Source: Aliirhizobium wenxiniae
GTDB lineage: Bacteria > Pseudomonadota > Alphaproteobacteria > Rhizobiales > Rhizobiaceae
Assembly (NCBI RefSeq): GCF_014201355.1
Contig: NZ_JACHEG010000003.1
Coordinates: forward strand, 62,001 to 126,000
Reading direction: 5' to 3'
DNA: 64,000 nt
A program made the position numbers and the translations under genes. Positions 1-64,000 of the stretch are shown here, piece after piece (the first letter of the stretch is position 1; each line of letters begins with the position of its first letter). Under the pieces are notes generated by a model that worked only from the letters and a program-made list of their open reading frames with translations, was not told where the DNA came from and did no database searches.

Positions 1-791
1 CCACCGCGGTACGCCACCACCTGTCGCTATGACACTGTATTGCGGTTCCACATAGGCGTCGATCGACAAAGAAGTAGTAAGAGCCCAGTGTTTTCCGACG
101 CCAAGCCCAATCGGCGTGTAGTAGTCGCGGTTTTTGAAATCCATCGATCAGGCGCCAGTAGATTGAAGATAAAATACGTTACTGAGATTGAAGAACAGGA
201 ACGGTTGGATGGTCGCGGTGCTGACGTCAGGTCGTGCTCCGTTGCCCGCAAATGACCGCTGATAGGTCCCGAGCCTCCCGAACAGGCCCAGTCTTGAGGA
301 GCAGTGAAGGCCGCTGCAGCGCCTGCCTGCCACTTGCCAGCACCCGTATCGCTCCTCCTCAGCGGTGGTGCCACCAGCAATGGTCCAAGCCCCCAGCCGA
401 AGGGCTCCGTCTGCATGACGAGGATATCGAACAACGTAAGATCGCCGATCCCTTTTGTTAATGCCCCATCGACATCAGGTCGTCCCACGAGCGAAACGCT
501 TGTGCGGAGCAGATTTCCGGCACCTCCGATCTCGAAGGGCGTCAACGCACGCAAGATGGTTACATTGGCGTGACGGTCGGTAAGACCTTCAAGCTTCGGG
601 ATATAGTAGTTTTGGAGGTTGACGACGAATAATGGGTCAAGCGGATTGTTTGAACTGTTCACGCTCTCCGTCTCGGTCTTACCGGAACCCGGAGGCTGCT
701 GCGCGTGGGACGTCGGCGCGCTCGCCAGAAGTGCATCCGCTACAATCAATATGTTGAGACCGAAGATGCCTAAAGCATTCCAAACACCCAT
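1..791 (-). pseudogene. Decayed outer-membrane beta-barrel-like protein, runs off the window
   Basis: A hydrophobic leader ending near SHAQQ starts at ATG 791, with an AGGGG ribosome site six bases upstream. The reading frame then shows the pattern of the exported barrel-like family often labelled transporter or neuromedin U-like: FGWGLGPLLVAP, then GKWQAGAAAAFTAPQDW. Near 290-300 the frame breaks. The continuation GLFGRLGTYQRSFAG lies in another frame. In that second frame a TGA at 148-150 stands where Trp is expected, and family-like sequence (SMDFKNRDYYTPIGLG) resumes straight after it. One frameshift plus one nonsense change make this a pseudogene. The 3' end lies outside the window. The family call is from remembered sequence pattern and is moderately secure; the lesions are read directly. 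Confidence 0.7.
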
Positions 792-878
792 GATTTGCCC
801 CTGAAGTTTGCCGAAATGCACATCCGTCGTTGAAAGATGCTCACGCGCCGATCTCGTTCTGCATTCACCGGGAAACTG

Positions 879-1112
879 TCATTCGCGCGGTGAGGACGTC
901 CGTCGCCTTCTCGTTTTCGGCGACGCGGGTGGCAAGGGGATGATCAGCCGCATGGCAGGGATAAAGGCAAAGTCATAGAAGACTTCCATGCCCTTTTCAT
1001 CCTTGACGTCGCCTACACCGCCGGTCAGCGTTTTGATGCTGTTTTTAAGGTCGGGGCTGATCGCGTTGTAATAGATGCCCGCGCCGAAGCTGTCATAAGG
1101 GCCGCGCCTCCA
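879..1112 (-). pseudogene. Remnant of a porin C-terminus (OprB-like?)
   Basis: About 70 codons read as the last strands of an outer-membrane porin, with alternating hydrophobic and polar residues: FGAGIYYNAISPDL, then KGMEVFYDFAFIPAMRLIIP. This resembles the closing strands of carbohydrate-selective porins. No upstream part of the gene exists. The fragment abuts a CoA-transferase remnant on the same strand, and the reading frame runs from one into the other by chance. The final residues (after IIPLPPAS) look like frame-shifted read-through. It is non-functional and the family assignment is tentative. Confidence 0.45.
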
Positions 1113-1129
1113 ACAGTCCATGAGCAAAG

Positions 1130-1382
1130 ACACCAGCGCTGGCGTAGCGGTTGCCCGAGAGCCTCCGGCCGCATGCCGTTGATCAATACGTCAGAGTCAT
1201 GCAGAAGCTTGGCGAATTTTGCCTTGCCATATCCACTCTTGATATCGAGGAGAATGTTCTTTTTGCCCCAGCTGATATCCATCCATAGTGGGTAAACCCA
1301 ATCGTCGATCGGCGGCTGAACTTTGATCACCTCGGCCCCCTGTTCTGCCAGTAGCCGATCTTCTACCCGAAGCGTTGCCCAA
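1130..1382 (-). pseudogene. Remnant of a class III CoA-transferase (CaiB/BaiF family)
   Basis: The frame reads RVEDRLLAEQGAEVIKVQPP, then the block WGKKNILLDIKSGYGKAKFAKLLHDSDVLINGMRPEALG. These are the usual blocks near the N-terminus of class III CoA-transferases (AEVIKVE, then a K-x-x-LDLK-like segment, then DVLVENFRPG). Only about 80 residues of an expected 380-400 are present. It is truncated at both ends, by the porin remnant at about 1130 and by the D-lactate dehydrogenase remnant at about 1380. It cannot encode an enzyme. Confidence 0.65.
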
Positions 1383-2007
1383 GCGAATGCTTGCCTATCG
1401 CCAGGCTTTCGAACATCACCTCATTCTGAAAATTCCGGGAGATATGGCCGGCGAGGTGGAACAGTCGCTGAACCGGAATGTAGGGCCTGATTCCTGGTTT
1501 CTGTGTGATGCGGAGGAAGGCAAAAAGGCGATGCTGCATAGGTTCGCTGCAGCGGGCGCCGCCATCCGCTACGCTGCGGTTCACGGACTGCAGCGCGAGA
1601 ATGTTCTTGCGCTCGACATCGCGTTGCGCCGCAACGATGCCGAATGGTTCGAGCAGCTACCTGCAGAAATCGACCAGCATGTCGAAAAGAAGCTCTATTA
1701 CGGACATTTCCTCTGCCACGTCCTACATCAGGATTACATCGTCAAGCCAGGAACGGACGTCAAACGGCTGAAGGAGATGATGCTGGAGCGTCTCGATGCG
1801 CGCGGTGCGGAATATCCTGCCGAGCATAATGTCGGGCATATCTACCGCGCCAAGCCGGCACTGGCGGAGCATTACAGGTCGCTCGATCCGACCAACAGTT
1901 TCAATCCGGGTATCGGGAAAACTTCTCGGAACCGATTTTACCGGGAGACCTGCCAATGCGGCAATGACATGCAGTCTTCGGCTGAAAAGACGATGGTGTG
2001 CAATTGA
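1375..2007 (+). pseudogene. dld: 5'-truncated D-lactate dehydrogenase (quinone), C-terminal part only
   Basis: The translation matches the C-terminal membrane-binding and cap part of the FAD-dependent respiratory D-lactate dehydrogenase Dld. Diagnostic stretches are KLYYGHFLCHVLHQDYIVK, EYPAEHNVGHIYRAKPAL and DPTNSFNPGIGKTSR. Intact Dld has about 570 residues; here only about 190 family-like residues remain and the whole FAD-binding domain is missing. The frame opens at a TTG at 1375, directly against the oppositely oriented CoA-transferase remnant, with no ribosome site. The last 20 residues after GKTSR look unrelated. It is most likely a deletion remnant rather than a short functional protein. 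Confidence 0.8.
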
Positions 2008-2040
2008 CGGGGTGCGCGACTAATCACCGCCAACAAGTGC

Positions 2041-3312
2041 TCACGTAGCGCCAGCGGCAAACCGGTCGAAGAGATCGATGCTTCCCATCTGGCCGCCCTT
2101 CAGCATCAGGCTTATTCCGTCGCGCTGCGGATCGTCGCTGCGTCCGATCGAAAGCGCGACACCCGGCGAAAGCTGACCGCCATAGGCGAGACCCCAAAGG
2201 TTGATGTTTTTTGCCATATGGCTAGATGTATCGCCTCCCGCCGCAATCAGGCGTCGGACCGGAACTTCGCTCAGCAATCGATCCGCAAAACGACCGACCG
2301 TTTGCGCCAGCCGCGTATCCGCGCTCGCAATCGAAGCCGGATCCTGCGGCGCAGTCGACAGTAGCACATTGCGCTCGTCCCTGAGGGCCGAGCCGATCCG
2401 CGTCGCCATGCCTTCGCGATAGCTTTCCTCCTCAACGAGCCTGCCGGCATCGGCGCTGATGCGGATAAAGGATGTCGCGGCCTCGACCTGCCGGCGCGTT
2501 AACGGCGAGAGCGAGCCTGCGATGGCAAGCACCGGCCCGGTATGCGTCGGTTGTGGCCCGACAACGGGGGGTAATCGGTCGCCGTAAATGGCCTCCGCGA
2601 CACTGCTTGCGCCGACGACAAGGAGTGAACCCTGCCGCGCGCGGTGTTTCAGCTCAGTCCCGATCGCTGCAAGATGCTTCTGCGTCAGGACATCGAAGAG
2701 AATGTTCGGTTCGTCACTGGCGAGAGGCCGGTCGTTTTCCAGCATGGTCCAATCGACAAGCCCGACGGCGTCGGCCCCGAGTTGCTGCAGGTGGCGTCTG
2801 AGATCCGCTTCCGCCATCGGCGTCGAGGGATGCCTGCTCATGGTCGGATGGCGGTCGAGGCGATGGACGGTTGCTTCCGTTCCGATCGAGGCAAAGAGAT
2901 TACCGAAGGCGCAATAGCGGCCGAGGGACGGTTGTCCGCCGAGGATCACGGCCTGCCGCTGATCGACGAAACCGCGCAGGACGGTCATTGCAGTTGCTAT
3001 GTTGCCGACATTCCTGGCGCTGTCGAAGGTCGAGCAGCATTTGTAGTGCAGCACTTTTACGCCCGATCGCGCGAAGAATTGTCCGACCGGGCGGAGCTCG
3101 GTTTCCATGGCGTCTGGCGTCATGGCGCGCGCCGAACCGGCTATGCCGACGGAATCGAGTGCGCCGGCCATCGCGAGGTGGCGGGACGAGGGGACGCCAA
3201 GGAAAAGGAATGCCTTCGCGCCCCTGCTGAAAAGTGTCGCCAGCGTATCCGTGGCTCCGGTGAAGTCGTCGCCATACCAGCCGTAAAAGGGAGCGTTGAT
3301 ATCGGCACTCAT
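2041..3312 (-). CDS. Four-carbon acid sugar kinase family protein (DUF1537, OtnK/OiaK-like)
   Basis: The protein has 423 residues, full length for the DUF1537 kinases that phosphorylate short or branched sugar acids such as 3-oxo-tetronate, threonate, erythronate and 3-oxo-isoapionate. The N-terminus carries the acidic motif YGDDFTGATDT. The C-terminal nucleotide-binding part has AAGGDTSSHM and the Gly-rich GGQLSPGVALSIG. Its ATG overlaps the stop of the RuBisCO-like gene by four bases (ATGA at 3309-3312), so the two are translationally coupled. It is the last gene of the operon that starts with the TRAP binding protein. A kinase next to a RuBisCO-like protein is the known arrangement for 3-oxo-isoapionate breakdown, so OiaK is a reasonable guess. 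The exact substrate is not proven by sequence. Confidence 0.88.
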   Translation of the reverse strand: MSADINAPFYGWYGDDFTGATDTLATLFSRGAKAFLFLGVPSSRHLAMAGALDSVGIAGSARAMTPDAMETELRPVGQFFARSGVKVLHYKCCSTFDSARNVGNIATAMTVLRGFVDQRQAVILGGQPSLGRYCAFGNLFASIGTEATVHRLDRHPTMSRHPSTPMAEADLRRHLQQLGADAVGLVDWTMLENDRPLASDEPNILFDVLTQKHLAAIGTELKHRARQGSLLVVGASSVAEAIYGDRLPPVVGPQPTHTGPVLAIAGSLSPLTRRQVEAATSFIRISADAGRLVEEESYREGMATRIGSALRDERNVLLSTAPQDPASIASADTRLAQTVGRFADRLLSEVPVRRLIAAGGDTSSHMAKNINLWGLAYGGQLSPGVALSIGRSDDPQRDGISLMLKGGQMGSIDLFDRFAAGAT

Positions 3313-4580
3313 GCGGCCTTACCGAAGAACTCCAGAGCCTTGCGAAGTGGCTCCGATGTGTCGGCGGCGTCTTCCAGCGTCTTGCCATTCTTCATGGCGT
3401 GAAAGGCCGCACGGATGCTTTCGATGCCCGCAGCGGGGCCGCCCGGGTGACCCATGATGCCGCCTCCCGCCATGAACAGGAAGTCGTCACCGCCCGCCGC
3501 CTTCCATGTGACAGGGACGGTGCCTGCCCATTGGCCCGACGAAAACGCGGGAAGCACGCGGTCGTCTGACTGATCGTCGAGTGCGGTCAGGCACATGGCT
3601 GTACTTTCAATGACCTCGCTGTTCTCCTGGGCAAATTTGCCGTCGAGTCCATGGACATGCATGTGGTCGACGCCGGCCAGTCGCCAGAGGACCTGATAGG
3701 CACCGAAACCGATGCCCAGAACATCGCAGCGTGACAAGGCGCCGAAACCGTTGCGATGGCCGTGCAACGCCAGATCGGTCGAACGCCGAAGCGTCTCGAC
3801 TGCCGAAAAGCCGCACCAGTTGAGATTGGCCATGACGCAGGTACCGCCTTCACTCTCGACCAGATCGGCATGGCGGCGCATGGCATCCGTTTCATCGGTA
3901 ATGTTGAAGGCGATCATGACGCGACGCCCGAGCCTGTCCTCCACGCGTTTGACCACTGCCATGACGGCAGGGATACGCTTGGCAAGGGGGGCGTGGACCG
4001 GATCGGCGGAAATCTCGTCATCCTTGATGAAATCGACACCGGCATCGCAGAGCCGCCCGACCAGCTTCGCCGTATCTTCCGGGGTCAATCCCACATTCGG
4101 CTTGATGATCGAACCGATCATCGGCCCTTCGGCAACGCCTGTCAGTCTGCGCGTGCCGGCAATGCCCTGTTTCGGCAGAAGGTATCGTCGGCGCCAGGAG
4201 GCCGGCAGGTTTATGTTTTCCAGCCGAAGACCTGTGACCTCGCCGAGATCGTAGAGGTTACCGGCGACCGTTGAGGCAAGTGCGGCAAGATTGACGCCGA
4301 TATTGTCGATGGGAAAACTGATCCTGACGGTTGCGCGATGCGGCCTGGTGGTGATGCCGCGGCGGATAAGCCAGGCGCTCGGCAGTGTCGGGTGGTCGAT
4401 CTCCCCCAAGTCGACCACCCCGAGTACCTCCGCACGCGCGCGGGCGCGCAGATCGTCCGTCTCTCCCGCGACACGGATGAACGTGCCGGAGGATTGCTCC
4501 CCGGCCATGATCTCCGCCACTTTCTCGAGAGGAAGCGGTGTCTCTATCAGGTAATCCGCCGTAAAATGCGTATCCGTCAC
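3309..4580 (-). CDS. RuBisCO-like protein with intact catalytic residues
   Basis: This 423-residue RuBisCO large-subunit homologue starts at GTG 4580, seven bases after the VOC stop; a longer frame would overlap that gene. Active-site elements are all present: GSIIKPNVG (Lys160, equivalent to Lys175), DFIKDDE (Lys186 for carbamylation, Asp188 and Glu189 as metal ligands), HGHR (His275), HMHVHGLDGK (His308, Lys315), SSGQ (Ser348) and the phosphate-binding GGGIMGHPGG. RuBisCO-like proteins of this sort act as decarboxylases or transcarboxylase/hydrolases on 3-oxo-isoapionate 4-phosphate in D-apiose breakdown. With the neighbouring kinase the likely job is cleavage or decarboxylation of a phosphorylated 3-oxo sugar acid. 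It is not expected to fix CO2: no small subunit or phosphoribulokinase gene is nearby. Confidence 0.87.
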   Translation of the reverse strand: MTDTHFTADYLIETPLPLEKVAEIMAGEQSSGTFIRVAGETDDLRARARAEVLGVVDLGEIDHPTLPSAWLIRRGITTRPHRATVRISFPIDNIGVNLAALASTVAGNLYDLGEVTGLRLENINLPASWRRRYLLPKQGIAGTRRLTGVAEGPMIGSIIKPNVGLTPEDTAKLVGRLCDAGVDFIKDDEISADPVHAPLAKRIPAVMAVVKRVEDRLGRRVMIAFNITDETDAMRRHADLVESEGGTCVMANLNWCGFSAVETLRRSTDLALHGHRNGFGALSRCDVLGIGFGAYQVLWRLAGVDHMHVHGLDGKFAQENSEVIESTAMCLTALDDQSDDRVLPAFSSGQWAGTVPVTWKAAGGDDFLFMAGGGIMGHPGGPAAGIESIRAAFHAMKNGKTLEDAADTSEPLRKALEFFGKAA

Positions 4581-4587
4581 GGGAGCC

Positions 4588-5127
4588 TCAGATCTTCGAG
4601 AGGTCGGGGAAGGGGCGAACCGGGGCGTTGCCGTCCCAGTCTTCCGACGCCTTGCGTATCGCGTCGAACATGCGACCCTTAGGACCTGCGACTTCCGAGA
4701 GTTCGATGACGGTACCGGGATGGTAATGCGTATCGAAATAGACGAAGCGGCCGTTCTCACCGACTTCGCCTTCCATCACCACCTTGTAGCCCTGCTGTGT
4801 CAGCCGATCGAGATCTGCATCGAAAGTGTCGGTCCAGTAGGCGACATGCTGCAGGCCGCGATGTCCTGCGTCGCGAAAGTCCTTGTACATCGAAGGCACG
4901 TCATTGCGGGTCTGGATCAGCTCGACCTGCAGCTCGCCTGAATTGGCCAGCGCCACCGAATTGTGCGGCTCGTAGCTTTTGCCGCGATAGCGGTAGTTCA
5001 CGATCGGAACCCGCTCCTTGTAGAAAAATGGACCGACGCCCAGCGTATCGCTCCAGTATTGCATCGCCGCTTCGATATCATCCACGACATAACCCGCCTG
5101 GCGGATCTTTCCAAAAAAACGGCTCAT
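4588..5127 (-). CDS. VOC superfamily (glyoxalase-like) protein
   Basis: This 179-residue protein shows the paired beta-alpha-beta-beta-beta fold pattern of vicinal oxygen chelate enzymes. Candidate metal ligands sit in the usual places: Gln in RQAGYVV, Glu in LQVELIQ, His in LQHVAYW and Glu in TVIELSE. Members isomerise, epimerise or cleave small oxo-acids; methylmalonyl-CoA epimerase and 4-hydroxyphenylpyruvate dioxygenase are relatives. Its place between the TRAP binding protein and the RuBisCO-like protein suggests a step that converts the imported acid into the kinase or RuBisCO-like substrate, for example an isomerisation. That role is inference. Confidence 0.8.
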   Translation of the reverse strand: MSRFFGKIRQAGYVVDDIEAAMQYWSDTLGVGPFFYKERVPIVNYRYRGKSYEPHNSVALANSGELQVELIQTRNDVPSMYKDFRDAGHRGLQHVAYWTDTFDADLDRLTQQGYKVVMEGEVGENGRFVYFDTHYHPGTVIELSEVAGPKGRMFDAIRKASEDWDGNAPVRPFPDLSKI

Positions 5128-5165
5128 CTGATGTCTTGCTCGTAATTCTGATTGAAATTGATGGG

Positions 5166-5189
5166 GGCGGCAGGTATTTGCCTGCCGCC
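5166..5189 (-). promoter_or_regulatory. Intercistronic hairpin after the TRAP binding-protein gene
   Basis: A perfect nine-base-pair stem (GGCGGCAGG/CCTGCCGCC) with a six-base loop lies in the 75-base gap between the binding-protein stop (5203) and the VOC start (5127). No T-run follows on the minus strand, so it is more likely an mRNA-stabilising or partial-termination hairpin than a full terminator. It would let the periplasmic receptor be made in excess over the enzymes downstream. Confidence 0.5.
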
Positions 5190-5202
5190 GTATATGTCAG
5201 GA

Positions 5203-6225
5203 TCAGGCGAGTGAGCCGACGACGCTTTCGAGCGCGCCCCAGGCTTCGTCGCCGAATTCCTTGCTCCACTTGGAATAGAAGCCGCCCGTCTTCAGCTTGG
5301 CGCGGAATGTCTCCGTCTCGACCTTGTTGAACGTCATGCCGGCTTTCTCGAGATCTGCCTGTACGCCCGCATTCAGCGCGGCGATATCCTGGCGCTGCTG
5401 CAGTCCGGCTTCGTTGATTGCACGTGCCACGATCGTCTTTACGTCGTCCTTCAAATCGGACCACTGCCGGCCGTTGGCGATGAACCAGTAGCCATCCCAG
5501 ATATGGTTGGAGAGTGCGCAGTTTTGCTGCACTTCATAGAGTTTTGCGACCTGGATGATCGGCAGCGGGTTCTCCTGAGCATCGACCACCTTTGTCTGTA
5601 GAGCCGAATAGACTTCGCTGAACTGCAGGCTGGTCGGGGATGCGCCGAGTGCGGAGAACATGTCGACCGAAAGCGGGCTTACCGGCACGCGAATCTTCAG
5701 GCCCTGCATGCCATCTGCATTGGTAATCGCATTGCCGCTGGTGGTCGTCTGGCGGAAGCCGTTGTCCCACATGGTTTCCAGCGCATAGAGGCGCGAGCCC
5801 TCGATCTTGCTGCGTACGAGCTTGCCGACCGGGCCGTCCATCGCCTTCCATACCTGCGCATAATCCTTGAAGGCGAAACCGACGGCATTGAGAGCCGCGG
5901 TCGGCACCAGCGTAGCGATGACGAGCGAGGAAGGTGTGAAAAAGGTAAGCGCGCCACCGCGAACCTGCGACAGCATATCGGTGTCGCCGCCGAGCTGGTT
6001 TGCCGGAAAGATCAGCATTTCAACCTTGCCGTCAGTTTCCTTCGCGATCCGGTCGGCTGCTTCCTTGGCGCGGATGTTCAGCGGATGGCTGAGCGGCAGG
6101 TTGTTGCCATAGCGGAGCTGGATCTCAGCTGCTCCAGCAAGGCGTGGAATCGAAAATACGGCGCCCGCGGCCGGTGCAGCGGCCAGCCCTTTAAGGAGCG
6201 TGCGGCGGCTCAATGTCGTTTTCAT
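5203..6225 (-). CDS. TRAP transporter periplasmic substrate-binding protein (DctP family)
   Basis: The 340-residue product begins with a twin-arginine-like leader (SRRTLLKG, then AAAPAAGAVF) and a probable cleavage site near LAGAA. The mature part has the DctP fold. The Arg that normally salt-bridges the substrate carboxylate is in GLKIRVP, and VDAQENPLPII is the matching helix motif. It is therefore a receptor for an organic or sugar acid. It is the first gene of the minus-strand operon with VOC, RuBisCO-like protein and kinase, and is divergent from the LacI gene. The membrane subunits are encoded on the other side of the regulator (7463-9328). Confidence 0.92.
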   Translation of the reverse strand: MKTTLSRRTLLKGLAAAPAAGAVFSIPRLAGAAEIQLRYGNNLPLSHPLNIRAKEAADRIAKETDGKVEMLIFPANQLGGDTDMLSQVRGGALTFFTPSSLVIATLVPTAALNAVGFAFKDYAQVWKAMDGPVGKLVRSKIEGSRLYALETMWDNGFRQTTTSGNAITNADGMQGLKIRVPVSPLSVDMFSALGASPTSLQFSEVYSALQTKVVDAQENPLPIIQVAKLYEVQQNCALSNHIWDGYWFIANGRQWSDLKDDVKTIVARAINEAGLQQRQDIAALNAGVQADLEKAGMTFNKVETETFRAKLKTGGFYSKWSKEFGDEAWGALESVVGSLA

Positions 6226-6326
6226 CTGTTCCCTCCCTTATGAAAAAAGTCTCTTCCCATTGACGAAAATCAATCATATGAATGATGAAGTCAAACGTGA
6301 AATCTGATGTAATTTGATGTGTTTCG

Positions 6327-7385
6327 ATGCTGTTAGAGCCCACTGAACAGTCTGAAATCAGCCGGCGCCCGACGATTGTCGATGTTGCCCAACATGCCGG
6401 TGTATCGACGGCGACCGTCGACCGTGTGCTGAACGGGCGCCAGGGTGTTCGTGCGCCGACGGTGCAGCGCGTGATGCGATCGGCCGCGCAACTCGGATAT
6501 GTCGAAGGCGATCTGCTGGGAGAGACGGCAGCGACCGCGCCGGCAAATATCTCGTTCCTGCTTCCGGCCGGGACCAACCGTTATCTCACTCATCTCGGCA
6601 AACTGGTTGTTGAGCAGACACCGCTTTTCCAAAAGAACGGCATCAAGCCGACAGTCGAATACATCAAGAGCTTCAGCCCGGATGCGCTGGCCGCTGCAAT
6701 GCTGAGGCATGGGAAATCCGCCGATGGCATCGCCTTCATGGCGCTCGAACATCCGACGGTGCGCGAAGCGGTCAATCGTCTGGCGGAAAAGGGCGTGCCG
6801 ACGGTAACGCTGATCTCCGACATCGCCAATGCCCAGCGCTCGATGTATCTCGGTCTCGACAATCGGTCGATCGGGCGGCTGGCCGGATATCTGATAGCGC
6901 GTTTTGTCGGCAATACGCCGGCCAAGGTCGCGATGATCGCCGGGAGCCTGAGCTACAGGGCTCATGAGGAGCGCGAGATGGGCTTTCTTCATGTTCTGCG
7001 GGAAAGCCATCCGAATATCGAGGTCGTTGGCATCCGTGAGGGCCACGATGATGAGGCGCTCAACTACCGGCAGATGCGGATGTTGCTGAGCCAGCATCCG
7101 GATCTTGCCGGCATCTACAACATTGGTGGCGGCGCGAGCGGTGTCGGCAAGGCAATCAAGGATGCGCGGCGGGAACAGTCCCTGGTCTTCATCGGCCATG
7201 GCCTGACGCCGGATACCCGCGCATTCCTGATCGACGGCACCATGGATGCGGTGATTACCCAGAACCCCGGCGAGACGATCAATCGCGCTATCCGGGTCTT
7301 CAACAATCTACGAGAAGGCAGGCCTGCCGAAGAGGATATCGACCCGCTGCGCAGCGAGGTGATCTTCCGGGAGAACCTGCCGTGA
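6327..7385 (+). CDS. LacI-family transcriptional regulator of the TRAP/RuBisCO-like module
   Basis: The 352-residue protein has an N-terminal LacI helix-turn-helix (TIVDVAQHAGVSTATVDRVLNG, residues about 15-36) followed by a periplasmic-binding-protein-like effector domain. It lies between the divergent binding-protein operon and the fused TRAP membrane gene, so it probably controls both. The AT-rich 100-base gap 6226-6326 must hold both promoters; it contains ATCATATGAT-like dyads but no single convincing operator. The effector is presumably the imported sugar acid or its phosphate. Confidence 0.9.
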   Translation: MLLEPTEQSEISRRPTIVDVAQHAGVSTATVDRVLNGRQGVRAPTVQRVMRSAAQLGYVEGDLLGETAATAPANISFLLPAGTNRYLTHLGKLVVEQTPLFQKNGIKPTVEYIKSFSPDALAAAMLRHGKSADGIAFMALEHPTVREAVNRLAEKGVPTVTLISDIANAQRSMYLGLDNRSIGRLAGYLIARFVGNTPAKVAMIAGSLSYRAHEEREMGFLHVLRESHPNIEVVGIREGHDDEALNYRQMRMLLSQHPDLAGIYNIGGGASGVGKAIKDARREQSLVFIGHGLTPDTRAFLIDGTMDAVITQNPGETINRAIRVFNNLREGRPAEEDIDPLRSEVIFRENLP

Positions 7386-7462
7386 ACCTGCATTAGACCC
7401 GGACCGCCGCTTAAGCCTGGAGGAGGTGGAGTTGGCGATCCGGTTGCCATTGAGGAGGAGAG

Positions 7463-9328
7463 ATGGCGATGAGTTCCGAAGTGATGGACGACCTGCCGGC
7501 AATGGAGCTTCAGCAGTCGGTACCGGGCTCGCGTTGGATGCGGCCGGTCGAGATTATCTGTGCGGCTCTGCTGACATTCATCATCGCGATCCTGCTGGTC
7601 GGCGTGACCGCACGCTATGTGTTCTCGTCGCCGCTCATCTGGGTGGATGAAAGCGCATCCTTCGCGTTTCTCTGGTTTGCCATGCTTGGTGCCGCAATCG
7701 CCATCGATCGGCATGAACACCTGCGCCTGACAGTCTTTCTGCATCTTCTCGATGAACGGAAACAGGCATTCGTCGCGACTGTCGGTCTGCTTCTCACCGC
7801 CGTTTTCCTCGGCAGCCTACTTTATCCCGCATTCGATTACGCGATTGAAGAGAGCTATGTGACATCGGCGTCTCTGCTGATCCCGATGAGCTACCGCGCT
7901 TCGGCGCTGCCCGTCGGATTGACGCTGATGCTAGCTACCGTCATTCTCCACGGGGTCCGCATCGGTAACGCCCGGATGTTGATCGGCGCAGCGGTTCTGG
8001 TTGGAGCGGCCGGTGGTGCGCTTTTTGCGCTCGAGCCGGTATTCGCCTATTTCGGCAACTGGAATATCGTCATCTTCCTCGTCTTCGGCGTGGGCCTGTT
8101 GTTGGCCATGGGCGTGCCGATCGCTTTTTGTTTCGGTCTTGGGGCTTTGTCCTTCCTGACCTTCACCACCTCCATGCCGACCTTCGTCATCATCGGGCGC
8201 ATGGATGAGGGCATGTCCAGCATCATTCTTCTCTCTGTTCCAATTTTCGTCCTTCTTGGTTGCGTGCTGGACGCGACCGGCATGGGCAAGGCGATCGTCG
8301 AAGTGCTTGCCTCGCTGCTGGGTCATGTGAAGGCGGGCATGTCCTATGTCCTGCTCGGTTCCATGTTTCTCGTCTCGGGCATTTCCGGATCAAAGGTCTC
8401 CGATATGGCGACGGTCGCGCCGGCGCTATTTCCGGAGATGAAACGGCGCGGCCACAAACCACCGGAAATGATCGCGCTACTGGCGACCGGCGCGGCAATG
8501 GCCGAAACCGTTCCGCCCTCGATCGTGTTGATCGTGCTCGGCTCGACCGCAGGTGTCTCGATTGCCGGCCTGTTCACCTCCGGCTTTGCCATCGCCATGG
8601 TGCTCCTGCTGGTGCTGGCCGTTCTCGCCAGATGGAAATCACGGCATGAATCGATGGAAGGCGTCAGGCGTGCCTCCGTCAAAGCAATCTGGAAGGCGAT
8701 CGTCATCGCGGCGCCGGCCCTGCTTTTGCCGTTCCTCATCCGCAGCGCCGTCGGCGGCGGCGTGGCAACTGCTACCGAAGTCTCGACTATCGCAGTTCTC
8801 TATGCGCTGATTATCGGCGCAACACTCTATGGCGGCATCAGCCTCAAGAAACTCTACAGCATGCTGGTCGAGACTGCGGCCTTGTCCGGCGCGATCCTGA
8901 TCATTCTTGGCTGCGCCTCGGCAATGGCCTGGGCACTCACCCAGACGGGCTTCGCCTTCAAGCTGGCGCAAGCGGTGACGGACCTTCCTGGTGGCTGGCT
9001 CACTTTCATGGGCGTGACCGTCCTGATCTTCATGGTGCTCGGCTGTGTGCTGGAAGGCCTTCCGGCGATCGTGCTGATGGCGCCGATCATGTTCCCGATT
9101 GCCAAAACCCTCGGCATCAACGACGTGCACTACTCTATGGTTGTCGTCACGGCGATGAATGTCGGCCTGATTGCCCCGCCGATTGGCATCGGCTTCTATA
9201 TTGCCTGCAAGATCGGTGGCGTTGCGCCGGACGAAGCGATGAAGGCGATCTGGCCGTATATCGGCGCGCTGCTCATTGGCCTCTTCCTGATCGCAGTGTT
9301 CCCGATGTTATCTACCGCATTTCTTTAG
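7463..9328 (+). CDS. TRAP transporter fused membrane subunits (DctQ-DctM)
   Basis: The 621-residue protein fuses the small four-helix DctQ subunit (residues about 25-180, with WVDESASFAFLWFAMLGAA) to the large DctM permease (about 195-621, with the motifs MGVPIAFCFGLGAL, SGISGSKVSDMATVAP and PPIGIGFYIACKIGG). The start ATG 7463 follows a GAGGAGGAG ribosome site. With the DctP-type receptor it forms a sodium-driven secondary importer for an organic or sugar acid. QM fusions are a normal variant of the family. The gene lies 77 bases after the LacI gene and may be co-transcribed with it. Confidence 0.92.
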   Translation: MAMSSEVMDDLPAMELQQSVPGSRWMRPVEIICAALLTFIIAILLVGVTARYVFSSPLIWVDESASFAFLWFAMLGAAIAIDRHEHLRLTVFLHLLDERKQAFVATVGLLLTAVFLGSLLYPAFDYAIEESYVTSASLLIPMSYRASALPVGLTLMLATVILHGVRIGNARMLIGAAVLVGAAGGALFALEPVFAYFGNWNIVIFLVFGVGLLLAMGVPIAFCFGLGALSFLTFTTSMPTFVIIGRMDEGMSSIILLSVPIFVLLGCVLDATGMGKAIVEVLASLLGHVKAGMSYVLLGSMFLVSGISGSKVSDMATVAPALFPEMKRRGHKPPEMIALLATGAAMAETVPPSIVLIVLGSTAGVSIAGLFTSGFAIAMVLLLVLAVLARWKSRHESMEGVRRASVKAIWKAIVIAAPALLLPFLIRSAVGGGVATATEVSTIAVLYALIIGATLYGGISLKKLYSMLVETAALSGAILIILGCASAMAWALTQTGFAFKLAQAVTDLPGGWLTFMGVTVLIFMVLGCVLEGLPAIVLMAPIMFPIAKTLGINDVHYSMVVVTAMNVGLIAPPIGIGFYIACKIGGVAPDEAMKAIWPYIGALLIGLFLIAVFPMLSTAFL

Positions 9329-9353
9329 CTGAACGGGTAGCGCTTAGAAACCG

Positions 9354-9590
9354 CATCAGGAGGACGATCCCACACACCTGCTTTGCGCCAGCGAGAAAAG
9401 CGATTGGATAAAGTGTGGTGCACGGGCCCATAACGTTCCGGCACATCGCGCCATGACGAGCTGGTCCGGAAGCGCCAGAGGACGTCGTTGATCACCGGGT
9501 GTTCGCAACTCGCTCAACTCCACGGCAGCTGATCGAAAGTAGCGGCGCGATAATGGTCCATTCTTCATCGCTCAGTTCGTGACGGCGCAT
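9354..9590 (-). mobile_element. IS5-family transposase N-terminal remnant
   Basis: From ATG 9590 the frame reads MRRHELSDEEWTIIAPLL, the standard start of IS5-group (IS427-like) transposase orfA. After about 30 codons the frame is broken. The continuation INDVLWRFRTSSSWRDVPERYG, then SNRFSRWRKAGVWDR, is found one frame away. The match ends at about 9354, so only the first 80 residues exist and the catalytic DDE part is absent. No terminal inverted repeats were recognised. It is a dead fragment marking the boundary between the TRAP module and the oligosaccharide module. Confidence 0.8.
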
Positions 9591-9795
9591 AGCTATCTCG
9601 TTCCAGGAGAGTGACCACACACCGTCAACATCACCGGATCCGGTTTCGTAGCCTGGGAGGTGACGGTGTGAAGAGGCGGAAGCCCCTCCCTGAAGATAGA
9701 ATTGCGCTTCTATCCTCATCGGGGATGTCATCTGGTGGTACAGGAATGTGGGCGTTGCTCCTGGCAGATGGGTCGCCCGAAAAGCTCCAGTCCGT

Positions 9796-10845
9796 TTAGG
9801 AGTTAGTTGCGGCGACCGAACGTCTTTCCACCACATGGCAGGCAAGCTCGATGCGCCGCGGCAGAGCCGGCACGCCGGAACAGAGATCGCGCAGCAGGTC
9901 GACCGCCGTCATGCCGATTTCGCGCATGGGGATATGCACGGTGCTGAGCGGCGGGTTGAGGAAAGCGGCCTGCGGCAGGTCGTCCATGCCCATCACCGAG
10001 ACATCTTCCGGCACGCTGTAACCCGCCTGCTGCACGGCCATCATGGCGCCGGCCGCAAGGCTGTCGCCAGCGGTGAGGATGGCGGTGAAATCGAGGCCTC
10101 TGGCTACGATGCGCTCAGTGATCGCCTGTGTCGCCAGTTCCGGCAGCCAGTCATCGACGGTGACGGTCATGTCCGGTGTCGGCGTGATGCCGCGATGGCG
10201 TAATGCGTCCCAGAAACCTTCCTGCCGGCGTTCGATTGTGCGGCGACCGGGGCGCATCAGGAACAGGATGCGGCGGTGGCCGAGATCGAGCAACCGGTCG
10301 GTGGCAAGTTGCGCGGCGGAGCGGTTGCAGGGCGTGACGCTCGACAGCCGCATATGCGGGTCGTCGCCATTGATCAGCACGACCGGCTTGTCGAAGGCGC
10401 GGGTAGCCGCCAGCATGCGTTCGTCATCCACCGTCAGGAACAAGAGGCCCGTCACGTCGGGATCGCTGCCCGCCTCGTCGAGGACAGAGCGTTCGTCGCT
10501 GGCGTCGGCAATCGGGCGGGTGATGATGTCGAGGCCAAGCATCTGGGCGCGGTCGCGTGCACCCTCCAGAACATGCAGGGTGAACTGGTTGCGCACGTAA
10601 TCGATCATCGCGGCACTGGAGGCGGCAATGACGATCTTCTTGCCCGGCACGGGCGCCGGCATCGGATAATTGGCGTCTTTTGCCGCTTCCAGAATGCGCT
10701 GGCGGATATCGTGGCGCACGCCTTTTTCGCCAGTCAGGGCGCGCGACACGGTGCTCAGCGAAACACCGACTTTTTCAGCAATATCTTCCAGCCGCACACG
10801 CCGGCTTTTTTTGCCGCGCTTGTTGGGAAGTGCTGCGTCCGCCAT
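9796..10845 (-). CDS. LacI-family regulator of the oligosaccharide cluster
   Basis: This 349-residue repressor-type protein has the helix-turn-helix VRLEDIAEKVGVSLSTVSRALTG near residues 18-39 and a sugar-binding-protein-like C-terminal domain. Start ATG 10845 is preferred over the longer frame because a GGAGAGG ribosome site precedes it. It is divergent from the GH105-KduI-ABC operon, with a perfect 12-base palindrome in the gap (10889-10900), so it most likely represses that operon until an unsaturated uronate or oligosaccharide inducer binds. Confidence 0.9.
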   Translation of the reverse strand: MADAALPNKRGKKSRRVRLEDIAEKVGVSLSTVSRALTGEKGVRHDIRQRILEAAKDANYPMPAPVPGKKIVIAASSAAMIDYVRNQFTLHVLEGARDRAQMLGLDIITRPIADASDERSVLDEAGSDPDVTGLLFLTVDDERMLAATRAFDKPVVLINGDDPHMRLSSVTPCNRSAAQLATDRLLDLGHRRILFLMRPGRRTIERRQEGFWDALRHRGITPTPDMTVTVDDWLPELATQAITERIVARGLDFTAILTAGDSLAAGAMMAVQQAGYSVPEDVSVMGMDDLPQAAFLNPPLSTVHIPMREIGMTAVDLLRDLCSGVPALPRRIELACHVVERRSVAATNS

Positions 10846-10888
10846 CGATCCTCTCCGGTAATCGTCATCAGACTGCAAAAAATTTTCA

Positions 10889-10900
10889 GATTGCGCAATC
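10889..10900. promoter_or_regulatory. Candidate LacI-type operator
   Basis: The perfect palindrome GATTGCGCAATC lies between the divergent LacI gene and the GH105 gene. LacI-family operators are typically even palindromes with a central CG or GC step, as here. Its place 45 bases from the regulator start and 87 bases from the GH105 start fits control of both promoters. Confidence 0.55.
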
Positions 10901-10986
10901 GCAAATCCGATGTTTACATCCCGTCACCGCTCGGGAGAAGCGGATTGGAGGACTGCCTTCGCGAGAGGGTGGAAGGAGGAGTGACG

Positions 10987-12081
10987 ATGGGCCTTTCAGC
11001 CCGGCATATCCGTGCAAAACTCGATCTGCTCGTCACCGGCATGACCGGCCTGCGCGATGACGGTCGCTTTCACGAACCCAATCTCGATGGCTCGGCCGGC
11101 GATTACATTTCCTTCCACAGTTGGGAATGGCCGCAGGGCGTCGGCCTTTATGGCCTGATCCGGATGTGGCAGTTCACCGGTCGCGACGACCTCAAAATTC
11201 TGATCGAGAACTGGTATGCCGCCCGCATCGAGGCTGGCCTGCCGAAGCTGAACGTCAACACGACAGCGCCGATGCTGGGCCTTTCGGTTCTCTGGCGCGA
11301 AACCCGCGATCCGCGCTGGCAGCCGGTGCTGGATGCATGGGCAAACCGCGCCATCACCGAAATGGGCCGCACGCGGGAAGGCGCCTTTGCGCATCACGTG
11401 TCCGACAAGGTCAATGACGACGAGCTTTGGGACGACACGCTCTACATGGTGGCGCTGTTCCTTGCCTCCTACGGACAGGCGAGTGGCCGCACCGAACTGG
11501 TCGACGAGGCGGTCAAACAGTTTCTCGTCCATACCCGTTATCTGGCCGACAAAAAGACCGGGCTGTGGTTCCATGGCTGGACGTTTCAGGGACACCATAA
11601 TTTCGCAGAAGCCCGCTGGGCGCGCGGCAATGCCTGGATCACCGCCGGTATGCTGGATCTTTTCGATCTCGCCGATATCCCGGCAGCGGTGAAGGAATTT
11701 CTGACCGGCGTACTGGTGGCGCAGGTCGCTACGCTGCTGACAACACAGACCGGATCCGGCGCATGGCGCACGCTGCTCGACGATCCGACCTCCTATGAGG
11801 AAATTTCGGCGACGGCCGGTTTCGGGTACGGCCTGCTCAAAGGGCATCGGCTGGGGCTCGGCACGCCGGAATGGAAAGCTGCCGGTTTGCGGGCTGTTGA
11901 GGCCTTGCTCGCCAATATCGATGACAGCGGCACCGTGCTGAACGTGTCCTACGGCACGCGCATGGGCCATGACCTGCAGTTCTATCGGGATATCCCGATC
12001 CAGCCGACCGGTTACGGGCAGGCGCTGGCGATCCTTTGCCTGTCCGAGGCGCTGCGCCATGTCGAAGGAGAAACGTCATGA
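10987..12081 (+). CDS. GH105 unsaturated rhamnogalacturonyl/glucuronyl hydrolase
   Basis: The 364-residue protein has the (alpha/alpha)6-barrel pattern of family GH105 (YteR/RhiN). These enzymes hydrate the 4,5-double bond of a non-reducing unsaturated uronic acid and so release it from oligosaccharides. Visible family blocks are LWDDTLYMVALFLA, carrying the catalytic Asp, and ARWARGNAWI. There is no signal peptide, so it acts in the cytoplasm on imported material. ATG 10987 has an AAGGAGG site eight bases upstream; the much longer open frame upstream runs antisense through the regulator and is discarded. Its stop overlaps the KduI start (ATGA). Confidence 0.88.
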   Translation: MGLSARHIRAKLDLLVTGMTGLRDDGRFHEPNLDGSAGDYISFHSWEWPQGVGLYGLIRMWQFTGRDDLKILIENWYAARIEAGLPKLNVNTTAPMLGLSVLWRETRDPRWQPVLDAWANRAITEMGRTREGAFAHHVSDKVNDDELWDDTLYMVALFLASYGQASGRTELVDEAVKQFLVHTRYLADKKTGLWFHGWTFQGHHNFAEARWARGNAWITAGMLDLFDLADIPAAVKEFLTGVLVAQVATLLTTQTGSGAWRTLLDDPTSYEEISATAGFGYGLLKGHRLGLGTPEWKAAGLRAVEALLANIDDSGTVLNVSYGTRMGHDLQFYRDIPIQPTGYGQALAILCLSEALRHVEGETS

Positions 12082-12914
12082 CGATGAAGGTTCTGTATGG
12101 CGCCGGCCCGGATGACATCAAGGCATTCGATACGGCACGGCTGCGCAAGGAATTTCTGGTCGAGGACCTTTTTCAGCCGGGTGAGGTGAGTTTTACCTAT
12201 ACCCATGTTGACCGTCTGATCCTCGGCGGCGCGGTGCCGCTGGATGCGACGCTGACCTTTGGTTCGGGCAAGGATATCGGCACGCCGTATCTTCTTTCCG
12301 CCCGCGAAATGGGTGTTGCCAATCTGGGCGGTGCCGGCACGATCACGGTGGATGGCCAACAATTCGAACTGGAAAATCGCGACATTCTTTATATCGGCCG
12401 GGGTGCACAGGAGATTTCGGTCGCCAGCCATTCTACTGACAGGCCGGCGCGGTTTTATATGAATTCGGTTCCGGCCGGTGCCGATATCCCGCATCGGCTG
12501 ATCAATCGGGCGGAATCGAAGCCGCTCGATCTCGGCGAAACCAGACGCTCCAACAAGCGGAATTTGCGGATGTATATCCACCCGCAGGTGGCGCCTTCCT
12601 GCCTGCTTTTGATGGGTATTACCGATCTTGCCGAAGGCAGTGTCTGGAACACCATGCCGCCGCATCTGCATGAACGGCGCATGGAGGCCTACTGCTATTT
12701 CGACCTCGCGCCGGAAGAGCGTGTCATCCACCTGATGGGACGGCCGGAGGAAACCCGGCATCTGCTGGTCAAGGATCTTGATGCGGTGCTGTCGCCGGCA
12801 TGGTCCATCCATATGGGCGCCGGCACGGATGCCTATGCCTTTGTCTGGGGCATGACCGGCGAAAACCAGGAGTATAACGACGTGGCCCCGGTGGCCTTAA
12901 GCGAACTCAGATAA
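12078..12914 (+). CDS. kduI: 5-keto-4-deoxyuronate isomerase
   Basis: The 278-residue cupin isomerase converts 5-keto-4-deoxyuronate (which forms spontaneously from free unsaturated uronate) into 2,5-diketo-3-deoxygluconate. Family hallmarks are clear: RKEFLVEDLF, NLGGAGTITVDG, then NTMPPHLHERRMEAYCYF, which holds the zinc-binding His/Glu set, with the last His in SPAWSIHMG. It overlaps GH105 by four bases, so the enzyme that makes its substrate is co-translated. KduD, KdgK and KdgA are not in this window and must be supplied elsewhere. Confidence 0.95.
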   Translation: MTMKVLYGAGPDDIKAFDTARLRKEFLVEDLFQPGEVSFTYTHVDRLILGGAVPLDATLTFGSGKDIGTPYLLSAREMGVANLGGAGTITVDGQQFELENRDILYIGRGAQEISVASHSTDRPARFYMNSVPAGADIPHRLINRAESKPLDLGETRRSNKRNLRMYIHPQVAPSCLLLMGITDLAEGSVWNTMPPHLHERRMEAYCYFDLAPEERVIHLMGRPEETRHLLVKDLDAVLSPAWSIHMGAGTDAYAFVWGMTGENQEYNDVAPVALSELR

Positions 12915-12928
12915 GGCGGCAGGCGAAG

Positions 12929-15409
12929 ATGAACCCGGAACAGAACTGGATGCGCAAGACATTGAAGCCGGGCGACTCCGTGCGTTATTGGCAGCTTGGC
13001 CGCATCGCCGAGGAACGGTTCGACGTGCCCGACGCGCCGATGAAGGGCGAGATGGACCCGTTCTTCTTCCTCACCAAGGTCAAGAACTTCATTCCGCACG
13101 AATATCCCTGCCGCACCATTTTTGCCGAGACCTATCGTGGCAAGCGGCCGGATGTGCGCGGTGAATTCGAGGCGTCACGCTGGTGGCTGCCCTTCGGTTC
13201 ACCACGGCTCGATCTATCCGGCTTCTGGTTCCGCCCGACGCGGCTGGCCACATGGACACGCACCTATATCGAGGCGGAGGTAGCCGGCACGGCAAAGATC
13301 CGGCTCGGCACCTGCGGCGGCGCGGTTCTGTGGCTGAACGGTTCGGAAGTCGGCTGGATGGCGCCCTATAGCCGCAATCTCGAAGCCAAGCAGGAATTCG
13401 AACTGCAACTGACCGCCGGTCTGAACGAGATCGTGCTGTTTTTCGATGATCTCGCCGAACGTGATGCCCGTTATTTCTACCAGTTCGATTATCTCGCTGG
13501 TCCCGACGTCAATGTCGCGCTGCCGGTCCCGGTGGCAGGTAGCGTAGCGGACAGTCTGGAAGAAGCGCTCGACGGCATGCATCTCGATCGCCAGCATTAT
13601 TTTGGCGGCGATATTACCGTTCTGTTTGCAAAGGCCTTGCCGGTCGAAGCCAAGGTCAATGTCGCCATCGAAGGCGATTTCATGTCGCTTGAGCGGTTCG
13701 ATTACGATTTCGAACTTCCGGCCGGTGTCGGCAGCCTCAATGTCGGCGCGTCGGAAAATGCGCCGGCGGATTTCCGCCATCTGCGCGTGACGTTGAATGC
13801 CGGTGGTTTTGTCGCTTCCCGTTCCGTGGGCGTGGAAATCTGCCATGCGGCGCGGCAGGGCGATGCCTCGGCTTCCTTGGCGCAGCGTATCACCGACACG
13901 CTGACCGAAGTGTCCGATTATTCCGAGCGCGATACGGTGCGCGCCTTTGCCCGGTTGGCCAGCGGTCGTGGTGGAGCTGACACCGACGCGATGATCGAGG
14001 AAATCCTGCCGTCGATCGAGGATTGCCACGACTGCGCCGATTTTTCGCTGGTGCCGCTGATCTGGTCGCGCACGACATGGGGCGGCGATATCAACGAAAA
14101 GACGCGCGCCCGCATCGATGCCGCCATCCTCAACTATCGTTACTGGATGGATGAGCCGGGCAATGACGTGCAGTGGTATTTTTCGGAAAACCACGCACTG
14201 CTTTTCCACACATCCGCTTATCTCGCTGGTCATCTTCTCCCGGAAGCCACTTTTGTCCGTTCCGGCCGTAAGGGTTCGGAGCAGGCAAAAGTTGGCGCGG
14301 AGCGAGTGCGGGCATGGCTCGACCATTTCGAGCATTGGGAAATGGCGGAGTTCAATTCGGCTCCTTACTTCCCGATCGATCTGAAGGGCCTGACGGCGCT
14401 GGCGGCGCTTTCGCCGGATAATGATATCGCGGATCGCGCCAAGGTCGGGATCGTGCGGCTTGCCGAAATCATCGCGCGTTCGGCGCATCATGGCATGGTC
14501 ACGGCGGCGCAGGGGCGGTCTTACGAACACACGCTCTGCGCCGGTCGCTCGCTGGAGCTTTCGGCGGTTGCCCGCCTGCTCTGGGGCAAGGGTTTCTACG
14601 GCCGCCGTGTGCATTGCCTACCGCAGATGGCGGTGTGCCTGCGCGACCATGGTCTGGTGATCCCGCAAGAGTTTGCAGCGATTGCCGATCATCAGGGTGA
14701 TCGGCATCAGGAATGGCGTTTCGCGCAGGGCGAAAATTCCTTTGCCGCGCTTTATCATTACAAAGGCAGGCATTTCGCCATGGGCTCGACGGTGCATTAC
14801 CGCTGGGACGAATGGGGTTATCAGGAAACCGTGCTGCATTTGCGCATCGGCGAAAAACCGGAAGCGGCGATCTGGATCAACCATCCGGGCGAAACCATCC
14901 AGTTCGGTTACGGGCGCCCGTCCTATTGGGGTGGTTGCGGCACCATTCCGCGCGTGCAGCAATATCGCGGCCTCGCCGTTCTGGAATTCACCACTTACGA
15001 GGAACAGCCGGACTTTACCCATGCCTGGTTCCCGGCCGCCGAGTTCGATGAAAGCCGCGTCTCGGGAAGTCTGGCACTCGCCCGTTCGGGTGAGGGGGCC
15101 GTGCTTTTGCGTGCCGGGTCCGATCTGCATGCGACCAGTGATGGACCGTCTGCCGGTGCGGAACTGCGACAATACGGGCAAAAAACGCGCTGGATCGTAA
15201 GGGTCTGCGAGGCCGGTGATATTGCCTCGGTGGAAAACCGGTTTTCCGGATTGTCGGCTGAGCATGGTGCCGATGGCACGATCGTTGTCGAGGACCCGGA
15301 ATATGGTAGCGTGTCTTTCCGTGCCGATGGAACGGTGGAGGCAGAAGGCCGCGTGATCGCGCGGAAAGATTACAGCGTGAAGGGCGAAGCAAACATGCTT
15401 GCTGCCTGA
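12929..15409 (+). CDS. Large unclassified carbohydrate-active protein, candidate cytoplasmic lyase
   Basis: I do not recognise this 826-residue protein with certainty. Residues about 100-195 form a beta-rich block (TWTRTYIEAEVAG, then TCGGAVLWLNGSEVGWMAPYSRN) like the accessory beta-sandwich of rhamnosidases. Residues about 330-560 are helical with conserved-looking WYFSENHALLFHTSAYLAG and QGRSYEHTLCAGRS. Residues about 590-826 are beta-rich. A helical toroid followed by a beta-sandwich, with an ENH motif, is the design of several polysaccharide lyases. No signal peptide is seen, so it would act on imported oligosaccharides. It lies between KduI and the ABC importer in one operon. A lyase making the unsaturated end that GH105 removes would complete the route. 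The fold and role are inference. Confidence 0.6.
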   Translation: MNPEQNWMRKTLKPGDSVRYWQLGRIAEERFDVPDAPMKGEMDPFFFLTKVKNFIPHEYPCRTIFAETYRGKRPDVRGEFEASRWWLPFGSPRLDLSGFWFRPTRLATWTRTYIEAEVAGTAKIRLGTCGGAVLWLNGSEVGWMAPYSRNLEAKQEFELQLTAGLNEIVLFFDDLAERDARYFYQFDYLAGPDVNVALPVPVAGSVADSLEEALDGMHLDRQHYFGGDITVLFAKALPVEAKVNVAIEGDFMSLERFDYDFELPAGVGSLNVGASENAPADFRHLRVTLNAGGFVASRSVGVEICHAARQGDASASLAQRITDTLTEVSDYSERDTVRAFARLASGRGGADTDAMIEEILPSIEDCHDCADFSLVPLIWSRTTWGGDINEKTRARIDAAILNYRYWMDEPGNDVQWYFSENHALLFHTSAYLAGHLLPEATFVRSGRKGSEQAKVGAERVRAWLDHFEHWEMAEFNSAPYFPIDLKGLTALAALSPDNDIADRAKVGIVRLAEIIARSAHHGMVTAAQGRSYEHTLCAGRSLELSAVARLLWGKGFYGRRVHCLPQMAVCLRDHGLVIPQEFAAIADHQGDRHQEWRFAQGENSFAALYHYKGRHFAMGSTVHYRWDEWGYQETVLHLRIGEKPEAAIWINHPGETIQFGYGRPSYWGGCGTIPRVQQYRGLAVLEFTTYEEQPDFTHAWFPAAEFDESRVSGSLALARSGEGAVLLRAGSDLHATSDGPSAGAELRQYGQKTRWIVRVCEAGDIASVENRFSGLSAEHGADGTIVVEDPEYGSVSFRADGTVEAEGRVIARKDYSVKGEANMLAA

Positions 15410-15464
15410 TTGTGGTCAACGGACGGGTTGGGAGGCCTTAGTCCATCAGAGGAGGAAAATGCGC

Positions 15465-16733
15465 ATGAAGACCAGATCGCTTCTTACGGGCCTCGCGCTC
15501 GCTTTTCTCACCTCGACGGCGGCCCATGCCGGCGATGTGCGCATCATGTGGTATTCCGATGGCGTTGAAGGCGAGGTGATGAAGGACCTCGTCGGGCGTT
15601 TCATGAAGGAAAACCCCGGCATCAACGTCATTCTCGATAATGTCGCCTATAGCGTCATCAAGGAACAGTTGCCGGTGCAGCTGGAAGCCGGCAACGGGCC
15701 GGATATTGCCCGCGTCACCGCCATCAAGGAACTGTCCAAACACTGGCTGGACCTGCGCCCGCTGGTGAAGGACGCCAAATATTGGGACGACAATTACGGC
15801 AGCCAGGCCGACTGGATGCGCCCGGACGGTTCCAACCAGATTTCCGGCTTCATGACGCAGATCACACTGACCGGCGGTTATGCCAACAAGACCCTGTTCG
15901 ATCAGGCCGGCGTGCCGATCCCCGGCCCGAAGGCGACATGGGAAGACTGGGCAGCCGCTTCGAAGAAGGTGCAGGAAAGCCAGCAGGTGCCGTTCGCAAT
16001 GGCGATCGACCGTTCCGGCCATCGCATCACTGCGCCGCTTCTGTCCTACGGTGCCAATTATATCGGCTCTGACGGCAAGCCTGCGCCGCTGGACGCTGCT
16101 GCCAAGGATTACCTGACCAAGTTCGTCGGTTGGGCTGGTGACGGCACTGTCAGCAAGGATGTCTGGGTGTCTGCTGCCGGCAGCACCTATCGCGCGGCAG
16201 CCGACGATTTCATCAACGGCCAGCTTGCCTTCTATTATTCCGGTTCCTGGCAGGTGGCGAACCTTGCCACCAAGATCGGCAACAACTTTGACTGGGTTGC
16301 TGTCGGCAGCCCCTGTGGCCCGGCCGCCTGCACCGGCATGCCGGGTGGTGCGGCACTCGTCGCGGTGAAATACACCAAGAACCAGAAGGACGTCGCGACC
16401 GTGATGGACTGGTTCGCGCAGGAAGCAGTCGTCAAAGAATTTTCCGAGCGCACGCTGTTCCTGCCCGGCAACAAGGCCGTGGTCGATAAGGGTGGCCTCA
16501 ATTTCAAGTCGGACAATGAGCAGGCCAAGGCCGCGCTGAATGTCTTCGTGGAGTCCACCAAGACGACATCTGAAGCCGCGCTGAAACTGCCGGGCTGGCG
16601 CTGGTCCGACACGGTTTATGCGGCGATCGTCACCCGTATCGGCCAGACGCTGGCGGGCGAATTGAAGATCGATGATGCGTTCACGCGCATCGATTCGGAT
16701 ATCGCCCAGAAGGTGAAGGATGCGGGTAAGTAA
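15465..16733 (+). CDS. Carbohydrate ABC transporter substrate-binding protein
   Basis: The 422-residue lipid-free periplasmic receptor belongs to the extracellular solute-binding family 1 (MalE/UgpB-like). It has the signal peptide LLTGLALAFLTSTAAHAG and then VRIMWYSDGVEGEVMKDLVG. The second of two nearby ATGs (15465) is chosen because the GGAGG ribosome site at 15451 lies nine bases from it and only three from the first. It probably binds a uronate-containing di- or oligosaccharide given the GH105/KduI neighbours. The permease genes follow after 227 bases that carry palindromic repeats. Confidence 0.92.
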   Translation: MKTRSLLTGLALAFLTSTAAHAGDVRIMWYSDGVEGEVMKDLVGRFMKENPGINVILDNVAYSVIKEQLPVQLEAGNGPDIARVTAIKELSKHWLDLRPLVKDAKYWDDNYGSQADWMRPDGSNQISGFMTQITLTGGYANKTLFDQAGVPIPGPKATWEDWAAASKKVQESQQVPFAMAIDRSGHRITAPLLSYGANYIGSDGKPAPLDAAAKDYLTKFVGWAGDGTVSKDVWVSAAGSTYRAAADDFINGQLAFYYSGSWQVANLATKIGNNFDWVAVGSPCGPAACTGMPGGAALVAVKYTKNQKDVATVMDWFAQEAVVKEFSERTLFLPGNKAVVDKGGLNFKSDNEQAKAALNVFVESTKTTSEAALKLPGWRWSDTVYAAIVTRIGQTLAGELKIDDAFTRIDSDIAQKVKDAGK

Positions 16734-16760
16734 CCGCATCAGCTACGGCTGAAAGGTTGC

Positions 16761-16820
16761 CCCTCACCTAAAGCGCAGCTTGCTGCGCTCCACCTCTCCC
16801 CGTCATTACGGGGAGAGGGG
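16761..16820. repeat. Rhizobial-type intergenic palindromic repeat, copy 1
   Basis: Two hairpins follow each other: AGCGCAG/CTGCGCT (16772-16789) and an 11-base-pair stem CCTCTCCCCGT/ACGGGGAGAGG with a four-base loop (16793-16818). The CTCCCCGT..ACGGGGAG core flanked by CCCTCA-type sequence is a common short intergenic repeat of Rhizobiaceae genomes. It lies in the 3' UTR of the binding-protein gene, where it may protect the upstream mRNA from 3' decay. Confidence 0.7.
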
Positions 16821-16870
16821 ACGTGCCCAGCTCAGCCCTATAAATTCGAGGCAAGGCGTTGCCACAAAGC

Positions 16871-16919
16871 CCTTCTCCCCGTCAGAACGGGGAGAAGGTG
16901 GCGGCAGCCGGATGAGGGG
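16871..16919. repeat. Rhizobial-type intergenic palindromic repeat, copy 2
   Basis: This is a 12-base-pair perfect stem CCTTCTCCCCGT/ACGGGGAGAAGG with a CAGA loop (16871-16898), followed by the usual tail GCGGCAGCCGGATGAGGGG. It shares the core of the copy about 80 bases upstream but differs in arm sequence, so the two are separate insertions or a diverged pair. It lies 42 bases before the first permease start. Confidence 0.75.
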
Positions 16920-16960
16920 CAAATCACGAAACGCGAAGTCGGCGGGAGATCAAGCAAAGC

Positions 16961-17965
16961 ATGACAACACCATCTCTCTCCAGCCTCCTCTTAGGCCCCA
17001 TCAACGCCGTCATGCGCATCATCGATGCGCCCTTGCGCCGCCTGCAGAAGGCGACCGGCATCGGTGGTATGGCGGCGTTTTTCCTGGCACCGAACATGCT
17101 GATCTTCGGCATCTTCGTGCTGCTGCCTCTGGTCATCAACTTCGTCTACTCGATGACTGGCGGCACCGCCTTTTTCCTCTCCGAGCGCGATTTTGTCGGC
17201 GGCGATCAATATTCACGCCTGTTCGAGTGCCAGAACTATCTCGATCCGATGTCCTGCCAGGAGGATGCCTTCTGGACCGCCGTCGGCAACACGTTCTGGT
17301 TCGTGGTCCTGCAGGTCTCGCTGATGATCCTGACGGCGCTGATCACGGCGCTGATCCTCAATCGCGAACTTGCCGCCCGGTCCTTCTGGCGCGCCGTCTT
17401 CTTCTTCCCCGTTCTGCTGTCGCCGGTTGTGGTCGGGCTGATCTGGAAGTGGATCCTGCAGCGGCAGGGCCTCTTGAATTTCGGCCTCTACCAGTTCGGC
17501 ATGGATCCATACACATGGCTGACCGACCGCAACTGGACCTTTGCCGCCACGATCGGCGTGTCGCTTTGGGCGCATATGGGTTTTTACGCGCTGATCATTC
17601 TGGCCGGCCTTCAGGCGATCCCGAAGGATCTCTACGAGGCGGCGGAGATGGACGGCACCAAGCCGGCGCGTGTCTTCTGGCGCATCACACTGCCGCTGCT
17701 GGCGCCAAACCTTCTCGTCGTCGTGGTGCTGGCGCTGATAAAGTCGGTGCAGGTGTTTGACGAAATCTACGTGCTGACCGGCGGCGGGCCGGGCACAAGC
17801 ACGCTGTTCCTGACCCAATATATCTATGAAACGGGCTTTGCTTCGGTACTGCGCAATCCGGGTCTGGCGGCTGCCGCCTCGATCCTAATGGGCACGGTGC
17901 TGGTGGTGCTGACGCTGATCCAGCTCGGCATCGGCAAGCGCGGCGAAAACAAGGGGAAACGCTGA
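16961..17965 (+). CDS. Carbohydrate ABC transporter permease (MalF type)
   Basis: The 334-residue inner-membrane protein has six predicted helices. The coupling-loop EAA motif (YEAAEMDGTKPARVFWRITLPLL) contacts the ATPase. The N-terminal 35 residues are an amphipathic cytoplasmic extension. A Cys-containing periplasmic loop (ECQNYLDPMSCQEDAF) follows the first helix. Its stop overlaps the next permease start by one base (TGATG), so the two are coupled. Confidence 0.93.
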   Translation: MTTPSLSSLLLGPINAVMRIIDAPLRRLQKATGIGGMAAFFLAPNMLIFGIFVLLPLVINFVYSMTGGTAFFLSERDFVGGDQYSRLFECQNYLDPMSCQEDAFWTAVGNTFWFVVLQVSLMILTALITALILNRELAARSFWRAVFFFPVLLSPVVVGLIWKWILQRQGLLNFGLYQFGMDPYTWLTDRNWTFAATIGVSLWAHMGFYALIILAGLQAIPKDLYEAAEMDGTKPARVFWRITLPLLAPNLLVVVVLALIKSVQVFDEIYVLTGGGPGTSTLFLTQYIYETGFASVLRNPGLAAAASILMGTVLVVLTLIQLGIGKRGENKGKR

Positions 17966-19017
17966 TGGGAAAGGTCGCGCGTTTCATCCTGCGCCGTAAG
18001 GGTGGCAAGGGCTGGCATTGGACCGATATCTTTACCTGGGTCTGGCTGGTCGGAGGCCTGATCATCATGTTCGGCCCTGCCGTCTGGCTGGTGTTTTCCT
18101 CGCTGAAAACACCGGCGGCGCTTGCCGAATTCCCGCCGTCGATCCTGCCTTATGTCACCAGCCAGGCGACAGTGGAAGGCTATGACAAGCCGTTGATGCT
18201 CTATGACGCCAGGATGCCGGACGGTTCGACGCGGGTTTTGGCGGAAGTGCGGCGTATCGGGTTGGTGGCGCAGATGGTCGATCCCAAGGCGCCGGGCGAG
18301 ATCGTCAAGGTCAATATCAACGACCGCACGCCGGTGCGCACCATGTCGTTCGCCACCAACAACTATACCGAACCCTTCGTGCATTTCGATTTCCTGCGTT
18401 ACCTGTGGAATTCGGTGTTCGTGACGGTGGTGGCGACTGTCATCACGCTGGTGGTCAATTCCATGGCGGCCTTTGCGCTGTCGAAATACGAGTTCAAAGG
18501 GCGTTCGCTCGCCATGCTGGTCATCCTTGCGACGCTGATGGTGCCGCTGTCGGTGATCATGGTGCCGCTTTATTCGATCATCTCGTCGCTTGGCCTGTTC
18601 AACAGCCTCTGGGGTGTCATCCTGCCGACGGTGGCGACGCCGACCGGGGTGTTCATCCTGCGGCAATATATGCTGACCATTCCCGACGAGCTGATCGATG
18701 CGGCGCGCATGGACAAGGCATCGGAATGGCAGATTTATTGGCGCATCGTGCTGCCGCTGACGGCACCGGCGCTCGCCGTGCTGGCGATCTTTTCGGTCGT
18801 CTGGCGCTGGAACGACTTTTTGTGGCCGCTGATCGTGCTGTCGCGGCGTGAGCTTTACACCTTGCAGGTGGGCTTGAGCATCTATTCCGGCGAACTCAAT
18901 GTGCAGTGGCACTTCATTCTGGCGATGACCGTCGTCACCATGATCCCGGTCGTGCTGGTCTTCATTTTCCTGCAGCGTTTCATCACCACCGGCATTGCCG
19001 GCACCGGCCTGAAGTAA
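17965..19017 (+). CDS. Carbohydrate ABC transporter permease (MalG type) with enlarged periplasmic loop
   Basis: The 350-residue partner permease has the coupling motif LIDAARMDKASEWQIYWRIVLPL. Between helix 1 and the conserved FLRYLWNSVFVT segment lies a periplasmic stretch of roughly 100 residues, including MLYDARMPDGSTRVLAEVRRI and VNINDRTPVRTMSF. MalG-type permeases usually have around 40 residues there. The extra domain could contact the binding protein or substrate. The gene overlaps the preceding permease gene by one base and is followed by the ATPase after nine bases. Confidence 0.92.
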   Translation: MGKVARFILRRKGGKGWHWTDIFTWVWLVGGLIIMFGPAVWLVFSSLKTPAALAEFPPSILPYVTSQATVEGYDKPLMLYDARMPDGSTRVLAEVRRIGLVAQMVDPKAPGEIVKVNINDRTPVRTMSFATNNYTEPFVHFDFLRYLWNSVFVTVVATVITLVVNSMAAFALSKYEFKGRSLAMLVILATLMVPLSVIMVPLYSIISSLGLFNSLWGVILPTVATPTGVFILRQYMLTIPDELIDAARMDKASEWQIYWRIVLPLTAPALAVLAIFSVVWRWNDFLWPLIVLSRRELYTLQVGLSIYSGELNVQWHFILAMTVVTMIPVVLVFIFLQRFITTGIAGTGLK

Positions 19018-19026
19018 GGGACACCG

Positions 19027-20124
19027 ATGGGCGAAATCAAACTCACCGACGTCAAGAAATCCTATGGCGCACTCGCGGTTCTGAAAGATATCGACCTGCA
19101 TATCAAGGACGGCGAATTCGTCGTTTTTGTCGGTCCGTCCGGCTGCGGAAAATCGACGCTGCTGCGCACCATTGCCGGGTTGGAAAAGGTGACCAGTGGC
19201 GAGATCGAAATCGACGGCAAACGCGTCAATGACGTGACGGCGGCCGATCGCGGGCTTGCCATGGTGTTCCAGTCCTATGCGCTCTATCCGCATATGAGCG
19301 TGCGGCAGAATCTCGCGTTCGGGTTGGAAAATTCCAACATGCCGAAGGCCGAGATTACCGAGCGCATCAATGAAGCGGCGCGCATGCTGGAAATCGAGTC
19401 CTATATGGATCGCCGTCCGGGCCAGCTTTCTGGTGGTCAGCGGCAGCGTGTCGCCATCGGCCGCGCCATCGTGCGGCGTCCGACGGCCTTCCTGCTGGAC
19501 GAGCCGCTCTCCAACCTCGATGCCGAACTGCGTGTCTCGACCCGTGCGGAACTGGCCGCGCTGCATGCGCGGCTGGGGTCAACGATGATCTATGTCACGC
19601 ACGATCAGGTAGAGGCGATGACCTTGGCGCATCGCATCGTCGTCATGCGGGCCGGCAAGATCGAGCAGGTCGGCACGCCGCTGGAGCTTTATAACGTGCC
19701 GGCCAACCGGTTCGTGGCGGGTTTTATCGGCGCGCCGCACATGAATTTTCTTAAAGCCGATGTGGTGGCTGTGTCTTCCGGTTCGGCCACGCTCACCTTC
19801 GCAGGCGGTTATCGTGCGGATCTGCAGACCGGGCAGGCGAAGCTGCAGGTTGGCGACAAGGTGACCGTTGGCGTGCGGCCGCAACATCTGGTAGTCAGCA
19901 GCGACCCGCAGCATCCGGCCGCAAAACTCTATCTGGTCGAGGCGTTGGGCTCGGAAACCGTCGTGCATGGCGATATCGGCGGCGAAAAGCTGCTGGCGGT
20001 GCTGCCGGGCCAGCAGCGGCTGAACGCAGGGGACACGGTGCATTTCGACCTGTCGAAACCGGTCCTGCATGTCTTCGACGACAATGGCCACCGCCTGTTC
20101 ACCCATCCGGGAAGCGGTGCGTAA
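19027..20124 (+). CDS. Carbohydrate ABC transporter ATPase (UgpC/MsmK/MalK type)
   Basis: This 365-residue ATPase has Walker [11 protein letters not shown]-loop [13 protein letters not shown], signature [15 protein letters not shown], Walker [12 protein letters not shown] and the switch His in [11 protein letters not shown], then a C-terminal TOBE/MalK-like regulatory domain (from about residue 240). All motifs are intact, so it energises the two upstream permeases. It is the last gene of the operon; the next gene converges on it three bases after its stop. Confidence 0.95.
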
Positions 20125-20127
20125 AAA

Positions 20128-21285
20128 TTAGCGCCGTTCGCCGGTGCCGAGCGGCGTGGCGGGCGTCTCTTTTGGCACGCGACCATATGCGTGCGGAAGC
20201 GAGCAGGTTTTTAACTGCGGCAGGACCTTTGTTCCAAAATGTTCGGCCTCGTCGAGATGCGGGTAACCGGAAAAGATGAAGGCGCGAATGCCCATCTTTC
20301 GATAGGCTTCGATCTCCGAAAGAACCTGATCCGTCGAGCCGACAATGGCGGCACCGCAGCCGGAGCGGGCGCGGCCGATGCCGGTCCAGAGGTGGCGTTC
20401 CACGTAACCGAACTGGTCGGCGAGTTCACGGGCACGCGCTTGGTGCGACACGCCGAGCGAGATGCTGTCATGTGCCCGTTCGCGGATCAGCTTGCCGTAT
20501 TCGTCATCCAGTTTCGAGACGAGATGCTCGGCATACTCCCGCGCTTCCTGTTCGGTATAACGTACGATCATGTGCACGCGCAGACCGTAATCCAGCACCC
20601 GGCCATGTGCCTCGGCGCGGGCGTGGACGGCGCGCATGCGTTCCGCCAGTTGTTCCTTCGGCTCCGGCCACATCAGATAGACGTCGCACTGAGCGCCGCA
20701 AAGTTCCAGCGCATCCGGTGAATAACCGCCGAAATAAAGCAACGGCCCGCCATTCTGCTGGTAGGGGCGGGCGGGTTCGGTGGATACGTTCTTGAACTGG
20801 TAGATCTCGCCATCGTGGTCGATCGTGTCGCGGGTCCAGGCCTGTCGCAGGATCTGCACGACCTCATGGCTGCGGCGATACCGATAAGCGCTGTCGGCGA
20901 CCTCGCCGGGGAAATCGGAACTGATGACGTTGAGCGTGAGGCGGCCCTTCAGCATGTGGTCGAGTGTGGCGACAGTGCGCGCCAGCATGATCGGCTGCAT
21001 TTCGCCGCAGCGGATGGCGGCGAGAAGATTAATACGCTCGGTGATCGGCGCGCAGGCGGCGACAAAACTCAGCGTGTCCTGTCCGACCTGATAGGAAGAG
21101 GGGCAGAGGATGTTGCGGAACCCCAGCGCTTCCGCCTTTTTCACAATGTCGGAACAATGGTCGAAGCTGGAGCGCAGGACGCCGTCGGGCACGCCGAGAA
21201 AGGCGTAATCATCCGAGCAGAGCGCGGAAAACCACGAAACTTCGGATGCGTCTAGATCAGCGGATCGAACGGGCACAACGGTCAT
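20128..21285 (-). CDS. FMN-dependent luciferase-like monooxygenase, SsuD/SmoC-like
   Basis: The 385-residue protein belongs to the bacterial-luciferase superfamily and aligns with alkanesulfonate monooxygenase SsuD along its length. Residues of the SsuD sulfonate pocket appear conserved: Trp in YLMWPEP (Trp196), RVHMIVR (Arg226, His228), the mobile-loop Arg in GRARSGCGAAIVG (Arg297) and Tyr in SGYPHLDEA (Tyr331). The SsuD Cys54 position reads Tyr. Such enzymes use reduced FMN and O2 to cleave C-S bonds; SmoC does this on sulfoquinovose. ATG 21285 has a GGGAGGAG site. It is divergent from the GntR gene. No flavin reductase is encoded nearby. The substrate is unknown; a sulfonated sugar is an inference. 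Confidence 0.8.
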   Translation of the reverse strand: MTVVPVRSADLDASEVSWFSALCSDDYAFLGVPDGVLRSSFDHCSDIVKKAEALGFRNILCPSSYQVGQDTLSFVAACAPITERINLLAAIRCGEMQPIMLARTVATLDHMLKGRLTLNVISSDFPGEVADSAYRYRRSHEVVQILRQAWTRDTIDHDGEIYQFKNVSTEPARPYQQNGGPLLYFGGYSPDALELCGAQCDVYLMWPEPKEQLAERMRAVHARAEAHGRVLDYGLRVHMIVRYTEQEAREYAEHLVSKLDDEYGKLIRERAHDSISLGVSHQARARELADQFGYVERHLWTGIGRARSGCGAAIVGSTDQVLSEIEAYRKMGIRAFIFSGYPHLDEAEHFGTKVLPQLKTCSLPHAYGRVPKETPATPLGTGERR

Positions 21286-21331
21286 CGGAATTCTCCTCCC
21301 CGAGATCGATTGCCTGTTGCGTAACATTGCG

Positions 21332-21358
21332 ATTGATGTAAATCAATAGTGTATCAAT
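21332..21358. promoter_or_regulatory. Candidate GntR binding region
   Basis: Three related half-sites lie between the divergent monooxygenase and GntR genes: ATTGAT (21332), ATCAAT (21342) and ATCAAT (21353). The first two form an inverted repeat with a four-base spacer, and the last two are 11 bases apart, about one helical turn. This is a plausible autoregulatory site, not proven. Confidence 0.4.
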
Positions 21359-21383
21359 TCGGCTGCGCGTGATGGGAGACGGC

Positions 21384-22088
21384 ATGCAGCAGACATCCGG
21401 CAGCCTGCCGATCTATCTGCAGATCACCGAGCTTCTGATCCGGGACATTGCCAGCGGCCGGCTGATCGAGGGCGAAAAACTGCCGCCAGAACGGGAGATG
21501 TCGGAAAAGCTCGGCATCGCCACCGGCACGCTGCGCAAGGCGCTGGCGGAACTCCAATCGCGCGGCATGCTGGAGCGGGTGCAGGGCTCGGGCAATTACG
21601 TGCGTGCCGTCAGCGATCCGAAAAGCATCTATGCGATGTTCCGGCTGGAACTGCTCGACGGCGGCGGTTTGCCGACTGCGGATATTCTCGATGTGAGGCG
21701 TCTGCCGAAACTTGGCGATCTGCCGGATTTCGGAACGTCTAAAGAGGGGCATCGCATCCGGCGTGTTCGTTTCCTGTCCGGCAAGGTGGCGGCGCTGGAA
21801 GAGATCTGGCTAGACGGCGATTACGTCGAAACCATCCGCGCGGAAGAGTTGTCGGAGTCGCTTTACCTCTATTACCGCGAGGCTCTCGGTCTCTGGATCG
21901 TGCGGGCGGAAGACAGCATCGGTCTCGATACGGTGCCGGAATGGGCGCCAAAAATATTTGGCCGCCGGGCGGGAGAGCCGGCGTTGCAGGTGCTGCGTGT
22001 CAGCGAGGCGCAGGATGGCAAACGGGCGGAGGTTTCGCGCACATGGATCGACCATTCGGTCGCCCGTTATGTGTCGCGGCTGAAATAA
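21384..22088 (+). CDS. GntR-family regulator, HutC/UTRA type
   Basis: The 234-residue regulator has a winged helix (IYLQITELLIRDIASGRLI, then LPPEREMSEKLGIATGTLRKAL, residues about 10-70) followed by a UTRA effector domain (about 85-230) that usually binds a phosphorylated or small sugar ligand. ATG 21384 is chosen since GGGAG lies five bases upstream; GTG 21369 and ATG 21372 are alternatives. It is divergent from the monooxygenase and 11 bases before the dehydrogenase, so it likely controls both. Confidence 0.88.
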   Translation: MQQTSGSLPIYLQITELLIRDIASGRLIEGEKLPPEREMSEKLGIATGTLRKALAELQSRGMLERVQGSGNYVRAVSDPKSIYAMFRLELLDGGGLPTADILDVRRLPKLGDLPDFGTSKEGHRIRRVRFLSGKVAALEEIWLDGDYVETIRAEELSESLYLYYREALGLWIVRAEDSIGLDTVPEWAPKIFGRRAGEPALQVLRVSEAQDGKRAEVSRTWIDHSVARYVSRLK

Positions 22089-22099
22089 CGGGAGGGAAT

Positions 22100-23197
22100 A
22101 TGGCAGTGCGTTACGGTGTGATTGGCTGTGGCATGATGGGGCAGGAGCATTTGCGCAATCTGGCGCTTTTGCCGGATGCGGATGTGGTGGCGATTTTCGA
22201 GCCGGATGCGGGTATGCGGCAACGCGCTGCCGATGTTGCTCCGAATGCGCTTTTGGTCGGGTCGGTCAAGGAGCTTCTGGCCATCGAGGCGATCGATTGC
22301 CTGCTGATCGCCAGCCCCAATCATTTTCATCTCGGACAGCTGGAGGAGATCGCGGCGATCCGGCCGCTGCCGGTTCTGGTGGAAAAACCGCTGTTCACCG
22401 GCGCCGACGACATGGCCCGCATCGAGACCTTGCGCGAAAAATATCCGGCGCCGATCTGGGTGGCGATGGAATATCGCTACATGCCGCCTGTGGCGCGGCT
22501 GATTGCCGAGGCGCAAGCCGCAACCGGCGGCATCCGCATGCTGACCATTCGCGAGCACCGTTTTCCCTTCCTGAAAAAGGTCGGCGACTGGAACCGTTTC
22601 AACAACCGGACCGGTGGCACGATGGTGGAAAAATGCTGCCATTTTTTCGATCTGATGCGGCTGATCCTCAAATCCGATCCGGTGCGCATCATGGCGTCCG
22701 GCGGGCAGGCGGTGAACCATGCCGATGAGCGATATGATGGTCTGCAGCCGGATATCTGGGACCATGGTTATGCGATTGTCGACTTCGCTTCCGGTGCGCG
22801 CGCAATGCTGGAACTATGCATGTTCGCCGAAGGCTCGCGGTATCAGGAGGAAATTTCGGCCATCGGGCCGGATGGCAAGATCGAATGCAAGGTGCCGGGG
22901 CCGGGGCGTTTCTGGCCGGAACATCTCGGGAGCCCGCCGGTCGCCAAGGTGATCGTTTCGCCGCGCGAGCCGCAAGGGCCACGCGCGATCGACATCCCTG
23001 TCGATCCGGCACTGCTGGATGCAGGAGATCATAACGGCTCGACCTTTTACCAGCACCAGCGCTTCTTGCGTGCCGTGCGAGGAGATGGGCCTGTGGAGGT
23101 GACGGTGGAAGATGGAAAATGGGCGGTGCTGATGGGACTGGCCGCCCAGCAATCGTCGGAGACCGGGGAGGTCGTGGAATTTCGCTCTGAGGCGTAA
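22100..23197 (+). CDS. Gfo/Idh/MocA family NAD(P)-dependent sugar dehydrogenase
   Basis: The 365-residue protein has a Rossmann start (YGVIGCGMMGQEHLRNLA) and the family catalytic motif VEKPLF with its conserved Lys, followed by the C-terminal alpha/beta substrate domain. Members oxidise or reduce sugars, inositols and sugar acids at ring carbons. ATG 22100 follows GGAGGG. It forms an operon with the GntR regulator. Next to an SsuD-like monooxygenase it may reduce or oxidise the aldehyde or keto-sugar product, the role that SmoB (an unrelated aldo-keto reductase) plays in sulfoquinovose breakdown. That comparison is inference. Confidence 0.85.
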   Translation: MAVRYGVIGCGMMGQEHLRNLALLPDADVVAIFEPDAGMRQRAADVAPNALLVGSVKELLAIEAIDCLLIASPNHFHLGQLEEIAAIRPLPVLVEKPLFTGADDMARIETLREKYPAPIWVAMEYRYMPPVARLIAEAQAATGGIRMLTIREHRFPFLKKVGDWNRFNNRTGGTMVEKCCHFFDLMRLILKSDPVRIMASGGQAVNHADERYDGLQPDIWDHGYAIVDFASGARAMLELCMFAEGSRYQEEISAIGPDGKIECKVPGPGRFWPEHLGSPPVAKVIVSPREPQGPRAIDIPVDPALLDAGDHNGSTFYQHQRFLRAVRGDGPVEVTVEDGKWAVLMGLAAQQSSETGEVVEFRSEA

Positions 23198-23385
23198 GTT
23201 TCCACTCAATATCCAGAAATCGGCTCAGAGGGGCAATGATCGTCCCTGTTCAGGGGCTTAAGCCAAGCGGAGACGTTGTGATATAAGCTCGCAGCGGCGC
23301 CATCGATAGGGTATCTGCGGTTGCACGGCGAGCCGGTGGCATCGACGATCCGTTTGTTGTAACCTCACGGACATTGGGAGGACGC

Positions 23386-25608
23386 ATGGAACGTCGTCTC
23401 GCCGCCATCCTGATCGCAGATGTCGTCGGTTACAGCCGTCTCAGCGAAATCGACGAAGAGAGGACGCGCGCGCAATTTCGGTCCGACACGTACAATATTT
23501 GGGTCCCCACTATCGAGGCCAACAATGGCCGGTTCGTGAAAACACTGGGCGACGGACTGCTCGTGGAATTTCATAGTGTCGTTGACGCTCTTAGGTGCGC
23601 AATCGATGTCCAGAGACAGAAGAGGGAGCAGCGCGATACTTCCGTTGGAGCTGCGCAACTGCAATTCCGCATTGGCATCAATCTCGGGGATGTTCTTGTC
23701 GAGGACGATGATGTGCACGGCGAAGGCGTGAATATCGCCGACCGAATCGAGGCATTGTCCGTGCCTGGCGGCATCGTGATATCCGGCTCCACCTACGATC
23801 AGGTCAGATCCAAGATCAATGTTGAATACGAGTCATTGGGTAGTCGAAAATTCAAGGGTCTCTCCGAGCACATCAGGGTATACCGTGTCTTGGCTGAGGC
23901 GCCGCCACTGCGGCGATTTCCAATCTTCAGGTTCGTATGGCGGAGGCGAATACCGGTTGCAATCACCATGATCGGTGGGCTGATTGCAGTGATCAGCCTG
24001 ACATGGTGGCATGCGCAGTCCACTTTGTTTAACCCGCAGCCGACGGGACAATATGCCTATCCTTTGCCGGACAAACCATCCGTCGCGGTGTTACCCTTCG
24101 CCAATGTGAGCGGTGAGACAACCCGCGATCACTTGGCCGAAGGTCTGACAGATGACCTCATTACCGAACTCTCCAAGGTTTCCGGACTCTTCGTGGTCGC
24201 TCAACATTCTGTCTCGGATGCTCGTGAAAAATCCGGCACGATCCAAGAAGTGGCGTCTGCCCTAGGGGTCCGATATGTGCTCGAAGGGACATTGCAGCGC
24301 GACGGAACACGCCTGAGGATCAATGCCAAGTTGATCGAGGCGATGACAGGCCTGTCGATCTGGGCTGAAAAATACGACCGCCAATATGCTGATCTGTTCA
24401 CCGTTCAGGATGATGTGATAGGACGGATCATATCGGCGCTCTCGGTCAAGTTGAGCAAAGGGGAGCAGCAACAGCTTTCCCGTATGCCTACCGACAGTCT
24501 GGAGGCCTACGACTATTACATGCGGGCCCAGCACGAGGGATTCATCTATGGCGATGTTGATACCTATCGGCGGACATTGTCTTTCTATCAAAAGGCTATC
24601 GAACTCGATCCCCGATTTGCGGACGCCTATGCTGGGATAGCCCGGGTAGCAGTCGACGTCTGGCGTAACGACTACAACTTTATGTGGTCGGCCGCGGTGG
24701 CGCGAAAGATTGCCTATGACGCGGCGGGACAGGCACTGAAATTGGATCCTGAAAATTCCCGGGCGCATACCGTCCTCGCTTTGCTGCAGTGGGTCGACGG
24801 TCACAGCGGCGAAGCGCTTGCGTCGGCCAACAACGCGATAGCGGCCCAACCCAACGACGCAGAGGCGCTTGCCAACCTGGCGCTTATCCAGGCGCATACA
24901 GGCTCGGCTGAGAAGGCTGTTTCCACAATTGAGATGGCGCTCCGGCTCGATCCTTCGCCAGCGCCTGGTTTCAAGCTGCTCGCAGGGATAGTATTTTATA
25001 CCGCGCGTAAGGAAAGTGATGCGATCCCGCTAATCGAGGCAGCGCTGAAGAATCTTCCGAAAACTGAACCGGCCCGGGAATATCTTGCGGCAGCTTACGC
25101 AAACATTGGCGACAAAACGCGTGCGCGAGAGGAAGCGACACGGTTGCTTGGGCTCTTTCCGGAAAGCAATCTGAGCTATTATCGCTATCTCTATGACTAT
25201 TGGCCAGACGAAGATCTCGACCATCATCTTACCGCACTCAAATCCGCCGGCATTCCGGATTGGCCATTCGGCTTCGAGGGCCATGACCGGGATCGTTTAA
25301 CAGAGGCGGATTTGAGGGCTTTGACCGACAATCAGACATGGATTGGCAGGCATCGAAACGGATCCGAATTCCTCCAGTATTTCAGCCCGGACGGAAAGAC
25401 GGCTTACCGCAGCGCCAACACAAGCATTACCGGCACTGCGGAAATCAAGGGCGACAGACTATGCGAGAAGTTCGAGGGTTATTTTCTAGATCGCTTGGTG
25501 TGCGGCACCGTTTATCGCAACGTGAATACGGGGATGGCCAATTTCGCATATGTCCATATTACGCCGCGATCGCTGCAGTATTTCTCGCTTGAGGAAAAAG
25601 CGCGCTGA
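23386..25608 (+). CDS. Class III adenylate cyclase with TolB-like and TPR domains
   Basis: The 740-residue membrane-anchored signalling protein has a cyclase domain at residues about 1-170, with metal-binding Asp in ILIADVVGYSRL, the second Asp in KTLGDGLLVEF, and the transition-state Asn/Arg pair in GVNIADRIEAL. All key residues are present, so it is likely active. One helix (VAITMIGGLIAVISLTWW, about 185-205) leads to a TolB-N-like domain (SVAVLPFANVSGE, then VRYVLEGTLQRDG) and several TPR-like repeats (about 355-600). This architecture is expanded in rhizobia. ATG 23386 has GGGAGG upstream. It may supply cAMP to the cNMP-binding protein at 26912-27367. Confidence 0.9.
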   Translation: MERRLAAILIADVVGYSRLSEIDEERTRAQFRSDTYNIWVPTIEANNGRFVKTLGDGLLVEFHSVVDALRCAIDVQRQKREQRDTSVGAAQLQFRIGINLGDVLVEDDDVHGEGVNIADRIEALSVPGGIVISGSTYDQVRSKINVEYESLGSRKFKGLSEHIRVYRVLAEAPPLRRFPIFRFVWRRRIPVAITMIGGLIAVISLTWWHAQSTLFNPQPTGQYAYPLPDKPSVAVLPFANVSGETTRDHLAEGLTDDLITELSKVSGLFVVAQHSVSDAREKSGTIQEVASALGVRYVLEGTLQRDGTRLRINAKLIEAMTGLSIWAEKYDRQYADLFTVQDDVIGRIISALSVKLSKGEQQQLSRMPTDSLEAYDYYMRAQHEGFIYGDVDTYRRTLSFYQKAIELDPRFADAYAGIARVAVDVWRNDYNFMWSAAVARKIAYDAAGQALKLDPENSRAHTVLALLQWVDGHSGEALASANNAIAAQPNDAEALANLALIQAHTGSAEKAVSTIEMALRLDPSPAPGFKLLAGIVFYTARKESDAIPLIEAALKNLPKTEPAREYLAAAYANIGDKTRAREEATRLLGLFPESNLSYYRYLYDYWPDEDLDHHLTALKSAGIPDWPFGFEGHDRDRLTEADLRALTDNQTWIGRHRNGSEFLQYFSPDGKTAYRSANTSITGTAEIKGDRLCEKFEGYFLDRLVCGTVYRNVNTGMANFAYVHITPRSLQYFSLEEKAR

Positions 25609-25619
25609 TCACAACAACG

Positions 25620-26117
25620 TCATTTCCACTGCTTCTGGATCTTCTCGGATATGAGCGTCTGCTGGACGTCGGCCCAGTGTTTTTGCGATTCCGGCACCTT
25701 TGACTTGTTTGTCTCCATGCCTTCGGCCGCACCGGGATCATAACTGATGTAGAGTTTGCCATCTATGATGCGCCAGGCGCGTGGATCGACATTAGTCGTT
25801 ACCGTCCCGAACGACACGCCATCCGCGCAATATCCCCCGTATTGAGGGGCATAGCGGGAGGGTTCCTTGACGAAAAGATCCCGGTGTTCGGCACTGGCAA
25901 AATACCAGATCGCTCCCAGCCAGCGATGGGAATATTGGGCGTTCCCTTCCACCGCCTTGCCATCGACGAAATAGGCAACCGGGTCATATCCCTTGATCGC
26001 CACATTGCCAAAATAGCCCGTATTCACGAAGTCTTCGCCAGCTGCGGTTTGCGCCAGCGAGGCACAAATTGCCAGCGTAGCCAGCCCAAGATAACGCTTT
26101 TTCCTATCTGTGGACAT
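25620..26117 (-). CDS. Exported YHS-domain protein
   Basis: The 165-residue protein has a signal peptide (LATLAICASLAQTAAGE) followed by a YHS domain (VAIKGYDPVAYFVDGKAVEGN, then IWYFASAEHRDLFVKEPSRYAPQYGGYCA). YHS domains are found in metal-handling proteins and heavy-metal ATPases. The single Cys in GGYCADG is the usual position. Its function in rhizobial periplasm is not established. It converges on the adenylate cyclase gene 12 bases away and is followed upstream by the ankyrin gene on the same strand. Confidence 0.85.
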   Translation of the reverse strand: MSTDRKKRYLGLATLAICASLAQTAAGEDFVNTGYFGNVAIKGYDPVAYFVDGKAVEGNAQYSHRWLGAIWYFASAEHRDLFVKEPSRYAPQYGGYCADGVSFGTVTTNVDPRAWRIIDGKLYISYDPGAAEGMETNKSKVPESQKHWADVQQTLISEKIQKQWK

Positions 26118-26149
26118 GATGTCCCTCCCGATGTCGTCCTCAAGTCATA

Positions 26150-26746
26150 TCAGGGCGACTTCCGTTTTATGCACTCCTTGTAGAGCGGTTCACCGACGAG
26201 TTCAGCCTTCTGGCATGTTGCCCCCGCCTTGATTAGCATCTCGCCGACATCCCAATATCCGCGCCACCCGGCTTGCGTAAGTGGCGTATAGCCATTCCTC
26301 TCGGTCGCTTCGATATTCGCCTTGTTGGCAACGAGAAATGCGGCGACATCGGCATGACCTTCCTCGGCCGCTGCATGAAGCGGGGACATGTGGTAGAAAT
26401 TTTGGGTGTCGTTAACTGCAGCCCCTTCAGCCACAAGACGTTTCACTATGTCGAGGTTTCCGGCATAGGCGGCGGCGTGCAGCGCAGTCAGCCCGCTTTT
26501 GTTACGGCCCTCTATATCTGCACCGCGGGCGAGAATTAAACCTACGGCGTCGGTATTTCCACTTAGCGAGGCCAGGATGAGAGGCAAATCTCCGGCCTCA
26601 TCCGCATCTGATACATTGTCTCCCGCGTCGAGAGCCTGTGTCAGAAGCGCAAGATTCCCATTCCGTGCTGCCTCGTGTAGCTGGCCTGCGGCCGCCAAAT
26701 TGGCCGATAGAGTGACCAGTAAAAATATCGATTTAGCGAAGATCAC
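26150..26746 (-). CDS. Exported ankyrin-repeat protein
   Basis: The 198-residue protein starts at GTG 26746, chosen because AAGGAGGG stands just upstream; the longer frame lacks a site. A signal peptide (IFLLVTLSANLAAA) precedes four to five ankyrin repeats, such as SGLTALHAAAYAGNLDIVKRLVAEGAAVN and its equivalents. A Cys pair follows in the last 30 residues (ATCQKAELVGEPLYKECI), possibly a disulfide. It is a periplasmic protein-protein interaction module. The neighbouring YHS gene is 32 bases downstream, so the two are probably one operon. Confidence 0.85.
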   Translation of the reverse strand: MIFAKSIFLLVTLSANLAAAGQLHEAARNGNLALLTQALDAGDNVSDADEAGDLPLILASLSGNTDAVGLILARGADIEGRNKSGLTALHAAAYAGNLDIVKRLVAEGAAVNDTQNFYHMSPLHAAAEEGHADVAAFLVANKANIEATERNGYTPLTQAGWRGYWDVGEMLIKAGATCQKAELVGEPLYKECIKRKSP

Positions 26747-26911
26747 GGCACAACCCTCCTTAGCCGGGAGAGCTTCAGGCGCACTCCCACCTGCACGCCG
26801 CATTCAGTAAATCAGGAGGGCGAAATATAGCAGTTGTCAGGTTTTCGAGCAACCAATGCTTCCAAAAGATGGCAAGCGGTCTTCGCCATCTTGCGCTGAA
26901 CCAGATGTTGG

Positions 26912-27367
26912 TCAGTCCGGGGTGGGCGGCAGGCGCGCCTTGACGAGTTCGGCGGTTGTCTTGCTCAAGCGTGTTACAAGCGTGCGCATGATCTCCGAAG
27001 CAACAGCGGGAAATTCGCTGGTTAACGCCAGAAAGTGATCCTGAGAAATACGCAATGCTTCCAATTTCGACGTAGCACGTACCGTTGCCGTGCGTGGAAT
27101 ATTACACAGAATAGACATCTCCCCAACGACCGCATTGCGGCCGACTTCCGCGACGGTCAGCTCGCCGGAGGCAGATGATACGATCACGTTTGCCGTGCCG
27201 GATAGCAACACAAAGGCGGCATCGCCCTGGTCACCTTGGCGGAAAAGATCCTGGCCTTTTCGGTATGTCATGCGATCGCAAGCGAAAGCGAGCAGCTTCA
27301 GCTTAGACGGCTCGATGCTTGCGAAGATAGGTACTTCCTTCAATGTCTGGACCTCATCGCTAAGCAA
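26912..27367 (-). CDS. Cyclic nucleotide-binding domain protein
   Basis: The 151-residue protein is a single cNMP-binding domain (Crp/PKA-type beta-roll), with FRQGDQGDAAFVLLSG and the phosphate-binding-cassette region GEMSILCNIPRTATVRA, where Glu and Arg normally hold the cyclic phosphate and ribose. There is no DNA-binding domain, so it should act as a regulatory subunit. It lies 43 bases downstream of the degenerate ABC exporter on the same strand, suggesting that it regulates that membrane protein. Confidence 0.88.
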   Translation of the reverse strand: MLSDEVQTLKEVPIFASIEPSKLKLLAFACDRMTYRKGQDLFRQGDQGDAAFVLLSGTANVIVSSASGELTVAEVGRNAVVGEMSILCNIPRTATVRATSKLEALRISQDHFLALTSEFPAVASEIMRTLVTRLSKTTAELVKARLPPTPD

Positions 27368-27410
27368 TTTAGTCTCTCCAGCAAGATATTTTTCTATAGC
27401 ATCTCGATGT

Positions 27411-30143
27411 TCATCGGTGGTCGGAAGGCAAGTCTAGGAACTCTCGAAACGCGGCATTTGACCGCGCTAGTTCAAAATAGGTCCCATTGCCGATCAACGA
27501 TCCACGCTGAAAAAATAGCACCCGATCGAAAATTTGCGCCACACGCGGATCGGAAAGGCCCCACAGGATAGTGGAGGCTTGCTCCGCCTTGTTTCGCCGT
27601 TGGACGATGCCCCGCGTGATCTCTTCGTCAACCCGCTGGTCAAGTGCCGACAAAGGCCTGTTGAATATAGTGAAGTCCGAGCGTTTCATCAACGCACGAG
27701 CAAGATTGAGCTTTTGCCGCTGTGCCAGCGAAAGACGTTTTCCTCCAGCGCCAACGTCAAACTGCAGACCCAGCGACAAGACATTCTCATAAAGACCCGC
27801 CGCGCGAAACAGCTCCTTCACAACGGCCTGAATATGGGCATCGGCGTCGGCCACCTGAGAGGCGATGCGGCCGAACAACACATTGTCGAGTACCGTCGCC
27901 GATGCGGTAACGCGTTCGGGATCATGGCGGTTAATCAGGTTTGCTATGTCGTCGGGAATGTCCGTATGAAAGAGTTTCCGCGCGGCCACAACCCGGTCCA
28001 TCATTGGCTCGGTGAGAATGCCGAAGCGGTGAAACGGTTCGATATAAGCCAGGCTCAGTACGATAATCGATGCGCGATCTTCAGGGGGGATGTGCTCAAA
28101 GCGAAGCCCGCGGCATCGCGACAACGTTGCCTGATAGATCGGAATCTCTTCCGCAGCCATAAATGTAAGCCTGCGAAAGAAAGAATGCTGGGGTGCCACG
28201 TCGCGGAAGAGTTCGACGGTGGTTTCAGCGATCTCCAAGCCCATTTCATAGAGGCTATGATCGAGGCCGGTCGAATTCAGAACCCGCTGGAAACAGGGGT
28301 GTGTGATCACGTCAAGGTCGGGGGAGGTTCCCCGGCTCCAGGTTCCGAAGAAGAGGTTTTCTCCGACGCTCGCCTGTATGTTGTAGCGATCGAAATCGAG
28401 CGGTATGAGCATTTCGTCAAGTTGCGTCTCTACCAGACGCTTGCGCAGGGAGCCACGCAGTTCGACGATCCTCCCGCTAACGGCCGATTGCTCTTTCGTA
28501 TCGATCGTGGAGCGCAGTCCCAGCCCGAAAATGTCACCGGATATCTGCAAGTCGTCCAATGTCGGCAGGACCTTATGGAGAAGATCGTCCAGCCCATCTG
28601 CTCCGACTGCCTGGTAGTCAATCCAATTCCCGTGTGGCGAGAAGTCGACATTTCCTGCCATGCGCGCCTCGATGGCATAGCGCTCCGATTCAATCCGCCG
28701 CTCGTTGTGAGTCGTTGCACTTGGCCTTGGAGCATTTTTCAGTCCATAAAGTAGATTGTCCATCACACTGCCATGCAGCAAAAACGGCTCGCCTGAAGCG
28801 TAGGCAATACGTTGTCCCGTAATCGACTCCGGCATATCGAGCAGATCTTGATCACCAATCGTAATGCCGCCGAATTCCGGCCAGACGAGACGAGCGAGAG
28901 CCTCTGCAAACGCTTCCGCTCCGCTGCCGGCGGCACCTACGAGGGCGACAGTCTCATTGGGTTTAATCTCGGCGGAAACCCCATCCAGCAGCCTCGCTCC
29001 AGTATCGTCGACAAGTGTGAGATTGTTGATGATGATGGAAGTCTCCAGTCGTGAAGTCGGTCCACTGGCAGGCGCGTGAACCGATTGCGCGATAAGCGGT
29101 TCGACGCTGAACTGGTCGCATACTGTTCCGTACTTTATCTGCACGTCCTGGCGTGCCTGATCCCAGTCGATGAGATCCTTTAATGGGCTTGGAAGATCCT
29201 TGTAGGCGGCAATGACGGCGACGAGCTGTCCTAGATCGAGCTTTCCGATCAAAACGAAATAGCCGCCGAAAGCATAGAAGATGAACGGAGTGACCTGAGC
29301 GATGAGATTGTTGACAAACTTTACCAGAAACTTCCACCGATAAAGGTCGTAGCGGATCGAGAAAATCCGGCCAAGGCGCCAAGCGATGTCGGCGCGTTCG
29401 AGATTGGAAGTATCGTTGCTGTGGACTGCTCCGATGCCGTCGACGATTTCGCTGACACGGCCCGAAAATTCGCGCGCAGTCAATTGGCGCAAGCGCCCGA
29501 GTTCCAGCACCCTTCGACGCATCCGCGGTACGATGCTCAGCTGTATCCCTACGATGCCGGCGGTGAGCATACCAAGCCACACATTCTGAACGATGATGAA
29601 ACCAAGCGTTGTCAGCGCCTGCCCACCAAGTAGAGCGGGCAGAACGAACGCGTCCCCTGTAAAGCCTCCTAGTGGTTCCACCTCGTCCTTGACCATGCTG
29701 GCGATTTCGGCGGATTTGAGCCGTTTAAAATGTTTGGGAGGAAAGCGCAGTACCCTGTCTACGAGTTCGAAGCGAATACGACGCAGCATCCGTTCGCCGA
29801 GCCTGCCCTTGTATGTATTGATGTAGAACTTGAAGAGCCCGTTTATCAGCACCAGAAGCAGGAATGTTGTGCTCAGGGCCATAAGCATCTGCTGGCGATT
29901 AAGATCTATACCGCTGAAAACTTCCGCACGCCCGATCAATGGAAGGTCGTAGACAACTCGGAAAAACGGCTGTCGCGCATCCAGTGCTTCAAAGCCGTTA
30001 CCCTGAATTGGGCCATTGATGATCTGCTTCGGCAGGTCGAAGGCCAAAAAATACGGTACCATGGATGCCGCCACGACGAGCAGGATCCAAAGTTGTTGCC
30101 TGCGGGTATGACTCCAGATGTAGCGGAGTAGGCTCCTTTCCAT
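27411..30143 (-). CDS. ABC-exporter-like membrane protein with degenerate nucleotide-binding motifs
   Basis: The product has about 910 residues from ATG 30143 (a TTG at 30188 is possible). The first 320 residues are a six-helix ABC exporter membrane domain. The nucleotide-binding domain then begins, but every key motif is altered. Walker A reads GAAGSGAEA (Lys lost, near residue 403). The signature reads LSLAQ (near 803). Walker B reads FTIFNRPLSALD (Asp-Glu replaced by Asn-Arg). The switch His is lost in LWGLSD. About 400 residues separate Walker A from the signature, against about 100 normally. The insert repeats a segment like SVMDNLLYG (ASVGENLFFG, ATVLDNVLFG). It is followed by the cNMP-binding gene. 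It is unlikely to hydrolyse ATP; a regulated channel, receptor or scaffold is possible. Confidence 0.8.
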   Translation of the reverse strand: MERSLLRYIWSHTRRQQLWILLVVAASMVPYFLAFDLPKQIINGPIQGNGFEALDARQPFFRVVYDLPLIGRAEVFSGIDLNRQQMLMALSTTFLLLVLINGLFKFYINTYKGRLGERMLRRIRFELVDRVLRFPPKHFKRLKSAEIASMVKDEVEPLGGFTGDAFVLPALLGGQALTTLGFIIVQNVWLGMLTAGIVGIQLSIVPRMRRRVLELGRLRQLTAREFSGRVSEIVDGIGAVHSNDTSNLERADIAWRLGRIFSIRYDLYRWKFLVKFVNNLIAQVTPFIFYAFGGYFVLIGKLDLGQLVAVIAAYKDLPSPLKDLIDWDQARQDVQIKYGTVCDQFSVEPLIAQSVHAPASGPTSRLETSIIINNLTLVDDTGARLLDGVSAEIKPNETVALVGAAGSGAEAFAEALARLVWPEFGGITIGDQDLLDMPESITGQRIAYASGEPFLLHGSVMDNLLYGLKNAPRPSATTHNERRIESERYAIEARMAGNVDFSPHGNWIDYQAVGADGLDDLLHKVLPTLDDLQISGDIFGLGLRSTIDTKEQSAVSGRIVELRGSLRKRLVETQLDEMLIPLDFDRYNIQASVGENLFFGTWSRGTSPDLDVITHPCFQRVLNSTGLDHSLYEMGLEIAETTVELFRDVAPQHSFFRRLTFMAAEEIPIYQATLSRCRGLRFEHIPPEDRASIIVLSLAYIEPFHRFGILTEPMMDRVVAARKLFHTDIPDDIANLINRHDPERVTASATVLDNVLFGRIASQVADADAHIQAVVKELFRAAGLYENVLSLGLQFDVGAGGKRLSLAQRQKLNLARALMKRSDFTIFNRPLSALDQRVDEEITRGIVQRRNKAEQASTILWGLSDPRVAQIFDRVLFFQRGSLIGNGTYFELARSNAAFREFLDLPSDHR

Positions 30144-34163
<4,020 letters not shown>

Positions 34164-34251
34164 TGCAATCCCGATGATTTGGATGGCTTTCGCCGTCCTC
34201 CACGGCAAAGCTGCATTGTGATGACGGGAAGATAGCCCTTGCCGACCATGT

Positions 34252-34270
34252 CGATTAGGGGCAGTAATCG
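34252..34270. promoter_or_regulatory. LysR-type binding site (T-N11-A dyad)
   Basis: The perfect inverted repeat CGATTA-N7-TAATCG contains the T-N11-A core typical of LysR sites. It lies 27 bases before the LysR start and about 90 bases before the divergent MFS start, as expected for autoregulation plus activation of the pump operon. Confidence 0.65.
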
Positions 34271-34297
34271 GGATGAAGCTATAAGGATGCCTAATGA

Positions 34298-35191
34298 ATG
34301 CCTCAGGAGAATTTCAACGATCTGCTCGCATTCGTAACGGTCGCGCGTGAGGAGAGTTTTACGCGGGCAGCCGTGAAGCTCGGTGTCTCGCAGTCCGCCC
34401 TTAGCCAGACCGTCCGAGGTCTCGAGGAGCGTCTCGGGCTACGGTTGCTGACCCGCACGACACGCCGGGTATCACCCACGGCAGCAGGCGAACGTCTTCT
34501 CCAGACGGCAGGTCCCCGGTTTGAGGAAATCCAGGCGGAACTGGCGGCGCTCAGCGAGATGCGTGACAAACCCGCGGGCACCGTCAGGATCACGGCTGGC
34601 GAACATGCGGCGATTTCCGTGCTGGCACCCGCGCTTGAAAAATTCCTTCCTGATAATCCCGACGTCAACGTCGAGATCACCGTCGACTACGGTCTGACCG
34701 ATATCGTCGCCGAACGTTACGATGCGGGTGTCCGCCTGGGCGAGCAACTCGCCAAGGACATGATTGCGGTCAGGATCGGGCCGGAGATGCGGATGGCCGT
34801 TGTCGGCGCTCCATCGTATTTCCACCAGCACCCGTGGCCCGAGGTGCCGGAAGATCTGACAGAACACAACTGTATTCAGATAAGGATGCCGACCTACGGT
34901 AATATCCTGGCGTGGGAGTTCGAGAAGGACGGGCATGAGCTCAAGGTCCGAGTCGACGGGCAGATGGTGTTCAACAATATCGCGATGCGTCTCGATGCGG
35001 TGAGGCGCGGCCTCGGTCTCGCCTACATGCCGGACGATCTCGTGGCTGACGATATCGCGCAAGGAAGGCTGGTCCGGGTGCTTGAAGACTGGTGCGCTCC
35101 GTTTGCCGGCTATCACCTCTATTACCCGAACCGCCGTCACGCCTCACCAGCTTTCGCCCTTGTGGTCGACGCGCTGCGATATCGCGGATGA
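34298..35191 (+). CDS. LysR-family transcriptional regulator
   Basis: The 297-residue regulator has an N-terminal winged helix (FVTVAREESFTRAAVKLGVSQSALSQTVRGLEERLG, residues about 10-45) and a periplasmic-binding-like effector domain. ATG 34298 follows AAGGA by about ten bases. It is divergent from the MFS/aldo-keto reductase operon and has a clear LysR dyad in the gap. A related ATTA/TAAT arrangement follows its stop (35212-35231), so it may also act on the hydrolase gene downstream. Confidence 0.92.
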   Translation: MPQENFNDLLAFVTVAREESFTRAAVKLGVSQSALSQTVRGLEERLGLRLLTRTTRRVSPTAAGERLLQTAGPRFEEIQAELAALSEMRDKPAGTVRITAGEHAAISVLAPALEKFLPDNPDVNVEITVDYGLTDIVAERYDAGVRLGEQLAKDMIAVRIGPEMRMAVVGAPSYFHQHPWPEVPEDLTEHNCIQIRMPTYGNILAWEFEKDGHELKVRVDGQMVFNNIAMRLDAVRRGLGLAYMPDDLVADDIAQGRLVRVLEDWCAPFAGYHLYYPNRRHASPAFALVVDALRYRG

Positions 35192-35211
35192 CGAGGTAAT
35201 CAACGGAACGT

Positions 35212-35259
35212 GATTAATAAGGCAGGCTAATACCTTCAATCGGAAATAGGTATCTAATC
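35212..35259. promoter_or_regulatory. Possible second LysR-controlled promoter region
   Basis: The gap before the exported hydrolase has GATTAATAAGGCAGGCTAAT, which shares the ATTA/TAAT arms and a GGCAG spacer with the dyad at 34252. It also holds a looser pair, TACCT (35231) and AGGTA (35248). This suggests the same regulator but is a weak call. Confidence 0.3.
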
Positions 35260-35320
35260 ACCTGAATGGCGCTCGCGTAGCTTCTGTCCAACTTCATGTT
35301 GCAAGGCAGGTATCGCGATC

Positions 35321-36397
35321 ATGTTCACCAGAACCCTTTCCGCTGTTGCGGTTTCCGCACTGGTCCTCTCCTCGGGCACGGCCTACGCCCAGACAGCACC
35401 AAAGCCGGAGCCCCTGATCATCCAGGAACAGGGAAGCTTTGCGGTCGGTGGATCGGTGTCAGTCACACCCGGCACCTATGACAACAATGCGCCGACCGCG
35501 GCGGGTCAGGCCCTGCATGGCGACCATGCCTACGTCTTTTATCAGAAGCCTCAGAACCCGAAGGCACTGCCGATCGTCATGCTGCATGGAGCCTTCCAGT
35601 CGGCCCGGAGCTGGGAAACGACACCGGACGGTCGCGAAGGATTCCAGAACATCTTCCTGCGCAAGGGCTTCTCCACCTATCTCGTCGATCAGCCGCGACG
35701 TGGCCGGGCTGGCAATTCCACCGTGGCGGCCACGATCGAGCCGACACCCTACGACCAGCTTTTCTTCGACCAGTTCCGGCTCGGAAAATGGCCCGACTAT
35801 TTTCAGAACGTCCAGTTCGACCGCAGCCCTGAAGCCCTCGACCAGTTTCTCCGTTCGGTCACACCGAACACCGGGCCTTACGATGCCAACGTGATCTCCG
35901 ATGCGATGTCGGCGCTGTTCGACAAGACCGGACCCGGCATCCTGTTCACCCATTCGCAGGCCGGCGGCCCCGGCTGGCTGACCGCGATCAAGAACACCAA
36001 TGTCACAGGCATCGTGGCGCTTGAACCCGGCAGTGGCTTCATCTTCCCGGAAGGTGAGGTTCCTGCCGACATGCCGAGTGCTGCCGGCACGCTTAAGGGC
36101 GAAGTCGTGCCCGTCGCCGATTTCGAGAAGCTGACCAAGCTGCCGATCATCATCTATTACGGCGACAATTTCCCGATCGAACCGACCTCTGAGCGCGGTC
36201 GGGACAACTGGCGTGTGCGTCTGGCGATGGCCAAGCTCTGGGTCGACACCGTTAACAAGCATGGCGGCGATGCGACAGTCGTCCATCTGCCCGACGTCGG
36301 TATCAAGGGCGGCACTCACTTTCTGATGTCGGACCTGAACAATGTCGAGATCGCCGACCAGGTCTCGAAATTCCTCGCCGACAAGAAGCTCGACTGA
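35321..36397 (+). CDS. Exported alpha/beta-hydrolase
   Basis: The 358-residue protein has a signal peptide (VAVSALVLSSGTAYAQ). The alpha/beta-hydrolase core shows the oxyanion strand PIVMLHGAF, nucleophile elbow THSQAGG with Ser, and a C-terminal His in GGTHFLMSD. The overall pattern is like the secreted esterases related to Alcaligenes esterase 713. It is a periplasmic or secreted esterase of unknown substrate. It is followed after 63 bases by a second, unrelated exported hydrolase. Confidence 0.85.
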   Translation: MFTRTLSAVAVSALVLSSGTAYAQTAPKPEPLIIQEQGSFAVGGSVSVTPGTYDNNAPTAAGQALHGDHAYVFYQKPQNPKALPIVMLHGAFQSARSWETTPDGREGFQNIFLRKGFSTYLVDQPRRGRAGNSTVAATIEPTPYDQLFFDQFRLGKWPDYFQNVQFDRSPEALDQFLRSVTPNTGPYDANVISDAMSALFDKTGPGILFTHSQAGGPGWLTAIKNTNVTGIVALEPGSGFIFPEGEVPADMPSAAGTLKGEVVPVADFEKLTKLPIIIYYGDNFPIEPTSERGRDNWRVRLAMAKLWVDTVNKHGGDATVVHLPDVGIKGGTHFLMSDLNNVEIADQVSKFLADKKLD

Positions 36398-36460
36398 TCC
36401 ACCGCCGCAGGCGCGAAAAGAGCTTCGACGCCCTTACCCAAACATACAAGGAGCCAGGCA

Positions 36461-37564
36461 ATGGCCGCCGATATCATCAACGCAAACAGACGTGAATTTC
36501 TGGGAGCATCCGCTCTCATCGTGTCCGGTGCGGTCTTAGGAGTATCTACAATGCCGACGAAAGCAGTCGCTGCCGATTACAAGCAGAACCCCTTCACCCT
36601 CGTTTATGATGGGGCGATCACCAAGAACGAAGCGGGCAAGGTCAATATCCATCCGGTGAAATACAAGCTCAATGGCCTCGACATCGTTGCCAATGTCTAT
36701 ACCCCGGCGAACTACGATCCGGCCCAGAAATATCCGACAATCGTTCTGGCGCATCCCAATGGTGGCGTGAAGGAGCAGACAACAGGCCTCTACGCCCAGC
36801 GCCTGGCGGAACAGGGTTTTATCACGATCACGGCCGACGCCGCCTATCAAGGCGGAAGTGGTGGTGCGCCGCGCAGCACCGACAAGCCGCAATACCGTAT
36901 TGAGGACATCCACGGCATGGCTGACTTTGTCAGCAGCTTCCCTGGTGTAGATACTGCGCGTCTCGGCCTGTTCGGCATCTGCGGCGGCGGTGGTTATTCT
37001 CTGGCAGCCGCCAAGACCGACAAGCGCTTTAAGGCGCTCGCAACGCTCAGCATGTTCAACTCCGGTCGCGTCCGTCGTAATGGCTTCAAGGATAGCCAGA
37101 TGGACACGATCCAGCAGCGCCTGCAGCAGGCATCCACTGCGCGGGCTCAGGAAGCTGCTGGTGGCGAAGTCCTCTATTCCGGCGATGCCGATATGACGGA
37201 TGCGCAGATCGCCGCCTTGCCGTTCGATCTCTACCGCCAGGGCTACGAGTATTATTGGCGCACCAACGCCCATCCCGGATCGACCTTCCGCTATACGACA
37301 AGCAGCCTGATGGACCTGATGCGTTGGGATGCGACCGACGAGATCGCGCTGATCGACGTGCCTCTGCTGATGATCGCAGGCAGCGATGCCGACACCCTCT
37401 ACATGACCGAGGACGCTTTCCCGAAGGCGACGGGCACGACGGACAAGGAACTCTTCAAGATCGAAGGTGCAAAGCACATCGAGACCTATTGGGTCCCCGA
37501 ATATGTCGATGCGGCCTTGTCGAAGCTGAAGCCGTTCTTCGACCGCCACCTCGCATCGGCCTGA
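36461..37564 (+). CDS. Tat-exported alpha/beta-hydrolase with Cys nucleophile elbow
   Basis: The 367-residue protein starts with a twin-arginine signal (NRREFLGASALIVSGAVLG). The core is YcjY/dienelactone-hydrolase-like: TIVLAHPNGG, then the elbow GICGGGG, where Cys takes the place of Ser as in dienelactone hydrolase. The likely acid is Asp in MIAGSDADT and the His is in GAKHIETY. The Tat leader implies folding, and perhaps cofactor or complex assembly, before export. The substrate is unknown. Confidence 0.85.
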   Translation: MAADIINANRREFLGASALIVSGAVLGVSTMPTKAVAADYKQNPFTLVYDGAITKNEAGKVNIHPVKYKLNGLDIVANVYTPANYDPAQKYPTIVLAHPNGGVKEQTTGLYAQRLAEQGFITITADAAYQGGSGGAPRSTDKPQYRIEDIHGMADFVSSFPGVDTARLGLFGICGGGGYSLAAAKTDKRFKALATLSMFNSGRVRRNGFKDSQMDTIQQRLQQASTARAQEAAGGEVLYSGDADMTDAQIAALPFDLYRQGYEYYWRTNAHPGSTFRYTTSSLMDLMRWDATDEIALIDVPLLMIAGSDADTLYMTEDAFPKATGTTDKELFKIEGAKHIETYWVPEYVDAALSKLKPFFDRHLASA

Positions 37565-37651
37565 CGGTCTTTCCGGGCGGGCGCGCCAAGCGCCCGCAGC
37601 CTGTGCGTCGGCAGATCGGTGCGGGCCAAAACATCCAGAGAGGAAACCACC

Positions 37652-38557
37652 TTGAAGAAAATCATGTCGGGAATTCTTGGCGCAGCCATCGTGCTCGGAG
37701 CTGGATTGGAGACGACCATGGCACAGGAACCAGCATCGAACCTTGAGTCCGCAAAATCCCGGACCCAGCAACTGATGGGCGACATCGCACCGAAGCTCGC
37801 GGAATTGACCGACGATGTTCTCTACGCTGACGTCTGGGAGCGGCCGCAGCTTTCCCAGCGTGACCGCAGCCTGGTGACCGTCAGTGCTCTGATCGCTCTC
37901 AACCGTCCGGATCAGCTCAGGTCGCATCTCGTTCGCGCAAAAGCGAATGGCGTGACCGAAGAGCAGCTCGTCGAGACCATCACGCATATGGCCTTCTATT
38001 CGGGTTGGCCGCGCGCCGTCTCTGCCGCCGCTATCGCCAAAGATGTGTTCGCGGAGAACTGCACCATGAACCCCAAATCCATCATCACCGCCGCCATGGC
38101 ACTCGGCGCGACAACGGCCTTTGCCGAACCTGATCGTGAGGTGTCCGTAACGCGTGCCGCCTCGCAGGTGGCGACCGCCGGTGCGCCGGAATATTTTACT
38201 GGCTCCGTAAAGGTTCAGTCCCGCTTCCAGGCAACCTCGCCAGCCCGTGTCGGAGGAGGCCTCGTCTCCTTCGAACCTGCCGCTCGGACGGCCTGGCATA
38301 CACATCCGCTCGGACAGACGCTGATCGTGACGGAAGGTGCTGGACTGGTCCAGCACTGGGAAGGTGACATTCAGGAAATTGGTCCCGGCGACGTCGTCTG
38401 GATACCGCCCGGCGTCAAGCATTGGCATGGCGCCGCCCCTGACAGCGGAATGTCGCACATCGCCATTTCCGAAGCCCTGGATGGCAAGACCGTCGACTGG
38501 ATGGAACGCGTCAGCGATGAACAATACGGGCAGAAGCGCGGAGATGTCGGTGAGTAA
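37652..38557 (+). CDS. Exported CMD-cupin fusion protein
   Basis: The 301-residue protein begins at TTG 37652, with AGAGG eight bases upstream; ATG 37664 is an alternative. A signal peptide ([14 protein letters not shown]) leads to a carboxymuconolactone-decarboxylase/AhpD-like domain (about 40-130: [27 protein letters not shown]). At residue 139 a second signal-peptide-like segment begins ([20 protein letters not shown]), then a cupin domain (about 170-290) with His ligands in [10 protein letters not shown] and [10 protein letters not shown] 38066 before the second segment has a GGAG site nine bases upstream, so the cupin may also be made alone. CMD and cupin genes are often neighbours; here they are in one frame. 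Confidence 0.85.
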
Positions 38558-39023
38558 TATCCTTAAAACCTTCGGTGCCGCCGCATTCGTCGCCACCACC
38601 GTCCTCATGGTCGGCATGCAGGTTCAGGCCGAGCCGACACGGGTAACGATGCCCGACATCGATAAGCTCGTTCACTATACGACGGTCAACCGTGGTGAGG
38701 TCACCGAGCACATCATGACGACCCGCGAGGCCATCGAGGCGGTCAAGGCCGGGCAGCCGATCCCGAATGGCACTCATGTCGCCCTTGTCGACTATCGCGA
38801 CGGAAAGGTGTTCCGCTACTTCATCATGGAGAAGGGCGAGAACTGGGGCCAGGACTATGACGAGAATCGCCGAACCGCCGACTGGCAGTTCCAATGGTTC
38901 AAGCCGGACGGCACGATCAACATGGACGAGAACACCGCGCGCTGTCAGCGCTGCCACACATCTCGGTCGGACCGGGATTTCCTCTACACGTTCAACGAAA
39001 TGCGCCGGTTCGAATTCGAATGA
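38544..39023 (+). CDS. Exported cytochrome P460-family protein with CxxCH heme site
   Basis: The 159-residue protein has a signal peptide ([21 protein letters not shown]) and one c-type heme motif, CQRCH, near the C-terminus. The upstream pattern ([10 protein letters not shown], then [21 protein letters not shown] and DWQFQWF) fits the cytochrome P460 family. These are periplasmic heme proteins that oxidise small nitrogen compounds or serve in detoxification. It overlaps the CMD-cupin stop by 14 bases and shares an ATGA overlap with the DUF4405 gene. GTG 38550 is an alternative start with better ribosome-site spacing. Confidence 0.78.
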
Positions 39024-39691
39024 CCACTCTATTCCGCGTTCGCCTGTTTCTTGATTTCCTGGCCGTCGCGCTGATCATCGCCTGTCTCGCCTACTGGTGG
39101 CTCGACAACCTGTCCCATGAGATCCTCGGCACAGCGCTGTTTGCGCTGGTGATCGGCCACAACGTCTTCAACCGGCGCTGGTACGGGAACGTCCGAAAGG
39201 GCCGACGCGATACCGTTCGGCTGTTCAACATCATCACGATCGTCTGTCTGGCGGTCGCGATGCTTGTGATGCTGGCGACGAGCCTGCTGATATCGCGCGA
39301 TCTCTTCTCCTTCATGGCGCTGGATGGCGCGTTCGCGGTTCGGGAAATCCACATGTTCGCGGGATACTGGACCCTGTTCATCATCGCGATCCACCTGGGC
39401 ACGCGCTGGACGGTCGTGATGAACACGGTCCGAGCAACCCTCGGCCTCGCCGCGCGAAGCACTGTTCGCACCATCGCACTCCGCACGGTGGCGCTCGTCA
39501 TTACAATCTGGGGCGTGAAGAGCTCGTTCGACATGGCGTTCGGGTCCAAGCTGATGCTGACCTACTCGCTCGACATGTGGGATTTCAACGAAAGCACGCT
39601 TCAATTCTTCGTCAATTACGGGTCGATTGTCGGTCTATGCGCCGTTGTGACGTACTATGGGCTTAATCTCATCAGACAGGTGGCGCGTTGA
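39020..39691 (+). CDS. DUF4405-type multi-helix membrane protein
   Basis: The 223-residue inner-membrane protein has about five helices and conserved-looking His residues inside them (GHNVFNRRWYG, REIHMFAGYWTLFIIAIHLG). The pattern is that of DUF4405/cytochrome b561-like proteins that bind heme b or pass electrons. Its start overlaps the stop of the P460-like gene (ATGA), so the two are translationally coupled. A membrane electron-transfer partner for the periplasmic heme protein is a reasonable reading. Confidence 0.8.
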   Translation: MTTLFRVRLFLDFLAVALIIACLAYWWLDNLSHEILGTALFALVIGHNVFNRRWYGNVRKGRRDTVRLFNIITIVCLAVAMLVMLATSLLISRDLFSFMALDGAFAVREIHMFAGYWTLFIIAIHLGTRWTVVMNTVRATLGLAARSTVRTIALRTVALVITIWGVKSSFDMAFGSKLMLTYSLDMWDFNESTLQFFVNYGSIVGLCAVVTYYGLNLIRQVAR

Positions 39692-39724
39692 TATGTCGGA
39701 TGCACACTTGTGAGAGGAATTAGG

Positions 39725-39805
39725 ATGGCCTTTTCAGGATTTCAAATTTCTATGGGAGCCGCTTTGGCCTTCATCGTCAGCGTTGGATGGGTCGTCCACT
39801 GCTGA
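39725..39805 (+). CDS. Possible 26-residue membrane peptide
   Basis: A short frame with a GAGAGG ribosome site encodes a peptide with one hydrophobic helix (MGAALAFIVSVGWVV) ending in His-Cys. It lies 33 bases after the DUF4405 membrane protein in the same direction. Small single-helix subunits are common in electron-transfer membrane complexes. Coding potential cannot be judged from one short frame. Confidence 0.35.
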   Translation: MAFSGFQISMGAALAFIVSVGWVVHC

Positions 39806-40139
39806 AGGTTGGCGGTCCTCAGGCATATTTGAAGCGGGGTAGAATGTCCGCCGACCTCAGATTCGCTAAGACTTCTGTGACCGGAAGATCATCCGCTTTG
39901 GATGGTCGCTCATGACCGCTGTTGGCGCTTCTGAGTTACGACAGAAGTCGGCCCTTGCGGAACATCTTCCGATCGACTTTTGCAGCCGTCGCCTCGTTCT
40001 GCCAGCTTTAGGATCGCATGGCTTAGGGGCTGCAACAGAACAACGAGCTGCAGGGCGGTAAGCTATGTAAGCTTTTCACCCTCCAGCTCGATTTTACCAC
40101 ATGACGCTTACGATCATACGTGTTCGCGGCCGTCGTAGC
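39806..40139. other. Intergenic region, nothing recognised
   Basis: These 334 bases separate the plus-strand redox operon from the convergent metallo-beta-lactamase-fold gene. No credible coding frame, RNA gene or strong hairpin was seen. Confidence 0.5.
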
Positions 40140-41033
40140 TTAGACGGGTAGGACTTCCCCGTCGGCCGGGATGAGAAGGCTTCTCGCGAAACCCTGTTTC
40201 TCGGCGAAGTCCTTCAGGTCAGCACGACTGAGGATGCAATGGTTGATCGCCTCCATGTGTGTCGCGATGATCGTTGCTGCTGGAGCCGCTTTGTGGACAG
40301 CCTGGACGTCTTCGCGCCCCATTATGATCGGGTTCAACCCGAGCACGACGGCGTTGCCCGTGTTGAGGATGATCACATCGGGTTTGTACCGAGCGATACT
40401 GCTTTCGACGAAGCGGTTCCAGACAGTATCGCCTGCGAGGTAGATCGTCTTCTCATTGGGATGGCGAAACACAACGCCGCAGACTTTTCCGAGGATTTCG
40501 CCCGCAACAGCCAGTGTTTCATCCGAGCCGTGCTGACCTACAGTCTTCGTCAGCTTCACGCCATTGAACTCGGAACTGTCAGAAAGGACGCGGACATCAC
40601 TGAAGCCGTCCCTCCTGATCAGAATGGCATCCGCTTCGTTCTGGGCATAGATGGGAAGGGACTTCGGTAGTCTCAACTTCGCCGCTTCGTCCCAATGATC
40701 AGGGTGCAGATGTGTCACGATGACCGCATCGACATCGATGATCTTGTCGATAGGCATGGGCAGTTCGACGAGCGGATTTCGAAGTTGGCTATGGGCCGAT
40801 CCTGGAAATCCAGGAAACGCGCCTTTTTCGGACAACATCGGATCGACGAGGAACCGTGCTCCACCGTATTCAACGATAAGAGTCGCGTTGCGGACTTGAG
40901 TGATCTTCGCGTCGGTAGCTTTGCCGGCGGTTGCGGCAATGGAGAGAGATGGAGATATCAGCGACGACGCGAGCACCGCGCCGCCGATCGTCAGCGCATG
41001 CCGTCGTGTTACTGAATTCGTTTTGATGTTCAT
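40140..41033 (-). CDS. Tat-exported metallo-beta-lactamase-fold hydrolase (UlaG-like)
   Basis: The 297-residue protein has a twin-arginine leader (TRRHALTIGGAVLASSL). The metal-binding signature THLHPDHWD is present, with further ligands in GQHG, LAGDTVW and ATHMEAINH. The short form without extra domains matches UlaG-like/L-ascorbate-lactonase-type proteins, a group with many hydrolase activities. It is followed downstream on the same strand by no gene; the isochorismatase-like gene lies 27 bases upstream and may be co-transcribed. Confidence 0.88.
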   Translation of the reverse strand: MNIKTNSVTRRHALTIGGAVLASSLISPSLSIAATAGKATDAKITQVRNATLIVEYGGARFLVDPMLSEKGAFPGFPGSAHSQLRNPLVELPMPIDKIIDVDAVIVTHLHPDHWDEAAKLRLPKSLPIYAQNEADAILIRRDGFSDVRVLSDSSEFNGVKLTKTVGQHGSDETLAVAGEILGKVCGVVFRHPNEKTIYLAGDTVWNRFVESSIARYKPDVIILNTGNAVVLGLNPIIMGREDVQAVHKAAPAATIIATHMEAINHCILSRADLKDFAEKQGFARSLLIPADGEVLPV

Positions 41034-41060
41034 GAAAGGGACTTTCGATCAGTTCTTAAG

Positions 41061-41603
41061 TTACGAGGCGAAGTCGGCAGTGGACACCACCTGGCCATAG
41101 GCGAATGCGAGTGCCGACATGAAGGCCGCGTGAACTATGGCGGCGGGAACGACTTCACCTTTGAACTCGACATCCCGCGTGGCGCAGGCGTCTTCGACAA
41201 TGGTGGTGCGGTAGCCAAGGTCGGCCGAGGCCCGTGCAGTGGCGTCGATACACATGTGGCTCATCGCACCAACCAGAACGACATCTTCGACCGCCGAGGC
41301 ATTGAGGATGCGGGCGAGGTCCGTCTCTCGGAACGCATTTGGGTAATTCTTCGTAATGACAGTCTCGCCTTCACCAGGCGCGATTGCCGGAATGATGTCT
41401 GTGCCCTCGGTTCCGATGGCGAAGAATGGCGCTTCTATAGGACTTTCATGGCGGATATGGATGACGAGGTCGCCATTTTTCCTAGCGGCCTCTACAACCT
41501 GCGTCGCCTTTAGGACCGCAGCATCGATACCCACCAGCGGAAACCGACCCGAACCCAAATAGTCCTTTTGGAGGTCGACAATGACTATTGCGCGTTTGCT
41601 CAT
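41061..41603 (-). CDS. Isochorismatase-family cysteine hydrolase
   Basis: The 180-residue protein has the Asp10-Lys85-Cys118 triad of the isochorismatase/nicotinamidase superfamily (VIVDLQKDY, ITKNYPNAF, SHMCIDAT) with the usual cis-peptide region before Cys (LVGAMSHMC). It hydrolyses an amide, imide or enol ether of unknown identity. It is divergent from the GlxA-type regulator (41692), which probably controls it. The same pairing, a cysteine hydrolase beside a DJ-1/AraC regulator, is frequent in proteobacteria. Confidence 0.9.
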   Translation of the reverse strand: MSKRAIVIVDLQKDYLGSGRFPLVGIDAAVLKATQVVEAARKNGDLVIHIRHESPIEAPFFAIGTEGTDIIPAIAPGEGETVITKNYPNAFRETDLARILNASAVEDVVLVGAMSHMCIDATARASADLGYRTTIVEDACATRDVEFKGEVVPAAIVHAAFMSALAFAYGQVVSTADFAS

Positions 41604-41653
41604 CAGGCATCTCCTTTTCTGAAGTGATGAGCTAGAATATCCGCCCGATTTGC

Positions 41654-41676
41654 GTCATGTGAGTGGCGGTAATGAC
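41654..41676. promoter_or_regulatory. Weak dyad between hydrolase and GlxA-type regulator
   Basis: GTCAT (41654) and ATGAC (41672) form an inverted repeat with an outer partial match of ATTTG to AAAT. It lies in the 88-base divergent gap and could be the regulator site. Arms are short, so this is tentative. Confidence 0.25.
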
Positions 41677-41691
41677 AAATAGTGGGTCGAT

Positions 41692-42672
41692 ATGGACAAT
41701 GGTGAGTTCATCCCTGAGATAGGGATTGTAGACTACGAGGGCGCACAGGCCGCCTCGGTGCTCGGAATGACCGACCTCTTCGCCGCCGCCGAGGCTCGTG
41801 CACGCGCGCAAGGCGGCGGTAACCCGCTAAGACTAAGAATTAGCCATTGGCGCACAGCTACAGGCCAGAGTGCACCCGAGAGAACCTACGACACTCTGCC
41901 GGGAGCATCTGGGCATCCAACGGTAATCATTGTTCCACCCGGATTGGGCGATCCGCCTGCGAAGGCCGTGGCAGAGGTCTACGCTGCTTGGCTTCGCGAT
42001 CAACACTCCAAAGGCTCGGTGCTTGGCTCTGTCTGTAAAGGAGCCTTTCTTCTTGGCGAGACGGGGCTTTTTGCGGGACGAACGGTCACAACCCATTGGA
42101 CGTATGAGGAACAACTTATCCGAACGTTCCCCGACGTCTCGATCAACACGGACAGGATCATTATCGACGATGGTGACATTCTGACGGCCGGCGGCGTGAT
42201 GGCCTGGATCGACCTCAGTCTCAAGCTTATCGAACGCTTCCTCGGCCCCAACGTCATGCTGGACACTGCACGCGCATTTCTGGTTGATCCGCCGGGCCGA
42301 GAGCAGAGCTACTATAGCACCTTCTCTCCACGCCTGAACCATGGTGACGCGGCCATTCTGAAAGTTCAGCATTGGCTCCAGGCCAGCGAAGGAAAGGAGA
42401 GCGGACTTGGTGCTCTTGCCGAACAGGCTGGTCTTGAACAACGTACCTTCATGCGCAGGTTCCAAAAGGCTACCGGTCACACGACAGGCGAGTACGTGCA
42501 GCGCCTACGCATGCACAAAGCCCGCGATCTCCTGCAGTTTACCCAGGACCCGGTCGATACGGTTGCTTGGAAAGTGCATTACAGCGATCCGAGCGCATTT
42601 CGAAAAGTATTCAATCGGGTCGTAGGTCTCACTCCGGCGGAATACAGACAGCGATTTCGTGGTGGATTGTAA
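41692..42672 (+). CDS. GlxA-type regulator (DJ-1/PfpI domain plus AraC DNA-binding domain)
   Basis: The 326-residue regulator has an N-terminal DJ-1/PfpI-like domain (residues about 8-190, with the nucleophile-like Cys in GSVCKGAFLLGETG). The C-terminal AraC domain (about 225-325) has two helix-turn-helix units (GALAEQAGLEQRTFMRRFQKATG, then VAWKVHYSDPSAFRKVFNRVVGLTPAEYR). The DJ-1 domain of this group is usually a non-enzymatic sensor. It most likely controls the divergent isochorismatase-like hydrolase and the exported metallo-hydrolase behind it. Confidence 0.9.
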   Translation: MDNGEFIPEIGIVDYEGAQAASVLGMTDLFAAAEARARAQGGGNPLRLRISHWRTATGQSAPERTYDTLPGASGHPTVIIVPPGLGDPPAKAVAEVYAAWLRDQHSKGSVLGSVCKGAFLLGETGLFAGRTVTTHWTYEEQLIRTFPDVSINTDRIIIDDGDILTAGGVMAWIDLSLKLIERFLGPNVMLDTARAFLVDPPGREQSYYSTFSPRLNHGDAAILKVQHWLQASEGKESGLGALAEQAGLEQRTFMRRFQKATGHTTGEYVQRLRMHKARDLLQFTQDPVDTVAWKVHYSDPSAFRKVFNRVVGLTPAEYRQRFRGGL

Positions 42673-42979
42673 TTCGCATCACGGCAGCTCCAGTTCTCTC
42701 ATACTCCCAGTTGGGCTGAGGGAAAGTCCCCGAGACACTCGGCCAGTCGTTAGCATCGCCGTCGGCAAATCAACCAGCACCATTGCTGCTGTATCGGCCA
42801 CACCCGGCCACCGGCTTCAATTGCAATGTCCGCTTGTAGCGCTTCTGCGACATGTCCGAATTCGGCCCAAAGCGGTCGTTAAGACAAGGGTGGTTTGAAG
42901 CCAAGTGTCCCGACACGAAGCTGGCTGAGACGCTTTGATAAACTAAATAAAATCTGTCGGGAGACTGGCTTGTCGCGCA
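42673..42979. other. Intergenic region, nothing recognised
   Basis: About 300 bases lie between two convergent genes. No coding frame with supporting features, RNA gene or clear terminator was found. Confidence 0.5.
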
Positions 42980-43981
42980 TCATGCTTTGATGACGACCTT
43001 TCCGATAGCAGACCCTGATTCCAGATATCGGTATGCCTCGACCGTATCCTCGAAAGAGAAGACATCTGAAATTAATGGCTGGATCCGGTGAAAATCGACC
43101 AATCGGTTCATCGATGCGTGATCCGCCGCGGAGCCTACCATGATGCCGCGAAGCGTCTTCCATGACACGAGAAGACGAGGATTCAGCGCGCCGGTAGAAA
43201 GGGCTCCGATCATATGGATCTGGCCGCCAACTGTGGTGCTTACCACGGATCGATTGATGGTTCCGCCGCCGCCGACTTCAACGACATGGTCGACACCGCG
43301 GCCATCCGTTAGACGGAGAACTTCGTCCTGCCACTCCGGTGAAGCGTGGTAGTTGATGGTTTCGGTTGCCCCAAGTCGACGCGCTACTTCGAGTTTCTCG
43401 TCGCTGGAAGAGGTCGAGATGACACGAGCCCCCGCCGCGTTTGCAAACTGGATGGCGAAGGTTGATACGCCACCAGTCCCAAGAGTGAGAACCGTCTGGC
43501 CACTCAGGACCGGGCGTGGACCGAACAGTGCGTTCCAAGCGGTCACTGCTGCGCACGGAAGGCATGCGGCTTCCTGAAACGAGAGATGGTCTGGGATCAT
43601 CACGGCCTGGCGTTCATCGCAGATGACGAGTTCTGCCAAAACACCGTCAACGAGCGCGCCCCGAAATCCTGCGGGATCGGTTGCTGCCATCGGCCCTGAT
43701 ATCCATGAACTGGAGAAGGTGGGACTAACCCGATCACCGGCTCTGAAACGCCGAACACCTTCACCGACTGCGATAACTTCGCCTGCGCCATCGGAAAGCG
43801 CGATGGATCCGTTTGGCACCAATCCGTTGTAGTTGTTGTTGACGATCAACAGATCCCGATGGTTCAAGGACCACGCCTTCATCCGGACGAGGATCTGCCC
43901 GCGTTCTGGAACAGGTTCAGGCCGTTCTCCTCGAACGACGCTCTCGAGCCCGTTCGCTCCACGGAGTTCGAAGACCTTCAT
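42980..43981 (-). CDS. MDR-superfamily NAD(P)-dependent alcohol dehydrogenase/quinone reductase
   Basis: The 333-residue protein starts at ATG 43981, preceded by AAGGAGAG. It has a GroES-like N-terminal half (WSLNHRDLLIVNNNYNG, then LSDGAGEVIAVGEGVRRFRAGDRV) and a Rossmann half (LTLGTGGVSTFAIQFANAAGARVI). The four-Cys structural zinc loop of classic alcohol dehydrogenases is absent, so it is closer to the zinc-free quinone-oxidoreductase branch. It is divergent from a LysR gene (44129), with a good dyad between them. Confidence 0.88.
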   Translation of the reverse strand: MKVFELRGANGLESVVRGERPEPVPERGQILVRMKAWSLNHRDLLIVNNNYNGLVPNGSIALSDGAGEVIAVGEGVRRFRAGDRVSPTFSSSWISGPMAATDPAGFRGALVDGVLAELVICDERQAVMIPDHLSFQEAACLPCAAVTAWNALFGPRPVLSGQTVLTLGTGGVSTFAIQFANAAGARVISTSSSDEKLEVARRLGATETINYHASPEWQDEVLRLTDGRGVDHVVEVGGGGTINRSVVSTTVGGQIHMIGALSTGALNPRLLVSWKTLRGIMVGSAADHASMNRLVDFHRIQPLISDVFSFEDTVEAYRYLESGSAIGKVVIKA

Positions 43982-44070
43982 TACCACTCTCCTTGATTTG
44001 CTATTCTCATGGTCGCTCTGTTGAACCGGACCGATCAAGCTTGCGTAACCTCACTATTAATGTAGATTAT

Positions 44071-44089
44071 TTATCCGCAGTGGGGATAA
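44071..44089. promoter_or_regulatory. LysR-type dyad between dehydrogenase and LysR gene
   Basis: TTATCC-N7-GGATAA is a perfect inverted repeat with LysR-like spacing, 40 bases before the LysR start. A further TTAATCCC follows at 44090. It probably serves the divergent promoters of 42980-43981 and 44129-45037. Confidence 0.55.
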
Positions 44090-44128
44090 TTAATCCCGAA
44101 ATTGGTTCCATGTATTCGACAGAAGTGT

Positions 44129-45037
44129 ATGATGAGAGATAACCTCGATGGGGTATCGGTGTTCGTGGCAACCGCTGAGGCAGGTAGTTTTGCCAAGGCT
44201 GCGGAACGCCTTTCGCTGACGAGATCCGCGGTCGGAAAAACCATCGGCCGTCTGGAGGCCCGTCTCGGCACAAGGCTTTTTCATCGGACCACTCGAAGTC
44301 AGAGCCTCACTGAAGATGGTCATGCTTACTTCGAACGCTGCCTGCGCGCGCTCGACGAGATCCGCATGGGCGAGGCGCTTCTGGAGACGGGTAAACGCGA
44401 GGTCAGCGGCAAGCTGAAGATCTCCATGCCGCTGCTTTTCGGACGGTATTGTGTACAGCCCATCCTTCTTGATCTGGCTCGCGAGCACCCCAAACTCGAG
44501 CTTGACCTTCGCTACACCGATACCTTGGTCAATCTCGCCGGTGAGGGTTACGATCTGGCGGTTCGCAACAACGGGCCTGGACAGGGAAGTGGGCTTCAGA
44601 CCCGCAAGATCGCTGCCCAGAAAAAGATTGTCTGCGCATCGCCATCCTATCTTGAGGCCCGAGGAAGACCGAAGACGGTCGCAGACATCGGTGAGCACGA
44701 TGCTCTGGTCTACTGGCGAAACGATCAGCCTTATCCCTGGTCACTTTGGCACCCCGGTGGCGAGTTGATGGAACCCGAGCTTCGCTGGCGATATCAATTC
44801 GACAATCAGGAAGCGATAGTCGATGCCGCGGTACAGGGCATGGGATTGGCCTGGGTTCCGACTTGGCTTGTACGCTCTGAGGTCGCTGACGGTCGTCTCG
44901 TCCCGTTGCTTGAAGAGTTCCCTTCCACACCGCTCAACACGTTCGCGGTCTGGCAAGCTGCCGAGTTTACTTCACCGCGTCTCAGGGTGACGATCGATAC
45001 TCTGGTCGCCAGACTTCAGGCGGCCATTGACAAATAA
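44129..45037 (+). CDS. LysR-family transcriptional regulator
   Basis: The 302-residue regulator has a winged helix (FVATAEAGSFAKAAERLSLTRSAVGKTIGRLEARLG, residues about 8-43) and a LysR effector domain of the subgroup with the motif DLAVRNNGPGQGSGL. ATG 44129 or 44132 is taken as start; the longer frame from 44102 lacks a ribosome site. It is divergent from the alcohol dehydrogenase and probably also acts on the convergent aldo/keto reductase downstream. Confidence 0.9.
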   Translation: MMRDNLDGVSVFVATAEAGSFAKAAERLSLTRSAVGKTIGRLEARLGTRLFHRTTRSQSLTEDGHAYFERCLRALDEIRMGEALLETGKREVSGKLKISMPLLFGRYCVQPILLDLAREHPKLELDLRYTDTLVNLAGEGYDLAVRNNGPGQGSGLQTRKIAAQKKIVCASPSYLEARGRPKTVADIGEHDALVYWRNDQPYPWSLWHPGGELMEPELRWRYQFDNQEAIVDAAVQGMGLAWVPTWLVRSEVADGRLVPLLEEFPSTPLNTFAVWQAAEFTSPRLRVTIDTLVARLQAAIDK

Positions 45038-45081
45038 GCGCCCGAGAGTTCGAACAAACTCTCCGGCGCTCCTTAAACGGT

Positions 45082-45996
45082 TCAGCTGATCTTGCTCGGA
45101 TCCCCTATTGACCAAGCGATGCCGTCACCACGGTCGAGTGAACGGATATCGGCCATGTCACTCTCGTCGATTGAGAAACCATCGAGGTCGAGATTCTTGA
45201 GCATCCGTTCTCGGTTCAGGCTTTTCGGCAGAACGGCATAACCGTTCTGCACACCCCAGCGAAGAAGAAGCTGAGCTTCTGAAACACCGTATTTCGCGGC
45301 AGTCCGCAGAAGCAGATCGTCGCCATTCTTCATGTCGTTGGTCTTTGCGCTGTCCTGTCCCGGCTCAGCACGCCAGGTGGAAAGCGGTGCCAAGCTGCTG
45401 TAGGCGATCGGGGCTATGTTGTTGGCGCGCATGTAGGCGATAAGTTCCGGCTTCTGCGACCACGGATGAAGTTCGATCTGGTTTGCATCCGGCATCGCCA
45501 AACCGGAATTCCTGATCTCTTCAAGATGGGCGATATTATAGTTGCTCACACCTACCGCCCGAGCCTTCCCGGAACTTTTCAGCTTCTGGAGTGCCTTCCA
45601 CTGGCCCAAGCGCTCAGCGCCGCCATGGGGGGAGTGGATGAGGTAGAGATCGACATGATCGAGCCCGAGACGTGCTAGGCTTTCATGAGCCTCAATGCCC
45701 GTCTGCTCTTCGGTCTTCGCCGCTTCATTCCATTCGGGATTGCCAGGCCAAAGCTTCGTGGTGACGAAGATATCTTGACGGGTAAGGCCATTGTCCTTCA
45801 TGCCCGCCCGGATGCCCTCACCGACGCCATCCTCATTCGCATACACTGCCGCAGTATCGATGTGACGATAGCCTACGCCTATTGCCGTACGGACGGCTTC
45901 GGCTGCCTGATCATCGGGAATGAGGTAGGTGCCGAATCCGACAAATGGGATTTCGGTTTCAGCATTTAAGCCCAGCGTCTTACGCATGATGCTCAT
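45082..45996 (-). CDS. Aldo/keto reductase (2,5-diketo-D-gluconate reductase-like, AKR5 type)
   Basis: The 304-residue protein has the classic AKR barrel: GYRHIDTAAVYANEDGVGEGI with Asp and Tyr, Lys in VTTKLW, His in YLIHSPHGG, and the cofactor block VLPKSLNRERMLKNL. It belongs to a different AKR branch from the tandem pair at 30720-32709. Typical substrates are keto-sugars, aldehydes and keto-esters. It appears to be a single gene with its own promoter. Confidence 0.92.
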   Translation of the reverse strand: MSIMRKTLGLNAETEIPFVGFGTYLIPDDQAAEAVRTAIGVGYRHIDTAAVYANEDGVGEGIRAGMKDNGLTRQDIFVTTKLWPGNPEWNEAAKTEEQTGIEAHESLARLGLDHVDLYLIHSPHGGAERLGQWKALQKLKSSGKARAVGVSNYNIAHLEEIRNSGLAMPDANQIELHPWSQKPELIAYMRANNIAPIAYSSLAPLSTWRAEPGQDSAKTNDMKNGDDLLLRTAAKYGVSEAQLLLRWGVQNGYAVLPKSLNRERMLKNLDLDGFSIDESDMADIRSLDRGDGIAWSIGDPSKIS

Positions 45997-46400
45997 TGTG
46001 TCTCCATCTTCTCCTGCGGCTTAAGAAACTCAGCTCGCATGTGGCCCGTTCGGGCGCAATTTCTCTTCCGGCACCACCTGACTGGCGATGACGGAAACAG
46101 ATTAAGGGAGGATATCGTCAACACAGAAGCGATATATCGTCGGGGTATTGGCGCATAAGATTCTACAATCTCATGAAATGAGTTCTCCGACCTACTACAT
46201 TGGAGATATGCTGGATTTCGTGCCATTGACCGCTATCTACGCAATCCGGCCCAACCGCAGCCTCCGCTTCGGCAAGAACGGCACGGAAGCGGGCGTGAAA
46301 GTCCGGTTTTAGGAGGAACACCTTAAGTCGATGTCCATGAAACCGGCAGCGGGTCAGATTGCACCGTAGTCATGAATTCTCGGACTGACCCAAGCAAGAG
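45997..46400. other. Intergenic region, nothing recognised
   Basis: These 404 bases hold the upstream region of the aldo/keto reductase and the end of the small exported protein gene. No credible gene was found; composition is less GC-rich near 46090-46200, as expected for a promoter. Confidence 0.45.
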
Positions 46401-46766
46401 TCATTTAATGTAGAATATCAGACTGCCATTCATAGTTCTTTCAACCCACTGAATATCTTCGGGTCTGATCTTTCTCGCCCTAAGCTCTGCTGTGAGCCAC
46501 TTGTTCCCTCGCACAGCAGATCGGATAGCTTCTATTTCTTTTTTTGTTCCAGGTTTGGGATGGTGCCCTGTTTCATGCTGCGTGTGGTAATGCAAAACGG
46601 TGAAGCGCTTGCCGTGAAAATTCCTTACCGATTCCGGCAGGTTTTCTGCCCAATTCATTCTCCGATGTTCTTTCCGTGTCGTCTCTTGCGCGTTGGCAGA
46701 TGGTGGTGCCGGGATCAAAAGTGACAGGGCTATCACAAGATTAAGAACCGATATCCGCTTCTTCAT
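46401..46766 (-). CDS. Small exported protein of unknown function
   Basis: The 121-residue protein has a signal peptide (VLNLVIALSLLIPAPPSANAQ). The mature part is basic and His-rich (RFTVLHYHTQHETGHHPKPGTKKE), followed by a helical end with ERTMNGSLIFYIK. ATG 46766 is chosen since AAGGAG lies just before it. I recognise no family. The His cluster could bind metal. It is probably monocistronic. Confidence 0.7.
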   Translation of the reverse strand: MKKRISVLNLVIALSLLIPAPPSANAQETTRKEHRRMNWAENLPESVRNFHGKRFTVLHYHTQHETGHHPKPGTKKEIEAIRSAVRGNKWLTAELRARKIRPEDIQWVERTMNGSLIFYIK

Positions 46767-47001
46767 TGGTTGCTCCTTCACATGGCGTTCTGATTAAGCT
46801 CAAATGAGGAAGCACCATGGTGGTGGCTTCTGCGATAGATTTTACCGGATTTTACGCAATTTACTCTGGGCTGCGAGGTGAAGAGGGGGCCTTTAATAGG
46901 AAAGTTCCGACGAGCGAACACTAGATTGAGTCCAGTCCTCCCGCTTCCTCATGATGCCAGCCTACTGCGGCCACGTGATGTGATCACCGCTTCAGCGTCA
47001 A

Positions 47002-47349
47002 TCACCGTTTGGCATCGCGTGCCTGTCCGGACGCCCGCAAATCTTCCAGGCTTTTTCCCGCGCAACTGCCACCTGAAAGTGCGTCACCAACCGCCTTGGC
47101 CTGTCCGGTGACTGTGATCGTTCCAGCCAGTCGATCGGAGGCCGTAAAGGTTGCCGTTCCGTCTTTCGCTACCCTTGAGAGATAGAACACATGATAGGTG
47201 TCCTTATTTTGGCAGGTTATGACGAGAGGAAAGTCGTCAAGCGGTCCCTGTGCATTGGCTGCCGGGCAATGGCCCAGGGAGATGGCCGCAGCTGCGAGAA
47301 TGGAGCTCCCGAGGAATGAAAAACGCGCCTGTGTACGATGATATCGCAT
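47002..47349 (-). CDS. Small exported Cys-containing protein of unknown function
   Basis: The 115-residue protein has a signal peptide ending at ANAQ and a mature beta-rich part (FPLVITCQNKDTYHVFYLSRVAKDGTATF, then LAGTITVTGQAKAVG) with two Cys that could pair (TCQNK and GGSCAGK). ATG 47349 follows AGGACAAGACA. No family is recognised; it may be a small periplasmic beta-barrel-like protein. Confidence 0.68.
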   Translation of the reverse strand: MRYHRTQARFSFLGSSILAAAAISLGHCPAANAQGPLDDFPLVITCQNKDTYHVFYLSRVAKDGTATFTASDRLAGTITVTGQAKAVGDALSGGSCAGKSLEDLRASGQARDAKR

Positions 47350-47460
47350 TGTCTTGTCCTCACAAGATTGACGGGGCAATTTATGTGCGTGTTTGTCTTG
47401 CCTCTCCATTGCGGGCGGGCGAGAAATATGCGGGTCAACACTGTCTGGCCCAATCGACAC

Positions 47461-49086
47461 TTACGGCTGGGCTGTTTGTCCTTTGGCGGCACGATAGGCC
47501 TGAAGATAGCCGCGCGCGACGGAGCGGATGCCGCGCCCGATGGCTGAATAGGATTCGTCCGGGAGGTTGGCGAAAGATACGCGCACCGACCAGTTCGGGG
47601 CCTCGAAGCCAGAGCCGTTCAGCACCACGATACCGTGATCCTCGGCAAGCTTGAAGGCAATGTCGAGCGGATGCACATTCTCCTTGACCCAGTCGGTAAC
47701 CTCGTCACCGACATATTTCCGCGCCCAGTATTCGTAGTCGATGATGCCGTAATAGCGGTCGAAATAGGGTCGCGCGGCAAATTCGATGCCCATGCCGTCC
47801 ATGAGCATGTGAAAACGCTTCTCGCATATTGCCATGCAGGCTTTCTGATAGAGCTTGTTCTCGTCCATCATCTCCACAAGGCCGAATAATGACATCATGA
47901 CCTGCTGCGGCAGCGACAGGCCGGCGGTGTGGTTCAGCGCCACATCGCGGCTGTCGGCGACAACCCGGTCGATGAACTTGATGTCGCGAGGCTTCGGCGT
48001 GAGCGCCTTGTAACGGGCGTCCATGAGCTTCTGTGTCGCTTCCGGCATCGCCTGGATTGTCTTGTCGAAAATATTGTCCTGGGCGACGGCGACGACGCCG
48101 AGCCGCCAGCCGGTGCAGCCGAAATATTTGGAGAAGGAATAGACGCCGATCGTGTTGTGAGGGAGGTGCCCCATGACGGACTCGAAATTCGGCACGAAGG
48201 TTCCGTAGACGTCGTCCGTCAGGATCATCAGGTCGGGCCTCTTGGTGCGCACGAAGGAGACCAGCCTTCCCATGGAGTCCGGATCGATGGCGACGGCGGA
48301 AGGATTACCCGGATTGACGATGAACAGCGCCTTGACCGTCTTGTCTTCCAGCGGTCGCAGATCGTCGTCTGTCAGCTGGAAACGATCTTCCGCTTCCGCC
48401 GAAATATGGATTTGTTTGAGGGCGTAATCTTCGAGATGCGGCATTTCGAGATAAGGGGTGAAGATCGGCGTGACGAGCGCGATCGTGTCGCCGGGATTGA
48501 GCAGGCGGGCATTCTTCAATGCCTTGAAGATGTAGCACATCGCCGCCGTACCGCCCTCGACCGGATAGAGATCGAACTTGGCTGTCGGGCGGTGGCCGGC
48601 ACACATCGCCCACATCAGATATTCGTGGGTGATCGCTTCATTGTGCACCAACGACCGGTCCGGTACCGGGTAGTGATCGCCGATAATCGAGTCCGTCAGT
48701 TCGTTGACAAACTTGTCGGGATCGAAACCGAATTTCATGATCGCAAAATCGACGGCCGCTTGCAGCGTATCGGCTCCCGGCGTCTCGGGATCCGTGATGC
48801 GCTTGGAAGTCCAAGTCTTGAGACGATCGTAGCAGCCGCTGGTTGGCGGCATACCGGCCACGCCAGCTTCGGCATCGAAGAAGGTGCGCTTGGATTCCGT
48901 CAGGGCAAACTGGCCGAGAAGAAAGAATGCCTCGCGTGCTCGGGTGGCGATCCAGTTGGGATTTCCTCGCCCGGCATTGAGATAGGCCTTTCCGGCCTTG
49001 TCGACCTGCGCAAGCCTGATCAATTCATCCTTGATCTCGAACGGGCTCAGTTCTTCGAATTTCGCATAAATGCTTGCGTCACCCAT
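47461..49086 (-). CDS. aspD: Aspartate 4-decarboxylase (bifunctional with aspartate transaminase)
   Basis: This 541-residue PLP enzyme converts L-aspartate to L-alanine and CO2, consuming a proton. Diagnostic features are its length, well above ordinary aminotransferases, the N-terminal YLNAGRGNPNW, the FIVNPGNPSA block, TDDVYGTFVP, and the PLP-lysine region YSFSKYFGCTGWRLG (Lys320). Paired with the aspartate-alanine antiporter AspT (here 61907-63598) it forms a proton-motive metabolic cycle known from lactobacilli and Comamonas. The two genes are 13 kb apart here rather than adjacent. The enzyme usually forms large oligomers. Alanine output and proton use suggest acid tolerance or energy gain. 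Confidence 0.93.
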   Translation of the reverse strand: MGDASIYAKFEELSPFEIKDELIRLAQVDKAGKAYLNAGRGNPNWIATRAREAFFLLGQFALTESKRTFFDAEAGVAGMPPTSGCYDRLKTWTSKRITDPETPGADTLQAAVDFAIMKFGFDPDKFVNELTDSIIGDHYPVPDRSLVHNEAITHEYLMWAMCAGHRPTAKFDLYPVEGGTAAMCYIFKALKNARLLNPGDTIALVTPIFTPYLEMPHLEDYALKQIHISAEAEDRFQLTDDDLRPLEDKTVKALFIVNPGNPSAVAIDPDSMGRLVSFVRTKRPDLMILTDDVYGTFVPNFESVMGHLPHNTIGVYSFSKYFGCTGWRLGVVAVAQDNIFDKTIQAMPEATQKLMDARYKALTPKPRDIKFIDRVVADSRDVALNHTAGLSLPQQVMMSLFGLVEMMDENKLYQKACMAICEKRFHMLMDGMGIEFAARPYFDRYYGIIDYEYWARKYVGDEVTDWVKENVHPLDIAFKLAEDHGIVVLNGSGFEAPNWSVRVSFANLPDESYSAIGRGIRSVARGYLQAYRAAKGQTAQP

Positions 49087-49239
49087 AATATCCTCCTCGC
49101 CAACCCGAACGGGTGGGACGTTTCAGTTTGTGGATCTGTTGAGCGGTTTCGGACCGAAATGTTCATCTCCGAAGCCACGGCATAAGCGGATATGCGGTCG
49201 GGCGAACCCGGCCTTACGAAAACGAGCGCCGGCCGATCG

Positions 49240-49833
49240 CTAGGATCTGCGTTTGAACACACCGAGATTGATGAGCTGGACCCGGCGGTTTACGGATGCG
49301 TCTTCCTTGCTCCCCTCGATCGGCAGATGCTCTCCGACACCGACGGCGTAAAGCCGCGACGGATTGACTGCGAACGTGGTCGCGAGGACCTCCTTGATCG
49401 CATCGGCGCGTCGGCCACTCAGATCGAGATTATGTGCGTCGCTGCCTGTTGCGCTTGTGTGGCCTACGACAAGAAAATTGTAGTCCCAGAGGTTCGGATG
49501 ATGCAGCGCATCCGCGATCATTCCGAGCGTTCGGTAGGATGTTGGCTGGATAGCAACTGAATCGTTTTCGAAATTGATCTCGACCACCATCTGCGGAAGC
49601 TTTGCTAAACGTCCCCAGTTGGGGAGCGCGGACATTGGTTTGTCGCCGCCATTGATTGCTTCCTGGCGCAGGATCTCGATATCGATCGCCGGGGCTGCGG
49701 CGGTAAGCTTGCCGAGGCCCTTGACGATCCGCTCCTGGGAAACCTCTTGGGCAAAGGCTGGCTCCGGCACCACCATCGGCAAGGCCATGATGGAAAACAG
49801 CAGAAGTGCGGCTCTGGAAATCATAGGCTGCAT
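49240..49833 (-). CDS. Exported OmpA-like peptidoglycan-binding protein
   Basis: The 197-residue protein has a signal peptide (LLLFSIMALPMVVPEPAFAQ) and a C-terminal OmpA domain (about 85-190): VEINFENDSVAIQPTSYRTL, VVGHTSATGSDAHNLDLSGRRADAI and NRRVQ. The Asp and Arg that grip diaminopimelate are in DLSGRRAD. No beta-barrel is present, so it is a soluble periplasmic cell-wall-binding protein. It starts four bases after the Cys-rich gene stop, with its ribosome site inside that gene; the two are coupled. Confidence 0.9.
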   Translation of the reverse strand: MQPMISRAALLLFSIMALPMVVPEPAFAQEVSQERIVKGLGKLTAAAPAIDIEILRQEAINGGDKPMSALPNWGRLAKLPQMVVEINFENDSVAIQPTSYRTLGMIADALHHPNLWDYNFLVVGHTSATGSDAHNLDLSGRRADAIKEVLATTFAVNPSRLYAVGVGEHLPIEGSKEDASVNRRVQLINLGVFKRRS

Positions 49834-49837
49834 GACA

Positions 49838-50260
49838 TCATCTCCAACCTGCGTCAGTGATCACCTGGTAGCATTCCGGGCTGACTCGCTTTTCCTTCTT
49901 GACCAGGCAGGCAAGAACGAAGCCGTCGCCTTTGACGCCGGCGCATCGCGCATTCATGTCTCGCTTGCATGTCTGCTCGTAGGAGGACTGGGCCTCTTCG
50001 CGCTTGCTGATGGATTGGAAAACCTGAGCAAAAGAACCTTTGCAGCCTGCCGATACCTTGGCCGCATTCTGTTGCAAGCACTCGAGGATACGTCCATTTC
50101 CGAGATTGAGCCCTTTGCAGAGCTTTTGAATGTCGCCCCCACAGGTCTCGGCCAGCTTGGTTGTTGCTTCGGCATAGCTGAGCGTTTGCGCCGCGACGGG
50201 CATGCCGAAGCCGGCCGTACCAACCACGATGGTGACGATAAGCATTCGTCTGTTCAGCAT
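49838..50260 (-). CDS. Exported Cys-rich repeat protein (GLG1/Cys_rich_FGFR-like)
   Basis: The 140-residue protein has a signal peptide (MLIVTIVVGTAGFGMPVAAQ) and then two units of a Cys-rich helical repeat. The first is CGGDIQKLCKGLNLGNGRILECL, then SAGC; the second is TCKRDMNARC, then LACLVKKEKRVSPEC. This spacing is that of the cysteine-rich repeat first named from the Golgi/FGF-receptor protein GLG1, also found in rhizobial exported proteins. All eight Cys fit disulfides. Its function in bacteria is not established. It forms an operon with the OmpA-like gene. Confidence 0.8.
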   Translation of the reverse strand: MLNRRMLIVTIVVGTAGFGMPVAAQTLSYAEATTKLAETCGGDIQKLCKGLNLGNGRILECLQQNAAKVSAGCKGSFAQVFQSISKREEAQSSYEQTCKRDMNARCAGVKGDGFVLACLVKKEKRVSPECYQVITDAGWR

Positions 50261-50419
50261 CTCGCGCTCTCTTTCTGTCGGTGATCAACGCATCGGAAGC
50301 GTGGCATGACGAGAGCCGTTCGGGGACGTATTTTACGGTAGTAGACGTGTCATGCAGCTATCTCTGGCGATCGAGATTAGCGGGCATGGCCTTGATGAGC
50401 CTCAACGGCCATCCCGTTC

Positions 50420-51637
50420 CTACCGAACGAGCTGCTGAGGCTTGAGGTCTGCGTCGAGTGTCGTTTCCGCGGGCGGCCGTTTTGTCTTGGCTGACAAGGG
50501 CTGCTCGACGATCGTTGCTGGCGCGGCCACGGCGCTTGCGGCAACGGCACCAATATTTGTCACCGTTCCGCCGACCACTGCGGTGATACCCTGACCGAGC
50601 GTGACATTGGAATCCGTCAGGGTTTGTCCCATGATCAGGCGTTGCCCTATCAGCTGCACGATTTCCGGGCTTTCTGCGAATTTTCCGTGGTTGAGGCCGT
50701 CTTTCGTCTCCACTTTCGTGAGGTCGATTGCGGTGATGCCCGCTTTTTCCAGCCGTGAGCGATAGGGTTCTTCGGCTGGATTGATTGCCCCCAGGCGGGA
50801 CACGCGTCCTGTTATAAAGCTGGAGGCTGCAAGTGCCTTGTCGTCGCTCGACATGAAGATCGTGAAGCGCGGCCGCGGTTCACCCATTTCTACATATTGC
50901 TTTGCGAATACCTGAATATCGATATCGGGTGAGGCAAGGATCACGTTCTTGATTTTCGGATCGACCCGGCCGTCTCTGATCCCCATCTGCCGTAGCGCTT
51001 CCATCGCGAGCCATGAGCCCATCGAATGCGCCAGTACGGTTATGTCCTTCACGCTGGGATCGCCGGCAAGCGTTCGCAGCGCCTGTTCCAGCCCCGAACG
51101 GGAGTAATTCGTGCTTTCCTTGTCGTACAGATACCCAGTGATTTCCGCGCGTGACGGCCAGGTAAACAATACGGGGGTCGCCTGCATGTTGCTGTCGTGG
51201 ACGATCTGGGCGAGGCGAAAGACGGCATCGCCATAGGTGTTGTTGAAGCCATGGATGAAAACGAGGGCATGGCTGCCATTGGCCTGTTGCTTGAACCAGG
51301 CGCGGCCCTCGGCAACAGTCTCCATCTGCCGGACATTCGTAACGGCAAAGTCCGTCCTGGGATCGGGAGGCAATTTCTTTGGCCACTGAACACTGCCCTG
51401 CTCACGGCCATTGGGAATTGAGACCGTAATCTCGGTTAAATGCGGTTTCGAGCCCCGCTCGCCGTCGAACAGTGTTGCTGTCGATCCGGAGGGTTGGCGG
51501 GTCGTCGCGACCAGCATATCGACCTTGCCGGCGACTTTGGTGTCGCCGATCGGTGCCGGAACCGGTGCCATTACACCTTTCGGGTGCCCACAACTCGTCA
51601 GAAGAACGATCAGGACTGCCGTGCCATATCTCTGCAT
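50420..51637 (-). CDS. Lipoprotein alpha/beta-hydrolase, DUF900 family
   Basis: The 405-residue protein has a lipobox (VLLTSCGH). The hydrolase domain shows GSHALVFIHGFNNTY and the nucleophile elbow LAHSMGSW, with PVLFTWPSRAEITGYLYDKEST typical of DUF900. The C-terminal 80 residues are low-complexity (Ala/Val-rich, then Pro/Lys-rich). It is expected on the periplasmic face of a membrane. The substrate is unknown. It may be part of the surrounding envelope-stress gene set. Confidence 0.88.
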   Translation of the reverse strand: MQRYGTAVLIVLLTSCGHPKGVMAPVPAPIGDTKVAGKVDMLVATTRQPSGSTATLFDGERGSKPHLTEITVSIPNGREQGSVQWPKKLPPDPRTDFAVTNVRQMETVAEGRAWFKQQANGSHALVFIHGFNNTYGDAVFRLAQIVHDSNMQATPVLFTWPSRAEITGYLYDKESTNYSRSGLEQALRTLAGDPSVKDITVLAHSMGSWLAMEALRQMGIRDGRVDPKIKNVILASPDIDIQVFAKQYVEMGEPRPRFTIFMSSDDKALAASSFITGRVSRLGAINPAEEPYRSRLEKAGITAIDLTKVETKDGLNHGKFAESPEIVQLIGQRLIMGQTLTDSNVTLGQGITAVVGGTVTNIGAVAASAVAAPATIVEQPLSAKTKRPPAETTLDADLKPQQLVR

Positions 51638-51765
51638 GTGTATCCCAGCGAAATACCCTCATACTGATTGAGGAAGCTAACATGCAGGTTCAAAGGTGCC
51701 CTGTAGCATCGCGTATCATCTACTGTCTTCGACCTGGCTGATGGCTGATGCAGAGATGAGTGAGA

Positions 51766-53517
51766 TCAGTTGGAGATCGGGTCCTCTGTGAGTGCCAATC
51801 CGGCTGCCCGCAAGCCAGCGAAAACCTTGTCCTGATCTTCGGGCCTGGCGAGCCGTGTCTTCACTTCCCGTTTTATGTTTGGCATCAAGTTCTGCGCATT
51901 CGCATTCAGCCAATCCAGCTCCTTACGGGCCTGTATCGTCTTTCCCGAGGCGCCGAGTATTGAGGCCAGAACCATTCGATGCATGGGGTTATAGGTCAGG
52001 TCTGACATCCGCGACCAGAGTTCCGCGGCCTGAAGATCTCCCCTCATGAACGCACAAAGCGCCATCCCCACTTCGTAATATCCCGCTGGGCCGGCACCAT
52101 GACTGACTGCCTTGCTGACAAGATCGCAGCCGGTGTCCCATTTCCCACTCATGGACAACCGTAAGCCATACTCGCCGGCGACCTCCGTGTCGTTTGGGTT
52201 CAGGGCATAGGATGCTGCGCCTGCTTCCAGGGCGGCAGGGACATCGTTGCTGAAGAAATAGGACAGCATGAGTGCCTGTAGCACACGGGCATTTTGCGAA
52301 TCGATGGCGAACGCACGGTTGGCGAGTTCAGAGGCCCTTTCTAGCGCCTCTTTTGGCGGAACGATGCCAAGCTTGTAGGCGAAGCGTACCTGGTCAAGAT
52401 TGGTCAGCGACAGCATCGCGAGCGACGTGGCATCCTTCGGGTATTTCTGTATCAGGGCCGTCAGACACTGTTGAGATGTCGCTAGCGCGGCTTTTGTCAT
52501 CATCCTGCGATAACTGTAGTAGGAAAGGGCACAGTCATAAGCTTCCCAGCCTCCGGTCGCCGCCACATCGGGCGAAAAAATGACGCCGAATGGTTGCGCT
52601 ACCGCCGTTGCGATCCTTTCGGCGACTGCCGTTTCCGCCTCCAGCACGCTCTGGATGCTGAGATCCGTGTCATAGTTGCTTGCCCAGATGACGGCATTGT
52701 CCGACTGGCGAACCAATCGTACGCTGGATCGAATTATGTCCTGGTGTTTTCGCAGGTTGCCCTCGAGCAGATATCTCGCATTCGAAGGTTTCCCTTCGTC
52801 TGCAGCTGCGTCGATCACCACGATCTCTTTGAATCTCACGAGCTTGGCAATGAGTTCATCGGTGGTGCCCTGCGATATCTTCGACAGGTCCCTGTCGTCG
52901 ACAGGATAGTCGAATAGATCGACGGCAATGGACGCGCGGCCGTCACTATTATTCAGGAGCGGCTTACGCATATCGTGGAGAAAGAAAGTGAGCCCGGCGA
53001 GCACCGCCCCTGCGGTCAATCCCGCTATTACGAGGCGGCTCACTATCAGTCGGTTCCCGGGGGAAGGAAGATCCACCAAAGGGTCGGGTGCCGGAACAGT
53101 TACGCTGCTTGGCGTAACTGCGAGCGGACCATCCGGGTTTTCTTCGACAAAACTTGCTCCCCTCTCGAATGTCGGAACATATCCACCCTTCGGGATCGTG
53201 ATGATGACCGGCTCTCGCGGTCCGGCCATGAGGTAGTAGCGCTCCAGTTCACGGCGAATGCGGCCAGCTTCTATCCGAACTGCAGGATCGCTTTGCGCAT
53301 CGAAATTGCGCCTTCCGAAGACGACATCCGCGATCGTGTATGCTTTGAGATACATTGAACGTCCCGCAAGCGTTTCAGAGACAACGAAGCGGAGAAATTT
53401 CCGTGCGCGTTCGGGAAGGTTTACCCGCTCGCAGGCAAGTATTCGTTCAAGCTGTGTATTTACTTCCTCTGCGCAGGGCTCGAGAAAGTTCGGCTCTCTA
53501 GATCTTGCATCTTCCAT
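51766..53517 (-). CDS. Membrane-anchored regulator with N-terminal helical domain, TolB-like and TPR domains
   Basis: This 583-residue protein starts at ATG 53517 behind GGGGGAG. Residues about 15-110 form a domain common in rhizobial signalling proteins (RARKFLRFVVSETLAGR, then DPAVRIEAGRIRRELERYY and IPKGGYVPTFE), possibly a winged-helix type. One membrane helix (about 160-185) is followed by a TolB-N-like domain and TPR repeats. The C-terminal half has the same layout as the cyclase protein at 23386-25608, but the cyclase domain is replaced. It is probably a sensor or regulator of the adjacent envelope genes. The DNA-binding role is inference. Confidence 0.8.
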   Translation of the reverse strand: MEDARSREPNFLEPCAEEVNTQLERILACERVNLPERARKFLRFVVSETLAGRSMYLKAYTIADVVFGRRNFDAQSDPAVRIEAGRIRRELERYYLMAGPREPVIITIPKGGYVPTFERGASFVEENPDGPLAVTPSSVTVPAPDPLVDLPSPGNRLIVSRLVIAGLTAGAVLAGLTFFLHDMRKPLLNNSDGRASIAVDLFDYPVDDRDLSKISQGTTDELIAKLVRFKEIVVIDAAADEGKPSNARYLLEGNLRKHQDIIRSSVRLVRQSDNAVIWASNYDTDLSIQSVLEAETAVAERIATAVAQPFGVIFSPDVAATGGWEAYDCALSYYSYRRMMTKAALATSQQCLTALIQKYPKDATSLAMLSLTNLDQVRFAYKLGIVPPKEALERASELANRAFAIDSQNARVLQALMLSYFFSNDVPAALEAGAASYALNPNDTEVAGEYGLRLSMSGKWDTGCDLVSKAVSHGAGPAGYYEVGMALCAFMRGDLQAAELWSRMSDLTYNPMHRMVLASILGASGKTIQARKELDWLNANAQNLMPNIKREVKTRLARPEDQDKVFAGLRAAGLALTEDPISN

Positions 53518-53582
53518 CGCTCCCCCTCGTACTTTGAAAGTACACTGTTCCACTCGCGACCCTGCCACATAAGCACAAGCTT

Positions 53583-53609
53583 AACTAACTGACAATATGT
53601 CAGTTAGTT
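53583..53609. promoter_or_regulatory. Perfect 11-base inverted repeat upstream of the TPR regulator
   Basis: AACTAACTGAC and GTCAGTTAGTT flank a five-base AATAT centre. It lies 66 bases before the regulator start at 53517, in its promoter region. The AT-rich arms make an operator for a dimeric regulator more likely than a terminator. Confidence 0.5.
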
Positions 53610-53689
53610 TGTCGTCTCCAGGGGCCGTAATTATGGGCAATTGTGCGAGGACCTTGGGCTTTTATTCATGTACTCCTGCGTTCGACAAA

Positions 53690-53716
53690 GGCGCCAGGCT
53701 GCATGCAGCTGGCGCC
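53690..53716 (-). terminator. Intrinsic terminator after the HlyD-like gene
   Basis: The stem GGCGCCAG/CTGGCGCC has a loop that is itself palindromic (CTGCATGCAG). On the minus strand it is followed by TTTGT. It lies 55 bases after the HlyD-like stop at 53772 and would end that operon. Confidence 0.6.
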
Positions 53717-53771
53717 TTGAATGTTCACGGCCCGTTATCGACGCGGCGGACCTATATTAATCAATTGCAGT

Positions 53772-54998
53772 TCAGTGGCCTGTCAGAACCAATGTCTGCA
53801 CTGGGAGGAAAAGAGCCTGCATCCGCAGGATCATTGCATGCACGAGACCGACTGCGTCGATTGCATGCAGGAAAAACCATTGCGCCACGCCGATATTCTT
53901 GTCCGCGAGAGCCTCGTGATTATTGGTATAGGCATTTGCGATGCAGCTGCTGCCGGGCGGAATATTGTCAAGGCCGCCATCGTAAAGAGGCTGCAGGAAA
54001 ACCGTCAGTGTTCCGGGCTTGCTCAGTTGTTGGACGTCAAGAAGTTGGTCGGTCGGGCGCAGTTGTCCGGCGGCGATCACGTCCTGGACCTCGGTCACGA
54101 CGAGAGGGATAATGGTGAAAGGCTTGCCGATGCATGTCGCCTCCGCGATCATACCCTTCTTCATGACTTGCGCTTCGATCTGCCCGAAACCCGCGACTAG
54201 ATTACCGCGTCCCGCCTCGGCCGGCACGAGAATGCCCGCGGGACGCAGCATCGTGTTGACCACGTCTCCGACGCGGAGGGTAAATTGCTGTACGGTTCCA
54301 GTAACGCCAGCGTAGACAACTGTCTTGTCCAGTTCCACCTGTGCCTGAGCCAGAGCTGCTTCGGCGCTTTGCTTTTGCGCCGGCAAAAGGACATTGATCT
54401 GCGTGATGAGAGTTTGCTTCTTTGCCATCGCGGCGCCGAGAGTTCCCTTTCGGGCCTCAATGGTATTCGCAAGCCGCTGAACTTCCCGCCGGGCAACGGC
54501 ATCCTTTGCCAGCAGTTGGACCTTCATTTCGTATTCGTCGACAGCAACCTGCAAGGAGCCCTGCGCCTCCTGTATCTGTGAATCTGCCGTCGCCAGTTCC
54601 GTTTGCGCCACATGCGCTTGGGCATCGATCTCCGCGACTTGTCGTCGAGCGGTTTCGACTTCGGCTTTCTGCTTTGAATCGTCCAGCCGGAAAAGAGGCG
54701 CTCCAGCCGTAACCTTTTCGTTGATCCCGACATAGACCTGATCAACACGGCCGACCGTTTCCGGCAGAATGGTCACTGTGCGAAAAACAGCGGTTACGCT
54801 TTTGGTCGAGGGGTGGAAATAAAAGATCAGCGTGATCAGGGAGATGGTAAGCAACAGGCAAGCCGAGATACCCCAGCGAAGTTCATACCACATGGTGTAA
54901 AGCGTAATTTCGCGACCGATCCGCTTATTCTGCGCAAAGCGCCGATAGAGGTAGTCCGGGAAAATCGTCAGGAGGGAGCAGAGCATCAGTTCCAGCAT
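53772..54998 (-). CDS. HlyD-family periplasmic adaptor (membrane fusion protein), YiaV/YibH-like
   Basis: The 408-residue protein starts at ATG 54998, seven bases after GAGGGAG; a TTG at 55004 would overlap the upstream gene. An N-terminal stretch and one membrane helix (ISACLLLTISLITLIFYF, about 45-65) lead to a biotinyl-lipoyl-like domain (ETVGRVDQVYVGINEKVTAGAPLFRLDD), a long coiled coil (about 105-205), and a beta-barrel part. No pump subunit is encoded next to it. The pairing with a small membrane protein resembles E. coli yiaV-yiaW. Its transport partner, if any, is elsewhere. Confidence 0.85.
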   Translation of the reverse strand: MLELMLCSLLTIFPDYLYRRFAQNKRIGREITLYTMWYELRWGISACLLLTISLITLIFYFHPSTKSVTAVFRTVTILPETVGRVDQVYVGINEKVTAGAPLFRLDDSKQKAEVETARRQVAEIDAQAHVAQTELATADSQIQEAQGSLQVAVDEYEMKVQLLAKDAVARREVQRLANTIEARKGTLGAAMAKKQTLITQINVLLPAQKQSAEAALAQAQVELDKTVVYAGVTGTVQQFTLRVGDVVNTMLRPAGILVPAEAGRGNLVAGFGQIEAQVMKKGMIAEATCIGKPFTIIPLVVTEVQDVIAAGQLRPTDQLLDVQQLSKPGTLTVFLQPLYDGGLDNIPPGSSCIANAYTNNHEALADKNIGVAQWFFLHAIDAVGLVHAMILRMQALFLPVQTLVLTGH

Positions 54999-55000
54999 TG

Positions 55001-55441
55001 TCAAACTCCCTCGCTACCAGGTGCGTTTTTCAAATTGGCGTTGTCCGGAGGTGGCGTAATTTCCTCCTCGGGTTTCTCGTCAAGCTCCATGCGGACATCG
55101 CGACCGGAGAGCTTTCCGAGCGATTCCGCGATCGAGTAGAGCGGTGTGGAAAAGTCCGGGATCTGGACGAAGGCGAGCAGCAGGCCAGCGATCCAGAAGA
55201 GATGATTGTGCGTGAAAAGCGAAATCAGGGCGAGAACCGCGACAATCTCCATCTGCACCTTGCTGGTGCGATGTGCCAGTCGTTCAGGCACGGCGTGAAG
55301 CTGGAAGTAGAGGTTACCGATGACCAAAATGGCCACGATCAGGAAGACGACAACGGCGACGAAGAGATAATCAGTCTGGCCTGGCTCGGTAATGAAAGCC
55401 GGCAGGTGATCGATCGCCGCCGGATGAATGTCTTGCGCCAT
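55001..55441 (-). CDS. Small inner-membrane protein paired with HlyD-like adaptor
   Basis: The 146-residue protein has two to three hydrophobic helices (YLFVAVVVFLIVAILVIGNLYF and MEIVAVLALISLFTHNHLFWIAGLLLAF) and an acidic, Pro-rich cytoplasmic tail (about 110-146). By position and size it matches the DUF3302/YiaW-like partner of HlyD-type adaptors, though I cannot confirm family membership from sequence alone. Its stop nearly touches the adaptor start, so the two are co-translated. Confidence 0.7.
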   Translation of the reverse strand: MAQDIHPAAIDHLPAFITEPGQTDYLFVAVVVFLIVAILVIGNLYFQLHAVPERLAHRTSKVQMEIVAVLALISLFTHNHLFWIAGLLLAFVQIPDFSTPLYSIAESLGKLSGRDVRMELDEKPEEEITPPPDNANLKNAPGSEGV

Positions 55442-56040
55442 TGCGATTTCCCTTTGCAGAATAAGTCACAATCAAAACCGAACGACCGAAGGTGCTGCGA
55501 TCTGCCGTCTCTCGCGACGTCGATGAGCCGTAGAACTCACGCGAATAGGCGTCTGCACAAGCGACCTTGGGGTTCATAACGACGATACGCGCCTAGCGGG
55601 GTTTCACGCTCGTAACATCGTGTAATTTACGGCGGATTCGCTTCTGGTTTTCCGGCACTTTCCCCGCCGCTGTTGGGGGAAGCAGGAGAATTGACTGACT
55701 GGTGGATCCGTATCTGTTTCGTTGCGGATAACCGAACAGCATCGCGAGGCCGATAAGGACACTGCGGCCTCAACAGATGCACTTGAATGCCTGAGGTTAT
55801 CCTGCCGCCTCAGCCATTTTTCGGCCTGCAGGACGCGTCAAGGGCGAAAAGTAGGATCGCGTAAACTACGCCCCAGCGCCGATTTGGCGGTTTATATGTC
55901 CCCTGGGCTGCCGCAACGTCCGTTGCTGCCGAACTGCGTCGAGACACAGAATTCTTCCTCTGTATCCCATACTTTGTGACGCGAACGCGACCTCTCCAGC
56001 CCGCAAGATCTTTCATTGAACAGGATGAGGTTGACGAGTG
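55442..56040. other. Divergent promoter region, no gene recognised
   Basis: About 600 bases separate the minus-strand HlyD operon from the plus-strand DUF3300 operon. Short open frames here (for example 55722-55979) have no ribosome site, no domain and no hydrophobic pattern, and are not called. The region must hold promoters for both operons. Confidence 0.45.
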
Positions 56041-57438
56041 ATGAAATCGAAAAGCTTCACGTTGGTCGCCGGGTTGTCCGCGCTGACACTTGTCTCGTCA
56101 TATCCCGGCGCGCCCGCCTTTTCCCAGGCGCCGGTGCCCCAACCTAATCCGACAGCGACGTCCGTTCAGGCGCCTGCGCAAACTGCCTTGTTGTCGGAGG
56201 ACCAGCTCGAAATTCTGGTGGCGCGGATCGCGCTCTACCCGGACGAATTGGTTGCTGCGATCTCTGCCGCGTCACTCCTGCCGCTGCAGATTGTCGAGGC
56301 TGACCGGTTCCTGCAGGCCAAGCAGAAGAACAAGGATTTGAAACCGAATGAAGGGTGGGATGGAAGCGTGATCTCGCTTCTCAACTACCCCGACGTCGTC
56401 AAGATGATGAGCGACGACCTTGCCTGGACACAAGCACTTGGAAATGCGCTGACCTATCAGCAAAAGGACGTGCTTGTGGCCATCCAGCAGCTTCGAGACG
56501 AAGCAATGGCCAAGGATCTGATCAAGACGGACGAAAAGATCACCGTCGTCGTCGAAAATGAAAACGTCATCATTCGCCCCACGGATCCGGAAAAGGTCTA
56601 TATCCCGCAATATCCGCCGCAGATGCTCTATGAGCCGGGCTACGCCGCCCAGCCGGTTTATTATTCCGATAGTTACTACGACAACTACTACTATCCCGGC
56701 GCGGCATTTTTCGCCGGCGCGGTCACGGGGATTGCTTGGGCGGCCATCGTCAACTGGGACGACTGGGGTGTCTGGGGCGGAAGATGGAACGGCGGTGATG
56801 TCGATATCGACTGCAATAACTGCTTCAACGACCGGAATTTCAACGGCAAACTGAAATGGAACGACGTCGATTGGAGCAAGGTAGATCGCAGCAAGTTGAA
56901 TATTGGCAAGGACCAGTTCGCAAATCTCGATCGCTCCGCGATAAAATCCGGTCTGGTTTCGGACAATCGTAATTCCCTCAAAAATCAGGTCCGTGATCGC
57001 AAGGCTAGCGACGGAATTGCAAACAGGCAAAACCTGTCCCGCCCCGACGACGTTCGCCGGCAGACTGCTGAGGGGCTGAAACAGGGAACCAGACCCGCAA
57101 CCAACAGGGCTGCCGAAAATCGGCCCGCAGCAAACCGTAGCAACCAGGCGGCCAATCGGCCGGCGGCGGAACAGCGTCGCAGTTCGCAATCCGCTCCGAA
57201 GGCCAAGCAGGCGAATAAGCCGAAAATGGCCGCTCGACCCGACAATCGCGCACGGCAACCGAATGCGCTCGGCAATGTCCAGTCGGGACGGCGGGAATCC
57301 GTCGCCTCTCAGCGTGGAGGACACAGCATGGGCGGCGGACAGCGTGGCGCCCCCCGCGCGGCACCCCGCGGCGGCGGACGCCCCATGCATCACGGCGGCG
57401 GTCGTGGTGGCCGCGGCGGCGGTGGTGGCCGCAGATAA
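56041..57438 (+). CDS. Exported DUF3300 protein with Arg/Gly-rich tail
   Basis: The 465-residue protein has a signal peptide (TLVAGLSALTLVSSYPGAPAFSQ). The DUF3300 domain (about 50-260) shows LLSEDQLEILVARIALYPDELVAAI and VYIPQYPPQMLYEPG, then a Trp/Asp-rich stretch with WNGGDVDIDCNNCFND. The last 170 residues are low-complexity, rich in Arg, Asn, Ala and finally Gly-Arg repeats, and probably disordered and strongly basic. GTG 56038 is an alternative start. It precedes a DUF2950 gene by 29 bases; the pair is a recurring exported two-gene unit of unknown function. Confidence 0.88.
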   Translation: MKSKSFTLVAGLSALTLVSSYPGAPAFSQAPVPQPNPTATSVQAPAQTALLSEDQLEILVARIALYPDELVAAISAASLLPLQIVEADRFLQAKQKNKDLKPNEGWDGSVISLLNYPDVVKMMSDDLAWTQALGNALTYQQKDVLVAIQQLRDEAMAKDLIKTDEKITVVVENENVIIRPTDPEKVYIPQYPPQMLYEPGYAAQPVYYSDSYYDNYYYPGAAFFAGAVTGIAWAAIVNWDDWGVWGGRWNGGDVDIDCNNCFNDRNFNGKLKWNDVDWSKVDRSKLNIGKDQFANLDRSAIKSGLVSDNRNSLKNQVRDRKASDGIANRQNLSRPDDVRRQTAEGLKQGTRPATNRAAENRPAANRSNQAANRPAAEQRRSSQSAPKAKQANKPKMAARPDNRARQPNALGNVQSGRRESVASQRGGHSMGGGQRGAPRAAPRGGGRPMHHGGGRGGRGGGGGRR

Positions 57439-57467
57439 ACGTTCCTACCAGTGTTTGGAGACAGATC

Positions 57468-58403
57468 ATGAGGCAGAAGATTAGATTATTGGCTGGCCTG
57501 ACTGTCGTGGCCGCTGCAGTGGCCATCGCGACACCGTCAGAGGCTGCGCAGAAGACAAACCTTCAGGAATTCAAAGGCGAGATGCCACCGTCCTTCGCGG
57601 AGCCGTCAGCCGCAATGGACGAATTCGGCAAGGCGCTGAAGGCGCAGGATGTCGACGGCTTGGCAAAGCTGCTTGGGCTCAATGCCAGCAAGCTACGCGA
57701 CAGCAGCGAGGCCATGACGAGCCTCGATCTGATCCGCGAGGGAGCAGCGAAACAGTTGCGCCTTCAGGACGTGAGGGGGTTCAAGGTCGTTGCCGTCGGA
57801 GATGTCCTGTGGCCCTTGCCCTTTCCTTTGTCCAAGCAGGCCAACGGGCAATGGTCGTTCGACACGGAGATAGGGCTGGAAGAGATCGTCAATCGACGGA
57901 TTGGCGAGAATGAGCTCGTCACGATCGATACCATGCGGGATTATGTCGACGCCCAATATGAATATGCCCGGATAGACGAAGACGGGGATCAGATTCTCGA
58001 GTTTGCTCAACGGCTGATCAGCTCGCCCGGCAAACGTGACGGACTATATTGGCAAGCCAAAGACGATGAAGAGGAAAGCCCGGCGGGGCCGATGCTCGAA
58101 TCTGCAGCCTTCAGCAAGGCCAAACAGGGCGAAGGGTATTACGGTTACCGATACCGCATTCTCACGGCTCAGGGGCCGAATGTGCTGGGCGGCGAGTACA
58201 GTTATATCCTGAATGGTAACATGACGAACGGTTTTGCACTGATCGCCTGGCCCGTTACCTATGGCGTCACGGGCGTCCAAACCTTCATCGTCAACTACTC
58301 GGGGGTCGTCTACGAGAAGGACCTGGGAGACGAGACGCAAGAACGTGTGTCGCAAATCCGGTTATTCAATCCGGGTGACGATTGGGATATCACGATGGAC
58401 TAG
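57468..58403 (+). CDS. Exported DUF2950 protein
   Basis: The 311-residue protein has a signal peptide (LLAGLTVVAAAVAIATPSEAA) and the DUF2950 pattern: NRRIGENELVTIDTMRDYVDAQYEYA, SSPGKRDGLYWQ, GYYGYRYRILTAQGPNVLGG and FALIAWPVTYGVTGVQTFIVN. It is co-transcribed with DUF3300. Both are periplasmic or surface proteins with no known activity. A terminator-like hairpin follows 40 bases after the stop. Confidence 0.9.
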   Translation: MRQKIRLLAGLTVVAAAVAIATPSEAAQKTNLQEFKGEMPPSFAEPSAAMDEFGKALKAQDVDGLAKLLGLNASKLRDSSEAMTSLDLIREGAAKQLRLQDVRGFKVVAVGDVLWPLPFPLSKQANGQWSFDTEIGLEEIVNRRIGENELVTIDTMRDYVDAQYEYARIDEDGDQILEFAQRLISSPGKRDGLYWQAKDDEEESPAGPMLESAAFSKAKQGEGYYGYRYRILTAQGPNVLGGEYSYILNGNMTNGFALIAWPVTYGVTGVQTFIVNYSGVVYEKDLGDETQERVSQIRLFNPGDDWDITMD

Positions 58404-58442
58404 CCGCTGGTCGATGCGGCTTCCGTAAGACTTAAAACAAAA

Positions 58443-58470
58443 GCGGCAGCGCGGGATCACGCGCTGCCGC
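58443..58470. terminator. Strong hairpin after DUF2950, probable terminator
   Basis: An 11-base-pair perfect stem GCGGCAGCGCG/CGCGCTGCCGC has a six-base loop. It is preceded by AAAACAAAA, so on the minus strand it has a T-run and is a good intrinsic terminator there. On the plus strand the T-run is poor. It probably works for both directions to different degrees. Confidence 0.55.
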
Positions 58471-58566
58471 GTTCTGCGCAATGGGTAGCTTCCGAGATAT
58501 ACTTACAGCTATCGTGCTTCATGCATTGCCCGACCCGCAGCGGGTCGCCGAGATATTTTCAAGCTT

Positions 58567-58887
58567 TTGATTGCGACATTGGAACTATCTGGTGCCTCGT
58601 CGAATTTTGTCGGAGAGGTCGAAACCAAGGCAATCGGGATGCAGTCTTCCAATGCCCGCAGCGGGCGCAACAAACTGATGTTGAAATTGCCTGCATTGCG
58701 AGATCTGCTCCGCAGCCATGTCAGCGACACGATTGCCGATCTTTTCGAATCCTACGACCTCGCGACAATCGCGCTGGATCGTCTACGATTGGAGCGGCCA
58801 ACCGACGTGAACCGCGTTCATGAATACGAAGACCTCTGCCGTGAAATTGAACGCGAAGTTTCTCGCTATTGCTCTGAGATGAGTTGA
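58567..58887 (+). CDS. Small helical protein of unknown function, possible paralogue of 61383-61679
   Basis: This 106-residue (from TTG 58567) or 82-residue (from ATG 58639) product is mostly helical: LPALRDLLRSHVSDTIADLFESYDLATIALDRLRL, then EYEDLCREIEREVSRY. The LFE...EYE.L..EIE pattern also appears in the small protein at 61383-61679. There is no signal peptide or membrane helix. The start is uncertain and no family is recognised. Confidence 0.5.
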   Translation: MIATLELSGASSNFVGEVETKAIGMQSSNARSGRNKLMLKLPALRDLLRSHVSDTIADLFESYDLATIALDRLRLERPTDVNRVHEYEDLCREIEREVSRYCSEMS

Positions 58888-58906
58888 GTATGAGTGGGTG
58901 TTGATT

Positions 58907-60067
58907 TCAGGTTCCGGGTGAATTCTCCGACACGATCTCCTCGGGTGATTTTTCGAGAGAGGTGGATGGTTGTGAAACGGGCGGCTGCGGCCATGCCCAG
59001 GCGACGATCAAATCATAAAATACGCCCAGAACGATCGGACCGATGAAAAGTCCCACGAGCCCGTGGGTTAGCGTGCCGCCAATAACCCCGACCAGAATGA
59101 CCGGCATGGGCGTCGAAAGTCCTCTGGAAATCAGGATCGGTTTCAAAATATTGTCGACGAGCATGACCGGGACGATAATTGCCGTGAACAGAGCGGAGAC
59201 GTTGAAAGGCCATGAAAACCAAATCCAGACAAGCAGCGGTAACAGGATGAGAGCTGGCCCAATCTGTATCAGGCACAGAATGAAGACACCGTAGGTCAGA
59301 GCTCCTCGCGCCGGCACCCCAAAGGCCATGAAGATCAGCCCGCATAAGATGGCCTGGAGCAGCGCGACGCCAATCACGCCGCGCGAAACGTTTCTCACCG
59401 TCGTGCCCGCCAGTTTCGCGAATCCTACACCTCTTTCGCCAGCGATGCGGCTCGCCACGATCTGGATGCCGGAGGCGAGGCGAGGCGCCATGGTCAAGAA
59501 AACTCCACACAGAATTACCGAAACGATGAAGCTGAGGATCCCACCGCCGATTGATAGAACCCTGCCCAGAATAACTCCACCCGCCTCACGCAACGGCTGC
59601 TTGAACGACAGGATCGCGGCCGCCAGATTGGTGGCGGCCTCGTTCCATGCGGAGTAGAGCTTTGTTCCGATGATCGGAACCTCATTCAGTCGCTCTGGCG
59701 CCTTCGGTATGTGGAAGCCGACGGCATCCGAAAAAAATGTCTGCAGGGTATCGACAAAGTTCACCGCAGCGAGCGCCAGAGGGCTGATTATCACAATAAG
59801 ACATGCGGCGACGAGAGTGAATGCCGACAGGAACTGCCGTCCTCCGAGGAGCTTGGTCAGAAGGTCGAACAACGGATAGAGCGCGACTGTCATGATCGCC
59901 GCCCATATGATGATCAGGGCGAAGGGTGCGATCAGTTGTGCCGACCAATAGGTGAAGGCCGCGATGACCCCGATCCGGACGATATCGCTTACGCGCGCCT
60001 CGATCGAGATATGGCTTGCCGCGACGGGATGCGGCTCCTGCTTATCGGCTGGGGCGGCGGTGTTCAT
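58907..60067 (-). CDS. AI-2E family transporter (PerM/YdiK-like permease)
   Basis: The 386-residue protein has about eight membrane helices with the AI-2E layout: two N-terminal helices (FTYWSAQLIAPFALIIIWAAIMTVAL), a long amphipathic middle, and the C-terminal signature region GVIGGTLTHGLVGLFIGPIVLGVFYDL. ATG 60067 follows GAGG. Members export or exchange small solutes; only a few, such as TqsA, have links to AI-2. It is followed downstream by no gene and preceded by PPK2 at 30 bases, so the two share an operon. Confidence 0.88.
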   Translation of the reverse strand: MNTAAPADKQEPHPVAASHISIEARVSDIVRIGVIAAFTYWSAQLIAPFALIIIWAAIMTVALYPLFDLLTKLLGGRQFLSAFTLVAACLIVIISPLALAAVNFVDTLQTFFSDAVGFHIPKAPERLNEVPIIGTKLYSAWNEAATNLAAAILSFKQPLREAGGVILGRVLSIGGGILSFIVSVILCGVFLTMAPRLASGIQIVASRIAGERGVGFAKLAGTTVRNVSRGVIGVALLQAILCGLIFMAFGVPARGALTYGVFILCLIQIGPALILLPLLVWIWFSWPFNVSALFTAIIVPVMLVDNILKPILISRGLSTPMPVILVGVIGGTLTHGLVGLFIGPIVLGVFYDLIVAWAWPQPPVSQPSTSLEKSPEEIVSENSPGT

Positions 60068-60096
60068 GATCTGGCCTCGCTGGTTGACGAACGGGC

Positions 60097-60933
60097 TCAA
60101 TCACCGTGGCGTGCTGATCGGCTGATGTCAGGCACGATATGTCGAGGACTTTGATCTTCGATATAATCGTTCGGCCGCTTCTGGCGTTTGCCGAGATCAG
60201 GGACCTTGAACGCTATTCTCTCATAGGGAATGGATGAGAGAATGTGGGCGATGCAGTTCACGCGGGCACGCTTCTTGTCGTCCGAGGGGACGATCCACCA
60301 AGGCGCGTGCTCGGTGTCGGTCATGCGCAGCATTTCGTCATAGGCCTGAGTATAGTCCCACCACCGCCGATAGGATTCGACATCCATCGGGCTCAGTTTC
60401 CACTGCCGCAGCGGATCTTCAATGCGCTTCTTGAAACGGCGTTCCTGCTCTTCCTCGCTGACGATGAGAAAATACTTCAGGAGCAGAACGCCGCTTTCGA
60501 CGATCGCGGCTTCGAAACGTGGTGCAAGCTCCAGGAAACGGCGTGCCTTCTTCTCGCTGCAAAAGCCCATGATCCGGTCGACGCCGGGCCGATTGTACCA
60601 GCTGCGGTCGAAGATCACGATTTCGCCGGCTGCAGGAAGGTGCGCGATATAGCGTTGCATATAGATCTGAGATTTCTCACGCTCTGTCGGAGCCGGAAGC
60701 GCGACAACCCTAAACACTCTGGGGCTGACCTTCTCAAGGATACGTTTGATGATCCCGCCTTTGCCGGCGGCATCGCGCCCTTCGAATATGATGACGACCC
60801 GCATGCCGGAATCCTTGACCCATGCCTGAAGGTGAGCCAGTTCCACCTGGAGCCTCCTGAGCTCCTTGTCATAGTTCCACGACTTCTTTTCTTTTTTTCC
60901 GATCTCGTGACCCGCGTCGTGCGACTGGTTCAT
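60097..60933 (-). CDS. ppk2: Polyphosphate kinase 2 (PPK2 family)
   Basis: This 278-residue kinase transfers phosphate between polyphosphate and nucleoside phosphates. Walker A is EGRDAAGKGG (residues 51-60). The lid/Walker B region is FDRSWYNRPGVDR (about 108-120), and EQERRFKKRIEDPLRQWKLSPMD is the second family block. Length and motifs fit the single-domain PPK2 group, most likely class I (polyP to NDP). ATG 60933 has AGGAGG upstream. It forms an operon with the AI-2E permease. Polyphosphate metabolism fits a stress role. Confidence 0.93.
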   Translation of the reverse strand: MNQSHDAGHEIGKKEKKSWNYDKELRRLQVELAHLQAWVKDSGMRVVIIFEGRDAAGKGGIIKRILEKVSPRVFRVVALPAPTEREKSQIYMQRYIAHLPAAGEIVIFDRSWYNRPGVDRIMGFCSEKKARRFLELAPRFEAAIVESGVLLLKYFLIVSEEEQERRFKKRIEDPLRQWKLSPMDVESYRRWWDYTQAYDEMLRMTDTEHAPWWIVPSDDKKRARVNCIAHILSSIPYERIAFKVPDLGKRQKRPNDYIEDQSPRHIVPDISRSARHGD

Positions 60934-61382
60934 CCTAGCCTCCTGTACTGCCTGAATATGCCGGCCCATGATGAGGCCAAGCTGTGATCGGAAAACGCAG
61001 TCCAGACGGCAGAACCATTGACGGTGTTGAGATTGGGCCTCAGGGAGAAATGAACAACACGGCCAAGAATAGCGGTATGCTGTCGCGTTGATTGCGAGCC
61101 TTCGGTTAATCTAGTGCGGCCCGTCTCGCGTGGCTCGTAACTTCCCGTAATCTCTGTGTTACGGCGCGTCGCGGCAAGCTCACGGTCGTCAGTTCGACGA
61201 TCGCGTAACTTCGATCGCACCGGATTAGGTGATGCAATGATCCGACGGCCATTGGAAAGGTCAGGTTGGCGAGGAGAGGTCTCCCGGTGGAGGCTCGGTA
61301 ACTTCGAGTATAATACGCCACGCTTTCCCGAACCGCGCTACGATGACCAATCTGTCGCAATCGAAGCCTTCGTGGGGGTGTG
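60934..61382. other. Intergenic region, nothing recognised
   Basis: About 450 bases lie between the divergent PPK2 operon and the small helical protein gene. No credible gene, repeat or RNA structure stands out. Promoters for both sides are expected here. Confidence 0.45.
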
Positions 61383-61679
61383 ATGGGATCCAGCTCAGAT
61401 AAGGCACCACATTCGCGCGGACTTGCCGCAGCTCGCGAGCGATTTCCGGATTTGCTGAGACAAATAGATAACCTGTTCGAACTCGATGAAGAGTTCAGGG
61501 TTCTTTGCGAGGACCTGGCGGATGTCAAAACCGCTCTGAACGAATGTCGGCATCTGCCTGCCGATATCAGAGATGCAAGGCAGCTCGAGTATGAAGAGCT
61601 TATCGACAGCCTTGCCAAGGAAATCGAACAGGCCCTCTCACGAGCCAATGTCATCCTGTTGCGGCCGCCGCGCCACTAG
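61383..61679 (+). CDS. Small acidic helical protein of unknown function
   Basis: The 98-residue protein starts at ATG 61383 (GTG 61380 is possible) behind a G-rich site. It is nearly all helix: RFPDLLRQIDNLFELDEEFRVLCEDLADVKTALNECRHL, then LEYEELIDSLAKEIEQALS. Small conserved proteins of this sort occur beside stress genes in rhizobia, but I cannot name a family. It shares the LFE..EYE.L...IE pattern with 58567-58887, which suggests a diverged pair flanking the AI-2E/PPK2 operon. Confidence 0.65.
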   Translation: MGSSSDKAPHSRGLAAARERFPDLLRQIDNLFELDEEFRVLCEDLADVKTALNECRHLPADIRDARQLEYEELIDSLAKEIEQALSRANVILLRPPRH

Positions 61680-61906
61680 CTCCATTCCCACTTTGCGGAC
61701 AGGCCATCTGGCTCGGGGGCGCGCGCTTATAACCAGTGTCAGCCGCCGCGGTATAATACCGTATTCTACTTCGCGAACCCTCTCTGGTGAGCGACCCTGA
61801 GCTCGGCGCTCCACCCGCACGTGGTTTGGAGCAAAGGAGAGCCGTCCGGGTGCATTCAGAGGGAAACGACCTCCCATGCCCCTGCGATCAACCGAGAGAG
61901 GGACCG

Positions 61907-63598
61907 ATGGTTGACTGGTTCGTAAACACGCTCCGCACCTATCCTGAAATTGCGATCTTCCTGTCGCTGGGCCTTGGTTATTACTTCGGCTCATTCACCT
62001 ATAAAGGGCTGGGTCTGGGTGCCGTCACTGCAACACTGATTGCCGCGGTTCTCATCGGCCAGCTCGGCATCACCATTTCCCCGCCATTGAAGTCGACATT
62101 CTTTCTGATGTTCCTTTTCGCGATCGGATATGGGGTTGGCCCCCAGTTCGTGAGAGGGATCGCGAAGGACGGAATTCCGCAAGCGATCTTTGCGGCCGTC
62201 GTCTGCCTCTTCTGCCTGGGGTCGGCTTATTTCGGCGCACTCATCGCCGGTTACGACATCGGCTCTGCCGCCGGGCTTTATGCAGGTTCCCAGACGATTT
62301 CGGCCTCGATGGGGCTGGCGACGGATGCCATCAACCGTCTTGGTCTTCCGCCTGAGCAGAGCAAGGCGATGCTGGATGCAATGCCTGTCGCCTATGCCGT
62401 CACCTATATTTTCGGGACGGTCGGCTCCGCCATCGTCCTTGCGCTGATCGGGCCATCTCTGCTGGGCATAGATCTGGAAGCGGAATGCAAGCGTTACGAA
62501 CTCGAGCATGGCGGCAAGAAGGCTCTGGGTGGTGCAGGGACTGCATGGCATCATTACGAGTTGCGCGCCTACCGGGTGAAGGAGGGGGGACGAGCCGCGG
62601 GGCTGACCGTACTCGAGGCTGAACGTATGCTTCCGTCCGAACGCGTATTCATCGAACGCATCAGGCGCGACGGAAGGGTGCAGGACGCAACCGTCGATAC
62701 TGTAATCGCCGCCGGCGACATTCTCGCCGTGGCAGGTCGAAGGGAAATCCTCGTCGATCTCATCGGCAGCGTGGCGGAGGAAATAAACGACCAGGAACTG
62801 CTCGCAGTCCCGGCCGGCGGTGTCGATGTCTTTGTCACCAACAAGGCGGTGGACGGGAAGACGCTTGCCGAGCTTGCATCCATGCCGCTCGCACGTGGCG
62901 TCTTTCTGCGCAAGATCGTTCGCGGTGCGACTGCAACCGAAATTCCTATCCTGCCGAACACCCAGGTGCAGCGCGGCGATATTCTGACGATTGTCGGGCG
63001 CACGCAGGATACCGCTGCGGCAACAAACGCTCTTGGCCGGCCGGACGCACAGACGGACATCGCCGACGTGGCCTTCATCGGCGCCGCTATCGCGATCGGC
63101 GCTTTGATCGGGGCGATGACCTACAAGGTTGGCAGCGTACCCTTGACGCTCTCGACATCCGGCGGGGCATTGATTTCTGGCCTTTTCTTCGGATGGCTTC
63201 GGTCGGTTCGTCCGACATTCGGGCGCATACCTTCGCCTACCGTCTGGTTCATGAATTCCGTCGGTCTCAACGTTTTCATCGCCGTGGTCGGCATTTCGTC
63301 GGGACCGGGCTTCGTCGCCGGTCTGCAACAGCTCGGGTTCAGCCTGTTCCTCTGGGGTGTGATGGTGACGACGGTGCCGCTGATCCTTGCGATGTATGTC
63401 GGCAAATACGTTTTCCGCTTTCATCCCGCAATCCTGCTGGGATGCTGCTCCGGCGCACGCACGACGACGGCCTCCCTCGGGATGATCAACGACCGGGCAA
63501 AAAGCCAAATTCCGGGCTTGGGCTACACCGTAACTTATGCCGTCGGAAACACATTGCTGACCATCTGGGGCATGGTTCTGGTCCTGCTTCTGGCCTGA
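61907..63598 (+). CDS. aspT: Aspartate:alanine antiporter
   Basis: The 563-residue membrane protein matches the AspT/AAE-type exchangers. An N-terminal bundle of helices ([22 protein letters not shown], then [16 protein letters not shown] and [17 protein letters not shown]) is followed by two TrkA-C-like cytoplasmic domains (about 205-375) and a second helix bundle ([23 protein letters not shown], then [17 protein letters not shown]). ATG 61907 follows GAGGGA; the upstream in-frame extension is discarded. It exchanges aspartate for the alanine made by AspD (47461-49086), giving a net proton-motive gain and internal proton use. The gene that follows looks like another amino-acid decarboxylase. 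Confidence 0.93.
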
Positions 63599-63746
63599 AG
63601 CAGACAGGTCGGGGGTGAAGAAACTCGTCACCCTCGACGATGCGCAAGTCCTTGCATCTGCAGTTTCTTTCATCGCCAGCGGCGGGAAGCGCGGCCCGGT
63701 TCGACCGGTGCCGCCAACCATAATCGGGAAACAACGGGAGCGTGAA

Positions 63747-64000
63747 ATGTCAAATCGAAACGCACAGATCGACCAGTTCCTCCTCCTCCATTCGGCGCGT
63801 GCGGACAAATGGCGCGAACTGACGACGATGGCAGATGCCTGGGCGAAACAGCAGGGTGACAGGTTGAAGCTGGAGGCAGTCTTGAGCGCCCTGGAGGCTG
63901 TGGAGGAATATCATGCCTATCCCGGGCCTCAGCTTCTTGCCGCACTGCGGGAAAGCATTGCGGCGAATGATGCCGGCGGTGCTGCGCGATTGGCCCGACG
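63747..64000 (+). CDS. Probable Orn/Lys/Arg-type decarboxylase, N-terminal part, cut by the window end
   Basis: The first 84 residues (MSNRNAQIDQFLLLHSARAD, then KWRELTTMADAWAKQQGDRL and YHAYPGPQLLAALRESIAAND) resemble the N-terminal region of large PLP ornithine/lysine/arginine decarboxylases of rhizobia, in which an AYPG motif precedes the binding domain. ATG 63747 has GGGAG upstream. It lies 148 bases after aspT. If correct, it adds a second proton-consuming decarboxylase to the AspD/AspT set. The rest of the gene is outside the window, so the call is provisional. Confidence 0.5.
   Translation, partial: MSNRNAQIDQFLLLHSARADKWRELTTMADAWAKQQGDRLKLEAVLSALEAVEEYHAYPGPQLLAALRESIAANDAGGAARLAR

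Follow-up and report, generated by a model that had tools for sequence, protein, structure and literature searches.

Introduction

According to the available part of its description, HetC of Nostoc is a peptidase-containing ABC exporter with a cNMP domain that serves the exporter; it carries a C39 peptidase, an ATPase catalytic residue was found to be essential in vivo, and the N-terminal cNMP domain bound ppGpp (PMC10986499). CyaC of Sinorhizobium meliloti is presented, in the accessible portion of its report, as a quinone-redox-responsive adenylate cyclase with haems and a 2Fe-2S cluster that acts with the regulators Clr and CycR; the word 'ABC' does not occur in that portion of the text (PMC10463352).

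Here, we analyse a stretch of DNA of 64,000 nucleotides from Aliirhizobium wenxiniae (the window), which encodes the ABC protein P0001, the adjacent cNMP-binding protein P0002 and the class III cyclase P0003. As in the type IV exporters MsbA, NdvA/ChvA, ComA/PCAT, TmrAB and TM287/288, a membrane domain and an NBD fold are present in P0001; unlike these exporters, it keeps none of the eight ATPase positions that we scored and is longer by about 300 residues, in which helical segments are copied in tandem. It also falls far under the NCBIfam cut-offs for MsbA (136.7 of 602), ChvA (68.9 of 585.4) and PglK (53.7 of 1000), and no cut-off was reached among the best 25 of its 147 NCBIfam matches. As far as the available text on HetC allows a comparison, both systems join an ABC exporter fold with a cNMP-type domain, but P0001 has no peptidase domain (PF00664 and PF00005 were the only Pfam families found) and has lost the ATPase positions, and in its family the cNMP part is either encoded on its own or fused at the C-terminus, whereas that of HetC is N-terminal. 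SUR and CFTR are ABC proteins that are not pumps; they are fused to double length and still bind ATP. The proposed use of P0001 would resemble theirs in that an ABC fold does not serve as a pump, but P0001 is half-size, has no recognisable ATP site and has a bacterial cNMP partner. We found no description of the present ABC-cNMP family in the open-licence literature, judged by titles and abstract openings.

Results

P0001 has an exporter fold and none of the scored ATPase residues

The following features of P0001 were assigned:
27411..30143, minus strand: degenerate ABC exporter P0001, 910 aa (open frame from the first ATG; PF00664 and PF00005)
29109..30143, minus strand: transmembrane domain, residues 1-345 (Pfam, AlphaFold2 model, dN/dS)
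29901..29972, minus strand: beta element, residues 58-81, between a helix ending at residue 46 and one starting at residue 83 (AlphaFold2 model)
28911..28937, minus strand: degenerate Walker A, GAAGSGAEA, with Ala409 for Lys and Glu410 for Ser/Thr (sequence, family alignment)
27711..27734, minus strand: signature-like LSLAQRQK without Gly-Gly (sequence, family alignment)
27639..27671, minus strand: Walker B-like TIFNRPLSALD, with Asn828 for Asp and Arg829 for Glu (sequence, family alignment)
27540..27572, minus strand: switch region TILWGLSDPRV, with Ser864 at the His position (family alignment)

The frame runs over 910 codons without a stop, and Met1 is invariant among the 46 aligned rows. 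An in-frame TTG lies upstream at 30188 as an alternative to the first ATG. Pfam recognised the exporter-type membrane domain (PF00664, 56.5 bits against a cut-off of 28) and an ABC NBD split into two stretches (45.6 bits); the NBD fold of a type IV ABC exporter is present, and a structure search with the AlphaFold2 model likewise showed resemblance to exporters. The beta element between the two helices would be located in the periplasm.

Eight positions on which a working ATPase depends were scored: Walker A Lys and Ser/Thr, the Q-loop Gln, the two signature Gly, Walker B Asp and Glu, and the switch His. P0001 keeps 0/8, compared to 8/8 in each of four canonical exporters of the same genome that served as controls; a fifth (L003) was left out because its motif regions did not align. 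P0001 does not have the ATPase residues of a working type IV ABC exporter. A preceding sequence-only reading of this DNA had given the motifs as GAAGSGAEA, LSLAQ and FNRPLSALD with the switch His missing, and all four readings are confirmed.

Loss of the motor motifs across the family

We scored 100 members, that is, the window protein and 99 fetched relatives, with the membrane-domain-only L310 left out. No member has the complete set of ATPase motifs; the best keeps 5/8 positions (0 in 27 members, 1 in 22, 2 in 21, 3 in 24, 4 in 5 and 5 in 1). Both signature Gly occur together in 0/100. The Walker A Lys is kept in 39/100 and replaced by Arg in 40/100, the Walker A Ser/Thr position is acidic in 75/100, the Walker B Asp is replaced by Asn in 52/100, and the Walker B Glu and the switch His are kept in 34/100 and 17/100, respectively. 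Because some distant members keep Lys, Glu or His, and L251 retains Lys, Asp, Glu and His, ATP binding may persist in such members.

Within a quick tree of the membrane domain only, in which 42/102 inner branches are weakly supported, P0001 falls into a clade of 17 rows (SH-aLRT 99). Rooting via canonical exporters was tried; the branches were too long, and the ancestral motif state was not read from the tree. We reject recent decay, since all 17 rows of the clade have lost the Walker A Lys, the Q-loop Gln, the Walker B Asp and Glu and the switch His, and the gene is under purifying selection. Motif loss is old in the P0001 clade and graded elsewhere in the family. The earlier statement that all ATPase motifs are lost therefore applies to P0001 and nearly to its clade of 17, not to the wider family. 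The recent decay that the earlier reading had offered as a refutation, to be recognised by close relatives with intact Walker motifs, is not borne out, as none of the 100 members has every ATPase motif.

Members with an acidic residue in place of the Walker A Ser/Thr tend to have lost the Walker B Asp (66/9/9/16, Fisher p 1e-6). This association is not significant after allowing for relatedness (median p 0.25), and we keep a carboxylate that changed places between the two motifs as an idea only.

Tandem helical repeats enlarge the NBD

Within the NBD, the following elements were delimited:
28413..28826, minus strand: repeat R1, residues 440-577, first copy of the Q-loop/NLLYG/helical segment (hhalign)
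27939..28430, minus strand: repeat R2, residues 572-735, second copy (hhalign)
27594..27959, minus strand: repeat R3, residues 729-850, third copy, leading into the signature and Walker B (hhalign)
27939..28715, minus strand: insert, residues 477-735, helical (AlphaFold2 model)

Walker A and the signature are 372-428 residues apart (median 399) in the 100 members including P0001, compared to 102 in the four canonical exporters of the same genome, so that the distance of about four times normal given earlier holds. Pairwise comparison of R1, R2 and R3 by hhalign gave probabilities of 94.2-98.4% (E 1e-7 to 6e-15, 54-64 columns), while 40 comparisons with column-shuffled R2 reached a maximum of 12.5%; the SVxxNxLFG-like segments that had been noticed by eye in the sequence are thus true repeats. 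Searches with residues 470-748 gave no Pfam match and no clear PDB match for the insert.

The ABC gene is paired with a cNMP-binding protein

The partner protein is described by two features:
26912..27367, minus strand: single-domain cNMP-binding protein P0002, 151 aa (PF00027 only, E 1.8e-20)
27083..27124, minus strand: phosphate-binding cassette GEMSILCNIPRTAT of P0002, residues 82-95, with Glu and Arg (sequence, family alignment)

P0002, which the earlier reading had placed after the ABC gene in one operon, starts 43 bp past the stop of that gene on the same strand. Compared with CRP/FNR proteins, it has the cNMP-binding domain, and Pfam found no DNA-binding domain, including the C-terminal helix-turn-helix. 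Its phosphate-binding cassette is kept, with the Glu and the Arg. P0002 has four matches in its own genome, the two best of which adjoin the two ABC genes of the family.

Across a first set of 122 loci, some of which overlap, a separate cNMP gene was found at 98, a fused domain at 14 and neither at 10. The separate genes include that of L117, which encodes a 320-aa CRP-like protein 997 bp away. The ten remaining loci comprise two that are cut at the end, four membrane-domain-only genes and four belonging to the odd subfamily of L086; of the two cut loci, L085 has a longer copy (L125) fused to a cNMP domain, and L084 has an open frame of 1092 aa. For a wide set of 101 loci, cNMP and cyclase genes were counted on all stop-to-stop frames. 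A cNMP gene is adjacent downstream on the same strand at 89 and lies 619 bp away at 1, eight loci show a fusion at the C-terminus, and the three without a cNMP part are the full-length L298 and L300 and the membrane-domain-only L310. Absence of the cNMP gene from homologous loci, also raised in the earlier reading, is thus confined to few of them (89 adjacent, 1 near and 8 fused of 100). The fused forms speak for direct contact between the ABC and cNMP parts.

Among the 93 of 98 cNMP domains that could be aligned, the cassette residues are kept in 93 (Gly), 86 (Glu) and 91 (Arg). Set against the lost ATPase positions, this indicates that the messenger-binding side is conserved where the ATP side is not.

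Class III cyclases are enriched near the family genes

Further downstream in the window lie:
26150..26803, minus strand: ankyrin-like protein, named by eye (block kept in close relatives)
25620..26117, minus strand: YHS-like secreted protein, named by eye (block kept in close relatives)
23374..25608, plus strand: class III cyclase with TPR region, P0003 (Pfam; linked in L169, L170 and L172)

P0003 carries a Guanylate_cyc domain (PF00211, 42.3 bits against a cut-off of 21.9) and is one of three class III cyclases found in its genome. By eye, P0003 has the metal Asp pair and the Asn/Arg pair of a putatively active cyclase. An adenylate cyclase had been placed near the ABC gene before; it is real and of class III, 1.8 kb off, and lies on the strand opposite to the ABC gene. 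Of the four closest relatives with long flanks, L169, L170 and L172 share the block ABC-cNMP-ankyrin-YHS-cyclase and L171 does not; the P0003 block occurs in none of six more distant long loci. The ankyrin-like and YHS-like proteins are at most loose parts of the system. P0003 qualifies only partly as the conserved cyclase partner, being linked at L169, L170 and L172, while other loci have three other groups of cyclases.

Class III cyclases were found at 31/101 loci. They amount to 34 ORFs, whereas 3.9 would be expected given the 417 PF00211 matches in 195 Mb (39 of the genomes). The 34 include the window's own cyclase, even though the bases of the window were left out; without that cyclase, 33 ORFs in 30 loci remain. 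The background comes from the genomes belonging to the first 40 loci; these loci contain 24 ORFs in 0.75 Mb, compared to 9 in 1.07 Mb for the other 60 loci. The Poisson value of 9e-21 is a guide only, because it takes no account of kinship and compares two counts made with different models. No cyclase lies within the fetched stretch at 70/101 loci. A cyclase is present at 21 of the first 41 loci, in 15 cases downstream on the same strand within 3 kb. These cyclases fall mainly into three groups, and P0003 belongs to another group and lies on the other strand; a cyclase link is supported for the family, mostly with cyclases of groups other than that of P0003. AC2 cyclase neighbours at 8/41 loci resemble CyaC, as far as the available text on that protein goes, and the one tested combines Fer2 with a cyclase domain; unlike these, P0003 has no Fer2 domain found by Pfam.

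The family gene co-occurs with a glycosyltransferase gene

At the 98 wide loci where the gene caller found the family gene, a GT28-like glycosyltransferase occurs in 72, GT4 in 61, a deacetylase-like protein (named by eye; no Pfam match) in 46, Methyltransf_17 in 20 and an MBL-fold protein in 13. Two gene orders recur in the 41 maps: deacetylase, GT28, GT4, GT4, GT28, divergent from the ABC gene, and GT28, GT4, GT28 upstream on the strand of the ABC gene. For the GT4 protein tested, the closest match is EpsE, a protein of exopolysaccharide synthesis, with a score well short of the cut-off. With 43.7 bits against a cut-off of 400, we do not claim the MBL-fold neighbour as a cyclic-nucleotide phosphodiesterase.

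Each of 39/39 family-bearing genomes has exactly one strong match (E <1e-90) to the GT28-like gene, which lies within 20 kb of a family gene in 35/39 (by eye; not in G675, G343, G095 and G274). Both genes are present in 125 genomes of the class (n = 385), only the family gene in 7, only the GT28-like gene in 1 (G732) and neither in 252. The resulting co-occurrence has a phi of 0.95 and a Fisher p of 1e-91, the latter ignoring kinship; among the glycan neighbours, the co-occurrence background was measured for the GT28-like gene alone.

The window locus has none of the GT28-like, GT4, deacetylase-like, Methyltransf_17 and MBL genes. The paralogue locus of the same genome (L165) has GT4, deacetylase-like and UGD genes, and the GT28-like gene is about 14 kb away from it. 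Because the glycan genes are not adjacent to the window copy and the GT28-like gene is that close to the paralogue, the window copy may be a specialised duplicate.

The family is widespread and under purifying selection

The second copy in the genome of P0001 is 50% identical and has its own cNMP protein alongside. Family matches were found in 36/57 genomes of the genus (E 1e-60), 98/297 of the order (E 1e-40) and 132/385 of the Alphaproteobacteria (profile, E 1e-40). Matches in 30/398 Pseudomonadota genomes all belong, as far as listed, to Alphaproteobacteria; the share of that draw from outside the class is not stated, and the four draws overlap one another. A family match is also present in 262 plasmid records. 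A scan of genome contigs gave at least 582 relatives, of which the best 80 were kept, mostly from Rhizobium, Sinorhizobium/Ensifer, Mesorhizobium and Phyllobacterium. Among the plasmid records listed, family genes are named 'ABC transporter ATP-binding protein' or similar, once 'hypothetical protein', or are unannotated; the 'ATP-binding' in such names may be wrong.

Compared with four close relatives, for two of which dS exceeds 1, the P0001 gene has a whole-gene dN/dS of 0.10-0.15. Residues 1-360, covering the membrane domain, are the most constrained part (0.04-0.09), followed by the NBD parts (0.09-0.16) and the insert (0.17-0.25). With dN/dS at most about 0.25 in every region and a frame open over 910 codons, the gene is therefore maintained and not a pseudogene, as had been proposed from its open frame.

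The membrane domain also occurs without an NBD

The same membrane domain stands without an NBD at 11/11 loci inspected, one of them cut by a contig end, and all 11 stretches lack a cNMP domain. Pfam found PF00664 and no NBD family in L316 and L127. A multicopper oxidase adjoins four of these genes, L126 (copper_res_A, 680.5 bits) and, named by eye, L116, L127 and L315. K105, N109, E117, R124, E154 and P169 are kept in 8/8 aligned rows, and R224, R264 and N279 in all seven rows that reach that far; N101, R118 and E146 vary among the eight. L316 encodes a 345-residue form beside two GT28-like and two GT4 genes, with other genes following (named by eye). The membrane domain can thus be kept without any NBD, also at a glycan locus.

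Discussion

Our best overall explanation, which we consider evenly balanced between right and wrong, is that the ATP motor was given up in favour of a cNMP-switched complex that takes part in an envelope glycan step. P0001 and P0002 would be two subunits of an inner-membrane complex of ABC-exporter fold. The NBD would keep its fold, having grown by the helical repeats, and would provide the platform on which the cNMP protein docks. In place of ATP hydrolysis, a bound cyclic nucleotide, which is probably cAMP made by a linked cyclase, would shift the conformation of the membrane domain; linked cyclases would supply the messenger at some loci. The GT28-like and GT4 glycosyltransferases would serve a cell-envelope glycan pathway, one step of which the complex would regulate or conduct; its output probably belongs to the pathway of the GT28-like gene. 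The cyclic-nucleotide-controlled pseudo-ABC channel, scaffold or receptor suggested in the earlier reading is partly supported, and neither of the two refutations named there applies. The link to glycan genes, the fused forms, the relatives reduced to the membrane domain and the motifs partly kept in distant members had not been noted in it.

Several observations argue against this explanation. Distant members keep the Walker A Lys, the Walker B Glu or the switch His, and L251 keeps Lys, Asp, Glu and His; 70/101 loci have no cyclase in the fetched stretch, L298 and L300 have no cNMP gene nearby, and the window locus has no glycan genes. In addition, according to the available part of its report, the cNMP domain of HetC bound ppGpp and showed no detectable stabilisation by cAMP (PMC10986499).

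A more specific form of the cNMP-switched complex is tentative, and we doubt that it will hold in every part. Here, the family would be a widespread alphaproteobacterial class of ABC fold with a cyclic-nucleotide switch instead of an ATP motor. The NBD would be a scaffold with repeats for the cNMP subunit. Gated by the second messenger and working without ATP, the membrane domain would act as a conduit or scramblase for a glycan precursor of the envelope, the product of the co-inherited GT28-like/GT4 cluster; the membrane-domain-only relatives, several of them beside copper-handling genes, would represent the device freed of NBD and switch.

The degenerate NBD with its enlarged helical platform, the enrichment of cyclases and the co-occurrence with a glycosyltransferase would also fit a signalling scaffold or receptor that moves nothing, a reading that we consider rather unlikely. 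Its membrane domain would sense the envelope state or a lipid-linked glycan and, via the NBD platform and the cNMP protein, report to or localise cyclases and glycosyltransferases. SUR chains, which are non-transporting ABC proteins, are among the structural matches, as are ordinary transporters. However, the membrane domain is the most constrained part and is found without an NBD, which fits a conduit at least as well.

We regard as improbable an ABC protein that binds ATP and hydrolyses it poorly or not at all, with ATP and cNMP acting jointly in a gating like that of CFTR or SUR. Many members keep a Walker A Lys or have Arg, about a third keep the Walker B Glu (34/100), and the Walker A acid accompanies loss of the Asp as if a metal-site carboxylate had moved. 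This last association loses its significance once relatedness is allowed for, P0001 itself keeps no scored position, and no member examined has the signature Gly-Gly.

Heterodimeric exporters such as TmrAB, TM287/288 and TAP have one degenerate site, while the other of the two composite sites stays intact. All three are among the structural matches of P0001, which could then be the inactive half of such an exporter, with ATP hydrolysed by a canonical partner encoded elsewhere. Since Walker A, Walker B and the signature are all altered in P0001, and the 40 neighbour clusters listed contain no second exporter (with the mixed ABC cluster c4 inspected in part), we consider this very improbable. 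To a decaying gene without function, which a few split or interrupted copies elsewhere (G040, G049 and L228) might suggest, we give almost no credence in view of the low whole-gene dN/dS, the relatives in 132/385 alphaproteobacterial genomes and the conserved partner.

About one third of the sampled alphaproteobacterial genomes carry the family, almost always together with one particular glycosyltransferase, and an undescribed envelope-glycan pathway under second-messenger control may therefore be in view. The pairing also suggests what single-domain cNMP proteins that have no DNA-binding part may act on directly. Tractable symbionts, among them Rhizobium leguminosarum and Sinorhizobium meliloti, carry the family; in R. 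leguminosarum bv. trifolii WSM2304 the genes are RLEG2_RS29840 and RLEG2_RS29845. ABC proteins are usually taken to be ATP-driven; ATP-free bacterial members across a whole class would show an exporter fold run by another switch, and cNMP-driven, ATP-free gating, if true, would be categorically new.

Glycan genes and membrane-domain-only relatives

Genes for a deacetylase-like protein, a GT28-like and a GT4 glycosyltransferase form a glycan cluster that recurs among the 98 loci where the gene caller found a family gene (from L129-L168 and L251-L310). The GT28-like gene is present in 126 of the 385 alphaproteobacterial genomes sampled, and an oligopeptide-type ABC transporter at times joins the cluster, with an OppB-like gene in 18 of the 98 loci. 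At one glycan locus, L316, two GT28-like and two GT4 genes are oriented divergently to a family member that consists of the membrane domain only:

L316:2194-3231, minus strand, membrane-domain-only family member, 345 aa

Here, loss of the nucleotide-binding domain (NBD) seems to have taken place within the glycan locus. Membrane domains of the ABC exporter type that lack an NBD altogether also occur at L116, L126, L127, L315 and L310, the last being:

L310:7668-8894, NBD-free membrane-domain protein

Their neighbours include genes for multicopper oxidase, cupredoxin-like and further metal-handling proteins (names assigned mostly by eye), and these proteins possibly constitute a separate family.

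Divergent and fused forms

Related proteins of 850-947 aa are encoded at L086-L088, L117 and L118. Their best match is confined to the NBD and repeat region, the N-terminal half being barely identifiable as the family membrane domain, and motif degradation has gone further. Both the Walker A GKS and the Walker B DE are retained in the fused clade of L148 (genome G675); in the overlapping locus L124, the upstream genes resemble, by eye, an MBL-fold protein and a voltage-gated ion channel.

Other neighbouring genes

The window carries what looks like a tandem duplication:

Window 30720-32736, minus strand, two adjoining aldo/keto reductase-like genes (by eye)

Cytochrome o oxidase genes and a SURF1-like gene, so named from the annotation of the related locus L250, adjoin the family copy in both L165, the locus of the window genome's paralogue, and L166. 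The two copies differ, and the oxidase genes lie on opposite sides; their proximity could reflect either a respiratory link or chance. One protein cluster recurs near L154, L155, L164 and L167. Its single tested member is a DUF3095 protein whose start resembles, by eye, a class III cyclase; the cluster may therefore represent an additional nucleotide-signalling part.
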